Below, piece by piece: positions 1 to 64,000 of a stretch of 64,000 bases of DNA (positions are counted from its first letter, which is position 1; the number at the start of each line of letters is the position of its first letter). Below the pieces are notes generated by a model. It ran no database searches. It was not told the DNA's origin and was given only the letters and a program-made list of their open reading frames with translations. The position numbers and the translations under genes were made by a program. The stretch spans positions 48,007,220 through 48,071,219 of the forward strand of contig OX387186.1 of the NCBI GenBank assembly GCA_947561395.2, written 5' to 3'. This stretch comes from Buxus sempervirens. Its lineage: Eukaryota; Streptophyta; Magnoliopsida; Buxales; Buxaceae.

Positions 1-342
1 TGCTCATAACTTCTTCATCTTGTGTCCGATTTCAGCAAACTTAGTGTCGTTGGAACCGGCTGGGAACCACCTATCCTTTGGGATCAAGTTTGGTAGCTGA
101 ATTGGGGTCGAGCAAAAAGTCAACTTTTTGTTCCCTAAAAGTTTGACCAACTCATATCTTTTTCATCTGGACTCCGATTCCAGCAAATTCAGTTGTGTTG
201 GAACCGTGTCGAAATGCTCTTTTCAATGAGATGAAGTTTGATGGCCAAATTTAATTGAATCAAAAAGTCAATTTTTTGACCCCTTCAGGGTTTGACTTTT
301 CATTTTTCTTTATTTCGGGGGTGCAAAAATCTGGTGTCTACA
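1..342 (-). mobile_element. 3' LTR of the Ogre-type element (partial)
   Basis: In the minus direction the LTR begins TGTAGACACC at 342 and continues off the left edge. It matches 22,725-23,055, the start of the 5' LTR, almost base for base. The only indel is an 11-bp duplication here near position 60. It is preceded by the polypurine tract at 343-356. Confidence 0.93.
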
Positions 343-356
343 GCTGCCCCTCTTTG
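343..356 (-). other. Polypurine tract of the Ogre-type element
   Basis: Read on the minus strand the sequence is CAAAGAGGGGCAGC, directly followed by the LTR start TGTAGACACC. This is the expected primer site for plus-strand DNA synthesis at the 5' edge of the 3' LTR. Confidence 0.85.
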
Positions 357-2138
357 CCGGAGTCACCTTAGGGGATGAACGGCAAAGAAGAAAAAGAACC
401 TTATTTTTGCACCTTGCATTTCTGTCGACATGGTCAACGAGCTCAATCATTGAATTGTTTTTAGTGAAAGGGAAGTGTCAGATGTCATGTATCACTTCCT
501 GACTTTGGAATCCCTATACCCTCTTTCGGGTTTGAATAGGGCTGTTCCTTAGTTCTTTGTTTTTGAAAAGAAAGATAGGATTAAATCTGAGCTCATCAGC
601 CTGTTTCGACATTGATGCAAGGCACTTAACAATGTTCTTTTCTTCTTGTTTGTTCCATTAAAGCTTTTAGTGACTTCAGTTTTTTTTTTTTTTTTTTTGA
701 AGTAGGCCAAGGTATGGGTTTGGGAGTGCAGGGGGAGGATGGGAGAAAGCTTTCGCGCTGCTGTCCATCATCTCGGAGACCACACACCTACTCTAGCCTA
801 TGGTATTTACAAAAGTGAGAATCAAAATTTACAAGTAGGGGCGAATTGGCCCATTATTACTTTTCCTTGTTGCTTCTCCTTGCCAGCTTCTTTCTCTTGT
901 CGAGGCATTAGAGCTTCTTTTCCATTCAAGAGTTACTCCACTGGGGATCTGGTGGGAGTATGATCTGTCTAGATGACTCTCTGGGGATTATTGTGATGTC
1001 TCTCTTTGCTCTTTGAAGTTTTGTTGGAGGGTCTGAGGATCTTGACGATCTTCTTTCTTTTGAGCCCCGCTGGGGATGAAAGGGAAGAAACCTTTGCTGG
1101 GGAACGAAGGATCAAAGTATCCTCCTCATGTTCATTTTTGCATCTTTCTTCCTTCTTTGAACCTGTACAAGGAACAAAATGTCAGTGCTTGTTCCGCTTG
1201 GGATATGCAGGGCTTGCTCACTTTCAGCCTTTGATTTATCACAATCAAAATGGCTATTGATTAAGGCAATGAATCCTTCTTCAAGGGTTAGCAACACAGC
1301 TGGGGAAATTCCAAGAATAGTTAAGCAGAATAATTACGGAAAAACACAGATGTGGTAGTGTGTGTTTGTGCCTGCAATTATCACAAAAGTCAATCCTTAA
1401 GTTAGACACAGATTAGAGTGCTTGGTATTTTTAGCCTTGTCATCATAGGCCTTTGTGAAGTGTTGACCCAAACACAGTCTGCCAATTTGGGCTCCTCATA
1501 TCACTTAGCTGTCCTCATTTAGCGCACTGTGTCCAACCTGCTTCTGTTTTTACTGCATTCCCCTTTTTAATCAAGGTATGACCAGTTTGTTTTTTGACCA
1601 CGACTAACCCTTTTTGCACATAGCGCCCTTTTTTGGGTTTTCACTATGTCTGGTCCTTTCAGGGAGAATCCAATTCTGTCATTATCAGAAAATGCGGATT
1701 TGGCTGTTTTGCTTAAGATCATTCACTTTAGGATCCGAAAGGTCTTCAAGGTAGGACGAAATGTAGGCTAGGCCGGGGTTTTGAAAGAAAGATAAGTGGC
1801 CTAAGAAGGCGGTGATTTTATAGGTTTGCACAGTGCTCCTTTTATTGTTGGGGCTTACATCCTGGCTTATTTCTTTGGTATGGAATTCATATTGATCTTG
1901 CTTTTCACAACTCTTTTCTTTCTTTCTTTTTCTCGATTTTCTTCGCAATTGATCAATTTTTTTTTTTGGGCCAGGAATGCCCATTTTGTGGTGAGGGAAC
2001 ATCTGCGCTAGGTTAGAAAAGAAATTGTCAGGCCCAAAAGTGTCTAACTAGGGGAGGACTTTTTGGGCATTTGGGAGGATTTACAGGCTTGAAGGAGAGT
2101 GAAGGATGGCCTTTCTTCATTTCCCAATTGGAATGATC
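357..2138 (-). other. 3' untranslated region of the Ogre-type element
   Basis: About 1.8 kb lie between the integrase stop and the polypurine tract. I see no recognisable protein here. The region has a 20-base T run near 680 and only short ORFs in unrelated frames, including a lysine-rich minus ORF at 1,685-2,002 that matches no family I know. A long 3' non-coding stretch is normal for large Tat elements. Confidence 0.6.
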
Positions 2139-3119
2139 TTAAGGATAATATAGTTTGACTGCATCTGCATTTATTGGCTCAGGAAAAATAATTCCGTCCA
2201 TCTCTTGTAGGATTAGTGCTCCTCTGGACAGAACTTTGTGTACTATGAATGGTCCTTCATAGTTTGGCTTGAATTTCCCTCTATTGTCTTCTTGGTGGGG
2301 GAATATCTTCTTCATAACAATGTTTCCTACCTTGAAGTATCGTGGTATCATTTTCTTGTTGTAAGCTCGTGCTATTCTTTGCTGATAGAGTTGTCTATGG
2401 CACAGAGCTTTGAATCTTTTTTCATCAAGCAACTGCAATTGATCAAATCTTGATTCTTCCCATTCAATGTCATCAATTTCTGCTTCTTTTAGGATTCTAA
2501 GCGAAGTGATCTGCACTTCCACGGGAAGGACTGCCTCCATTCCATATACAAGAGAGAAAGGAGTTGCTCCAGTTGAGGCCCTGATTAAGGTTCGGTATGC
2601 ATGCAAAGCATATGGCAGCTTCTCATGCCAGTCTCTGTAGGTAACTATCATCTTCTCCAATATCTTCTTCAGATTTTTGTTGGCAGCTTCTACTGCTCCA
2701 TTCATCTTGGGCTGATATGCTGTGGAATTTAGATGTCTAATTTTCAAATCGTCACACATCTTGTCCATGTCCTTGTTATTCAAATTCTTGGCATTGTCTG
2801 TGATAAGTGCCTCAGGTACACCATAGCGACAGACAATGTTGTTTCTGATGAATTTCAGCACATGAGACCCCTTGACATCTGCAAAGGACATGGCCTCTAC
2901 CCACTTGGTAAAGTATTCTATTGCAACCAGGATAAATCGATGCCCATTTGATGCCTTTGGATGAATCTCCCCAATCATGTCAATTCCCCAGATAGCGAAG
3001 GGCCAAGGAAAAGTCATTGAGTACAAAGTGTTAGGTGGTGCATGAATGTTGTCAACATAAACTTGGCATAACCGGCACTTCCTTACGTGGATATGGCAAT
3101 CATGCTCCATAGTTAACTA
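2139..3119 (-). pseudogene. Integrase of the Ogre-type element
   Basis: Retroviral-type integrase that would insert the cDNA copy into nuclear DNA. The zinc-finger His and Cys residues are split across a stop: HGGQCGAHMSGH lies at the end of the RNase H segment and CHIHVRKCRLC at the start of this one. The catalytic core shows its three acidic residues in WGIDMIGE, ITDNAKNL and NGAVEAANKNLK. The C-terminal part carries a GPFIVHKVL stretch, as is usual for this class. The segment is open from 3,116 to 2,139. It is separated from the upstream domain only by a TAG at 3,117-3,119, where the family normally has Trp after GYY, so a single TGG to TAG change is the likely cause. Confidence 0.88.
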
Positions 3120-4391
3120 GTAATAACCCATTCTCAAAATTTTCCTGGCTAGCATGTGTCCGCTCATATGGGCACCACATTGTCCCCCGTGGACTTTATC
3201 AATCAGTTGTTGTGCCTCTTCTTCTGTTACACATTGCAGCAGTGAATCATTATAGGACTTCTTGTATAACTTGCCTCCACTGAGGAAGAACTGTCCTGCC
3301 AGTTTCTGAATCGTGCGCTTCTCAGCTGCCGTGGCGTTTTCTGGAAAAATCCTGTCTTTCAGGTATCTCATTATATCTGCATACCAGGGTTCCCGTTGTG
3401 GTGTACTTTTCTCAACATTAAAACAGTAGACAGGAGAACGCCGCACTTCTATCTCCAATGGTTGTACCCAAGTATCACCAGTGATGGTTGCCATAGATGC
3501 TAGTGTTGCTAGGGCATCTGCAAACTGATTCCTGTCTCGTGGCATATAATCAAATGTCACGCTTTTGAACTGTCCTTCCAATTCCTTAATCAGTTCTTGA
3601 TATGGCACCAATTTTTCATCCCTAGTCCTCCAATCTCCCATTACTTGGTAAATGATTAGACAAGAATCACCATATACTTTTAACTCTTGGATATTCATTT
3701 CAATTGCAGCTCGCAAGCCTAACACACATGCTTCATACTCCGTCATGTTGTTAGTGCAATCGAACAAGAGTTTTGCTGCTATTGGATGATGGATTCCTTC
3801 TGGGGAAATGATTACCGCTCCAATCTCTTTCCCATTGATGTTGATGGCCCCATCAAAGAACATTTGCCATCCAGTTTCCTTTCCTGCTGACTCGGCATAC
3901 ATTATTTCATCATCCGGCAACCCGGTGAGGAGTGGTTGATAGTCGGGCACAGGGTGTTCTGCTAAGTGATCTGCTATTGCCTGTCCCTTTATTGCCCTTC
4001 TTGTGGTGTAGACAATGTCATACTGAGATAAGATAACCTGCCACTTTGCTATCCTTCCAGTAGAGATTGGCTTTTCAAAAATGTACTTCAGGGGGTCTGT
4101 ATCTGAAATCAAAAAGACAGTATGACTGAGGAGATAATGCCGGAGTTTCTGAGCTGCCCAAATCAATGCGCCACAGGTCTTCTCAAGCAATGTGTATCTT
4201 GCTTCATAATTGGTAAATTTCTTGCTTAGATAATAAATTGCTTGCTCCTTTCTTCCTGTATCATCATGCTGCCCTAGGATACATCCTGCCGCTGTTTCTG
4301 TGACTGACAAGTACATGATTAGAGGTCGTCCAGGTACCGAGGGAACCAAAGTTGGTGGACTCATCAAATAAGCCTTGATTTTGTCAAACGC
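3117..4391 (-). pseudogene. Tandem RNase H domains (gypsy RNase H plus second RNase H)
   Basis: The first half is the ordinary gypsy RNase H, seen in YLSKKFTNYEARYTLLEK and in a connection-type sequence with LRHYL. The second half is a separate RNase H with its own acidic set: WQMFFDGA, TEYEACVLGL and KVYGDSCLI. Two RNase H domains in a row, the second of the type called archaeal-like, is a hallmark of Tat elements. The N-terminal zinc-binding part of integrase follows (HGGQCGAH). A TAA near 4,390 separates this segment from the reverse transcriptase, and a TAG at 3,117-3,119 separates it from integrase. There are no other breaks over more than 410 codons. Confidence 0.88.
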
Positions 4392-5331
4392 TTATTGGCA
4401 ATCCTCATTCCAAACCACTGGATTATCCTTCTTTAGCAATTTGAATATTGGTTCGCACGCGGGAGTCATCTGTGCTATGAACCGACTGATGTACTGTAAT
4501 ATGCCAAGGAAACCTCTAACTTCTTTCTCTGTGGATGGGGGAGGCATCTCCAGAATTGCCTTCACTTTGACAGGGTCAACCTCAATTCCTCGTTTCTCAA
4601 CGATGAATCCGAGTAGCTTCCCTGAAATAACTCCGAACACACACTTATTCGGGTTCAGCCTGAGCTTGCATTCCCGGAGCCCGTCAAACACCTTTCCGAG
4701 GTTCACCAAATGACTTTCCTCTTCTTTTGACTTTGCAATCATATCATCCACATATACTTCCATTTCCTTATGCATCAGGTCATGGAATAACAAAGTCATT
4801 GCCCGCTAGTATGTAGCGCCTGCATTCTTCAACTCGAATGGCATCACTTTGTAGCAGTATGTGCCCCAATGTGTGATGAAGTCTTTTCCATGTCTTCAGG
4901 TGCCATTTGTATTTGATTGTACCCATAGAATGCATCCATAAAGGAGAAAATGGAATGAGTTGCAGTATTATCAACCAATATATCAATGTGTGGCAGCGGG
5001 AAGTCATCTTTCGGGCTTTCTTTGTTCAGATCCCTATAGTCAACACACATCCTGACCCTTCTATCTTTCTTGGGGACTGGCACGATGTTTGCTAACCATT
5101 CTGGCTAATCTGTAACTTTCAAGAACCCAGCTTTTAACTGCTTGGCGACCTCTTCCTTGATCTTCAGGGCCCATTCTGGTTTCATGCGTCTGAGTTTTTG
5201 CTTCACTGGTGTGGCCTCAGACTTTATAGGTAACCGATGCACAACTAAATCCGTGTCTAACCCAAGCATATCCTCGTATGACCATGCAAACACATCAGTG
5301 TAGGTTTTTAGAAAATTAGTTATCTGTGTTT
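4392..5331 (-). pseudogene. Reverse transcriptase of the Ogre-type element
   Basis: RNA-dependent DNA polymerase. Visible blocks: DVFAWSYEDM at the entry, the PEWLANIVPVPKK strand, MCVDYRDLNK, FSFMDAFYGYNQI with the first catalytic Asp, and VYVDDMIAKS, the YVDD active site. The frame is broken in several places. A TAG lies at about 5,108 in front of PEW. A small indel near 4,885 throws the frame just before the KVMPF block. A TAG at about 4,808 replaces the Gln of the expected TYQRAM block, a CAG to TAG change. A further frame change near 5,332 separates the linker region. Confidence 0.88.
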
Positions 5332-6612
5332 CTATAATAATGTCAGCTTTTTACCAACTTGAAGAATCCTTGGTTGTGCTGTGTCACCTATGTTGATAGG
5401 TTCAGTTTCCTCAATGTTAGCCTGGAGACCCTTTTCATGCCTGTCCAAGGCAAATTGGATTTCAGGTGGGGTCTTCCATGGTTCATCATTATCCTCAAGT
5501 TCAAAAGAATCACTGGGGATAATTTCTGAATCATCGGGTTGTGATGAGTAAGTGTCGTTATCTGATTCTTGTTCAACACTATGGATTTCTTTTTGTTCTT
5601 TTTGACCTTTTTGTTTTTGTTTTATTTTGGCAGCCTGATTATCTATCTCGTGCTCCGAATTTTTCGGGTGTGCGTCGAGATTGATATTAAGGTTGCGATT
5701 TTGAGTTTGCTTATTTGCAGAATTATTCACAGAAATAGAAAAATAATCAAAAGACTTCACGCATTTATTAAAAAGTGCAGCAATATCTACAGGGGTAATT
5801 TCAGAAGTGGAAGAAACTCCCTGTGGTAGTTCGGCTTTGCGAGTGGCAAGTGGCGTCGAACTCCAGTTCTGCAATGCATGCTTGTCCTTGGATACAGCAG
5901 TCACTGCCTTCACCTTCCCGGTTTGTATAATGCTGATGCTGCTGTCAGAGGAGAAGCAGATGGGGTCATTAGCTATGCCCTTCTTTGGTTGATTCTGACT
6001 TGAATCTTCTGATGATACACTAATCCATACCCCGCGGCGGATGACAGTCCCTGGTACCCGAATAGTGACTTCGTTGGGTGGTTCCACCTTAGGCAATGCC
6101 TTGGTTACAGCTTTTCCTGATGATTCATCCCTCCTGCTGGAAGAATGTTCGTCAGGGGCCCAGTTACCATAAGTTTCATGATAAGCCAGCTCAGTAGGCA
6201 GTCCCAGTACTTGGGGCATATTCTGGAACATCTGACCCAGAACATCCCTGGTATTTGGGTGTATAATGCAGATAGGAGGTGGGGGAGACCTTTGCCTTGG
6301 AGTGGGTTCTTCTGAACTATCTTGGCTTTCCATCATGTAGATGTACTGAGCTGGCTCTTCTTCTTCAACCTCAGTTGGTGGTACCTCGAACTCATCTGAT
6401 GGGTAGGCAAACGCCTCTTCCGGGATAGCCGGTTTTTTGGTGTCAACTGACTGCCAAGAGAATAAAGCGGACAGTTCTTCCATCAATCCACTGAGGGCTT
6501 CTGAGTTTTCTTCTGTAACTGTCTCCTGGGGCAAGGGAGGTTCATCCCATAACCTTTGCAGATAATTAGCCTCCGCTTGCTCAGCTGGATCATTGAATTC
6601 ATCACCCCATCC
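5332..6612 (-). pseudogene. Acidic linker between protease and reverse transcriptase
   Basis: About 400 codons open from 6,534 to 5,332. The sequence is hydrophilic and rich in Glu, Asp, Ser and Pro with no catalytic motif. It contains EVPPTEVEEEEPAQY and runs of Lys and Gln. Tat elements carry long, poorly conserved spacers here. It is joined in frame to the G-patch-like segment upstream except for a TAG near 6,614, and is shifted relative to reverse transcriptase near 5,332. No function is claimed. Confidence 0.7.
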
Positions 6613-7358
6613 CTAGGGAACTATGTTCTGAATGGCTTGTGCGGTTTCCCTCTCCATATTGGTAAAGTGATGGTATAACTGGCCATGTACACAGATGGGC
6701 CAATGTGGGTCCCTTCCTTCTGCTCGTGCCCTCTTTCGTTCAGCTTTCATGCCAAATAGCCTGGCATAGTCTTCAGGTTCAGGAACAAACCCCAATCCAA
6801 AGCCCACAGATTTGTCACATGGCTGGATTGCAAACTTGATGCCTTGCTTGTATTTGCCCAAACCATCTCCTACTCGGAGGCCCCAGTCGGCGCATTCAGC
6901 AGCACCGAACATGCTTTTCCTTTTCCTTCTGCGGGACAAGTCTGATTGCAGGGGAGTAGGAATGCGGTTTACTTGTACCATTTCAATGGCTTGGAAGTTT
7001 AGGGAAGTAGGCAGCTCATAATCAATCACAGGTACCCCTCCTTGTTCAAATTCTCTGTGATTTTCTGCATGAACCGTGATCAGTTGATTCCCCGAAATAA
7101 ATCGGATCATTCGATGTAAGGTAGACGGGACTGCCCCTGCTTGATGTTACCAAGGTCTTCCAATTAGCAAATTAAAGGAGGCATTGATGTCCATCAACTC
7201 GAAGGTGACGAAGAAGGCCCTTTCAGCAATTGTAACTTCCAGAGTAACTTCTCCAAGGGAATCCTTCTTGGCATTGTCAAACCCGCGGACATTATTGGAG
7301 TTAGGTTTGATCAAATCGGCGTTCAACTGCAGACTGTGGAAGGTCCTGACTGGGCAGA
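6613..7358 (-). pseudogene. Protease C-terminal half and G-patch-like segment
   Basis: Continuation of pol on the low-coordinate side of the nested insertion. From 7,358 down, the minus strand encodes the end of the aspartic protease fold, including an LLIGRPW block, then a TAA where the family usually has Ile. After that it stays open from 7,110 to 6,613. The open part contains GLGKYKQGI and FGLGFVP, the glycine spacing of a G-patch-like motif common after protease in Tat elements. The other half of the protease lies more than 6 kb away, across the solo LTRs. Confidence 0.75.
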
Positions 7359-7935
7359 TATTCTGTAACGCCCCGGATCCGAGTCACATGAAAAACCCGT
7401 AACTCGTCTCCAGAGGTTATTATAAAACACAGGATCGCAATATCAGAGTGAAGGAAAACATGAATACAACAATAACTATATAACAGAGTGCGCTAAAATA
7501 ATCCCAAACGAAAATAAACTCACATGACCAAGTAACTACCCGCAAGTATCGTCCTCTCCAGGAGCAGCTGAAAACAAAACAAAACAATACGGAATGAGAT
7601 ACGAATATCCCAGTGAGCAACACATGCATGCGCAAATACATTTATTTCAGTTCTAAAACATGCCACGGTTATAAACCATATACAATGATGATAACACACA
7701 TATTCCGAATAATCCGACTAAACTTCAATAATCCAATTCATATCAATGCGGAAAACCATCAGGTAAATCAAGCAATAACAATCCGTTTTCAATCCCGAAA
7801 CCATCGATAAAATAATGATTAACTGACAACAACATAGCAATTAATCATAATTTCGTATCTCAAGATATAATTCCAGATATACCAATGTCATATAACACAA
7901 AGTCTTCTCATAACCATGCCCACGCCTCCAAATGT

Positions 7936-8361
7936 ATATCCGGCCTACTCAGGGTTTCGGATATTGAAATGACTGCGTCATCCAATGCAGGCCTACTCCC
8001 CGGGTTTCTGCATTGACAACCAGGCCTACTCAGGGTTTCTGGTTGCTCTACACCGGCGGGAGGTACAATACCCAATAATCGGTAAATGATATTCCATGAA
8101 CCATAAATACCAACCAACCAGCGAATAAAACATATCACGTCAAACAAAATCAAATACCAACATTGGTCAATGTCATGACTATTGTTTAGTTGATAAATTA
8201 AACATGCCAAGTAGACACTCCACACCTCCATGTACACAGTTCCGGCCTACTCAGGGTTTCGGAAACTCTGAAATGACGGCCTACTCAGGGTTTCGTCATC
8301 CAATGCAGGCCTACTCAGGGTTTCTGCATTGACAACCAGGCCTACTCAGGGTTTCTGGCTG
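7936..8361. repeat. Hairpin array with a constant 15-nt loop and differing stems
   Basis: Seven inverted repeats, most around the identical loop GCCTACTCAGGGTTT. Stems: ATATCCG/CGGATAT (7,936-7,964), CAATGCAG/CTGCATTG (7,983-8,015, loop 17 nt), CAACCAG/CTGGTTG (8,017-8,045), TTCCG/CGGAA (8,240-8,264), ATGACG/CGTCAT (8,273-8,299), CAATGCAG/CTGCATTG (8,301-8,331) and CAACCAG/CTGGCTG with one mismatch (8,333-8,361). Around 7,968 an ATGAC/GTCAT pair has lost its loop. The two clusters (7.93-8.05 kb and 8.24-8.36 kb) are duplicates of each other. Confidence 0.9.
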
Positions 8362-9152
8362 CTCTACACCGGTCGTGGCAACACACAAGGCCATGCAATT
8401 CCAACAACCAACAAATAACATTACATTACTAAGCTTAGAATCTTGATCCAGGACAAGCTAAACCAGTAGTAAGTATAAAACTAGCAAATCAACCCAATGT
8501 ATTTTCCATCATGTAAAACTGATATATATAGATCAACATGTTCAAGTAAATCATTCCTGAAGTGCACCGTGCATTCAAAGGTGAACTAGCATAATAGTGT
8601 AGAGGTATTTCAGCAAAACAATATGGTTTCAAAACTGACTTTCAGAATAAAGCACATTATACAGAAGTGATTTCAACCTCCAAACTTCGATTAAACATAA
8701 TCCAGTAAAACAGCTCCTAGATTCTAAATTTCGCTTTCATAATCCAAATCAATCAAATGAATGTCATAAAACCCTGGAAACACATTTTGGATGAGTGGAA
8801 TAGTCTTAGGATCCCCTATAAGGTCACCATACCAAAAAGCAATCAATTTTGAGACAAAAAGTTTCGGACCTCAAAATATTCTAAGTCTGGTTAAAAACGT
8901 TGACTTTTGGTATATAATTTTTCTAGACAAATCTACAAGGAGTTTCGGGCTCAAATTTTTGTTGTAGTCTATTGAAGGGTAAACACATCTCCTAGAATTT
9001 TATGGGCTCCTGAATCACTCATCTGGGTATTAAACCCAAACCGGGCTTTGTGACAAAAACCGGGATTTAGGCATGAATTGGAAAGTTGACTTTTTATTGG
9101 CTGGGAATTAGACCTTGGGAGTATTTTTATTGGTTCCAAATGGGGGGTAAAA

Positions 9153-9235
9153 CCTTATTTACATGTAAAGACTTAAGTAAATGGAGCAATAAATACACAG
9201 AACATTTACTTAAATGTCTTTCATGTAATTAAAGG
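9153..9235. repeat. Long imperfect palindrome in outer family-B LTR
   Basis: The left arm contains TTACATGTAAAGACTTAAG followed by TAAATG. The right arm reads CATTTACTTAAATG and then TCTTTCATGTAA. Together they form a stem of about 25 bp around a 25-bp centre. The inner copy carries the same module near 11,575-11,645, and the two family-C LTRs carry a related version. Confidence 0.8.
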
Positions 9236-9283
9236 GGCTGTTTTCAACAAATTCTATAATTTGGTAAGTGTATTGGACTATGC

Positions 9284-9475
9284 GCTCACCTCCTGAAGTG
9301 GGCGCGAGCTGAGCGCCGGTCGGCGGTAAGAAAAAGGTAAAAATATACCTAGCGCTCACTCGACGCTAGGTGAGCGCGAGCTGAGCGCGAGACGGGCGTG
9401 AGGTGGGCGCGAGATGAGCGCCGGGTTTTCTAGTGAGCGCGAGCTGAGCGCCAGGTTCGCGCGAGCTCGGCGGTG
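9284..9475. repeat. GC-rich inverted repeats built on GAGCGC/GCGCTC
   Basis: The stretch is dense in GAGCGC and GCGCTC words in both orientations and forms short stems such as GCGCTCAC/GTGAGCGC (about 9,352-9,377, perfect 8 bp) and GCGCTCAC/GTGGGCGC. It contrasts strongly with the AT-rich surroundings. The inner copy has an equivalent stretch (about 11,735-11,880) with a different word, CGCCTAGG/CCTAGGCG. Confidence 0.75.
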
Positions 9476-9494
9476 GGTAGTATTTAACGGGGCG

Positions 9495-12400
9495 TTTAAC
9501 GCCCCGAACCCGAGTCTATGCAAAACAAGCACCAAACCCGAATCCGAAGTGATACTGGGCCCAAAGCTACTAATTACCAGACATTTAAATCCAACTAATT
9601 AGATTAACTATCAGAGTGCGGAAATTTAAAACAATAATTTCATCAATATACGTGGCTAACTATAACCATTAAACTAACTCATCCATATCAATTCATAAAT
9701 CTGGTAAATGGGTTTTCTAGCACACTTTCTCTCATATTCAATTTAATCATAAAATATCCATGAAGATACATCTACATCAACCTCTAAAAGAAAGATCCAA
9801 ATGAAATAATAAAGATCCTCTGCTCAAGAATCTGCGACTTCCCCTCGAGTCAACCCCAAGGACGCTCTCCCGTGAAACAGCTGAAAAATAAGATAATGAA
9901 GTAGGGTGAGATACAACTATCTCAGTAGGTAACACATGCATGCTAGAAACAGTTTATATATAAAAGTAATCATTCATGCACGATAAAATAATCAGGTAGT
10001 CACGGTCGATAATAAGAACGATTAATCACCATATGAAACCAAAATCTAATCAGGGTTCGGAATAAAGAGAGTTCATTATGTAACCTTCGTTTCAATTAGA
10101 AAGGCAATATAATATAAATCAAACTCTTCTGATTCAAATGTAGATCATGTCATTCATAATTAATAGTAAGTCTCCATCTGATAACAACATTCTCCCATGT
10201 AGGATGCAATCACGCAGTAATCACATCTACCCTACATGAGGTCTCTCCCGCAGGAGTCATCATATCTCACCCGCAGGTGGTCACATCTCACCCGCAGGTG
10301 GTAATCACATACATCTCCCTTGTGGGATGCAATCACATCGTGATTACATCTCCCCCACAAGAGGTCACATCTCTCCCGCAGGAGGTCACATATCTCCCCT
10401 GTGGGATGCAATCCAATCAGGATCACATCTCCCCCAACAGGAGTTCTCATCATCTCACCCGCAGGTGGTCTCTCCCCTGTGGGATGCAATCCAATCAGGA
10501 CCACATCTCCCCCAACAGGAGGTCTCATCTCTCCCGCAGGAGGTCATCTCACCCGCAGGTGGTCTCTCCCCTGTGGGATGCAATCCAATCAGGATCACAT
10601 CTCCCCCAACAGGAGGTCTCATCTCTCCCGCAGGAGGTCTCTCCCCTGTGGGATGCAATCCACTCAGGATCACATCTCCCCCAACAGGAGGTCTCATCTC
10701 ACCCGCAGGTGGTCTCTCCCCTGTGGGATGCAATCCAATCAGGATCACATCTCCCCCAACAGGAGGTCTCATCTCACCCGCAGGTGGTCTCTCCCCTGTG
10801 GGATGCAATCCAATCAGAATCACATCTCCCCCAACAGGAGGTCTCATCTCTCCCGCAGGAGGTCATCTCACCCGCAGGTGGTCACATATCTCATCCGCAG
10901 ATGGTACAATCTCTTATAGCCATCATGGCATTCGGTCAACGGTCCAATTATATTTTCAGAAGGAAATTACCTATATAGAATCCTTATAACCATTTCAAGT
11001 GAATTTGATCCTCTTTAAACCCCAAATTGTACTAAATCATAAAACAAGGCAGTTAAATATCTAGTATAAACTTTTTAGTGTAATTGGACTTCAGGGACAC
11101 CTTAAGAATAATCTTAGAGAAGTGTTACAAGGGGTGGAAATCCAAATATCCTATTTTATAATGATTTGGGACTAAGAATGTCATAAAGTTCTCAAAATAC
11201 ATTTTGGATTAGTGAAATAGTCTTAGGGTCCCTAATAGGGTCACCATACCAATAATCAATCAATTCTAAGACAAAAAGTTTCGGACCCCAAAAATATTCT
11301 AAGTCTAGTTAAAAACGCTGACTTTTGGTATATAATTTTTCTAGACAAATCGACAAGGAGTTTCGAGCTCAAATTTTGGTTGTAGTCTATTGAAGGGTAA
11401 ACACATCTCCTACAATTTTATGGGCTCCTGAATCACTCATCTGGGTATTAAACCTAAACCGGGCTTTTTGATAAAAACCGGGATTTAGGCATGAACTGGA
11501 AAGTTGACTTTTTATTGGCTGGGAATTAGACCTTGGAAGTATTTTTATTGATTCCAAATGGGGGGTAAAACCTTATTTACATGTAAAGACTTTAGTAAAT
11601 GGAGCAATAAATACACAGGACATTTACTTAAATGTCTTTCATGTAATAAGGGTGCTATGCGAGAGGCTTGGGTTGTCTGGGAAAAGGTTGGAGAAGAAAA
11701 GGGGATGAAAAACTGTCGAAATTGCATTTTTTTGCTAGAGCGCCTAGGATCGCTCAGGATCGCCTAGGCGGTCAAAGGTCGGCGGTAGTACAAAATAGGT
11801 CGCCTGCGGTCCGTCGTCCCGTGGTCTCCGGCGTCCTCAATTTTTATAACTAGCGCCGAGGATCGCCGAGCGCAGAGAGGTAGGTGGTCTCCCAAAAACG
11901 AACATAAAATGTTTAGAAATCTGATTTTTCATGTCCAGGATGATTCTAACATAATTATATGAATGATATCAAGCTAAATACATGTATATATAACACTAAA
12001 ACATGCAATACAATCGATTAACCTCCAAAACACAAAACGAAACAAAAATCGGTGCTACCTACCTCTTGAACGTGTGCTCTCCTCTTCCTTCTCTAAATAG
12101 CAACACTCAGACTCAAAAGCACTCCTTTGGGATGAAGAAAACCAGAGCAACCTCTTCCTCCTTCTTTGGTCGTTCTTACCGTCGCTCTCCGTCGTGCGGC
12201 TAACAAATACGAGCAAGTCTTCCCAACCTATTCGTTTAGGTCATTTTAGTGTATTTATATACCTACGATTCCATGCAATGCATGTGTATCAAACTCCACA
12301 CATTGCCCAATCAAAATACATTAGCTTTAAAATATTAATCTTACTGCGATAACTCGCGATCAGACGCTCCGATCTGCACCAAACTCCTGATCTTCACTAA

Positions 12401-12504
12401 TACCGATATTCTCTACAATATTAAATTATTTCAATCCATAATAATCCTCAAGAATATTAATTATTATTTTTATTTTAATATTTGGGAAAATTCGGGGTTT
12501 TACA
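9495..12504 (+). mobile_element. Family-B solo LTR (inner), nested in the outer copy
   Basis: It begins TTTAACGCCCCG, aligning to TGTAACGCCCCG of the outer copy, and ends GGTTTTACA. Length is 3,010 bp. The flanks GGGCG (9,490-9,494) and AGGCG (12,505-12,509) are a 4-of-5 target duplication. It aligns to the outer copy along most of its length, with the strongest match 11,180-11,655 against 8,760-9,240. It differs mainly in the hairpin array, which is 75-bp-periodic here. No internal coding region, so a solo LTR. Confidence 0.82.
10196..10905. repeat. 75-bp minisatellite made of two hairpin classes
   Basis: About eight tandem units with 75-bp period, some truncated. Small hairpins have the constant loop CGCA and stems CTCC/GGAG (10,245-10,256), CACC/GGTG (10,268-10,279) or CATC/GATG (10,892-10,903). 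Larger hairpins enclose a GATGCAATC-type loop with stems CATGTAGG/CCTACATG (10,196-10,238), CTTGTGGG/CCCACAAG (10,319-10,361) and repeated CCTGTGGG/CCCAACAGG. Long ORFs across this stretch on both strands arise only because the period is a multiple of three. Confidence 0.88.
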
Positions 12505-13422
12505 AGGCGCCTACCTCTTAGGTGAGCGCCAGTGAGCGCGAGGTGAGCGGATACCCCTATGATTTTCATTTCTCTGTTATTTCAAGATCTACATGACTGG
12601 CCGGTTTGTTTATCTCTGTAATTGTTCCACTACACTCCTAATACTCCCAGAAGACTTCCCAACCATATTTGGATTTAATCTAAACACTTTTAAATCAATG
12701 ATAAAATTCAATCTCCGAACTCTGTTCATGTCATTTCCAGAAAACCAGAAAACTCATACATCTTTTAAGATACAAAACATGCATCAGAATAAGCTCACAA
12801 AAACCTCAAACACAAAACCCAGTTGTAAATCAGTGCTACTCACCGTATGCGCTTAATCCCAGAACAACAGCATCTTCCACAACCGGCCGAGCACGACTCC
12901 GGCTGCGCGCGAAGATGAAATGGTAGCCGCACGAATCCTCTGCTCACGAGAGAAATAACCCGCAGAAATCCGACTCCAATAACCTCCTAGTATTTCTTCC
13001 GATTCTTGTTCTTCACGGGAATAACCCTAATCGCCATTAATAGCTGCAATCGCCAAGTCGCCCAGTTCTCCAGATAACGAGACTAACGAAAATATTTCCA
13101 TAAGTACGATACGAGTATTCGTTTAAACCCAAACCCTAATTTCCCCTTTTGGTATATTTACCTTGCGCTACATACGCCGCTCGATAACTCTTTAAACCCT
13201 TGATCCTATGCGCGCTCACCCACTGGAAACCCTACATGTTCCGGCCACTTAGGTTATTCTCTTTGACAACTAATGACCACAAATCTCCAGCAATAAATAA
13301 ATTTTGATCAAGCCTGTCCATAAATCCATGTGTTCATACTTTTGCATATATTTTATTTTATCTACTATTTTATATTGTTTATTATTATTATTATTTTTTC
13401 TACTCAAAACTGGGGTCTTACA
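12505..13422 (+). mobile_element. 3' remainder of the outer family-B LTR
   Basis: Resumes the outer LTR after the inner insertion, starting with GAGCGC-rich sequence like that at 9,420-9,475 and ending in a T-rich tract and GGTCTTACA. No gene is seen. The middle part (12,840-13,250) is GC-moderate and lacks conserved reading frames. Confidence 0.75.
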
Positions 13423-13427
13423 TATTC

Positions 13428-15832
13428 AAAGCTGACCCGTTATCTATCATGACCCGTCTCACTATTAAGTCGAAGCACCTTACAGTGATAAACAGAGGCT
13501 CCGTGTGATTGTAACCTTCAGGGGGCAAGTCTGCTGAGGAAAAAGAGATTGCTTCTGGCGTAGCAATTATAGACATTACTGTCTCCAACTGCTCAGGGCT
13601 GATGTCATCAGGCACATGAGTATCACCCAGTATTTTCATAAGTACGTCTTTATGTTTATCTGAATCCAATAAGAGACGCATAATGGATATCTGAGCTGGT
13701 GTCTTATTCAACTGCTGCACTAGATCATACTCCAAAGTGAAGGCACTATAGTGGAGTTTTTCAATCTCTTCTTCTGGGGCCTTCCCTTTCTTTTTGTGGG
13801 TCTGTGGCAATTCAGTAGTCACATCCTTCCCTTTTTCTTTCCTTGTTCTTTCTTCACTAGTCTCTCCCTCTGGTGCAAGTGGAGGGTTAAGGTTTATGTA
13901 TCGACCAGAACGGGTGATCCGATCGACTTCTCTTTCAGTGGACGTGATGGTAGAATCATGGTATATGGGTAGGAATTGGTAAGGTGGAGGCACAGTGGAG
14001 TAGGTTGGGTCAAGGTGAAGTTGGTGTAAGTTGAGGGTGGGTGGTTCCAGTATGAAGTGCACAGGCTCATTGAATGGGTTGTTCATCATGTCGAAGATGT
14101 TCAATGGGGGTGAGTTTGGGACAGGTGGAGGATAGAAAGGCTCTGGTTCGGGAAAGTTGAAATGCACCAGAGGGAACCCTATGAAGGTTTCTTCATTCTC
14201 CTCTTCATTAATGACATGTATCTGTTGATAAATTGCCCCTTCTTGGAGATGAATCTTGACAACTTGCCCTGGCCGTCCAATCAGCAAGGACGGGTCAACC
14301 TCTAGTTTACTGCCTTGATCACTGATGATCTGATGTACTATTCCACTGCCAGAAGTCTTATTATGGTCTGGGAGGGGGTTAGTGGCTGTACCAGTAGGAG
14401 GAGTAGGTGCTACTGGTACTGGGGGATCTACAGAGATCTTTTTACTGTCTATCAGATCCTGTATGTCATGCCTCAAGTCCCAGCATCGATTTGTCGAATG
14501 TCCGGGAGCTCCAGAATGATACTCACATCTCTCCGCTGCATTATAATTTCGTGAGTTGATCATTCTGGGGTTGGGAGGCTTGATTTGATGGTACCCCTTC
14601 TTCAGCAGTGTAGCCAACAATTCTACAGGTGCATAAGGCAGCGGGGTAAACACCCTCTTCATTCTTGCCTCTGCTTCCTCTCTCGTCCTTCTTAGAGGTT
14701 GCCCCTGACTTTCATTCCTCTGGGCAATGTGATATGGCTGTGTTGGCTGTACATAATTAATTACCTGGGTTTCCTGCCTCCTAGGCTCTTGCCCCTGATT
14801 TCTGCCACTCTGTCCGGTTGCAGGCCTCCTCTGTGTAGGGCCCTGACCACTACCATCTATCTTTCCAGCCCTGACCGCATCTTCAATTTTGTCTGCCGTC
14901 AGAATCAGGTCATTAAAATTGGAAGTACTTTGCCCCAATAGCAGGGAAAAGAATGGCTGTCCAAGTGATGCAATAAACAAGGAGGTCATCTCCTATTCAA
15001 GTAGTGGGGGTTGGACTAAGGTCACCAATTCTTTCCATCTCTTGGCATATTCTCGCACTGACTCTTGATTCTTCTTGGAGAGCCTTTATAACTCTGCCCT
15101 GGTCTGAACTATCTAACTGTTCAATCGGTATTGCTGGATGAATTTGGCAACTAAATCATTCCAACTCTTGATCTTAGTCTTATCCAAACCCAAAAACCAG
15201 TTGTATGCTGCTCCTGTCAGCGACCTCTGAAAGAACTGTATCATAATTTTTTCATCTTTGGCATACTGACACAGATCTCCAGAGTATGACCTTAGATGGT
15301 TTAACGGGCACCCGGTGCCATCAAACTAATGCAAGTCAGGGCACTTGAATTTTGGTGGAAGTTGAACATCAGAGAAGAAGCAGAGACTGTCTAAAGTAGC
15401 CTCCATGGGGACCGCACTGGGTCGTAGGCTTTTCAATTCTTCACGCAAAGCATCTACCTCTGCCTTAGTGGTTGCCATCTTTTTATCAAACTGGGCCTGC
15501 TGTGTTCTGTACCAATCTTCCTCTTCTTGCCCTAGTTGGGCAGGTGCAATAATATGTGGAAGAGGCACGGCTTGCGGAGGTGGAGGTGGTACCAACGGAG
15601 CTGGGTACGCAGGGTATGGTGGTGGAGCATCCATTTGTGGTGGAGCAATTGGTTGCTGCAGGGTCACTAGGGCAGCTGGAGGAGTCATCCTGAGTTCTCT
15701 TAATTCTGTCATTAACTCTTGAATGATAGTCCCCATACTGTCAATCCTCTGTTGTAAATTAGTCACCGTCTGTGTCTGGCTGGACTCTGCTTGATCCTGT
15801 CCTGATAAGGTCTGTTCCCTTGGCTGCTCCAT
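13428..15832 (-). pseudogene. Gag and N-terminal protease of the Ogre-type element
   Basis: Gag would form the virus-like particle, and the attached protease would cleave it. The start is the Met at 15,832, followed by a coiled-coil-like N-terminus and a Pro-rich stretch. A gag core (HLRSYSGDL, FFQRSLTGAAYNWF) is visible between about 15,325 and 15,120, but with stops near 15,326, 15,115 and 14,993. From 14,989 a long open segment holds the zinc-knuckle-like CEYHSGAPGHSTNRC, as usual for Tat gag, then Pro-rich spacers. It ends in the protease active site DNGSALN, where the TATTC target duplication and the solo LTR cut the frame. The stops make it non-functional. Confidence 0.85.
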
Positions 15833-16013
15833 CTCAAGTCTTCTTCTGGATCTTAACAGGTAGGGGCTTCGAGAAGCAATTTTGGTACCTGGGAGGGCAA
15901 CCAGCGAATATTAGTACAACTTATATGCATGATTATTGATGTATTCTAACTGTAAAGAAGGGCCAAGGATTAATTTATTTGAATTATTTTGAAAATGATA
16001 GGGATTCTTAAGT
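15833..16013 (-). other. Short spacer upstream of gag
   Basis: Non-coding leader sequence between gag and the first tandem array. Nothing recognisable. Confidence 0.4.
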
Positions 16014-16610
16014 TTGATCTATTTTAGCCGAATGGCTGGGAAAGAGAACCCAGTTTAAGCTGATCTGTTTTAGCCGAATGGCTGGGAAAGAGAACCCAAT
16101 TTAAGCTGATCTGTTTTAGCCAAACGGTTGGGGGAGAGAACCTGGTTTAAGCTAGTCTATTTTAGCCAAACGGCTGGGAAAGAGAATCCGGTTTAGACTG
16201 GTCTGTTTTAGCCAAACGGCTGGGAAAGAGAACCCGGTTTAGACTGGTCTGTTTTAGCCAAACGGCTGGGGGAGAGAACCCGGTTTAGACTGGTCTGTTT
16301 TAATCAAATGGTTGGGGGAGAGAACCCTAAGCTGATCTGTTTTAACCAAATGGTTGGGGGAGAGAACCCAGTTTAGACTGGTCTATTTTAGCCAAACGGC
16401 TGGGAGAGAGAACCCGATTTAGACTGGTCTGTTTTAGCCAAACGGCTAGGAGAGAGAACCCGATTTAGACTGGTCTGTTTTAGCCAAACGGCTGGGAAAG
16501 GGAACCCGATTTAGACTGGTCTATTTTAGCCAAGCGGCTGGGGGAGAGAACCCGGTTTAGACTGGTCTGTTTTAGCCAAACGGCTGGGAAAGGGAACCCG
16601 ATTTAAAAGG
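16014..16610. repeat. 46-bp tandem array in the Ogre leader
   Basis: About 12-13 units of 46 bp built on GGTCTGTTTTAGCCAAACGG followed by CTGGGAAAGAGAACCCGG. Units vary by a few substitutions; one near 16,320 is shortened. It lies between ORF1 and gag on the transcribed strand. Confidence 0.9.
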
Positions 16611-16699
16611 TTGGTTTGAGCTCAGTATCATGAGGTTGGACTATGTTAAGTCTCCGCAGGGGATGAGCTAAACAGCAACATCCAAGTGTACCTTAACCA

Positions 16700-17165
16700 A
16701 TTTTCAGTTTAATCTCTGATGGTTTTAGCACCTAACTTCGGCTAGTAGTTCCCGGGCGTGTCTTAGCTAGTCGTTGGTTTAATCACCATTGACTTTGACG
16801 CCTCACAACGGGGAAGGCTATGCCAGGATGATCTTCCACCAATTTTCTGGTTTAAACACCAGTGGCATCAGTGCCCCAAGAGTTCGGCTAGGGATACCCG
16901 AGCGTACCTTAGTCGTTAGCTTAGTTGCTTGACCTTGGTGTCACACAACGGGGTATGCTATGCCAGGACGATCCTTTGCCAATTTTCTGGTTTAAACACC
17001 AGTGGCATCAGTGCCCTAAGATTCGGCTAGGGATACCCGAGCGTACCTTAGTCGTTAGCTTAATTGCTTGACCTTGGTGCCACACAACGGGGTATGCTAT
17101 GCCAGGACGATCCTCTACCAATTTTCTGGTTTAATTACCAATGGCATCAGTGCCCGATAGGCTGA
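16700..17165. repeat. 140-bp tandem array in the Ogre leader
   Basis: Just over three units of about 140 bp. The word AATTTTCTGG recurs at 16,841, 16,981 and 17,120, each followed by TTTAAACACCAGTGGCATCA or a close variant. Confidence 0.88.
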
Positions 17166-17209
17166 CCGTGTGATCTTTTAAATCAGACGGGTGTGATCTG
17201 AGCTCAAGG

Positions 17210-17840
17210 GATTGGGTGTTCTTTATTCAGAACCCTGGGGTTTTAAGACTTAAGCTTGAAACTTGAAAGTTTGAGAGTTAATAAGGATAGGGTGTTCTTT
17301 ATTCAGAACCCCTGGGTTTAAAGATTCTTTTGGCAAGTTTTTTATTCAGATTGCCTGAAATTTTTAGAGTTGATTGCAAAAATGGGGTGTTCTTTATTTA
17401 GAACCCTTAAAGATTTAAGATTTAAACAATTTGGTGAGTTCTTTACTCAGATCGCCTAAAAATTTTAGAGTTAATTGCAAAAATGGGGTGTTCTTTATTT
17501 AGAACCCTTTGCTTTAAAGATTTAAAAGAATTTGGCGAGTTCTTTACTCAGATCGCCTGAAAATTTTAAATTGGGTGTTCTTTATTCCGAACCCTTAAAG
17601 GTTTAAGACTCAAATTTGAAATTGATAATTTCTGAAGATTTGAAAGTTGGTAAGAATTGGGTGTTCTTTATTCAGAACCCTTAAAGATTTAAGTTTTAAA
17701 TTCAGAATTGATAATCTCTAAAGATTTGAAAGTTGGATAGGAATTGGGTGTTCTTTATTCAGAACCCATGGGTTCAACGATTAAAAAATTTTGGCGAGTT
17801 CTTTATTCAGATCGCTTGAAAATTTGGAAGTTAATGGATT
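17210..17840. repeat. Irregular array of GGGTGTTCTTTATTCAGAAC words
   Basis: About nine occurrences of GGTGTTCTTTATTCAGAACC, alternating with the related GGCGAGTTCTTTATTCAGAT, spaced 50-110 bp apart. This is the third consecutive repeat block in the leader. Confidence 0.8.
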
Positions 17841-18130
17841 GGGATCAGATTGTTTGAAAAAGGAATTCGGGGATGTCTTAATTGACTTTATTAAATCTAA
17901 CACAAAATTCTTCATAGAAAAAGCAATACAATGCCACAATTTAGAACAAGCAATTACATGATTAAGTTAAAAAACAACAAACCCAGAGTCTAGCTAGGTT
18001 GGTCATCATCATAATGAGAGGACACGTCTCGCCTTTTCAAGGCACGCAGAAGTTTATTCCGCAGACGTCGGTCCTCTTTTGTGCGTGTGCGCATGATGTC
18101 AAGCTGTTGCTGAAGGGCCTCATTGGCCTG

Positions 18131-19412
18131 CTAGTTTTTATGCTCGGAATCCACGTATGCACGGTGGATCCGAGAATGAGATTCCCGCAGTTTGGCCACC
18201 CTATCCCTGTATGTGTCAGGGGGCGAAACTGGGATATCGTCAGAGGTGATGATATGGAGAGGAGGTGGGCTGTCTAGGCCAGTTTCTCGAGCAATCCATT
18301 GTTCGTAATTACGAACATCGGATGCAGTGAAAATGTCCTCTTGGAGTATTTGCACGTGTTGCCATTCCTTCACCAATTTTTTCTTCAATTCCCATGTAAG
18401 TGGGCCAGTTAATCCTTTCGCCTCATCCTTGATCGGTATTCCCTGAGACTTCCCAAACTGTCTCAGAATTCGAACCGGATAGTATGGCATGGCATGAGTC
18501 AAGCCTATAAAGGCTAGGCAATGTCTTTTCCTGAAAGCTATGACGGGAGTATATATTTGGTCAAATGTGCCTCCCCATCTTATATCCATTTCTCCTTTCA
18601 GTTGGAGAAAGTGGTCAAACCAGTCCTCTCTGGAGGGTAAGTCTGGTCTAATCTCTCTTCGGGCCATCAATGTGACATTGTCACGGACGTACCCATAACG
18701 TGGGCTGACAAGTTCAGCAACCATCAGGTAATCTTGAAGCCAAATGTGTAGGAGAGGAGCGCATCCCTGAAACCTCCTAGTTCCATTCTTGGTCATGGTA
18801 TAGCTGAGTAAGAATCAGTGGCGCAATCCGGAATTTCACTTGGAGTTGGTCTACAATTTCCATGAGGGCCAAATTAATGGTGTCTCCCCCAGTAGGAAAG
18901 AAGAGCTGTGATAGAACCACGAGGGTGAAGGTGTCCCACCAAACACGGGGTCTTTCCTAATTTTTGTCCCTTATCTTTTCAGCAAGGAAGGTTTTAGAGA
19001 CCCGAGTGAATGCTTAGTCACCTCCTAAGGTCTGGAATTCTCCTCTGGATAGGCCAAAGAAAGTACAAGCTTCATTCTTGTAGCTATCTTTGAGGTTTGG
19101 CCTGGCTGGTTCTCCATGGTCACGGAATCGGAGGAATAGTTCGAATTCCTCAATTGTGGGTGTCAACTCATTAGTTCCAAACCTAAAGAGTGAAAGCTGG
19201 GGATCCCAGAAAGGTAGAGCCGCCTGAATCATGTCCCAATTAATGGGCCCATTTAAGAGGGATAGAGTTTGTCCCATGTGGTATTTCTATTCCCAATGAA
19301 TTTGCTCATCTCCTTGTAATTGCCTTGTCCAAGAATGGATCCAAGGGGTATCAAAGGCACACTTCTCTATCCTAGGGAAGCGAACTCTCTCAGTCGAGGA
19401 TGAAGATGCCAT
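18131..19412 (-). pseudogene. ORF1 upstream of gag (Ogre-type, function unknown)
   Basis: Extra protein encoded between the 5' LTR and gag. From a Met at 19,412 the frame starts with a Ser-rich N-terminus. After a TAG the 19,277-19,014 segment shows FWDPQLSLFRFGTNELTPTI, a signature I associate with the plant domain of unknown function DUF7745. Two more stops and a frameshift near 18,790 follow. The 18,796-18,131 segment then begins TRRFQGCAPLLHIWLQDY and ends in a hydrophilic tail. ORF1 in this position is typical of Ogre elements; its role is not known. The fragmentation matches the rest of the element. Confidence 0.78.
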
Positions 19413-20700
19413 GCCGACTATCCGATTGAAATTCCAAGTCAATTTAGGGTTTTCCACCAAAAACTCTAAATTAGTCTAAGGCATGCAACAAGATATGCAA
19501 AAATTAAATCAATGCCTAAGCAGTTATCCAAGTACTCAAGTTATGGGGTTTTAAGGGTTATGTCCTTTAAATGTTTGGAAAACGCATTCAGGTCTTAGCC
19601 GGCCTTTTCTTTCATCTGTTCTTTCATCTGCTCTTTCATCTGCTCTTTCATCTGTCCCTAGTGTCGGACTGAAAACAATATTTACAACTTGCCTTCGAGG
19701 GCGAAATTTACAAAAATAAATCTGGAAAGAGAATCACCTTTAGGGTTGTTGAGAACCCAAAAGGAGGGTACAAATTTGCCATTCGGCAAGTGGGCTGAAA
19801 TCCTATCTCTAGGGTTTTTGTCTCTGTTCTGACCCATTTCTGTCTGATCTGGCCGGCTTTCAACTGAACCAAGACCGACTCGAATGCGAGGATTAAATTG
19901 AGTTAATTTCCTTAAATTAGGGTTAAGACCAACAAAGGCGGCGGTTAATGCCCTAGATTGATTTTACCCCTATTTGTTCATTCATGTTCATGCTCACATC
20001 AGGGTTTATCAGAAGTAATAGGTGGGGAAGGATACGCAGCCCAAGGCACCTACCTTAAAGGGTCTGAGCCAAGTACTAGACCCTTCGCGTACCATGGCAA
20101 GAAACCAATGGTGCTTGAAGAATCCAGAAACCTAGGGAGATGGGTTTACCCTGCTTTCCCTGGCAAGCCACGGGAGCGTAGAGCTAATACCATCCCAAAA
20201 GTAAGTTTCTCGATTGAAGAAGGGTGGCTGCTAGAGAGATCTAGGTTTTGGTTAAGAAGAGTATTCACATGGTGCAGACATTCATTTCGGATCATCCATG
20301 CAGACTCCCTCGTGCATGTCACCCCAGGCAGTTAAAAAATTCATTCATGGTGTAGTGAGGTGCTTGTATGTGCAGTGGGGTCAAGTGCTGTGTCTGTTCG
20401 GGTGATTCTCGGATAATGGGCTGATTAAGGGTTCCTTAATGTCGCTTTTATAGTGAGAATACAGAACAGTATGCAATACAATGTTTAGGTGGATCCCCAG
20501 GTAAGTGGAGGGTCACAGGGAACCGCTTAAATTCCACTTTCCTTAGGCAATTATCTCGTCCTTATGACAGGATCCCCCAATACAATGTAATCACATAAGT
20601 TCCGCAAACCACTAAATTTGGACAAGAAGTACTTCCTAAATCTGCTTATATCCACCTAATTGACTCATTTGATAACCAGGGTCCGACTGGGTTGAGGGTA
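19413..20700 (-). other. 5' leader of the Ogre-type element
   Basis: Non-coding stretch between primer-binding site and ORF1. It includes a short tandem repeat of TCTGCTCTTTCA at about 19,607-19,660. A 125-codon plus-strand ORF at 19,958-20,335 is antisense to the element and resembles no family I know. Confidence 0.55.
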
Positions 20701-20718
20701 TCCCCAGTGGAGTCGCCA
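20701..20718 (-). other. Primer-binding site of the Ogre-type element
   Basis: On the minus strand TGGCGACTCCACTGGGGA begins three bases after the LTR end (20,722). Ogre elements are reported to use an Arg tRNA primer. I cannot verify the exact tRNA match here, but the TGG start and the position are right. Confidence 0.8.
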
Positions 20719-22331
20719 AGCTGTGCGCACCTAAACCTGGCCTAGATCGCACACGGGGCACACCTTCAGTGCGTGCCTCGGGACATTCGGAGTCGCCACT
20801 GCCTGAGAGGTGTAGGCAGACACGGTGTTTGCCCTATCCGGGTCTAAGTCTGGTCTGTGGCTTTTCAGAGTTCTAGCTAAGTCCTCGGTTACGTCCGGGG
20901 AAGCCCTAAGACACCCCGGCCCGCCCCGTCGGTTTGACGGGTCCCTCGGGTCTCCCTGGTTTTTGAGTCAATCTTACCCTTCCTAGACCAGCATGCTATT
21001 TATTGGGTCTGGCGTGGCCCTTTGAAGGTGTGGGTCCCTTTTATTTTGATTTTTATCTTTTTATTTAATGGAGTGGGTCGGACCCGGGTCCCATTGGAAG
21101 GCCCGTGGGTTGCCATGGTTGGGCTTGGGGCCCAGTTGGGTTATTGGGTAACCCATTTGGTTATTTACTTAAACTATTTACACATGCCATGGGCTTAGTG
21201 GGCTTGGATTTGGCCCATTAGCCAAGGGTCAAAGGGCCTGGGCCTGTTTATTGAAAACAGGCCTGGTATAGGCCAGTCAAAAGTGGGCCCCACAAGTGGG
21301 CTCAAGGTGCCTTGGTGGGCCCACGGTCCAAAGATGGGCTTAAGATAGCCCAAATTGTTTAAACGACTGGTTCAGGCCGGTTTAGGTCGAATCAGGTTCA
21401 ACCAGGCCGGAAAATTATATTTTTTAGTTATATTTACAACTGCCCGTGTTTGTTATACGGTCCTACCTTGCCATTGAACGAAATCCGGTTAGGCTTGCCC
21501 GTGATGCAAACACGGTCCTGACCGAACCGCTCTGAGTTTACGAGCGCAGCCTATTTTGCATTTTTGTTGCCGATTCTTTTCGGGATCTGTTCCGTGGCCT
21601 TCTTAGGTGTTCTGGTAACGTCAGTTGGTTTTCTCAGCTCCTCTAGATGCTATATTTCCTTCATTTGGCCTAAAAGACCATTTTTCTCCTTCCTTTTGTT
21701 CTTCTTGAAGCAACTAGACCTCCTCTTGATTGTTAGTAGCCAAATTCAAGAATGGGAAAATGGGAGTTTACAGGGGAAGGTTTAAGGAGGATAAACTCCT
21801 TTGGTATTTGCAAGCCTCATTAACCAAAATACTTTTTTCTTTATTGTTCTATGAGTCCATCCTTTGTTTCATGGAGTATTGCTCATTTGCATGGGGGATT
21901 CCACCAAAACCAAACAAATTGATTAGTAAGCAGGTAATAAAATAAAAAAAGGAATCCAAAGTCACTCAAATGAAGGAATTCACATGTATATTAAAAGAAA
22001 ATAGCCATTAAGGTCATTACCACACTATTACTCCTGGATTTGTTGATGTCTGGATTCTCCGAGAAATCCGGCAGCGCTTCCGCGTCTCCTTGGATTTTCT
22101 CGATTGGTTTTGAAAGGAGTTTGGTAGAAAGCTATGCTCAAGGGAAGGTTAGGGAAGGTTTGGACATGGTTTTGGTGAGACAGGGGCAATTTGGGCACAA
22201 AAAAGGTTTGGGATTAAGGGTGGCAGTAATTTGGCAGGGGTTTGTCATGGGAACGTTAAGGGAGGAAGGGAGGGTCGGCCAAGGGATCAGGCTTGTTCAA
22301 ATGAGGGGGGGGGGGGGGGGGGGGCGGCTAT

Positions 22332-22340
22332 CTATTTATA
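22332..22340 (-). promoter_or_regulatory. TATA box of the Ogre 5' LTR
   Basis: TATAAATAG on the minus strand, about 715 bp from the LTR start, with C-rich sequence just downstream. Same context (CCTATAAATAGA) as in the two family-C solo LTRs. Confidence 0.65.
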
Positions 22341-22355
22341 GGCAAAAAGGGACAT

Positions 22356-22487
22356 GCCCGTATTTGAAGTACGGGCGTGCCTTACCCGTACTTCAAGTAC
22401 AGGCGTGCCTTACCCGTAATTCAAATACGAGCGAAAAACGCACATTTGCAAATCTTGCGAATTGACCGTACGGGACGCGTGTCCCGT
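22356..22487. repeat. CCCGTA/TACGGG hairpin array next to the LTR TATA box
   Basis: GCCCGTA/TACGGGC around 7-nt TTTGAAG (22,356-22,376). CCCGTA/TACAGG around CTTCAAG, the loop in reverse orientation (22,385-22,403). CGTA/TACG around ATTCAAA (22,415-22,429). ACGGGAC/GTCCCGT around GCGT (22,470-22,487). Confidence 0.82.
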
Positions 22488-23055
22488 CGTACAGCGACGT
22501 GTGTCTTCTTCCAAAAGCTTGCCCGTATTTAAAATGTTTGGATTTCAAACCTTTATTCAATTTGGTTTTTTGCAAGATTTTTATTCGATTTTTTAGATTA
22601 TTTTATTAAAAAGCGAGATTCTCCTTATTAAAATATTATTAAACACCTTTATCTTATTTATTTTATTGGTTTAGTCCATTTTTGCTACCTTTTTGCCACA
22701 TGGGCAGTTTTCTGAAACTTCAACTGCTCATAACTTCTTCATCTGGTGTCCGATTTCAGCAAACTTAGTGTCGTTGGAACCACCTATCCTTTGGGATCAA
22801 GTTTGGCAGCTGAATTGGGGTCAAGCAAAAAGTCAACTTTTCGTTCCCTAAAAGTTTGACCAACTCATATCTTTTTCATCTGGACTCCGATTCCAGCAAA
22901 TTCAGTTGCGTTGGAACCGTGTCGAAATGCTCTTTTCAATGAGATGAAGTTTGATGGCCAAATTTACTTGAATCAAAAAGTCAATTTTTTGACCCCTTCA
23001 GGGTTTGACTTTTCATTTTTATTTATTTCGGGGGTGCAAAAATCAGGTGTCTACA

Positions 23056-24748
23056 GTACCCCAAGATTATCTCGAAGAACCGTTAAACAGGAAAAGAGAA
23101 CTGAGGGAAACGAGAATGGAACGGAACCCTAGGTTGTTCTAGAACCCCATTTGATTGATATGAATGCATACTATATGTTGTTATATTGGGATTTTACACA
23201 CACACACACATAGCACTTGTTTTGTCGGATTCGGCTTATATTTCGGATTTATTGCATTCGTTGTGATAGATCTGGAATAAATAGCCCCAAACAATTCTGG
23301 GATATTTCTTATTTGTTTTCAACATGATTTCAAGCAAGTATTGAAGACCTCTAGGTCTAACCTCTCGGTTTTGGGCACTTTTGCTCAATTTTGGGGTTTT
23401 TGGCATATTCTTTCCAATCAGAGAGAATGGTGAGTCAAACTCGTGCCCCATTTCCTCCTAGAGGTTCCTCAATATCTTTTTCAAATGATTTTGATTTATC
23501 TTGCACGGATTCCACACACCTTATCACTGCTTTGAGTTGATTTTCTTTAAAAAGGGCTTAACTTGACAGCAGCTGTACCCCAACTTCGGACACTCATAAC
23601 TTCATCATCCGGATGAATTGTGGAGTGATTCCAGAGCCATGGGAAAGGTGAGGCTGTCTAGTTTATGCCTGAAAAGTTTCATTAATTTTTATCAAGCGGA
23701 GTTTTGACACCTCTCTGTCGAAGTTGATAGGTCAATTCAGGCCAGATTACGGAACCTGTCACTTCGACCGAACTCCATGTGTTCGTTTTAAGTCCGATTC
23801 GAGTGATTCTTGTTTCTGAGTTTTCCTTTGGAAGTCTAATTTCCAACCCAGTATGTTTCATAATTTTTTGACTCCATTTGTGTCGTGGGTAACAGATTTA
23901 CTCAGAACTGCTCAACAGCACTTTCCTGGGTAAATCTGTGATCTCCGAGGCCTGTTCGGGAGGTCACCCAAGGCACATCTGAATGAATTTTTGTATGAGG
24001 TTAGTTTCATTTGAAATATGGCCATACATAATTCATTCATACCAAATTTCATGGATTTATATGGAGCCGATTTTTCTAAATGATTTTCCAAACTTGCCCA
24101 CTTGTCACTTTTAATTATCTCCAGCAGCAGATTTCAAAGGAGAATAACTCCTAAGATTTTAACCGGAATGGATTGAAAATTTGCATGAGTCTTCTATCTA
24201 TCATAATCTTTTAAATGAATTTGGTTTGATTCAATTTAAATTAGATTTGAATGATTTTAAGACAAATGACACTATATTTTACCGAATTTTCCGGATTTGA
24301 CTCAATTTGGTTTTATGCAATGTTTGCTTTGATCTCCGTCTATTGGTGATATTCCAGAAGTGATATTGATATAAAAGAGGATCTGAAATTCATTTGGATT
24401 TCTCATGTGGACATATGACATATTTGTTTAACCATTTTCCAAGGTTTTTTATGATTTTAGCAAGCTTTCTCATTTTTTTAGCATGAACAACACTTGGCAA
24501 CCACCTTGTGTGGGTGAATGAGGGTGCCTAACACCTTCCCCATTCATAATCTAATCCCGTTACCCATCTCTGGATTTGATTTTCAAGTAGAGTTATTTTT
24601 ACTCTAGTATTTGCCTTTTTGCTTATTTTTGAAGCTTTTGATGCCCATTCATACCTTAAAATCTGGATGGTGGCGACTCTCCCATATTTACGTTGAGCCC
24701 GTGTGTTAATGGAGGGGAATCATCCCGGTGATTTTTCCATGTCTCACA
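23056..24748 (+). mobile_element. LTR fragment (family-C-like), plus strand, host of the Ogre insertion
   Basis: It aligns in reverse complement to the U5 half of the family-C solo LTRs (44,483-45,660 and 50,076-51,250). It ends in the same CCATGTCTCACA at 24,748. It contains the U5 word GGTGGCGACTCT near 24,668, about 75 bp before the end. Its 5' half is missing from the window because the Ogre element inserted at 23,055/23,056. The following base context is gag-like on the other strand, so this was an LTR inserted into another element. Confidence 0.72.
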
Positions 24749-25215
24749 GGTGGAGATGGTATGTTGGAAGTGGAGGCTTGGTTCTGGGCTTGGACTTGTT
24801 GGGCTTGCACCGCCAGTAAGTTTTCTAGCATTCGGGCAAGTTCTGCCACTTGCTCTTGCAGCAGGGCAAAGTCTTGACTAGGAACATCGGCTTCATTCTC
24901 AGTGGGATTCATGGTGCGAGCTCTTGATCTGGTCACAGGAGCTATGGTTGCAAATATATTGGTATCTGGAAAAAGAAAAATAAAGAAAGTTATCAGCACC
25001 AATTTAATCTCATTCATACACCTATGTAGGCATGTATACAAGCTAGGTAAACATGAGTTTGGATTTCTTCCCCCTTTTTTATCTTTTTTTTTTTTTTTTG
25101 AGTTGTTGGAATATTCTAGGGCTTCCAACATATCCCACAAGGTATGAAATGATTGGTACGAAAAAGACCAACCAAAGAGTTGTTGGAATATTTTAGGGCT
25201 TCCAACATGTCCCAC
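24749..25215 (-). pseudogene. Gag N-terminal fragment of another gypsy element
   Basis: Minus-strand frame with APVTRSRARTMNPTENEAD followed by a Gln- and Ala-rich coiled-coil stretch (LLQEQVAELARMLENLLAVQ). This is a typical N-terminus of plant gypsy gag. It is cut off at 24,748 by the LTR fragment. Upstream, on the minus strand, lie two copies of a 40-bp unit (GTTGTTGGAATATT word) at about 25,098-25,215, then a long tandem array. Confidence 0.55.
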
Positions 25216-25815
25216 AAAGAATGAGAAATTTCTAAAATTCAGAGGCTTTTAAACGGCTCAAAAAGGTTGTGTCTAAAATTCAGAGGCTTTTAGACGGCCC
25301 AAAGTATATATGTCTATAATTCAGAGGCTTATAGACAGCCCAAAAAGGTTGTGTCTAAAATTCAGAGGCTTTTAGACGGCCCAAAGAAATGATTTGTCTA
25401 ATATTCAGAGGCTTTTAGACGGCCCAAAGAAAAGATTTGTCTAAAATTCAGAGGCTTTTAGACGGGCCATAGAAATGATTTGTCTAAAATTCAGAGGCTT
25501 TTAGACGGCCCAAAGAAATGATTTGTTTAAAATTCAGAAGCTTTTAGACGGCCCAAAGAAATGATTTGTCTAAAATTCAGAGGCTTTTAGACGGCCCAGG
25601 ATATTTTTAAAAAAAGGTCTAAAATTCAAAGGCTTTCAGAGGCCCAAGGATTTTTTTGAAATATATCTGAAATTCAAAGGTTTTCAGAGGCCCAGGGATA
25701 TTTTTGAAAAATGTCTGAAATTCAAAGGCTTTCAGGGGCCCGGGTAAAGTCTGAAATTCAAAGACTTTCAGAAGCCCAAAGGTATTTTTGAAAAAGGTCT
25801 GAAAGCCTTTCACAT
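25216..25815. repeat. About 43-bp tandem array (TTCAGAGGCTTTTAGACGGC)
   Basis: About 13 units of TCTAAAATTCAGAGGCTTTT followed by AGACGGCCCAAAG, degenerating to the right into TCTGAAATTCAAAGGCTTTC units. It sits upstream of the minus-strand gag fragment, the same relative place as the arrays in the Ogre leader. Confidence 0.9.
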
Positions 25816-26207
25816 TGAGTAATAAAGAATGAACATAGTTAAATAATTTAACTTAATTAAGAATAGTAATTTTAAATTTAGTTTCATTAACATTAATAAG
25901 TTTAAGTAATTTTAGAGTTAGTTTTCTGTATAAATAAAATGATTGATTGGTATGGCAATCTTGGAATAACAGGGGCTTGCAATAGTAAAATGTCACTATA
26001 ATTTAATTATTTTGACAATATTTCTTAAATGTTGAAACCCAGAACATTTCAGACTGGATTTTAATTATTTTCAAAACATATCAATAAAATTTAATTTTCC
26101 CTTTCTATACCTTTTCTTCATCCTTGAAATAGTCACCATCGCGACAGGTTCTGAATGAGTCAAACCCTTTCACTCTCGCACTCTCTCTATCTTTCCATCT
26201 TCTCCAC

Positions 26208-26244
<37 letters not shown>

Positions 26245-26332
26245 CCCCCTTCTTCACGGCCCATTCTATGCTAAAAATTGATATTATTTTTACCTCAAAA
26301 AGCCTCTTTTGTTCTCATTCTCTTAGGTTTTT
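25816..26332. other. AT-rich stretch with a CT microsatellite
   Basis: No gene seen. A MITE-type end with AATTTAATTTTCCC lies near 26,090-26,103, and a (CT)n tract at about 26,208-26,248. Confidence 0.5.
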
Positions 26333-28302
26333 TGTTAGCACCTCATTTTTGCACCTCCCAAAATGCAGAAAATGAAAATTTTAATTGAAAAGTCAAACTC
26401 GGGGAGTTCAAAAAGTTGACTTTTTATCTGGTGTAAATCAGTCATCATACTTCTCACCACTGGAAAGAGGATTTCGATACGGTTCTAACGCCACTGAATT
26501 TGCTCAAATCGGAGTCCAGATGAAGAAGTTATGGACTGGTCGAATATGAGAAAAGCAAAAATTGACTTTCTGCTAAACCCTAGATTAGCTACCCAATTTG
26601 ATACCAACAGAAAGAACATCTCGACATGATTCCAATGCAATCGAGTTTGCTGGAATCGGAGTCCCGGATAAAGATATATGAGCAAAATTGTGTCTGAGAC
26701 GCGATTCGGCACATCTGCTAAAAACCTGAATTTGCTGCTAAACTCTAGCTCAATAGAGAGGATGCCGACCCGATTCCAATGCAATTGAGTTTGCCAGAAT
26801 CGAAGTTCAAATGAGAGAGTTATGAGCAACCCTAGGTCAAAAATAAACTGTCCATATGGCAAACTGCGCCACGTGGACGTCACCCTTTCTTAACCATTAA
26901 GTAAACAAAAATAATAATAATAAGGGTCTTTCTTAACCCCTAAGTAAAAAATATTAACAAAAGAGTCTTTCTTAACCATTAAGTAAAAAATAATAAGTCA
27001 CAAGTAAAAATAACAATAAAAAAGTCACTTTTGATAAAAATAATTAAAAATTGGTCTTTCTTGGCCATTAAGCAACCTCCCTTATAAAAGCGGAGGGGGA
27101 GGGATGCTCCAAAAGGGAAAGCAAGCTAACCCCCTCTTTGCCCTCTCTCTTCCCTCCATCCGAACCCCTCTCTCTCTCTCCTTGCCTTTTTGCTATACCT
27201 TAAACCCTTTCTAAACCTTGCCAAAGCTAAACCTTGCCTCTCCCAAGTCCAATAAACCTTCTATTTTCCTTCTATTTCCTTTCAAACCTAAGGTAGAACT
27301 GTTATGCTGGCCAAAATTCCCTTCTCCTAAACCCTTCAAAACCCCACATACCCTGTCCAAAACCCTCTCCAACTTTTTCCCTTCTCTTGAATCTGAGAAA
27401 GCACTGTTACGCTACCGAAGGAACCTTCAAGGGATTCCACACCTTCAAGCAACTTCCTAGGTAAGCTCCTAGGTGAGTTTTTATTTGTACATATGTAAAT
27501 ATTTAAGCATGTTATACAACTTGTTTTTATCACGTTGTTTTCTCTTAATTGGTTATTTTCCCTCTTCCCTTCATATGAGAAACACCTCATGGTAGGAAGG
27601 TGCCGTCCACTTGGTTACAAAAGCAAATAGAAGCACACTTTAAGGGTTGCCCTCGTCGTGTCCGAATCACTTTTTAAAGGGAGCATGTTCTCTCCCCCTT
27701 TCACTTCTAATGTACCCCATTAAATCCCCCAAATCCTTTCTTTATTTTGTTTCTTTCATTTTGTGCTTCTTTATGATGGTTTAATAGGTAAGTGGCCAAA
27801 CAAGGCCTCTCTTCTTGTGGTGCACCTCTGTGGGCTCACATAGGAGCCCAGACACATTTCAAGCAGCCCCAAAAACCCAAAATAGACCTTAGATTTGACA
27901 GTCCAATTTGATCCACTGTGAGCCTTCCAACGGGGCCCACACCCGACTCACCTCACTAAAAGGGCTAAAAAGATAAAATCAATAATAAAGGGGGCCTACA
28001 TCTTCAGTGGTCCTCACTAGACCAAAAATAAGCATGCTGGATTAGGAACGGGGTGAGACTAAGTTGACTCAAAACTAGGAAGACTCGAGGGACCCGTCAT
28101 TTGACGGGGCGTACCAGGGTGTTTTCGGACTTCCCCGGACCGTAACCGAGAACTTGCTTGAATCTCTAAAAAAGCCGCAGACCAATAAATCTTAGACCTG
28201 TATAGGCACCAAAGTGTCTGCCTGTACATCTCAAGCAGTGGCAACTCCGATACACCGAAACCCCAACTCATTCTGTGCAGCGCCCCGAGGGATGTGCGCA
28301 CA
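26333..28302 (+). mobile_element. Ogre-related LTR, plus strand, probably solo
   Basis: It begins TGTTAGCACC and its first 250 bp align to the start of the Ogre LTR. Its last 260 bp (28,040-28,302) align to the Ogre U5, including the shared GACTCGAGGGACCCGTCA-type block and the end GTGCGCACA. A TATA box (CTTATAAAAG) lies at 27,081-27,090. Flanks are TTTTT and CTTTT, a weak 4-of-5 target duplication. No internal genes adjoin it, so a solo LTR is most likely. A GTGGCAACTCCGA word near 28,240 is the U5 primer-like motif. Confidence 0.8.
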
Positions 28303-28436
28303 CTTTTGCCTGAATCTTTTGATCTGTTCAACCTTCCAATTCCCTGAGCTTCAGTTTCTGCTTGTTCTATCTCTTTCATCTTGGCATTTTTACGAGCATG
28401 TAAAAGCATGTTTGTGCCACGATCGTCTCCTTCCAT
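28303..28436 (-). pseudogene. Short open frame cut by the LTR insertion
   Basis: From a Met at 28,436 the minus strand is open for about 44 codons up to the LTR edge, with MEGDDRGTNMLLHARKNAKM and a Lys/Glu-rich helix-like stretch. The preceding 28,437-28,640 looks like a leader. I do not recognise the protein. It could be exon 1 of a host gene or the 5' part of a transposon gene, since the hAT-like end at 28,650-28,868 is adjacent and in the matching orientation. No continuation is visible beyond the LTR at 26,332. Confidence 0.3.
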
Positions 28437-28649
28437 GATTGAAAATCATCACTTGCGATTGCAGACACGATGGTTTTTCTAGTTATCAGATCTTTGTTTC
28501 GATCAAAATAAGCAAAATTTCGGATGAAGTTTAATATCTAGCAGGGATCGTACCAATTCGAGCCCAAATCTCCCCAAATTTGCAAGGTTTCTTCCAGTTC
28601 TTAGCTCTTGAGGAAGGGTTTTGTGTGAAGAGACGAGGTGATAACAGGG

Positions 28650-28868
28650 ATCAAAGAGAAAAGAAATAAAATATTACAAAAATGCCATCAATGAAAAAAC
28701 GGTTCATAGTTTTTAGAAACCAAAAGTTTTGATTTCTAAAAACAAGGTTGTTTTTCAACCATTTTTTTGAAAAACGATTTGAAAACTCTCTATACCAAAT
28801 AAGTTTTTGGTTTTTTGTTTTTAAGAACAAAAAAACTGTGTTTGGAAACATTACCAAACACCCTCTTA
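28650..28868 (-). mobile_element. End of a hAT-like MITE (GAGGGTGTTTGGTAA)
   Basis: Read on the minus strand it starts GAGGGTGTTTGGTAATG and aligns for about 210 bp with the left end of the element at 42,327. The opposite end is not identified; it may have been lost when the LTR inserted at 28,302. Confidence 0.55.
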
Positions 28869-29355
28869 GTTGTGCTGACATAGTTTTAGCATGGTTTTAC
28901 ATATAATAGAATTACATAACCCCCAAAAAAACATACCTTTTATGAAGACCTAATTGCTACATTAGTAAATCAATGATATATTTATAGCTTAACAAAAGAG
29001 CTGTGTCAATTATGAAAACATAATTGCTATAGATCACACTATATGAAATAAGAGGCATAGTGATCAAGCATGCAGCAAAAGCAAGAATGAGATGCAAGCC
29101 ACAGAATCAAACATTAAAATGGGGCATCCCATGATCGTTACAGATTGAAATGAATGAGAACTCTTTTAGAAAAATCTGTTTGTTTTTAAAACTCCAACCA
29201 TCAACAAATGAAACACTTTATTTCACCTGAAAAATCAAATTTAAAAAAAATCAAAAAGAAAGGAAAAACAAAACAAAACAGACCCTGATGGGTGCTAAGT
29301 TGCTCATGTATATTGTTGAATTTCTTTTTGAGCCTCTGTATGTACAAGACACGAG
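28869..29355. repeat. Duplicated segment, copy 1 (pairs with 35,220-35,868)
   Basis: Starts TTAGTTGTGCTGACATAG and matches 35,220-35,868 with scattered differences. The second copy contains an additional internal tandem duplication of about 140 bp. The two copies are in direct orientation on either side of the UGT gene. Non-coding. Confidence 0.88.
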
Positions 29356-29508
29356 GAAATCAATCAAAGAAGCCATCCAATAGAGCTATTATGAGGAAAA
29401 GAAAAACGAATTTGGATAGAAATAGAGAAATGGATGAATTAGACTTATCGTAATCGAGGCGAGATGTAAATCTCTGTGCTTAAAACCTTAAACGCCCCTT
29501 TTCGAATA

Positions 29509-30916
29509 ATTTCTTTTGTGCGTTGGGCTTCCAACATTAGGTTTCCAGAATTCAACAATCAAACATCTCGCCAGTAGATCACACAATAATACTTAGTGTA
29601 ACGACCCTCTGGGTGGCCATGAGAAGCTGGCATGCTTCTAGGTGGCCACTGCACGGGGACGTACAGCCCTAAAAGATGTGGGGGGGATATTGTGATATCT
29701 AGATCCCACATTAGAAACGGATGAATCCCCAATATGGTATAAGAGACTGGGAAAACAATCTAACTAGCGAGGCGTCTTTTGAGGACAAAACTGTCCGGGT
29801 GGAGACCCAAAGTGGACAATACCTCGTTGGATTGGGTTGTTACACTTAGAGAAGGCAAACTCTTTGAGTGTCATTCATATCCTATTTTTAGAGAGAACAG
29901 AAAAGGTTGAGATTGGGGCTTTATAAATACGTTCTCTCTGTTCAAAATATTTCTCTTACAACCAAGAAATCCTTCAATAAGTAGTGAATGAATCATTACA
30001 CATTAAAAAATCTATTGAAAACAAAGCATAACGGTCAAAAATTGCAATTGGCACTCGAGCGAGCCATGTGCACGCAAGCGAATTCAATGAAATAAGCTTC
30101 TGATGCTCAAGCGCGGTACATGCAGGGGACAAGCGTATGCTTTTGGGTTGTAGACAGCAATGCTTCTTCTCCGCTCAAGCGCTAGACATGTGACATAACA
30201 AGTTAAAAGACATTAGATTAATTGACATAAAAAGACAAGAATAAAATAAGGGATGGCCAAGAATCAAAATTTTGAGACTTCTTCAAGATGTTCAAACACA
30301 ACAATATCTTTCCTTATGGAGGTAAGAAGTGGGTATGCAGAGGCAATTTGAAAACGACCCTTTAAAATTATCAATCCATGCACATTTTTCAATAACCTAG
30401 AGCCTGAAACATCCCAAGCTTTAACTTTAGGGACTAATGTAATAAAGGTATGATCGATTTCCTGCGTCACACCATATCTAAATAATTCTTGGACTATTAG
30501 AATAATCTTGGAGGTTTCAATATCCAAATTTTAACGTATGCCTCTGTTTGGTAATGCTTTTTATAAGTACGCCTTTTTAAAAGGATTGTTTGGTAATGTT
30601 CAAGTGAAACAAGAAACTTTGAAGCAAAAAATCAAATTCATTGCTTTTTATAAGAAGCAAATAAATATTGATTCTTAGAAACAACAAAAGTTGATTTGTT
30701 GCTTGACAAGTCAGCCCTGATACTTTCAACAAAAGCCCTACCTCGTCGGTGTCCCCAACTTTTCTCACCGCTGATCTCTTCTTCCCAACTTTTCTCACCG
30801 CTGATCATATCTTCTTCATGCATTGTCGGTATCAATTATGATTTCCATATCCTTCTTCAATGGTTTAATTTGTTGTTCAATATTTTGTTATAAAGTATCT
30901 GTAGTGATAGATCTCC
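29509..30916 (-). pseudogene. LINE-derived segment, copy A
   Basis: It matches the second copy at 48,535-48,909 plus 57,238-57,865. The minus frame 30,527-30,264 shows EIDHTFITLVPKVKAWDV and GRFQIASAYPLLTS, resembling the segment of plant LINE polyproteins between reverse transcriptase and the zinc-binding domain. The frame is short and deleted relative to copy B. A 248-bp LTR-like insertion interrupts it at 29,597-29,844. Confidence 0.5.
29597..29844. mobile_element. 248-bp solo LTR-like insertion
   Basis: Starts TGTAACGACCC and ends GGTTGTTACA, with perfect 5-bp target duplication CTTAG (29,592-29,596 and 29,845-29,849). The paralogous copy near 48,615 lacks the insertion and serves as the empty site. 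TG...CA ends with a 5-bp duplication indicate an LTR inserted by an integrase. The size suggests a TRIM-like or short-LTR family. Confidence 0.8.
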
Positions 30917-31008
30917 TGTTTCGGCCCTAAATGTCAAGTGCTTAACCAACATAGTCTCCATAGACCTTGGGCTTTTGGGTTTGAGTCTCGGAAGAGGTGA
31001 CCAATAGG
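30917..31008 (+). mobile_element. TRIM fragment
   Basis: TGTTTCGGCCCTAAATGTCA followed by AGTGCTTAACCAAC matches the LTR of the complete TRIM at 47,505-47,891 (reverse orientation there). It then jumps to a GAGTCTCGGAAGAGGTGACC stretch that matches the TRIM interior. The middle of the element is deleted. Confidence 0.65.
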
Positions 31009-31414
31009 TTAAATTTGAGGATCACTTTACTTGGGACACATGCTCGTTATACATGGGATGTAAGCTTTTTATATGTGACACAAGTGAATTATACGTGGGA
31101 TACGAGCATATCATATGTGGGTGTTTTGCATATAATAAAATGACACTATTTTCTAATTATTTTTAAGAAGTGATCCTTCAGATCAATTATTTTTTAAAAG
31201 TGAACTTTTTTGCAATTCAACATCTCAGTCGACTGTTTTTATAAATATTTTAAAAAAGTGACTCTTTTTCATAATTTTGCCCAGAAAATTTTCTAACCGC
31301 AAGTTCTCGCGTGCATGTTTAGGCATGTTTGGGCTTTGAAGAGAAGGCTTATATTGGGTCTATGCAAGAGTTGGTTCAGCATGTAGACTTAGATTCTATC
31401 TTCTGGCTTAAAAC
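31009..31414. other. Intergenic, no feature seen
   Basis: Contains short repeats of an ACATGGGAT/ACGTGGGAT word near 31,040-31,120. No coding signal. Confidence 0.4.
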
Positions 31415-31417
31415 TAA

Positions 31418-33060
31418 GGGAGCATTTGGTGGGCATTATAGAATCTGGATTCTAGTAGAATCCGATTCCATAATCCAAAAGGTGTGTTTGGTTGGGATTT
31501 TAAGGCTGGATTCTACCATCCGGTTTTATAATCAAGCCCATAATTAGTATCTCCTTTTTTGGTGATTATAGGGATTATGGACATTGGTGCTTATATTTCC
31601 AAAACCTATGATTCTAGAGATTATGTATGACATATTATATAAAACATATTATAATAAATAATAACATTATAAGTATTATAATATAATATATTCTGTTATA
31701 TGATATATAATTGATAATACAATATTAAATTAAATTACATGTAATATAAATATTATTAATATAAATATCATTATTATAATAATATTATACATTATTATAT
31801 TATATATAATAAATTATAAATTTCAATATAATGTACATTATAAATAATAATAATTATTATAATATATTATTTTAATAACAACAAATTGTAATATAACTTA
31901 TATTACATTATAATAATATTATATTATTATTATAATAATATTATATTATTATAATAAACATATTATTATATCATAAAATATAATAATATAACAATATAAT
32001 AAATTTAATATATTATAATATCATAATAAATTTAATATATTATAATATATTGTAATAAATTTAATATTATAATAAATATATTATATTTAATATAATAATA
32101 TTTTATAAATTATAATATAACTTATATTAGAATTTATTTTATAATAAACATTAATTATACTATAGTATTATTATGATAATATTATATATTATAATATTAT
32201 ATTATTATGTTATTATATAATAATCTGAAAGATATTAATATATTATATATTTTAAACAAATTGATATATTAATATTAATAATATTATATTGTTACAATAA
32301 ACATATTATATACATATATATTTAATATAATAATATTCAAATTTAATATTATAATATATTATATTTTATTAAATTTAGTGTTACAATAAATTTATTATAA
32401 TATTATATATAATATACATAAAGTTTGAGTTATAATAAACATAAATTATATTATTATAAAATTATATATTATAATAAGTTATAATATAAATTATAATATA
32501 GTTTATATTATAAAATACATAATATTATTATAATATTATATTCAAAATTATAATACTATTATATATATTATATAATATTTATAATATCATATAATATATA
32601 ATAATAATATATAATATTATAATATAATATATATTATTATAATATTATTAAAATAATAGTAGTGTTATTGTAGTACATAATATAAATAATATTATTATAT
32701 ATTATTATTATCATATTATTATATTATTATAATATTATTATTATAATGTTATATATAAATTTATATATTATATAAAAATATACATGTCATGTAATAATAT
32801 ATATGTAAATACGACTTTAAATTTTTTATATATATATTATATTATTTTATGTAATTTTTAATAAAAAAAACTCCAAATTTAATATCAATAATCGGTGGCA
32901 ACCAAACAAGATTCCAAATTCTAATTTAAAAATCTGAGTTCACAATCCAACTCATCCAAATAGGAGCTTGGTTTTCTAAAATTGAGGAAATATAATCTGG
33001 GTTACAGAATCTAGGATTAGAATCCTAATCCAGATTCTACAATGCCCACCAAACGCCACC
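31418..33060. mobile_element. PIF/Harbinger-like non-autonomous element
   Basis: The ends are inverted repeats. The left end starts GGGAGCATTTGGTGGGCATT and the right end, in reverse complement, GGTGGCGTTTGGTGGGCATT; both continue into TAGAATCTGGATT. Flanked by TAA on both sides (31,415-31,417 and 33,061-33,063), the 3-bp target typical of PIF/Harbinger. No transposase. The core (about 31,640-32,880) is almost entirely A and T. Confidence 0.75.
31640..32880. repeat. AT-only core of TAATATTATA words
   Basis: About 1.2 kb with very few G or C, made of permutations of TAATATTATAATA. Highly self-complementary. It lies inside the Harbinger-like element. Confidence 0.85.
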
Positions 33061-33118
33061 TAAATGATCAAGTCTCCTACCGTTTGACCAGGCCCTTCGA
33101 ATTCGATCCAATATGTCA

Positions 33119-34540
33119 TCATCCCACCGTCAACTCTTCGATCAACCGTCCCAAAGCATTGAACGAAGATCCACCCTCCTTCAGAGCGCTTCTGCTCGTC
33201 TCCCCCATCTCCTTCACCTTCCTCCTCACCTCATTCTCACTCTCCATCAGCCTCCTCACTCCCCTCTCCACCTCCTCCGCCTTCACCAAATCACCACCGT
33301 CCGTCCTGGAATCCAACCGCATCTCCACCGCCAACCCCAACTCCTTCACCATCATGAACGCATTAATCTGCTGCTCTGCATAAAGCGGCCATGTCAGTAT
33401 GGGTACACCATACCACAAGCTCTCCAAGCTCGAGTTCCATCCGCAGTGAGACACGAATCCTCCCGTCGCCGGATGCGCCAGGATCGCCACCTGTGGGACC
33501 CACCCACAGACCAAGCCCCTCCCCTCCGTCCGTTCCATGAACCCTTCGGGTAATACTTCTTTGAAATCAGTGTATTCGGTCGGCGTTCTTGAGTTAGACT
33601 CTTTCTTTGGCGGCTGACGCAGCGACCACACGAACCGGTAGCTACTCCGTTCGAGCCCAAATGCGATCTCTTTGACCTGGGCTGCACCGAAGCCCCCCAT
33701 GCTTCCGAAACACAGCAGCACCACCGAAGACGGAGGTTGATCGTCTAGCCATTTCATGATCTCGTCGTGACGGTCTTGGTTCGACCCGTGGTGGGAGCCG
33801 TGGGACTGAGCATTGAGGTCAAGTAAAGGTCCAACAGGATAGACCGGAGGTTTCTCACCGTCGGCCATGGAGTTAAGGGCGTGTGGCTCCAGCTCGGCGA
33901 ACGTGTTGATGATACTGCCCTTCACTTCCTTGAACCTTCGACACAGATTTACGAACGCCTCGTACGTAGCATCCCTTTTCAAAAGTCTCGACGGCATGAC
34001 GAGTGGAGGAACTGGGTTTCTGAAGGACGGGATCATGAGCTCCGTGTCGGCGTCTTGAATGTCGGTAGTGATCTGCTTATCAAGAATTGGGAGATGGAGG
34101 GTGAGGCCGAGCATCGTTGCAGCAGAGGTGAAAAAGAGGTAGGTAGAGATACCCAGTTCGTTTGCGACTTCCATCATGGTGACACAGAACATGTCGACGA
34201 CCAGCCCGGCGAGGCGAGAAGAGGTGGATGACATGAGGTGGGTGATGGCGTCTTTGACGTGGGGCTTCTGACTTTCGATGAACACAGATATGAAGCTCCC
34301 AGGGGAATTCTCATCTGACTGAGCTGTGGGTTGTGGGAGATCGATGAATCGGACGCCGGCTAGAGAGGTGGAGAGCGATTTGATGTAGGGATCGACGGAG
34401 GGGAAAAAGGGAGATTTCATAACGAGAAGGGTGATTGAGAAGCGTTTGTCTCGCTGGATAAGGTTTTTAGCGAATTCGATCGTTGAAACAATGTGACCGA
34501 TTCCGGGAGCCGGGACGAACACCAGTTCTAGTTTCTCCAT
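33119..34540 (-). CDS. UDP-glycosyltransferase, UGT71-like (family 1)
   Basis: A complete intronless 473-residue enzyme, the usual length for plant family-1 UGTs. It should transfer a sugar, most likely glucose, from a UDP-sugar to a small hydrophobic acceptor such as a flavonoid, phenylpropanoid or hormone in the cytosol. The N-terminal half binds the acceptor: catalytic His16 in PGIGH, partner Asp116 in VVDMF. The C-terminal half holds the PSPG sugar-donor box, residues 347-390, from WVPQ through HCGWNS to YAEQ. The final Gln390 is the residue usually linked to UDP-glucose preference. The overall pattern (ELVFVPAPGIGH, LPEGFMERTEGRGLV, GGDLVKAEEVERGVR) fits UGT71. The acceptor cannot be read from sequence. 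A Harbinger-like element ends 55 bp beyond the stop, and duplicated DNA flanks the gene on both sides. Confidence 0.96.
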   Translation of the reverse strand: MEKLELVFVPAPGIGHIVSTIEFAKNLIQRDKRFSITLLVMKSPFFPSVDPYIKSLSTSLAGVRFIDLPQPTAQSDENSPGSFISVFIESQKPHVKDAITHLMSSTSSRLAGLVVDMFCVTMMEVANELGISTYLFFTSAATMLGLTLHLPILDKQITTDIQDADTELMIPSFRNPVPPLVMPSRLLKRDATYEAFVNLCRRFKEVKGSIINTFAELEPHALNSMADGEKPPVYPVGPLLDLNAQSHGSHHGSNQDRHDEIMKWLDDQPPSSVVLLCFGSMGGFGAAQVKEIAFGLERSSYRFVWSLRQPPKKESNSRTPTEYTDFKEVLPEGFMERTEGRGLVCGWVPQVAILAHPATGGFVSHCGWNSSLESLWYGVPILTWPLYAEQQINAFMMVKELGLAVEMRLDSRTDGGDLVKAEEVERGVRRLMESENEVRRKVKEMGETSRSALKEGGSSFNALGRLIEELTVG

Positions 34541-34543
34541 GAA

Positions 34544-34561
34544 CTAGGTGTTTCTTTCCAT
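34544..34561 (-). promoter_or_regulatory. Five-codon upstream ORF before the UGT start
   Basis: An ATG at 34,561 opens a frame of five codons ending in TAG at 34,544, three bases before the UGT ATG at 34,540. If the transcript starts upstream of it, ribosomes would meet this ATG first. Whether it is inside the mRNA depends on the unmapped start site. Confidence 0.45.
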
Positions 34562-34587
34562 GGCTTCTGCTTTGTGGTGGTTTTGCC

Positions 34588-34599
34588 TCTTTTATGATG
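34588..34599 (-). promoter_or_regulatory. Possible TATA element of the UGT gene
   Basis: CATCATAAAAGA on the minus strand about 50 bp upstream of the ATG, the only TATA-like word nearby. With usual spacing the transcript would begin around 34,560, close to the upstream ATG. Confidence 0.35.
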
Positions 34600-35219
34600 T
34601 AGAACCGTGGGGGTAGTGTTTCCATTGCGACAATTGCAGTTGATTTGAAATGGACGCTTCTGATCAAGTCAACACCTAGAATCGCACTCGTTTTTTCGCA
34701 CTCGTTGGTCTCCGTTTTTTTCCCCAAGCTTTCTTCCAGGCGACAACGTCATGGCTTACGTAAGATTCTTATTAAGATATTTATTTTATTTTTTTCTTTT
34801 TATAAATCTAATTAGGGTAACTTATTTCAATGCGCGACAAAAAAAAAAAATCTTTTTATAACGACACTTTTGCAGTGCTCTTATAATATAAAAAAAAAAT
34901 CGTTATAATATATAACACCGTTTCAAGTAGTGTTGCAATATGTTATAGCAACCATATATAACAATACTTTGAAATATGTCGCTATAAAATGATTTTTTGT
35001 GACATTTTAAGATGTTGGTATAATGTACACTATTAAGACAGTTTTTTAAACTTTTGTTGCAAATTTTGTCACATACACTCACATTTTACGACATTCCAAT
35101 GTGTCGTTATAACATTACTATTACGGCAGTTATTTTATGTGCTGTTCAAAATCACCATCACTTGAAGGCTTAATTCCCGGGCTCAAAATACTCACATCCA
35201 TGCCCCCAACCCTACTTTT
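34600..35219. other. UGT upstream region with degenerate repeats
   Basis: 34,830-35,150 contains repeated GTTATAA/GACATT words with A runs (such as TCGCTATAAAATG, TCGTTATAACATT). They resemble those at 43,850-44,290 and may be the subterminal repeats of a decayed DNA transposon. No gene. Confidence 0.4.
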
Positions 35220-35868
35220 AACTTAGTTGTGCTGACATTGTTTTACCATGATTTTACATATAATAGAATTACATAATCTCCAAAAAAAAACATACCTTTT
35301 TATGAAGACCTAATTGCTACATTAGTAAATCAATGATGCATTTAACAAAAGAGCTGTGTCAATTATGAAAACCTAATTGCTATAGATCACACTGTATAAA
35401 ATAAGAAGTATAGTGATCAAGCATGCAGCAAAAGCAGGAATGAGAATGCATGCCACGGAATCAAACATTAAAATTCATTTAAAATGGGGCATCCCATGAC
35501 TGTTACAGATTGAAATGAATGAGAACTCTTTTAGAAAAATCTGTTTGTTTTTATAACTCCAGCCATCAACAAATGAAACTCTTTATTTCACACAAAAAAT
35601 GAAATTTAAAAAAAAAAACAAAAAGAAAGGAAAAACAAAGCAAAACAGACCCTGATGAAATGAATGAGAACTCTTTTAGAAAAATCTGTTTGTTTTTATA
35701 ACTCCAGCCATCAACAAATGAAACTCTTTATTTCACACAAAAAATGAAATTTAAAAAAAAAACAAAAAGAAAGGAAAAACAAAGCAAAACAGACCCTGAT
35801 GGGCGCTCAGTTGCTCATGTATCTATCTGAATTTCTCTTTGAGCCTCTGTATCTACAAGATAGGAGGA
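35220..35868. repeat. Duplicated segment, copy 2 (pairs with 28,869-29,355)
   Basis: Direct-oriented partner of copy 1, with an extra tandem duplication of about 140 bp (unit starting ATGAAATGAATGAGAACTC, about 35,510-35,795). Lies upstream of the UGT gene. Confidence 0.88.
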
Positions 35869-35869
35869 T

Positions 35870-36400
35870 ATAAGATACCTGCTTCACTTCAATCTCCAAA
35901 TTGCGCTTCCGCTGCTCTAGTGAGTGTGGCAGGTTGGTGATGTCAAAGACATTATCCATATGTCACTCCTCAAAGGCCCTCCAGCAAGAGTGCTAGCAAC
36001 TTGTCGACAATCGGCATTGAAAGAAAGCAGTTGAATTGCCAGGAAGAGCATGAAAGAAACATTAATACAATGCACAAGCCAATGTACAAACTATACAAAT
36101 AGCTTCATATGAGGGGAAATGCATATGCACAAGCCACCATAACCACCTTTCACTTTTAAGTTTTAAATTGAAATCCTGCAACTGTTTATTCCCTTACGTG
36201 TAGTTCTGCATGTGCACCCTACTAGTATGTATTAAAAAGAAATGCATTATCCACCTTTTGTTGACTCATCCAAATAAACTCAACCAAAATGAGTCGGCCT
36301 ACAAAATTTTTCACTATAAAAAATTTTATTAAAGTCAAGGAGCAGGTTCCACGAGTTGTTACAAACTTACTTGCCCTATCTATCTTTCATTTGGAATTAA
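35870..36400. other. Intergenic with a possible small minus-strand exon
   Basis: Near 35,885-35,960 the minus strand encodes DITNLPHSLEQRKRNLEIEV followed by AAGCAG and GTATCT, a plausible splice donor. I do not recognise the peptide and see no neighbouring exon, so I do not call it a gene. The rest is AT-rich with no signal. Confidence 0.25.
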
Positions 36401-36425
36401 AGTCAAGGAGTAGGTTAGCTTCAAA

Positions 36426-36615
36426 CATTGTTACAGAGAGAGCAATTCGGTAGCAGATGCATTTGCTAACTTTGCCTTGGACCGATTCTCCTGTGTTTGG
36501 TTATCTTCTCCACCTTCTTCTCTTAATCTTGTATTAGGAAATGACACATGTGGTGTATTGTTTCCCAAACTCATTCCCATTTAATATGTTCTCTGTTTTC
36601 CACCAAAAAAAAATA
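36426..36615 (+). pseudogene. 5'-truncated LINE end: RNase H tail and poly(A)
   Basis: A plus frame 36,426-36,584 encodes RESNSVADAFANFALD and then VWLSSPPSSL, the conserved end of the RNase H domain in plant LINEs. A stop follows, and about 20 bp later an A-rich tail (36,603-36,618). The 5' part is missing, the usual outcome of incomplete target-primed reverse transcription. Confidence 0.7.
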
Positions 36616-36735
36616 AAAATTCTTATGAACGAAGATAAAAGAATTTACTTCTAAAAAAAATTAGAGATCTCTGCTTTTTTAGACTTTTGGCGCTTGTCTT
36701 GTCGTATATTTTTCCGGGAATTGACAAAGACTTAT

Positions 36736-37181
36736 GGGAAAATTAATTTTTAGTGGTATTTTTCAAATTATTTAAGATTTAGTCTTCAAGGTTTTGAGTT
36801 TTAATTTTTAATAAATTTTTATCAAAATAATTAATTTTTAGTACTATTTTACTATTATGAATAAATTCTTCCAAAAACATCCTTATACAACTCACTCTCA
36901 GGACTTGTACAAGCTATTTTAAACTTGTACAAGCAATAAAATGATTTGTACAAGTCAAAATTTTGGCTTGTATAAGTCAATAAAAAAACTTGTACCTTAA
37001 GTGAATGATTTGTACAAGTTATTTGGATGAGTGATGTAAAGGGCATTCTTGGAATAGTTGGTTTATAATAGTGAAATGTCATTAAAAATTAATTATTTTG
37101 ATAAAGGTTTATTAAAACTTAAAACTTTGAAGATTAAATCTTAAATATTTTAAAAAAATGCCACTAAAAATTAATTTTCCC
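36736..37181. mobile_element. Mutator-type MITE with perfect 9-bp target duplication
   Basis: 446 bp with long inverted ends (GGGAAAATTAATTTTTAGTG at both ends, extending to about 70 bp with mismatches). The perfect 9-bp duplication AAGACTTAT lies at 36,727-36,735 and 37,182-37,190. Nine-base duplications are typical of Mutator-like elements. The interior repeats the palindrome CTTGTACAAG and derivatives (36,905-37,020). No coding capacity. Confidence 0.88.
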
Positions 37182-37190
37182 AAGACTTAT

Positions 37191-38098
37191 TGAAGTTGAG
37201 GAGAAGCTTCTACGATCAAGCCAACCCCGTGAGGATAAACATAATTTTACTTTTTTAAAAAGCATCTCTCGAAATGTACGGGTCCAAATTTACTTTTTAA
37301 AAAGGAGTACCTCCTCTGCATATGCACTTCAAATGTGCTCCTTAAATTTGCATATTTGGTACATGAGATAAATGCACAAGCCAGAAGAAATGCATTAAAG
37401 TACAATGAATGTTATAGAGATCACTAACAGAGTAGCTGTCCTTATTACCAAAAAAAAAACCAGAGTAGCTGTCCTATTACCCAAAAAAAAAAAAAAAAAA
37501 ACCAGAGTAGCTGTCCTACATTTATAAGTCAATGGGAGAGATTGGGGGTGGTCCATATAGTTAACGCCAAGAATGGGTGAGGTTAAGCCCTATCAAAGAA
37601 CATAGTATGGTTAATTACATAGAAAGCAGATATTGCAAAATCAGCAATATCAAAATTTTCAACAATATTTACCATTTACTTATCAGTTCAGAGTAAATAT
37701 TGTAGAGGAAATGATCTGATACATATAGGAAGCGCTAATGGAATTGTGGCCAAATCAGCAATAAATAAAAGAAATCACCAGAAAGTAAATAAAAAAGAAA
37801 ATCTCGAGTATCAGATATTGCAATCGCAATATTGGATTCTCCAATTCGAAGAGGTGATCCTTTTGTTACAAAGATATCAATATCTCGCTATCTATATGCT
37901 TGAAATATAAGCAAATAAAATGTAAATCGAGCATCAGATATTGCAATCGCAATCAGTAACAAAGAAGAGTAAAGAAAATTTTGATTTGAGTTAGGGTTTG
38001 ATCCTGACCTGAAATGAAACGAGCGCCAAGGAGAACTAAGGAGTCAAGGTGCCGATCAGTGAAACGCAGAAAAATATTAGGTGACAAAGGGGATTGTG
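37191..38098. other. Intergenic, A-rich tandem motif
   Basis: CCAGAGTAGCTGTCCT occurs three times (37,428-37,520), each preceded by a long A run. No gene is supported. The remainder is AT-rich with imperfect repeats of a CAGATATTGCAATCGCAAT word near 37,810 and 37,935. Confidence 0.5.
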
Positions 38099-38539
38099 CA
38101 CTACAAAAAAGTGGAGAATTAGCGACACGCTTTTAGCGGCGGTAAGAAAATTCCGCCGCTAAAAGAATAATTACCGGCGTTAATTATGATTTCCGCCCCT
38201 GAAAATTAATACCGGTGCGAGAACCATAAGGCGGGAGTTTTTTGAGCGCGAATATCCTTTAGCGGCGGGAACTACCGCCGCTATATCAAGTTTTAGGGCC
38301 GGTAAAATAGCTACCGTTGTTAATAAGTTGGCGGGAACTCCCGTCAAAGGAAAACCCTTTTCCGGCGGTAAGTGGCTGACGGTAATTATACTTTTAACGG
38401 TGGTAATATTTTAGCGCCGCTAAAAGTCATTCGTGTAACTGATGGTAATTATACTTTTAGCGGCGGTAATATTTTACCGCCGCTAAAAGTCCATTCGAGT
38501 AAAATCCGTAATTTAGACTATGTTTCATTTCTTCTTGCG

Positions 38540-39180
38540 TGAAAATTGGTTTTGCCGCGCTGTCGCTGTCGCACTTCCCGTTGCTCGTCGCCGTCACCGT
38601 CGCTCATCGCCGTCGCCGTTGCCATCACCGTCGCTCATCGCCGTTGCCGTCGCCCATTGTCGTCGCCGTCGCCACCGTTGCTGTCATTGCTCGTCGCCAT
38701 CGCCATTGTTCGTTGCCTCCTGCCGTCGCACGTTCCGTCACCGTCGCTCATCCCCATCGCCGTCACCGGAGCCTATTGCCGTCGCCGTTGCCGTCGCCAC
38801 CGTTGCTCTCGTCGCCATCGCCATTGCTCGTTGCCTCCGACCAGTATCACTGCCTTGCTCATCAGCGATTAAGGGTTTTGCCTTCACATTCTTCGTCAAC
38901 TCAGGTAAGCCATGTCCTTGGTGATTCCTTTTTTTGTCGCAGTCCTATCTTATTTCTTATTGTGCTTTCGTTTCTACTCGATCTATAAGGGTTTTGCTGC
39001 GCCGTCGCACTTTCCGACGCCATCGCCGTTGCTCATCGCTGTCGCAGTTTTTGACAACACCGTTGCTCGTCGCCATCGCCATTGCTCATCGCCTCCGGTA
39101 TCGCTGCCTTGCTCATCACCAATTAAGGGTTTTGCCTTCACGTCCTTCATCAACTCAGGTAAACCATGTCGTTGGTGATG
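38540..39180. repeat. Two GCCGTCGCC-rich blocks inside the CACTA element
   Basis: Trinucleotide-like CGTCGCCGTTGCC repeats (38,560-38,860, and shorter 38,995-39,100). Each ends in AAGGGTTTTGCCTTCAC, a TCAACTCAGGTAA junction and CATGTC. The two blocks are a tandem duplication of about 260-280 bp at their right ends. Open frames here in all phases are a product of the three-base repeat. Confidence 0.75.
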
Positions 39181-41300
39181 TGCTCTATGTTCCTAATAAC
39201 TTGATTTCCATTGGCAATAACCTGTTTAGAGATGACATCTGATTTCCATTGGCAATAACCTGTTTTGATTCTCTATGACTGCCATGATTCTGAATATTGT
39301 CAATTTGTGATAACAAGAGGCTATGCTAGATTCCAGTATGTAGATAGGCTGCCCCCCTGCATTCCCGAATGCTTCACAAGACTTTGGACTTACTTTCAGC
39401 AAGTCCAAAGTCTCCACTTCTGGCTATTATATTCCAGTTTGTGGATGTTCGTTCTGGAGAAGTTAGAGGTCGAGTAGATGATGAATGTGAGGCTTTGTAC
39501 AATTCTTTCTTCTTGGGCCTTGAGTTTGAGGGCTTAGCCCATTCTTATAAATACAAGCGTTATATAGCCGTTTTTCTGAAAATTTAGGATTAGAATATAA
39601 CTGTTTTGGTCTTTGTATATATGAAATTGGGTTTCCAGTTAAGGTAGTTGGTAAAAATTCCATTGATGTATGAAATTAGAAAAGAAAAAACTCTAGGTAA
39701 TTTTGATTCTATTAATAGTATACTTTTGTGTTTTTAATTAATTGATTAAAAAGGTAGTCGATATTTTTGTTACCTAATTAAGATGCCAGTTAGGGCACGG
39801 CTCATTCCAATCATTTTGTCTAAAAATGCCAAGGCTGACAAATTTCAACTGTATTACAGTTACAAAAAATTTTCCATTAATTACTAAGACGTAATTAAAG
39901 TAAAAATTTTATTGTATGAAAATTTTATCCTTACTACCTAAAAATCCTATGTTCAATTATAATTTTGAAAAGTTTTCCGTTAATTACATGTATTTACATC
40001 CAAATCTAAATACTAAGATGTAATTAAAGTAATCATTTTATTTTATGAACTTTTTATCCTTACTACCTAACAGTCTTATGTTCAATTATAATTCCTCAAC
40101 AAATTATGAACAATTTTTTTGTTACTTATTTTTAAATTATACTCCATATATTTCATTATTGTTGATGAGTACACTAATCCATCAAATTGATGTACATTTT
40201 TTATATGATTGCTTATTATGATTGATAACTTATGAAATTGATTTTCCTTTTTGTTTAAGTTTCTAACATCAACCACCCTGTAGATACCAAAGGAATATGC
40301 CATAGTACATTTGCCCCTAAATCATACACATGAAGTAGGGATCCCCAAATAAGCACATGTTAGTATCCAAAATTTTCTGTCTAACTCCATTTATGGGTTC
40401 CTAATGGTAGATCTGAGTTCTTATTGATTTCTGCACGTGTTAGAGTTATTTTTGTTTTCTTTGGCTGAATTTGGTACTCTTTTGTAGATTTATTGTTTAG
40501 GGAACTTATTGTATTATAGTCCTGGTTCTGTGCCCATTTAAATGCTTATTTAGGTTCCTAAACAATCCCTAAATTTTTAGTAGTTGACTAATAGTGTCCA
40601 TTATAGGGGCATTTTATATTATATTTTCATTTTGATTCTTAGATTTAGTGTTTATTATGTGAATTGCTCCTTTCAGACATTGAAATCGCCTGTCGAGGTA
40701 TGTGATCTCGTGTGTATATATCCTCAAATTTAATCTCATTTTTTCAGCTATTGGATGTAATTTTAGTTATTTTACCTATTGGTTTTTTTTCCGTACTTTT
40801 CTAAATTTGGTCTATTTTCAAGTTTTTCTCAATGTGACTTAAAATGGACCTTGTATGCTAAGTTTTTTCATTTGCAGACAATTTTCTAGTTAGCTTAAAT
40901 AGGATTGCATGCCATTATTGAGCTTTCCTTGGCCTTCTTGTATTACTGATTTTTGTTTTATTTTTCAGGTTGAGCCGCTCCTCAAGGACCAAATCATTAT
41001 GGATGCATATGATCTATTGGAGTATTTTTTTTTTGAATTCATCATAATCAACCTTCTCTACATCCTTAGAAACAAGTATAACTCTTCTATATAATTTCTT
41101 ATTAATTCCAAAATGTTCTAATATGAATGAATAGTTAGTGGTGGAATGCTGCATGTATATAGTTCGATTACTTTTCATTATTTAGTTTTTACCTTTTACA
41201 AATTTATTGTAGTGGGGAAGGTTTTTTTTATTGCTAACTGGTTATGTCAGGTGTATTTAGAATGAATGGAATAGACTAACTAACGACTGTTTTGCAAGTG
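39181..41300. other. Interior of the CACTA element
   Basis: AT-rich filler. 39,250-39,590 has overlapping short open frames that may derive from a captured gene, but I recognise no domain. Two copies of a CTTACTACCTAA/GTTCAATTATAATT segment (about 39,930-39,965 and 40,058-40,095) form a local duplication. Confidence 0.45.
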
Positions 41301-41846
41301 CAGGTGTTACTTTTAGCGGCGGTAATCATTACGTAATCATTATCGCTGCTAAAAGATTTTAACAAGCATAGACTTTTACCGGCGGTTCAATTTCGGACGC
41401 TAAAGTCTATATACCAACGGTAAATATACCGCCAGTATTAGTTTGGAATATTTACCAGCGGTAATATTACCCGCCGGTAAATTTAAGAGCAAAAGCGGTG
41501 GTGAAGATTCCCGCCGGAACATATAAGCAATAAGCGGCGGTAATATTTCCTGCCGTAAATGGGGGCGAATCGGCGGCGGTAACTCTACCGCAGGTAAATA
41601 GTATAACCGGCGGAAATCTTAGGGCCGGTAAAGTCTCGACATTTTGCGGCGGAAAGTTGTTCCGGTCGTGGATTTGCACTCAATGCCGGCCGGTATATAT
41701 TGCCGCCGCTATTTCCGCCGCTAATTCAATCACCGACGGCATTGCCAGCGACACTTTGTCTTCCGGCCGGTAATTCTTTTAGCGGCGGTAACCTTGCTAT
41801 TACCGGCGGTTCTATACCGCCGGTAAAAGTTGTCTTTTTTGTAGTG

Positions 41847-42326
41847 GGAACAGAGCATTTGCTGCGAATGGAGCGTGGATGGAGTGTATGTGAAATGTAG
41901 AAAAATATTGAAGGTCCTAATCGAAAATGCAAAGATATACACTGTTGTGGATGGAGCGGAGAAGTCTAGACTTGTCCTTTTGCAGAGACTCCCGTGATCT
42001 CTCATCGGCGTAAGCTCTCACCCATGCTTCAAGCTGAATTTAACTTGATATATGTAAACGAAAGACCAAATCGAACTAAACCAGAGAGTAGTTTGGTTTA
42101 ATTTTCAGTTTGATCCATTGTCATTATGTTTGGTGTTGGTTTCACCATTAAATCGAAGGAAACGAACCGAATTAGAACCGGAAAATGTTTATCATAATTT
42201 TGCAAAATCGATACCAACGGGTATTGGTTGGACCTCTAAGGTATTGCAACTACCATTTTGTACAATACGAAAGGAAAATTTATTAATATTCTCACATGAT
42301 CAGCAGAAATTTTTTTTCAGTAGATT
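41847..42326. other. Intergenic, no gene seen
   Basis: The right flank of the CACTA element. From about 42,060 there are repeated AACCGAATT/AAACCA-type words common in dispersed plant repeats. No supported feature. Confidence 0.4.
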
Positions 42327-43663
42327 GAGAGGGTGTTTGGTAACTTGTTTAAAAACAGTTTTTCTGTTTCCAAAAACAAAAAACAAGAAACGTGTTTGGT
42401 TTGATGGTGTTCAGATTGTTTTAAAAAAAAACGATTTCAAAAACATGCCAGATTTCATAAACCTAAAATTTGGGTTTTTAAAAACCAAAAACCGTGTTTT
42501 GAGTTTTTCCTGGTGGCAATTTTGTAATATTCCGAGTCGGGTTATTCTCGACTGCCATCTTCACATTCGGTCTCTTCTTCTTCCATTTTTAGTTCACAAT
42601 GTTATCTTCCCTAACGTGCAAATGATTGCCCCTAAGACAAACGATTCAATGTTGGATAGAATAGCTGGGATTGATCGTGTGAAGTTTTTGAAAGAGGGAT
42701 TCAAGCGAGGCAAATAGATGCCGGGATGGTTCCTGTGAACTAGTTGTATCTCAGATTTATCAGTTATCGGTTGTAATGGTGTTGGGATCCAAGGTGATGT
42801 GAGATTTGAAGGTTAGAAGAGCAGCCTCATTGCTAAAGCAATGAATACGAGCTATATCTTTTCCATTGCAATCGATTAGAACTTTGGATCGGGAAGAGAG
42901 AGAGAGAGAGGGAGAGAGAAGGGATTGATGGGGTTGTTGAGATTGGAAGAGAGAGAGAGAGAGAGAGAATGGAGCAAATGAGAGAGAGAGAGAGGGAACG
43001 GATCGATGGGTTGTTGAGATTGGAATTTACGGAAGAGAGAGTGTGTTTTTATTGTGATACTCAAGGGTATAGTTTTGTAAATTTAAAAACTTCATAAGCT
43101 TCTTTGATATTTTGAAACTTAAAGTTTAAAAAGAACTTTTAAAATGATAACATCTTCCCATAATATTCTTTTATTTCTTTCCTTATAAGTTGCTTCAAAT
43201 AAGCGGCACATTTCTTTCCTTATCTAAGATAATAAAATAATAAAAATAAGAAGATTTTAAGAATAATAAAATTAATACTGTCTTTAAACCTTAAATAAAT
43301 AGAAATAGCTAATGGTACGAGAGTTGTTTAGGATGTAGATATAGGAAGGGAACTTGGTTATTTTTAAATTTTTGGTATAGGATTTTAATTTTATTCGTTT
43401 ATTATTTCCATAGAAATTTTATTATAGTTTAACGGCCTTGCATGTTATATAATAATGCATTTTTGTTGATTTTGAAAACTTTGATCCTTTTTTTTTAATC
43501 AATTATTACCAAACAACTTTTCTGTCACCTGTTTTCAAAAACCCAAAAACAATAATTGTTACCAAACGGGTTTTTTGTCACCTGTTTTCAAAAACCCAAA
43601 AACAGTTGGAACTGATTTTGGTTTTCAAACTGTTTTAAAAAAAAACGTTACCAAACGGCCTCT
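42327..43663. mobile_element. hAT-like non-autonomous element
   Basis: Ends GAGAGGGTGTTTGGTAAC (left) and, inverted, CAGAGGCCGTTTGGTAAC (right). The left end is homologous to 28,650-28,868. The interior contains (GA)n tracts (42,896-43,040) and a tandem pair of a TTTCTGTCACCTGTTTTCAA unit (43,517-43,604). A 199-codon ORF crossing the left end shows no known domain. No clear 8-bp target duplication. Confidence 0.55.
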
Positions 43664-43675
43664 GAAAAAAAAAAG

Positions 43676-43846
43676 GAAAATTGCTTTTTAGTGGTGATTT
43701 TTTAAAACATTCATATTTAGTCATCCAATGCTTCCTCATTGGTAATTAGTAATGCTTATTTCACATAATTAAGAACAAGTGTTATTTCAAATAATTGCAT
43801 GTGTTATTTTTATAAAACATCACTAAACAAATTTTTCCAAAGAAAT
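43676..43846. mobile_element. Small MITE (GGAAAATTGC...TTTTTCC)
   Basis: About 170 bp with inverted ends: GGAAAATTGCTTTTTAGTGG at the left and, inverted, GGAAAAATTTGTTTAGTGAT at the right. Similar in style to the Mutator-type MITE at 36,736. Confidence 0.5.
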
Positions 43847-43849
43847 ACT

Positions 43850-44290
43850 TTATTTTTAATAATTGTTTTAAATTTTATAGCGGCATTTTATAATAAAGTA
43901 CCGTAATAAAATATTTTATAAATTATTGTATAGCAACATCTTATAGACAAGTGCCATGATAATTTGTTTTATAGAGGCATTTTCCTTATAAAATGCTATA
44001 ATAACTTGCTTTATAATGGCATTTCTAAATTGTTTTATAGGGGCATTTAATTAGAAAATGCCGATATAAATTATTTTATAGTGGCATTCTCTAGGAAAAT
44101 GCAGTAATAAATCGTTTTATAGCAGCATTTTTCTATGAAATGTCGTAATACATCATTTTATAGTAGCATGCTTAGAAAAGTGCCATAATAAATTGTTTTA
44201 TAACAGCATTTGCAGATGAAATTCTGTATTAAGGCACTTATAACGACACTTTAATATAAGTGTCCTTATATTAGTGTCGTTACATTACGC
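43850..44290. repeat. Degenerate array of TTTTATAGCGGCATTTT words
   Basis: About eight loosely spaced copies (around 50-60 bp apart) of TTTTATAG(C/T)GGCATTTT with alternating AAAATGCC complements. Probably decayed subterminal repeats of a DNA transposon. Confidence 0.6.
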
Positions 44291-46288
44291 AGTTTTGTTG
44301 TTGTTGGAAGTGATGGATTGAAATCATAGTTAGACCGTATAAAAGGATCCAACATAGCCACCGCCATGCAGCTACATGGAATTGCCTAGTAGGCACATTC
44401 TTGACACATACGGTTGGACTCCTATTACGGGTCACGTAATTCAATCAAACTCGTTTCCTTTGGTACCAAAATCTGGTGGTATTGTGAGACATGGAAATGT
44501 CACTTAGATGACTTCCGAATCATCACACAGGGTTTACTAAAGGGTTGGAGTCGCCACCGTTCAAGTGAAGGTGTGAATGGACACCAAAGGGATCATAAAA
44601 ATGTCAAATAGAGCCAAAGTAGCTCTAATTCAAGGATAAATCCAGAGATCAGGTAAGGGGAATAAGTTATGAGCACGAGAAGGTGTTAGGCACCCCCACT
44701 CATCCGTACAAGACGATTGCCATATGCTTGTTCATGCTCAAATGATTGTTTGCTAATCAAAATAAACAAAGAATGCTTGAAAATAAGCAAACATATGTGT
44801 GATTCCTTCATATGAGTAGTCAATAAATCTGGACTCTCTCTATGGATATATCACCTCTAGAACTTCATGAGTAAATGAAAATCAAAGTAAAAATTGGGGA
44901 AAACCAAGCCAAAGCAAATCTGGAAAAATCAGATCATAAGAGCTTGAAAACTTTGATCACTCATAAATCCTTCGATTTAAACTCAAATCAAATGAAACCA
45001 AAGCCATTAGGAATCTGGTATGAAGTTGAGTACTCAGTAAAAAATTCAGCTCAATCCGATTTAAAACAAGAGAGAAATACTCAGTCAAATCTGCTGTTGT
45101 AAATCAGAAAAAGTAGCGAGTAGGTATCTTTGAAACTCTATTCGTGGAGTTTGGTTCCATATAAATCAATGAAAACTTGCATGTATGAATTATGTGGTGC
45201 CATCTTTCAAATGAAATAGGCCTCATACAAAGCTCCATCCATTTGTGACTTGTGTGACCTCTCGAACATGCCTAGAGGATCATAGATTAACCTAGAACTC
45301 TGCTACAAACAGCTCTGAGTCAATCAAGCACACAAGACACAAATCAAAACAAAAGCTCCTGAAACCAATTGGAATCAAAAATAGACTCTTGAAGGAAAAC
45401 ACAGAGATTAAAATCATTCAAAACGGATTAAAATTGAGCGAATGGTGCTCGATCAAAGCAACAAGTGTAGCAATTTGAACTGAACTGACCTGCCGACTTT
45501 TATCAGATGGTGTCAGCAAAAGGCTCCATAGAAATTGATGAAATTTTCCAAACATAAACTAGACATTCTCACCTATCACATGTCTTTAGAATCACTCAAA
45601 AATTCATCCGGATGATGAAGTTATGAGCATTCTAAGACAGGATACAGGTGCTGTCCTGTTTTGAAACTTTTGAGTAAAAGAGTGAAACCAATGCATGTGT
45701 GCAAGTAGATTCGACCCAAAATAGCTTGAAATCTTTAAAAACAACCTCATGAACTCCTAAAAGTTCAATCTAAGGCCAAGGATCTCAGATTTACCATATT
45801 GAATATGGTGAATCCAAGATCTAGCCTATTCTTGATGAAAACAGTGAAAAGTGTGTGAAAGTGTAAATCACATTTATGGGAGAAGGTTGGGATCCATTGC
45901 TATAGAGAGCATGGATCCCTGTATCTCCTCCAAATTTAAATACAAATAACACCATACTCATAATCAATCACAAGATCAACATGCATGTTATTCAAAGTAG
46001 GTTCTAAGCCTAAGGTTCCATTCCAACTTTTTCCCCGGGCTCTCTCTTCACGTTTTACGGCTAGAGAGGATTCTTAGGTACTTTGGAAGTGGTAGAAGTT
46101 ATCACCAAGGCATTACACTACAGAAAGGTAGAAGTGAGAGTTGAAATGTAAAGAGGAAGCTGGAAAAATAACTGGATCTTTACCTTAGTAGCTTGAGAGT
46201 CTTGAGACAGCAATCCGGCAGAGGTTCACTTCTTCTTCTAGAGCTTCCAAGCTTCAAATTATCAGCCATTTGCAAGAGGAGGACTCCT

Positions 46289-46297
46289 CTATTTATA
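46289..46297 (-). promoter_or_regulatory. TATA box of family-C LTR copy 1
   Basis: TATAAATAG on the minus strand in the context GTGCCTATAAATAGAGGAG, conserved in the second copy at 51,885-51,893. Confidence 0.65.
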
Positions 46298-46497
46298 GGC
46301 ACATCCAAGGGTATAAAAGTCCCAAGGGTATTCCAATAAACTCTTCTAGATTGTTCCAATTCACATTAAAGGCATGAATTGGTGTAAATCTACAAGTTTC
46401 GGAGGTTAAAACAGGGAGTTCAAGCTTCCCAGAGAGAGGTAATATGCGTAAATAAGGCTCAGAAATCGAGTCTTTTTGCAAATGCATGAAATGGGCA

Positions 46498-46709
46498 AAA
46501 CCGCATACACAGTGCGGTTTGAACTAAACCGCCCTCTGTATGCGGTTTCAATGCAAAATGCCCTCAACCGCAGATACAGAGCGGTCCACGACGTGGCCTA
46601 ACGGCCTAAGCTTCTAGAAGCCATGTGGCAGCCCACTTGCGTGCACGAGAGAAGCATGAATTGCAACCGCACTGTGTGTGCGGTTGCAACCGCATACACA
46701 ATGCGGTTG
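46498..46709. repeat. Five hairpins with 9-nt loops closed by ACCGC/GCGGT
   Basis: AAACCGC/GCGGTTT around ATACACAGT (46,498-46,520). AAACCGC/GCGGTTT around CCTCTGTAT (46,526-46,548). ACCGC/GCGGT around AGATACAGA (46,567-46,585). TTGCAACCGC/GCGGTTGCAA around ACTGTGTGT (46,661-46,689). CAACCGC/GCGGTTG around ATACACAAT (46,687-46,709). All loops are exactly 9 nt and appear in either orientation. Confidence 0.9.
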
Positions 46710-46788
46710 AGACCAAATTAACAAAAACCATAGTATATATGCGGTCAGCACATTTTTGGTTGGTTTTGAGCCTTACCTGCATAGGCAA

Positions 46789-46876
46789 GGCTTATTTACA
46801 TGTAATATCGTTTAAGTAAATGTCCTCGTATTTTTTAATCTCCATTTACTTAAGATATTACATGTAAATAAGCAAA
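46789..46876. repeat. Long palindrome, family-C copy 1
   Basis: CTTATTTACATGTAATATCG followed by TTTAAGTAAATG pairs with CATTTACTTAAGATATTACA followed by TGTAAATAAG, around a 25-bp centre. The arm is about 30 bp with only a 2-bp bulge. Confidence 0.88.
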
Positions 46877-47322
46877 TACTCCCCCTAATTTGAATCCATT
46901 AAAAATAGTTCCAGACCCAAATTCCAAGTGAATGAAAAAGTCAACTTTCCAGTTTAAGGCTAAATTCTGATTTTTCAGGTCCGGTAAAAAGATTCAACAT
47001 GTTAATACAAAGGTATTTATCAAGATTTAAATGCTCAAAAAATTCATTTATGCAATAACATTGCTAAAAACCTCATTACCGAGAAAAATCAACTTGAAAT
47101 CTTGCCTTAAAAAATATTTCATTTTTTGGGGTCAAAAGTCAACAAAATTCAACCGGAAAAGTTTGACTTTGCATAAAAGATTGGATTTTGGTTTTTTCTT
47201 TTGTGGTTTTGGATTCAAATGGGTTAAGGATCTCAAACCCAATGCTAAGAATTGAAAATTCCAATAAAATATTTCTCTCCTTCAAGATTTATAAAAAATC
47301 GTGCAAATTTGGGGTGTCTACA

Positions 47323-47499
47323 GGTACTATGGCACAACCAGTTGGGATGTGTTTTGGAGTGTCACCGTGTCAGCCGCTAATTGAAAGGGGGCATCCATCT
47401 GTCCAACACATTTGGTCTACTTCCAAAATCCGGTGGTGCTGTGATACCATTGGCTGGGATGTGTTTTGGGGCATGGGGCCCCCTATTGAAATGGGGCAT
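47323..47499. repeat. Diverged tandem repeat in host DNA
   Basis: Units of about 110 bp containing GGGATGTGTTTTGG and CAAAATCCGGTGG. One unit is split by the family-C solo LTR (its left part is at 44,450-44,482). Confidence 0.55.
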
Positions 47500-47504
47500 C
47501 CACT

Positions 47505-47891
47505 GTTATGTGCCTAACCGTTGCTCCAAAAGCCCTAAGGCTTATGGAGACTTCGTTGGTTAAGCACTTAACATTTAGGACCGTAACATTTCACCACGCT
47601 TCCGTGGCCGACGTCCACGGCGGCCCACTCTATCAACACTAACCCAGTGGTAGCCCTTTCCCTCTTGGCGGCCGGCTTCATTCATCTATCAGTATTCAAT
47701 GACTTAGCACCATGCCCATACATAATACCAAGTTATTTTAATCCAGCCTATAGGTCGCCTCCTCTGAGACTCGAACCCGGGACGTGGTGGTTGGCTCCGA
47801 TACCATTTGTATGTGCCTAATCGTTGCTCCAAAAGCCCCAAGGCTTATGGAGACTTCGTTGGTTAAGCACTTAACATTTAGGACCGTAACA
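47505..47891 (-). mobile_element. Complete TRIM retroelement
   Basis: 387 bp with direct terminal repeats of about 84 bp (47,505-47,588 and 47,808-47,891, few differences) and a perfect 5-bp target duplication TCCAC (47,500-47,504 and 47,892-47,896). On the minus strand the LTR starts TGTTACGGTCC. TGGTATCGGAGCC (47,805-47,793) follows two bases after the LTR, a match to the initiator-Met tRNA primer site TGGTATCAGAGC with one change. The 220-bp interior codes for nothing. It must be mobilised by another element's enzymes. Confidence 0.92.
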
Positions 47892-47896
47892 TCCAC

Positions 47897-48534
47897 CTGT
47901 CCATTCCACGCTAGTATTGGATGAAAAGGTCTCCCATCCGTCTATTTCATGTTGGTACCATAGAAGAAACAGTCTTGGTTCAATCCCAATATTTATAGGG
48001 CCCGTTAGGAGTGGGATGATATCTTCTATTGCCATGTCGAGCATTTCAGGGTTGGGCTTTTCTCAACAAAAATCATTTTTTTTCCTTACACTTTCAAAAG
48101 CAAAAACTTGCAACCATTGGATTCTCCATGTATCAGCATTTGAATCAAGCTCCCTTGGCAATTATAGTTAACTAAGGCAGACGATTTCAAACCACCTGGA
48201 GCAACTAATATTTATTAGCCTCATGAGGAGTAACATGTAAGAAGTTCAAACATGAATTTTTAAAGTTAGGTATATATGTGTTCACACCTGTCATGACCCG
48301 GTAGTTAAGAAGAGCCACATGGCAAGAGACTCTCTTAAAATATGGATGTTGGGTCTGTTAAGAAACTCCCACTAAGTGAAAGGTGGGGTTAGTTGAGAAA
48401 TCTATCAATTGTTTGTTCAAAGTGGGGTCCCAATTTCCTAACCGATTAAGAGAGTGAGATTGTTTAGAAAACTTCCCAACTAAGAAAGAAGCCTATAAAA
48501 ATGAACTTGAAGGCAAATGCCTCCTTTTGGATGA
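47897..48534. other. Intergenic, no gene seen
   Basis: 48,290-48,510 has a CATGACCC...AAACTCCCA-rich stretch with no known ends. No coding signal. Confidence 0.4.
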
Positions 48535-48909
48535 TTTCCTCAATGCATTGGCTTCCAGCACTAGGTTCTTAGAATTCATCGATCAAAGACCTCGCTAGTA
48601 GACTGCACAATAATATTTAGCAAAGGCAAACTCTTTTAAAGAAGATAAAATATAGGGATTGGGGCTTTCAAAATACGTTCTCTTTTATCAAAATATTTCT
48701 CCTACGACCAAGAAATCCTTCAATAAATAGTGAATGAACCATTTCACGTTCATGAGGCACCCCATTAAAAAAAACCTGTTAAGAGCAAAGCATAACGGTC
48801 AAAAAATCCTATTAAAAACAATACTAAAATAAGGGAACGCCAAGAATCTCAATTTTGAGACTTCTTCAAGGTGTTCAAATACAACAAACATATCATATCA
48901 TGGTATGGA
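48535..48909. repeat. Segmental copy B, left part
   Basis: Matches 29,509-30,290 (copy A), without the 248-bp insertion and with other deletions. The copia element separates this from the rest of copy B at 57,238-57,865. Confidence 0.7.
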
Positions 48910-48914
48910 TCTCC

Positions 48915-49104
48915 TATTGGCGTGCGCTGTCCTACCAGAATCAAATCAGATTATCTATAGAAATTGTCTCTTTGTAAAATCCCTTACTTAAAGGGAAACC
49001 ATAATTATAGCCTTAAATCATGTATATCTTAGAATAGTTTTCTTGTATCTACAAAAACCTATGTACTCTATTATTGGAAGAGAAAAAAATAGGAACTTTT
49101 GACG
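48915..49104 (+). mobile_element. 5' LTR of the copia element
   Basis: Starts TATTGGCGTG (TGTTGGCGTG in the 3' copy) and ends TTTTGACG (TTTTGACA in the 3' copy), so both terminal dinucleotides have mutated in this copy. Confidence 0.92.
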
Positions 49105-49119
49105 TGGTATCAGAGCAGG
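49105..49119 (+). other. Primer-binding site of the copia element
   Basis: TGGTATCAGAGCAGG directly after the LTR, complementary to the 3' end of plant initiator-Met tRNA. Confidence 0.9.
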
Positions 49120-49175
49120 TTCCTAGGATATTCACTCTGTCTACCCACTAATCAGAACCTCCTGCCTTTGGCAAC

Positions 49176-50070
49176 CATGGTAGAGCCTAGTCTCGATGAC
49201 TGGACAACAAAAAATAACAAAGGCCTTGACCAAAGTCTAGACCTCCTCTCAAACCTCATCTGATTTCTCGAATGCTCCTATCGGCATTAAGTTGGACGAA
49301 TCCAACTATGCCTTATGGTCCCAAGTTGTTGAGATGTACATCTCAGGGAAAGACAAACTGGGATATATTACTAGCGACACACCACAAACTCTCGAAACCG
49401 ATCCATTTTTCCGGAAATGGATGACTGAAAATGCCATTGTCAAAGGATGGCTGATCAACTTGATGGACCCCTCCTTGATTGGTAATTTTATTCGATTCTC
49501 AGCTACTAAACAGGTATGGGACTTGATTGCTACAAATTTTTTGGATGGGACTGATACATCCCAAGTATATGACCTTTGGCGTCGTGTAACTCGCATGAGG
49601 CAGGCGGGTGGATCCATTGAAAAATATTACACTGATCTTCAAGGTTTATGGCACGAAATTGACTTTCGTCGTTTGAACCCAATGAAATGTGCAGGGGATA
49701 TTCAAAAATATAACTCCATTCTACAAGAAGATAGAGTTATACCTTCCTCGATGGCTTAGATGATTGTTTGGACAAGGTTCAAAATGATGTCCTTCAGTTA
49801 CAACCCTTCATTACAGTTGAGCAGGTGTATGCTCATGTCCGACGTGAAGACATTAGGCAAGCAGTAATGACATCCGGTAGTGACATTGCTCTAGGTGCAG
49901 TTATGGCATCTAAAGGATTCAAACCCGGCAAACCAAAATCAAAACCTCAATCTGATGGAAGGAAATGCACCCATTGTGGAAACATGAAGCATACCTGTGA
50001 AACTTGCTTTAAGTTACATGAGTATCCAGAGTGGTGGAATGACTTTCAGGTATGGAAAAAACATGAGGGG
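49176..50070 (+). pseudogene. Copia gag
   Basis: From an ATG at 49,176 the frame is soon lost. The segment 49,292-49,759 is recognisably copia gag (MDESNYALWSQVVEMYISGK at its start, then a VWDLIATNFLDGTDTSQVYD block). A one-base shift near 49,745 moves the frame, and gag continues to the CCHC zinc knuckle CTHCGNMKHTCETC at about 49,969-50,010. It stops where the solo LTR inserted (target ACTGG, 50,071-50,075). Confidence 0.82.
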
Positions 50071-51884
50071 ACTGGTGTGAGACATGGATTCGTCATCTCG
50101 GATGACTTCCGATATCGTCACGCGGGGATCGAAAAAAATAAGAGTCGCCACCATCCAAGTTAAGGTGTGAATGGACACCAAAAGGTTCATAGACGTCAAA
50201 TAGAGCCAAAGTAGCTCTAATACAAGGGAAATCCAGAGATTGGGTACGGGGAATCATTTATGAGCGGGGGAAGGTGTGAGGCACCCCCACTCATCCGTCT
50301 AAGACGGTTACCACATGCTTGCTTATACTTTAGAATCATTTTTCTAACAAAATGGGCAAAAGGGTGCTTTCAACAAACACCATGTATGTAATCATTCCAC
50401 ATGAGAAGTCTAATGAACTTAGGCTCTCTTTGTGGATTCATCACTTCTAAAACCTCATGAGTGAAGGAAAATCAAAGTAAAAAAAGAGGAAAATCCGGCT
50501 AAGGCAAATCTGGAGAAATTCGGTCAAAAGAGCTTGAAAGCTTTGATAAACCATAACTCATTCAATTTAAATCTAAATCAAATGAAACCAAAGCCATTTG
50601 AAAACTGGTATATATTGGAATATACAGTAAAAAAATCAGCTCGATCCGATTCAAAACTAGAGAGAAATCCACATATGAAATCTGCTGTTATAACTCAGAA
50701 AAAGTGTTAAGTAGGCATTTTCAAAGCTCTATTCGTGGAGTTTGGCTCAATATAAATCCCTGAAAATTGGTATGGAGCAAGTATATAGTGCCATCTTTCC
50801 AAAGAAAAAAACCTCACACCAATCTCTATCCGGATGTGACTTGTGTGCTCTCTTGAACAGGCCTAAAAGACCACAGATGAGCTCTGGACTATGCCAGCGA
50901 GCACCTCTGAGTCAATTGAACACCCAAGGCACAAAACAGATTGAAATCTGCTGAAACCAATTGGAAATGAAAATAGACTTCTCAAAGAAAACTCAGAAAC
51001 TGGAATCATAGGAAACGGATTAAAACTGAGCAAATAGTGCACCATCAAAGCGGCAAGTTCAGCAATCTGGACTGAACTGTCTTACAAACTTTGAAGAGAT
51101 GGTGTCAAAAATTGGCTACATAAAAGTGGATGAAAATTTCCAGATATAAACTAGACATATTCATCTATCACATGTCTTTGGAATCACTCAAAAATTCATC
51201 CGGATGATGAAGTTATGAGCATTCTAAGACATGGTACAGATGCTGCCCTGTTTTGAAAAACCTTGAGTAAAAGTGTGAAACCAGTGCATGTGTGCAAGTG
51301 GATTCGACCAAAATAACTTGAAATCATGAAAAACAACTCATGAAGTCCTAGAAATTCATTCTAAGGCCAGAGATCTCAGATTTTCCATATTGAGCATGGA
51401 GAATCCAAGATCTAGCCTATTTGATGCAAAACAGTGAAAAAGTGTGTGATATTGGTAAAAACACCTATCTAGGAGAAAATCAAAATCCATTGCTATTGAG
51501 AGCATGGATCATGTTGATTTCTCCATATTCAAATAGCACAAATAATCAGCATATAAAAATAACATGCAAATCATTCAAGGTAGGATCTAGCCTAAAGGAT
51601 CCATTCCATCTTCCTTTTCCCAAGGCTCTCTCTTCACGTTTTACGGCTAGAGAGGATTCCCAGGTACTTTGGAAGAGGAATGGGGCTTGCCAACAACCAC
51701 AAACTGGCTTTACACTACAGAAAGGTAGAAGTTAGGAGTGAAATGTAAAGAGGAAGCAATAAACCCAAATGAGCTTTACCTTTAGTAGCTTGAGCAGTTG
51801 AGTAGGAAATCCAGCAGAGCTTCCCTTCTTCCAGCAGAGCTTCCAAGCTTCAAATTATCAGCCATTTGCAAGAGGAGGACCCCT

Positions 51885-51893
51885 CTATTTATA
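51885..51893 (-). promoter_or_regulatory. TATA box of family-C LTR copy 2
   Basis: TATAAATAG on the minus strand in a GGCCTATAAATAGAGGGG context, matching copy 1. Confidence 0.65.
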
Positions 51894-52093
51894 GGCCAAG
51901 TCAAGGGTAGAAGAGTCCCAAGGGTAGGCCAAAAAAGCCTTCTAGATTATTCCAATTCTCCTCCAAGGCTTGAATTGGAGTAATTCAGCAAGTTTCGGAG
52001 GGTGAAATAGGGAATTCAAGTCCCTGAGAGAGAGGTAATGTGCGTAAATAAGGCTCAGAGATCGAGCCTTTTCGCAAATGCACGAAACAGCCA

Positions 52094-52372
52094 AAACCGT
52101 ATACTCAGTGCGGTTTCTACAGAACCGTTCTATATGTGCGGTTTCTATGCAAATTCATCTCAACCGCACATACAGGGCGGTTCAATTCAGTTACGCTCGT
52201 CATGATTGCTGTCGACGTGTCTCAACGGCCGAAGCTTCCGAAAGCCACGTGGCAGCTCACGCAACAAGCATGAACATCAACCGTGCTGTGTATGCGGTTG
52301 CAACCGTACATGCAGTGCGGTTCAGACCAAATTCTCAAAAACCGCACATATACCACGGTCAGCACACTTTTG
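52094..52372. repeat. Six hairpins with 9-nt loops, family-C copy 2
   Basis: Stems of AACCG(C or T)/GCGGTT with 9-nt loops ATACTCAGT, TCTATATGT, ACATACAGG, GCTGTGTAT and ACATGCAGT, plus a weaker ACCGC/ACGGT one. Several closing pairs are T-G instead of C-G, consistent with C to T change at CG sites. Confidence 0.85.
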
Positions 52373-52942
52373 GTTGGTTTTGAGCCTTAGCTGCACAGGC
52401 CAGGCTTATTTACATGTAATATCGTTTAAGTAAATGTCCTCGTATTTTTTTAATCTCCATTTACTTAAGATATTACATGTAAATAAGCAAACACCCCCCC
52501 CCCCCCCCATTTGAATCCATTAAAAATATTTCCAGACCCAAATTCCAAGTGAATAAAAAGTCAACTTTCCAGTTCCAGGCTAAATTCCAATTTTTCAGGT
52601 CCGGTAAAAAGATTCAACATGTTAATACCAAGGTATTCGTCAAGATTAAAAATCTCAAAAAATTCATTTATGCAATAACATTGCTAAAAACCTGATTACC
52701 GGGAAAAATTATCTTCAAATCTTGCTTTAAAAAATATTTCATTTTCTGGGGTCAAAAGTCAACAAAATTCAACCCGAAAAAGTTTGACTTTGTATAAAAG
52801 ATTGAATTCGGGCCTTTTCCTTTGCGGCTTTGGATTCAAATGGGTTAAGGATCTCAAACCCAATGCTAAGAATTGAAAATTCAATAAAATATTTCTCTCC
52901 TTCAAGATTTATCAAAAATCGTGCAATTTTTGGGTGTCTACA

Positions 52943-54127
52943 ACTGGCACAAATGAAGGCATGGGGAAAGCAGTGGTAGCAAGTGCAGAACCACAACTAT
53001 CTCTTACTACTCAACCAGAATTGACAAATCCTTTCACACCCCTCAGTGATCAAGGTAATTGTGGACAAGCATTGGTTACATGTCATGATCACGATGATAG
53101 CATGTGGATTATAGACTCCGGGGCTACTGATCATATGACTTTTGATTCTCATGATTTCTCACACATCACTCAGCCCAGGATAACTCATATTGCAAATGCT
53201 AATGGAGTCCAATATCCGGTCACGGGAGCAGGAAAAGTGGCCTTATCCTCCTCTCTTTCTCTAAACCATACTTTACTTGTTCCATCTTTATCCAATAAAT
53301 TGCTCTCTATCAGTCAAGTTGCAACCGACCTCAATTGTGTTGTATTAATGTATCCTATTTTTTTTTGTCTTCTTCAGGATATTCTCACCAAGGAGATCAT
53401 TGGGCGTGATACTAAAAAAAGGGGACTCTGCGACATGGATGACTTCAGTTCAGGGAAAGCCAATCAGGTCCAACACTCAACCAGTGATAAAGAGCGGCAA
53501 ATTTGGCTTCTTCATAATCGATTGGGACATCCCTCCTTTAGGTATTTGCAACATCTCTATCCAAATTTGTTTTCTACAGTACAACACTTATCTTTTAAAT
53601 GCGAAACATGTATTGTAGCAAAAAGTCATAGAGTACCTTACCTCGTGAGCCACACAAAAAGAGACATGCCCTTTTCTTTAATCCATTCGGATGTATGGGG
53701 ACCTTCCCTGGTTATTACTCCATCTGGAAATAAATGGTTTGTCATTTTTGTTGATGATTGCACTCGAATAACATGGTTGTATTTACTTAAGCGGAAAGAT
53801 GAAGTGTTTGGTGTGTTTCAATCATTTCATGTAATGATTCAAACACAATTTTCAGCTAAGATTAAGGTCCTCCGCACCGACAATGGAGATGAATATGTCA
53901 ATAAAAAATTTCAAGCTTATTTCCAACACTGTGGCCTCATTCATGAAACCTCATGCTCCCAGACTCCTCAACAAAACGGCATTGCCGAGAGAAAAAATCG
54001 ACATATCCTAGAAACGGCACGAGCATTGTTGATTGGAGCACATGTACCTTCTCAGCATTGGGATGATGCAGTTGCCACAACCATATATTTACTCAATAGA
54101 ATGCCTTCCAAAGTCCTACATTTTTAG
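52943..54127 (+). pseudogene. Copia protease and integrase
   Basis: Protease active site WIIDSGATDHMTF near 53,105-53,145. The pre-integrase zinc region has LHNRLGHPS and CETCIVAK (HHCC). The integrase core has LIHSDVWGP (first Asp), LRTDNGDEY (second Asp) and QQNGIAERKNRHI (Glu). The frame is open until a TAG at 54,125-54,127, where related elements have Gln (FQTPLQTL context), so a CAG to TAG change is likely. Confidence 0.9.
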
Positions 54128-54133
54128 ACTCCC

Positions 54134-54985
54134 TTGCAAACTCTCACAAGACATACATCTTTACCCAATGTGTTAATGCTCCCTCCTCGGATCTTTGTCT
54201 GCGTTGTCTTCGTCCATCTCCATAAAAACCAACGAATCAAGTTAGATCCATGTGCAGTCCAATGTCTCTTCTTGGGATATGCTCTGCATCAGAAAGGGTA
54301 TAGATGTCTTGACGCCATCACTAAGCAAACATACATCACCATGGATGTCACCTTTCTTGAAGCAGAAACTTTCTATCCATCACCTCCAGCCAAATCATCT
54401 CTTCAGGGGGAGCTTCAAAATAAAGAGGTGAATTGGCTAGCAAGAACATGGCTAGAATCAGGAAGTGACTCAGAACAACATCATGATGGAAATATTGAGA
54501 TAAGGTCAATTGAGGAATGCCCTCCAGTAGTAGAACCAACACTTGAAGAACCGTGCAATATGGAATGTAATGAAACACTTGCACTTGTCAGTGATATGGC
54601 TCCAAGTAATGCAGCTGCACCTGTTAGTGATATGGTTCCAAGTGATGCAACAACAAGTGATGGTTCCCCCTATTTAGTACCCGAAGGCCTCTCTCCTGAG
54701 AATATCACTGAGGTAAGTTCTCCTGCCATATCCTCTTTTACTGATAACGTGAATAGTACTGTGCAACATGTGTTGCCTTTCAGACATAATCGCGGCAAAC
54801 CACCAAGCCGATACTCTCCAGAAGTGGAAGATAGAAGATCCAAATATCCTATTGCCAACTATGTGTCCACTCACAAGCTATCCGAAGCACTCAAGGCTTT
54901 TGCACATAAACTATCATCATATTACATTCCTCAAAATGTAGAAGAGGCCTTATGTGACCCAAAATGGAGTCAAGCAATAAAATAA
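54134..54985 (+). pseudogene. Copia integrase C-terminus and linker
   Basis: Starts in the block after integrase and shows CAVQCLFLGYALHQKGYRC, the conserved GYS/QKGY region, followed by a Ser/Thr/Pro-rich spacer. Ends in a TAA at 54,983-54,985 just before the reverse transcriptase. The alignment around the start suggests a shift shortly after 54,128. Confidence 0.8.
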
Positions 54986-56011
54986 GAACTGAAGGCCTTG
55001 CAAAAAAATGAGACTTGGAGGTTGGTATCATTACCCGAAGGAAAGAAAGCAGTAGGTTGCAAATGGGTTTTCTCCATTAAATATAATGCCGATGGATCCA
55101 TTGAGAGGTACAAAGTGAGGCTTGTGGCAAAGGGATACACACAGACGTATGGTATAGATTACCAAGAAACCTTCTCACTGGTAGCAAAACTAAATACTGT
55201 TAGAGTTTTGTTATCTCTTGTAGCAAATTTAGATTGGCTATTTTACCAATTTTATGTGAAGAATACATTCCTTCATGGTAATTTAGAAGAAGAAGTTTTC
55301 ATGGATATTCCACCTGGGTACTTGGCAACTCCAGAAGATAAAGTAGTATGCAAGCTACAAAAGGCCTTGTACGGGTTAAAACAATCACCCCGTGCATGGT
55401 TCGGTCGATTCACTGCAACTATGAAAAAATGTGGATTTCAGCAGAGTAACTCAGACCATACCCTGTTTTTAAAACATCAATCTAGAAAAGTGACAGCATT
55501 AATTGCTTATGTAGACGACATGATCATTACAGGTGATGACAAAGAAGAAATCTCCAAGCTTCAAGAGCAACTGTCAGCTGAATTTGAGATGGAGAACCTA
55601 GGGGAACTCAAGTACTTCCTCGGAATCGAAGTATCCAGATCAAAACAAGGCATATTTTTATCTCAAAGAAAATATGTCTTAGACTTATTATCTGAAGTGG
55701 GGCTGCTAGAATGTAAACCAGCCGATACTCCCATTGTCCAAAATCATCAACTTGGGGTATACGCCGACCAAGTGCCAACGGACAAAGAGAGATACCAAAG
55801 GATAGTTGGTAAACTTATTTACTTGTCGCATACTCGACCAGACTTTGCTTACGCTGTAAGTGTAGTGAGCCAATTCATGCACTGCCCCAGTGAAGCTCAT
55901 ATGAATGTAGTAACTAGAATCCTTTGGTATTTAAAGTTCTCTCCTTGGAAAGGACTAATGTTCACAAAAAATAATCATTTGAACGTTGATGGATACACTG
56001 ATGCTGACTAG
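54986..56011 (+). pseudogene. Copia reverse transcriptase
   Basis: NETWRLVSLPEGKKAVGCKW opens the domain. YQFYVKNTFLHGNL replaces the usual F-D-V-K-N-A block: the catalytic Asp of the first motif reads Tyr here (QFYVKN). The second site AYVDDMIITG is intact. The frame ends at TAG 56,009-56,011 after YTDAD, where RNase H normally has Trp, a TGG to TAG change. Confidence 0.9.
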
Positions 56012-56464
56012 GCAGGAAATATTTCAGATAGGAAGTCAACCTCAGGCTACTTCACCTTTGTTGGAGGTAATCTTGAAACTTGGAGGAGCAAGAAACAAAA
56101 AGTTGTTGAGCTATCCAGTGTTGAAGCAGAATTTCGAGGTATGGCCAAGGGTGTGTGCGAACTTCTCTGTCTGAGAAGGCTATTGACGAAAATTGGCTTT
56201 GCTCCCAGCTCAAAAATGAACTTGTTTTGCGATAATAAGGTAGCCATTGACATTTTCTCATGACCCTATCCAACATGATCGAACTAAGCACGTTGAGGTC
56301 AATAGACACTTCATTAAAAAGAATATTGAAGATAAAATCATTCGGTTCCCATTTGTCAAGTCAGAAGACCAGCTAGCAGATGTACTCACGAAAGTAGTAT
56401 CCAACAAGAATTTCTACATCTCACTAGAAAAGTTGGGCATCAAAGACATCTATGCACCAACTTG
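56012..56464 (+). pseudogene. Copia RNase H
   Basis: Continues in frame after the TAG with SDRKSTSGY, QKVVELSSVEAEF and LFCDNKVAI. One frameshift near 56,255 precedes the C-terminal HVEVNRHFIKKNI and QLADVLTK blocks. Stops just before the polypurine tract. Confidence 0.85.
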
Positions 56465-56472
56465 AGGGGGAG
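56462..56472 (+). other. Polypurine tract of the copia element
   Basis: TTGAGGGGGAG directly before the 3' LTR start TGTTGGCGTG. Confidence 0.88.
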
Positions 56473-56660
56473 TGTTGGCGTGAGATGTCCTACTAGAATC
56501 AAATCAAATTATATATAGAAATTGTTTCTTTGTAAAATGCCTTACTTAAAGGAAACCATAATTATAGCCTTAAATCATGTATATCTTAGAATAGTTTCTT
56601 GTATCTACAAATACCTCTGTACTCTGTTATTGGAAGAGAAAAAAATAGGAACTTTTGACA
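56473..56660 (+). mobile_element. 3' LTR of the copia element
   Basis: 188 bp, TGTTGGCGTG to TTTTGACA, followed by the TCTCC target duplication. Confidence 0.93.
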
Positions 56661-56665
56661 TCTCC

Positions 56666-57865
56666 TGCCGCAACAACATGAGTTGTACCTCTAGAGAAGC
56701 ATTGAAAATAACCTTTAAGAAATGTGGCGGTGGGCTATAGTAACTAGCAGCCAGATCTCTTTTGGTGCCGAACTTTATACACTTGAGAATCCTGTTGGAG
56801 TATTGCAATGGACAAACAAGTTGGCTCCATCGATGGCTTGCTTCCTTCAAATAACATTTCATTCAGAGTTTTTCATATGACCCATCCAAAATGTGCAATT
56901 CCTATTAAAAAATAAATATAAATGAACTTTGAAACAGCAATATTTGAATTAACAGTTGACTCAAATTAAGTGAAAAAATTTTCAGTGGAGCCAGCATTAC
57001 GCATAGCTCCTTCCATTAATTTAATCCTGACAGCACGCAAAAGAGGGCATTGTAGCAACATATGTTCCAAGGTTTCCTGTTGTTACCTACATAAATAGAA
57101 ACAAAATTAATTAAGCAACACACCAAGAATTAAGAAATTTATTCATGGGTAAATCCCTACTAAAACACTTCCAAAGAGAGAATTTTATATAAGCATGACA
57201 TCTTAGGTGCTAGCATTTCAACCAAACCTTGGAGTCCACAATATCTTTCCTTATGCTTATGGAAGTAAGAAGTCGGTATGTAGAGGCAATTTGAAAATGC
57301 CCCTTTAAAGTAGCAATTCATACATATTTGTCAATAATCTTAGAGCCTACAAAATCCCAAATTTTAACTTTAGGAGCTAAAGTAATAAACATATGATTGA
57401 TTTCCCCATACATAACCCTAGATCCAAATAATTTTTGGACTATTATAATAACCTTAGAGGCTGCAACATCCCAAATTTAACATAAGCCTCCATTTGGAAA
57501 TGCTTTTATAAGTACTTTTTTTTGTTGAAAGCAAAAAATTGCTTTTAGAAGCAAATGCATCGTTTGGTAATGTTCAAGTGAAGCAAAAAACTTGAAACAA
57601 AAAATCAATTTCATTGTTTTTTATGAGAAGCAAATAAACATTGCTTCTCAAAAACAACAGAAATTGCTTTGTTGCTTCTCAAGCCATTCTCGATACTTTC
57701 AACAAAAGCCCTGCCTTGTTCCCAACTTTTCTCATTGCTGATCTCTTCTCTCCTCTCGATTGATCTTATCTTTTTCACTGTGTGTATCAATTACAATTCC
57801 CATCTCTTGCTTCAATGGGTTTATCAGTTGTTCAATAATTTGTTTTAAAGTATCTGTAGTGATAA
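56666..57865 (-). pseudogene. LINE-derived segment, copy B
   Basis: Right part of the duplicated segment paired with 29,509-30,916. About 57,085-56,970 on the minus strand encodes ETLEHMLLQCPLLRAVRIKL, the C-terminal zinc-binding motif of plant LINE reverse transcriptases (E-x2-H-x4-C spacing). 57,470-57,240 encodes a version of the copy-A KVK-WD and QIAS-Y-LLTS blocks. Multiple stops. Copy A lacks about 570 bp of this part. Confidence 0.5.
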
Positions 57866-57919
57866 GTCTCCCCCTTTGAGAGAATTGTATTGATAAAGTG
57901 TTAAAAGTCATATTAATCA

Positions 57920-58555
57920 TAAAAGTCATTCAATAGAAATATATAAGTCTCTCTATAGGCATACAATTTAGTAAAAAGTATGTATAAGTAAATTGATAAA
58001 AAATACAAGTCATTTGATTGAGTGGTATAGGTTGTCCCGTAGATATACAAGTTAGTATATAGTATTGTACAAATCATTTGATAGATAAATATAAGTCCTC
58101 TCTATAAGAATACAAGATAGTATTTAGTATTGTACAAGTTAATTGATAGAATGCACAATTCATTTGAATGAGTTATACAAGTCGGTACATAGTATTATAT
58201 AAGTCATTTGGTAAAGAGGTACAAGTCTTCCTATAGGTATACAAGTTAATAATAACTTTGTACAAGACATTTGATTGAGTGGTATAAGCTGCCTTATAGT
58301 TGTACATGTCAATATACATTAACATATAGGTCATTTGATAAAAGGTACAAATCTTTTACAAGTCATTTGGTTGAGCCTCTTTCTCTTCTCCCTTAATTGA
58401 CATAAGGGCATTTCAGAGAGAGTTTGTTTTGTAACAATGAAATGTTACTAAAAGTTACTTATTTGATGAAGGTGTATTGAAGCAAAAAATTTGAAACATT
58501 TGTGAATGGATTTTAATTATTTTCAACAATATCACTAAAAGTTAATTTTCCCCAT
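57920..58555. mobile_element. MITE-like repeat with TACAAGTCATTTGAT units
   Basis: About seven degenerate units of roughly 62 bp containing TACAAGTCATTTGATAGA. The right end, TTAATTTTCCCC, resembles the Mutator-type MITE at 36,736. The left end is not identified. Confidence 0.5.
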
Positions 58556-58704
58556 CAACAAAGTGCCTTCTTTGACTAAACGAATGTCAACGCTAGCATT
58601 AAGTTCAACCTTCTTGTCTAATATGATAGTTTGATGCCAAAATCAAGCCCTAAGAGCTAGCTACCCTCCCTTAGAACTTGATTTTGTTTCGTGACCATGA
58701 CGAC

Positions 58705-59269
58705 TAGGGATAGCAACAGTTCGATTAAAACCATTAAATTGAAACTATTAGGGTCAGTTTTGGTTCGATTTTTATTTTATATTGGACAAACCGTTTCGGT
58801 TTTGGTTCTGTTATGATTTTAAGGTCGAACCAAACCGACTATTAAGCTTGTGTACAATCATTCATGTGTTTTGCAAAATTGGTTTGATGTTACTTTGTAT
58901 ATAAAACCATTGAAAAGATCATTAGAACTGGTTTAATAAGTTTATCACTATTCACTAATTTTCAAAATAGGTTTTAAGGTCAAAATATTGAAAACTGTTT
59001 AACTAATTGTAAATTAAGAAGTTTGATACGTTATTGGGCTCAAATTTGTGCCCATAATGATGAAAACTGATTAAAATTGAACAAAACAAAACTAAACAGA
59101 AAAGCAATTGGTTTGCTTTCGATTTTAAGAAAATATAAATTAATCAATTTCATTTTAAGTTACTAAACCATAACGGTTTCTGTTTGATTTTAGTTTTTAT
59201 CACATACCTGATGGTTTGGTTTTGATTTTTCTCAAATTCGAGCCAAAACCGAACCGTTGGCATGCTTAA
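58705..59269. mobile_element. MITE-like element with GCAACGGTTCGGTTT ends
   Basis: Left end TAGGGATAGCAACAGTTCG; right end, inverted, TAAGCATGCCAACGGTTCGG. The interior is rich in GGTTTGGTTTT/AAACCAAACC words. A common style of plant dispersed repeat. No clear target duplication. Confidence 0.5.
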
Positions 59270-59408
59270 TGGCGAGTCTAGGAAATTTTAGACAACAAGT
59301 TCATGGGTGCATGTTTTTTTTTTTGGGTAAAGAAAACCACTATATATTAATACTAGTAATGGTCATGCGTGTTGCACCTGAATAATGAGCAATAGAATAG
59401 AACAAGAA

Positions 59409-59810
59409 ATGTGGGATGCAATCACGCATAATCACGTCTCCCCCACATGAGGAACTTCTCCTGTAGGATGCAATCCATCGGAAATACATCTGCCCCACAG
59501 GAGATAATGAATCTCTCCCGCAAGAGGTAATGTCTTCACCATCAAGCGGGTATGGGTCTCCGCCACCAAGCGGGTAATCTCTGCCACCAAGCAGGTTGGG
59601 TCTCCGCCACCAAGCGGGTTAGGGTCTCCGCCACCAAGCGGATAATCTCCGCCACCAAGTGGGTTAGGGTCTCCGCCACCAAGCAGGTAATCTCTGCCAC
59701 CAAGCAGGCTAGGTCTCCGCCACCAAGCGGGTTAGGGTCTCCACCACCAAGCGGGAAATAATCTCTGCCACCAAGCAAGTAATATACAATACATCTCTGC
59801 CACCAAGCAG
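59409..59810. repeat. CACCAA-loop hairpin array
   Basis: The first two large hairpins are ATGTGGG/CCCACAT (59,409-59,448) and CTCCTGT/ACAGGAG (59,458-59,503). About thirteen small hairpins follow with constant loop CACCAA and stems CCGC/GCGG (59,560-59,573) or CTGC/GCAG (59,581-59,594), alternating along 59,530-59,810. Confidence 0.88.
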
Positions 59811-61612
59811 ATTATTAATAAAACTAGCCACCAAGCCATTATATCAGAAATCTGTATTTCATTGCTGTTTGTATCATTGTTGATTTATGTTTCAATCATT
59901 AATCCAAAGTCTTGTTCCAAATTCAGTTCATTAGTTTGTAATCACGATGGCCTGGTCTAGTTATGTGATAATTAAAGGTTATGTAAAGTTATAAAGTAAT
60001 TTAAAGAATAAAGTTTAGGGGTAATAAGATACTGCTATTTACATAAGTTTAGGGTTAATATGGTTCTTGCTATTTAATAAGAAGTTCAGGTTGAATTTAG
60101 GGGTAGTGACATAGTATAATAAGGTACTTGTTTTAGTAGAGAAACTTAGAGTAGACCAATTCAATTAATTAATGAGGCCTAAAGGTATACAGGGTCCTTT
60201 CTCCAATATCTATAAGGTTATTTCTGGTTTAAAGTTTCTACCTGTAGAAATCTGGTTGCTGATATATAAATTAACGTCTCTTAATTAGTTATTCTAATTT
60301 ATAAGGGTTTATCTGCATTAAACTTAGAGTTTCTTGTTTAAGATCAAATTTAGGCAACTAATTACCTAAAATACTCCCTATTTATTTTTTTTGCCAAAAC
60401 AGGGTATTTGATAATTTATTTTAGTCTTTAAACATCTTAATGAATGATTAAAATTGATTAAAAATGGTTTAGAATTAAATCTGGAATTAAATATGCAAAA
60501 TTTGTATTTTTCTGCACTGAGCACTCAGGATCGCCTATGAACGCACGAACAGAGGTAGGTAGCACTCGTTTTGCCGTTCATTTTGTGTTCTTGGTTACTT
60601 GATTCGTGTTTGCATGTTTTATATATGTCTTTATATGTATTTAGTATGATATTGATCTTATATATATGCTAGAAACTTTTAGAACTCAAGAAAAGGGTTT
60701 TGATACAATCGGATTCACGTTTCCCATAGACCGTCAAGCTCACTGTGCTCAGCGCTCCTGGGCACTGTTCGGCGCTCGTACGAAATCTTAGACCGCCGAC
60801 GACTGCTAATTGAAATATAGTTGGCACTCAAATTTCAACTACCGCCGACCATTGACCACCTATCACTCAAAGAAATCAACGATCAACTCTCTTTCTCTCT
60901 CTCTCCTTCTTCCTCTTCTTCTTTTCTAGTTGCTGGTCTCTCTCTCCCTTTCGTTTTTCTCTTTCGGCCGTCTATCACTCAAACCAAATACAATACGATG
61001 GACAAATACGCTTAGCATTCCTCTAGGATATAAAACCCTATTATTTTATACCCCACAATCCTATGCCACGCACATGCATCACCAATTAGATACTCATCCA
61101 ATTAGAACACAGTTTCAGATTTATTTGTTCTTACCTCGATCTATCACGATCCAATGGTCAGATCTGCGCCACTCTCCTGATCTCCCCTATCATTGTGATC
61201 TTCTATAATTATAATTAAAATCCTTCAATAGAATTCTAGTCTCCTCAACTTAAGGCTCCAAATCAAACATTATTACCAATATGCCCTTATTCCAATTATT
61301 AAGCTTTAAATATCATTGTTAATAGGCAATCTGAAACCAACTGATGTCTATCATCCTTTCTTTTTTTTTTTTGGTAATACTATCATCCTTTCTTATGTTC
61401 AATAATAATTTGATTGATGTATTTAATTATCTACCGGTAATTAATATGAATTGACCGAAATACCCATCTCTTGATAATTTTACATCTACATACTCAATTT
61501 CTTCCAAGATTTCTAAGTTTATTCTCTAATTTATTTTGACAAGTTTATTGACATACCCAATATTCAAATTTAGTTATTATTTATTTATTTGCTGAAAATT
61601 AGGAGTTTTACA
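59409..61612 (+). mobile_element. Family-B LTR, copy 3, 5'-truncated
   Basis: Starts inside the hairpin array (ATGTGGGATGCAATCACGC, matching 10,200-10,220). It continues through sequence collinear with the other family-B copies, including the CAGGATCGCCTA word near 60,528, and ends GAGTTTTACA at 61,612. The 5' end is missing. No coding region. Confidence 0.72.
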
Positions 61613-61750
61613 CAGGCACGACGGAGGGGCGAAAGTAGGTCGTGTGTATACAAGAATATCTGGCAAGGAAAAAACAAGTTAGGAGAGAAATACAGTTTGT
61701 GAATGGGACAAAGCAAAAATATTCCCTACTTGTAAGATCTGTCAGAAAAA
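61613..61750. other. Junction between LTR copy 3 and the mobile-domain gene
   Basis: No feature recognised. Confidence 0.35.
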
Positions 61751-62955
61751 TCAACAATTAACACCATCTCCCCTCAGAGCGGCTAGACCATGAACAACTT
61801 GGCATAGTCCAACTAAAACAGTCCCATATATCAACCGCCATGCTAGCCGCCTAGTCTGGTGGAGATCTCTCAAGGCATCCAAGAAGAAGGGACTAACTGA
61901 TGTCGTATCCTCTTGGAAGAAGCAGCTACTAAGTATCAACAAAAAGACATGTCAGAATAGAGGCGCAAAATTGTCATGATCCTCAGTGATGGTAGCGTGC
62001 ATCCCACCAAAGTGATCAATAATGCTACGGCGTAACCAATTGATAGAGATCCGGCCACTCCTTCCGTCCCAGGCATCGTCAGGTAGAACCTTGTACCCCA
62101 AAAGGGTGCTGCTATCAGCATATGAAGGACGATCCATCTCTATAGTCCTTCCTGTCATGGAAATGCCAATAATCATCACAAAATCGGAGGGACGGATCCT
62201 AATCTTTACATCCGGCAAATGGAAGGACTGAGTATCGGGGAAGTACCTCTCCATCATAGCGTAAATGAGAGGACGGTCAGCCCAGAAGGAAAGGATAAGA
62301 AGAAAATTGTCAAAGTGGAATCTGCGAATCTCGTCTGAGCCCAAAGGAAAGAGTCCCAACTAACTCATTGAATCTCCCCCAACTACCTCGTAGATGAGAA
62401 CGGGAATACTGAAGAGGAACATCCGCTCAGACACACATCGAATGATGATGATCCAATCCACTAAGAAGCTCGGTGTCCTGAACAGATGCTCGCAACTCCT
62501 CCGAAAAGACTAAACGGAAATCCTTAGCAACACCCTCCTGGGCCTGATCTCGATATCCTCCTCAGCTCCTACCTCGGCCTAGTCCTTTACCTTTAGCGGC
62601 CTCCTCTGCCTGATCTCCATCTTGGCGTCGCCCTCGGCCCCTACCTTGCCTCATCCTCTACCTCTAGCGGCCTCCTCCTCCTGATCTCCATCTCGGCCTC
62701 GACCTCGACCTCGACCTTGGGCAGCAATGGGCTAAAAAAGGAAATGAATGAGCGGAGTTGGTTTTAAAGGAAGTGGAAAAGAAGAAGAAGAGTTTGAGTC
62801 CCTACTTCAGGAGAACTCTCTCCAGAACTCTCCCAAGAATCGTGAGAAGACTCAGACAAGGTAGCACTAGAACTCATCTCTATCCGAGCCCGCGAAGTAG
62901 AGGGCTGATCAGTAAGGTCAGCCTCCTCTTGAACTTGAGAACGACCTCTAGCCAT
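61751..62955 (-). pseudogene. Plant mobile domain (PMD) gene, broken
   Basis: Minus strand. The N-terminus starts at 62,955 (MARGRSQVQEEADL, Ser-rich). A plausible 74-bp intron (GT at 62,805, AG at 62,732) leads into an Arg-Gly tandem repeat (RGRGR, DGDQ, EEAA units) at about 62,731-62,540, with stops and frame changes. The PMD core is 62,359-61,751: LSFWADRPLIYAMMERYF, FHLPDVKI, MIIGISMTGR, LRRSIIDHFGGM, then LDALRDLHQTRRLAWRL. A single in-frame TGA at 61,952-61,954 (likely CGA to TGA) interrupts it. PMD proteins occur both in transposons and as host MAIN/MAIL-type genes. This one is truncated near the LTR copy-3 edge, so the C-terminus is missing. Confidence 0.68.
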
Positions 62956-63480
62956 CTACAGGCAATAAAGGAGTCAGGGAAGTGCTTTGATTAAGTCTCT
63001 TTTTATTATTATTATTTTAATTCAAAATCTAATTGCTTTTCAAGAATTTTAATCCTAACTTCACTTCTGATAACTTTCAGGTTCAAAATATGGAATTCGT
63101 GAAGCTGTACTAAGATTCATTTCAATTGCTTTCAAAAATTATAGGTATTTGATATACTTGGAAGGATCTCTTCCGTGTATATCCTTTCCTATAACAAGGA
63201 TAAAAATGAAAAATGATAAAAAAAATATATATATGTATATACATACAGGCTTTTGAAGGTTGAAAATACTGAAGTTAATTTTGAAATAATTTTCAGGTCA
63301 AGCACAAGAATCGACGGAGATACAATCGATATCAAAATCACAAAGCAGATCACAACAGGATACAAGGGAGTTTTAACTCACCTAAATCCCTTTTTAAAAT
63401 TTTATAGGATTTAGATATGTACGGAAAAGGCTCTACACATATCTCATACTATAATAATTTTTTTTATACATATATAGGTT
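62956..63480. other. AT-rich intergenic stretch
   Basis: No gene recognised. Contains two related CCTTTTTATAGGAT/TACGGAAAAGG-like blocks (63,165-63,190 and 63,390-63,430). Confidence 0.4.
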
Positions 63481-63519
63481 ATCTTCAATTTTCATTAAAG
63501 GACAATTTTTTTTGGGGAA

Positions 63520-63600
63520 AATTTCAAAGGGGTCATTGCACGTTTTGAGAATTATTGCCAGAAAGGGGTCATTGCACGTTTGGGAAAATTGCAATGCCCA
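63520..63600. repeat. Short tandem duplication GGGGTCATTGCACGTTT
   Basis: Two copies (about 63,529-63,546 and 63,565-63,582), with a diverged third (GGGGTCCATTGCAC) at 63,619. Confidence 0.7.
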
Positions 63601-63639
63601 AAATGCCCTTGAATATAAGGGGTCCATTGCACACGTGCC

Positions 63640-64000
63640 GTCGTTCTCTCCTCTCCTCTCCTCTCGTCCTGTGCGAAAACCCTGCGAAGCGAAAACCTTG
63701 CGAAACCCTAACCCGAAGCCGACGACGAACGACCGGCGAATCCTTTCTTCGCCGGCGAGCTAGGGTTGTTGCCGGAGCAAGTTTGGTTCGTCTCCAAGCC
63801 CGACGAACCCCCACGAACCCCGACCCATTCTCATCCTCTCCTCTCCGCTCGTCTCCCCTGCAAAAACCCTGCGAGCCGCCGAAGAACCACCGCTGAATCC
63901 CTTCTTCGCCGGCGAACTAGGGTTGTTGCTGGAGCAAGTTTGCTTCGTCTCCAAGCCCGACGAACCCCCACGAACCCCGACCCATTCTCATCGTCTTCTC
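63640..64000. repeat. GC-rich tandem duplication at the window edge
   Basis: A unit of 157 bp: GAATCCTTTCTTCGCCGGCG starts at 63,738 and GAATCCCTTCTTCGCCGGCG at 63,895, with long near-identical stretches after each. The sequence is CpG-rich and C-rich on the plus strand with AAACCCT words, unlike the AT-rich surroundings. This could be the 5' part of a plus-strand gene beyond the window or a transposon end. Open frames here lack known domains. Confidence 0.6.

Follow-up and report, generated by a model that had tools for sequence, protein, structure and literature searches.

A constant loop on differing stems: a hairpin array in a Ty3/gypsy LTR of Buxus sempervirens and its possible role in marking unspliced RNA

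Positions 7936 to 8361 of a 64-kb stretch of Buxus sempervirens DNA (the window, meaning the whole stretch that was analysed) raise the question of why an array of hairpins should keep a single loop while the stems around it differ. The loop GCCTACTCAGGGTTT was present as six exact 15-nt copies at 7943, 8024, 8245, 8279, 8309 and 8340, and matches with up to two mismatches numbered 6 in the 64 kb versus 0.09 expected from shuffles. The exact-loop scan of the window detected no other loop of at least 10 nt with at least three hairpins and at least two stems, and the same scan detected a comparable constant-loop, different-stem array in 0 of 8 resampled windows. By these two comparisons the pattern described in an earlier note, a constant loop on differing paired stems, was confirmed. 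That note had counted seven inverted repeats around an identical 15-nt loop, which was correct for six, while the seventh loop (7991-8007) was a 17-nt variant, GCCTACTCCCCGGGTTT. The perfect arms of the seven hairpins were, in order, 7, 8, 7, 5, 6, 8 and 4 bp long; the hairpin with 4-bp arms (8333-8361) became a 7-bp stem when one G.U pair on the minus strand was included, and the one with 5-bp arms alternatively extends to 7 bp if a single bulged base is allowed at 8264.

The hairpins were arranged in two copies of one module (7930-8056 and 8230-8372), identical at 118 of 123 aligned bases. Since one copy holds three and the other four hairpins of the same four-hairpin module, the seven hairpins are not independent and represent four hairpin positions, all assigned to the minus strand. 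Module 1 (7936-8045) contained hairpins 1, 3 and 4 and a loopless hairpin 2. Directly from the sequence, hairpin 1 was placed at 7936-7964 (ATATCCG/CGGATAT, 15-nt loop), hairpin 3 at 7983-8015 (CAATGCAG/CTGCATTG, with the 17-nt loop variant) and hairpin 4 at 8017-8045 (CAACCAG/CTGGTTG). An extra, eighth palindrome at 7969-7981, ATGACTGCGTCAT (ATGAC-TGC-GTCAT), was hairpin 2 minus its loop, and a loop-bearing copy was found at L044:1406. Module 2 (8238-8361) contained all four hairpins, which were assigned using the sequence together with genome copies: hairpin 1 at 8238-8267 (AGTTCCG/CGGA(A)ACT, bulge at 8264), hairpin 2 at 8273-8299 (ATGACG/CGTCAT, extended by two G.U pairs on the sense strand), hairpin 3 at 8301-8331 (arms as in module 1, with the second pair from the loop being A:T or C:G across copies) and hairpin 4 at 8333-8361 (CAACCAG/CTGGCTG, with one internal G.U on the sense strand). 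The sequence of hairpin 1 differed between the two modules and its pairing was retained.

Several simple explanations were rejected. The earlier note had allowed that the stems might be fragments of one larger repeat unit; a duplicated four-hairpin module does exist, but its four stems are unlike each other, and the stems are not mere pieces of a larger repeat. A known RNA family was rejected on searches with Rfam covariance models, which for positions 6900-9600 gave 0 matches with an E-value of up to 1, and 0 at gathering score across the window. DNA-binding palindromes were rejected because the palindromic arms are the part that varies, and loop-loop kissing was rejected as the loop contained, by eye, no palindrome of at least 6 nt. 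Among viral contigs the exact loop was found in 19 stretches with one match each, which was read as chance, and a search of papers for the loop letters found none.

The array lies in a solo Ty3/gypsy LTR on the minus strand (LTR A, 7364-13422), bounded by TATTC at 7359-7363 and 13423-13427, a perfect target duplication of 5 bp. On its sense (minus) strand LTR A begins with TGTAAGACCCC and finishes with GGGGCGTTACA. It is split by a nested sister solo LTR on the same strand (LTR B, 9495-12504) with an approximate target duplication, GGGCG/AGGCG. The element class was read from a paired copy elsewhere in the genome (L065/L066), which was fetched as two loci with the 1.5 kb between them left out. 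Its LTRs were 98.2% identical across 2,538 bp with TG..CA ends; Retrotrans_gag and zf-CCHC followed the first LTR, and RT_RNaseH, Integrase_H2C2, rve and SH3_Tf2-1 preceded the second in that order; rve and, of two gag pieces, the first scored under the Pfam cut-off. A primer-binding site, TGGTATCAAAGC, which we take to be that of initiator Met tRNA, was located 4 bases past the LTR end, and a polypurine tract, AGGAGGGGAGGA, was located before the 3' LTR. Because this LTR pair encloses gag and pol, the host element is, as judged by LTR pair, domain order, primer-binding site and polypurine tract, a Ty3/gypsy LTR retrotransposon, and its sense strand is the minus strand of the window. On that strand the loop reads AAACCCUGAGUAGGC and can itself pair CCU/AGG. 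For the integrase end of this copy (L066:1483-1752), where a chromodomain would mark a Tekay-like chromovirus and which presumably has the look of one, Pfam gave SH3_Tf2-1 only and a solved-structure search gave no match.

To place the array in its genome, exact loops were counted in the 676.5-Mb assembly, which gave 11,578 (5,801 + 5,777), while the reversed pattern gave 0. Among the matches listed, 46 loop clusters were on contig 1; 40 regions holding 41 clusters were fetched and five were left out. The module alignment had 41 rows, namely 39 loci with L063 entered twice plus module 2 of the window, and L061 was not included. In these 41 aligned modules each hairpin position mostly retained its own stem. 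Commonest haplotypes were ATGACG/CGTCAT for hairpin 2 (28 rows) and CAGCCAG/CTGGTTG (24 rows), and hairpin 3 was CAATGCAG/CTGCATTG in 14 rows and CAATGCCG/CGGCATTG in 5. The pair 8307/8325 (C:G in 16 and A:T in 15 of 41) was the sole strongly two-state pair within one hairpin position, a scarcity that counts against selection on the fold. The copies compared are related to one another, and divergence was measured on 36 of the 41 rows after the near-identical L036, L037, L066, L038 and L045 were dropped. The mean distance from the majority was 0.043 for the loop, 0.057 for the stem, and 0.084 and 0.142 for the flanks, the loop conservation being overstated because the copies had been picked for holding an exact loop. 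The module flanks as a neutral yardstick were dropped because the similarity between them was marginal (10, 144, 147 and 37 of 500 shuffles scored as high in four comparisons).

Whether the arms change together was examined with eleven distinct hairpins, picked by hand and aligned on the loop. Paired cells made up 93.5%, versus 63.9% after shuffling and 16-52% in slid versions, and the covariation score was 0.735 versus 0.197 for shuffled rows, with 0 of 500 shuffles equalling it. By subfamily, hairpin 1 was AGTTCC/GGAACT, ATATCC/GGATAT, ATTCC/GGAAT or AATCC/AGATT, the last with one C.A. Since these stems differ between subfamilies with pairing retained, homologous positions covary. Copies of hairpin 1 were matched 2,090 times genome-wide; among the 100 of these matches listed, most differences concerned the bulged base, which was T, A, C or missing, and the paired bases beside the bulge were fixed. 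At the level of sequence, the hairpin structure and the covariation of its stems are well supported. The suggestion of the earlier note that the transcript folds and is selected gained support from the covariation between subfamilies, from the freely varying unpaired bulge base and from five G.U pairs on the sense strand. A separate locus, L061:3332-3581, carried three hairpins of one kind (ATTCCG/CGGAAT) with the same loop at 117-118-nt spacing, one of them with two decayed pairs.

The five non-Watson-Crick stem positions were pairs 7 and 8 of hairpin 2, pairs 5 and 8 of hairpin 4 and pair 9 of hairpin 3; on the sense strand they were G.U in 36-40 of the 41 rows and A.C in none. When decayed pairs were summed by hand over the 41-row alignment, with the fixed pair 8335/8359 and the bulge column omitted, the sense strand had 41 G.U cells versus 23 A.C. 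Mean stem probability was 0.51 for sense versus 0.39 for antisense, and of 84 hairpins 45 had the higher value on the sense strand and 19 the lower; the set comprised 84 of 112 loop records, those with 15-nt loops and at least 5 paired or wobble positions, and 6 of the 112 were from the window. For the two modules of the window, folding favoured the plus (antisense) strand by a small margin, at -30.6 and -29.5 kcal/mol per 100 nt versus -27.1 and -27.4 for the minus strand, and the z-scores against shuffles were modest (-0.8 to -2.8). The one-sided G.U pairs and the stem probabilities point to sense RNA as the putative folding strand, while the plus-strand folding of the window's modules counts against it. 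In the surrounding element, array E (16018-16605) and array F (17285-17775) had compensated stems (AGCC/GGCT and AACC/GGTT; GGCAA/TTGCC and GGCGA/TCGCC), and their wobbles were mainly on the plus strand whereas the coding strand is the minus. In the arrays of LTRs B and J (the latter described below) the fifth pair was C.A on the sense strand in most units. Because of arrays E and F and of this fifth pair, the sense-strand wobble rule is not valid for every array, and the antisense-strand wobbles of E and F are unexplained by selection on sense RNA.

LTR B carries a sister array on its minus strand at 10190-10913, identified from the sequence and a genome search, in which the sense stems CACC/GGUG, CUCC/GGAG and CAUC/GAUG surround UGCG loops. 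Sense units ACCNNC-UGCG-GNNGAGAU numbered 3,541 genome-wide, while the reversed pattern gave 0. In the 100 units listed of these 3,541, the outer pair was A:T 72, T:A 27 and T.T 1 times, and the inner pair was C:G 81, T:A 12, C.A 6 and T.G 1 times. The compensated unit types AC/GT (58), TC/GA (23), AT/AT (11) and TT/AA (1) made up 93 of the 100 units listed; as four types cover so many, independent compensatory events must be few. The array folded with -42.3 kcal/mol per 100 nt in sense versus -31.9 in antisense. The sense loops C(UGCG)G presumably have the UNCG tetraloop form, a likeness which belongs to the LTR B array and not to the 15-nt loop of LTR A. That the same design recurs with another loop at the same place of a sister LTR is the strongest sign, as far as sequence can tell, that the design rather than the letters would be what matters. 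LTRs A and B shared 482 aligned bp at 92.7% identity (8759-9239 versus 11176-11656) and were otherwise hardly alignable; on this alignment the shared segment is a case of module exchange between LTR families. A further array, J (59520-59810), sits in a truncated sister LTR ending near 61612 and has the loop CACCAA (plus strand) with the stems CCGC/GCGG and CTGC/GCAG and half-changed intermediates; by hand count, and read on the sense strand, four half-changed stems had G.U and two had A.C. In LTR J the segment 60520-60760, with a donor-like GGTAGGTAGCAC (plus strand, 60554), was inverted relative to LTR B.

Motifs resembling splice sites surround both arrays. In LTR A, on the minus strand, a donor-like GTGAGT followed by AGCAC (12838-12843) and an acceptor-like TTTTCAG (7568-7574) were recognised as motifs in genome copies; in LTR B, on the same strand, a donor-like GTAGGT followed by AGCACC (12057-12062) and an acceptor-like TTTTCAG (9881-9887) were read from the sequence. 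The donor motif GGTGAGTAGCA[CT] was sought with one mismatch allowed within 1.7 kb before the array, and TTTTCAG was sought within 0.9 kb after it, both on the sense strand. The donor motif was found in 32 of 40 copies (0 of 40 with reversed letters and 0 of 40 on the other strand), the acceptor motif in 36 of 40 (controls, 2 of 40 and 1 of 40, respectively), and both together in 29 of 40. The donor was retained while the ends of exon 1 were variable. The distance from donor to acceptor was 1,371-2,234 nt in 28 copies (L063 was left out, as the pairing there spans two LTRs), and where an acceptor was present, in 36 of 40 copies, the array preceded it by 269-761 nt. Because it is flanked by a conserved donor and acceptor, the array is probably within a predicted intron of the LTR leader, and would be removed if this intron were spliced. 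According to part of one recent review, introns are generally absent from plant LTR retrotransposons, with exceptions including Ogre and EVADE (PMC12786077).

The other proposal of the earlier note was that one arm is continually rewritten from the other by templating, and single-arm changes were counted at the closing pair. In 159 scored cells of the 41-row alignment (5 gapped cells omitted), the sense 5' arm had changed in 8, the 3' arm in 12 and both in 0. Genome-wide, 70 double changes at the closing pair were observed versus about 44 expected if single-arm changes were independent (1.6 times), where the search pattern required that the eighth base after the loop be not A and the expectation used the 41-row rates among the 11,578 loops. 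By hand count 55 of these 70 were A..T, as expected from two deaminations, and G:C at the second pair was found 0 times genome-wide in the searched pattern. In L028, L032 and L040 chimeric hairpins combined the left arm of one position with the right arm of the next, as from a deletion between loops. Continuing arm rewriting was rejected, as stems were near-fixed per position in the 41 rows, both-arm changes were rare and the closing pairs of inserted copies decayed nearly independently; template switching may have acted when a stem was first made.

The reading we favour, with a confidence slightly better than even, is that the array is a multi-hairpin sense-RNA element under selection in a Ty3/gypsy LTR leader, that its loops are recognised, and that its likeliest role is to mark unspliced genomic RNA. 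The folded sense RNA would be the target of selection; the loop sequence would be the recognised part and the stem would need only to pair, and unrelated stems would arise by compensatory drift of hairpin copies with the loop held fixed. Since the array would be lost on splicing of the intron, the hairpins would label the unspliced RNA destined for packaging and reverse transcription, or help to retain it; and since the LTRs retain the intron, the RNA that is copied must be unspliced, which makes selection for packaging the likeliest role. The candidate reader would be the zinc-knuckle Gag protein that the element itself encodes or, alternatively, an RNA-binding protein of the host. We infer loop recognition and the packaging role from the arrangement of these features.

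The closest rival to the packaging reading is control of splicing: by drawing the acceptor closer, for example, or masking a site, the hairpins would hinder or direct removal of the leader intron and leave part of the RNA unspliced, with loop identity mattering little for packaging. The placing of the array ahead of an acceptor, seen in 36 of 40 copies, and the conserved donor and acceptor fit this explanation, which leaves a constant loop rather than a constant stem unexplained unless a splicing factor reads the loop, and we consider it unlikely. It is quite unlikely that the array is a functionless by-product, in which palindromic tandem repeats of fast-evolving LTRs arose by chance and the module spread by copying or exchange. 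LTRs do swap modules, as in the segment common to A and B, and several other arrays of the window are hairpin-like, some with antisense-strand wobbles; such an origin is opposed by the compensated differences between subfamilies, the one-sided G.U pairs, the variable bulge beside fixed pairs and the presence of different loops at the corresponding place in two sister LTRs.

Templated rewriting, by which template switches during DNA replication or reverse transcription would copy arm onto arm and so keep stems perfect without selection, appears decidedly improbable. In part of a report on RNA genes, template-switch events are inferred to make or mend perfect stems in one step (PMC8794818), and the likeness to the array lies in this route to perfect stems at one stroke. 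The stems of the four positions are unrelated to each other, recombination between loops is seen in the chimeric hairpins, and double changes at the closing pair are still 1.6 times the independent expectation. The Buxus copies differ from such a process in that they decay mostly in a single arm and keep the stems fixed per position; in the inserted copies the arms were not found to change jointly in single events, the 8 and 12 single-arm changes stand against 0 in both arms, most genome-wide doubles are A..T, second-pair G:C is absent from the searched pattern, and G.U fixed on one strand is not predicted. Very improbable, finally, is a silencing substrate, in which the hairpins would be sources of small RNAs, as proposed for maize Sirevirus LTR palindromes, and would be retained because of some other function in cis. 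For Dicer, hairpins with 6-8 bp of stem and a 15-nt loop are short. The part of PMC10760457 concerned describes small RNAs in excess at palindrome clusters of Sirevirus LTRs, and those palindromes have a constant stem, CACCGGACNNNGTCCGGTG, and a variable loop, the opposite of the arrangement here.

Retroviral psi consists of several stem-loops in the leader of an RNA that is packaged unspliced, and the Gag zinc knuckle reads the loops. The Buxus array is alike, in position and structure, as a set of stem-loops in the leader of an RNA that would need unspliced packaging, and differs in having four hairpins per module and one 15-nt loop, in the LTR before the primer-binding site. The maize LTRs of Sirevirus (Ty1/copia) contain, in the portion of the report available, clusters of short hairpin-forming motifs with many copies genome-wide (PMC10760457). 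The likeness lies in such clusters inside an LTR with many copies across the genome; the Sirevirus palindromes, as that portion describes them, keep the stem and have the loop NNN, whereas the Buxus array keeps the loop, differs in its stems, belongs to Ty3/gypsy and lies between splice sites (PMC10760457). The Sirevirus type, with a constant palindromic stem and a short variable loop in a Ty1/copia LTR, was not what was found here. In the long R regions of retroviral LTRs conservation is tied to stem-loops, and the sections available describe no constant-loop, different-stem arrays, unlike the Buxus array (PMC3601003). A constant-loop, variable-stem array in LTRs was not found in the literature searched, which comprised papers, in part, outside subscription. 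Rather little is said to be known of the packaged RNA of elements other than BARE, in the part of PMC3735527 concerned. How plant LTR retrotransposons discriminate genomic RNA from message is little known, and a leader intron with such an array would make the question testable. The thousands of natural variants with a constant loop and free stems form a large body of data with which the effects of RNA selection and of template switching could be told apart.

A more specific form of the packaging reading, which we hold to be unlikely, is that the leader-intron array could be a modular address tag, in which each subfamily would repeat a loop word particular to it (AAACCCUGAGUAGGC in A, UGCG in B and different words in further subfamilies) on freely evolving stems; a matching Gag would read it, only unspliced RNA of the right subfamily would be packaged, and loop words would change together as Gag and tag coevolve. 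In 5 of 41 rows hairpins 1-3 all had T instead of A at base 2 of the loop, and in 7 further rows only some hairpins had this change. Such joint changes within an array may fit a coevolving reader or conversion between loops alike.

Modules also differed from their LTRs in conservation. In relatives that are alike throughout, the module exceeded the remaining LTR in conservation by a small margin (L046, 88% versus 84-85%), which counts against the favoured reading, and in L030, L034, L038 and L048 it was far better conserved (96-97% versus 72-81%); the high identity in these four may be due to module exchange or, alternatively, to strong selection. Three identical modules on contig 1 (L035, L036 and L037) were 61,027-61,028 bp apart, a spacing that may reflect a large tandem duplication or an assembly effect.

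The element around LTR A lies on the minus strand and contains RT-RNase H, a second RNase H-like domain and integrase, and we take it to be Tat-like. At 18131-18814 an ORF before gag gave weak matches to DUF7745 and a plant mobile domain, below the Pfam cut-offs, and TGGCGACTCCACTGGGG on the minus strand at 20702-20718 presumably resembles a tRNA-Arg primer site. Another array of the window, at 25228-25760, has the loop TTCAGAGGC with the stems GTCTAAAA/TTTTAGAC and GTCTATAA/TTATAGAC.
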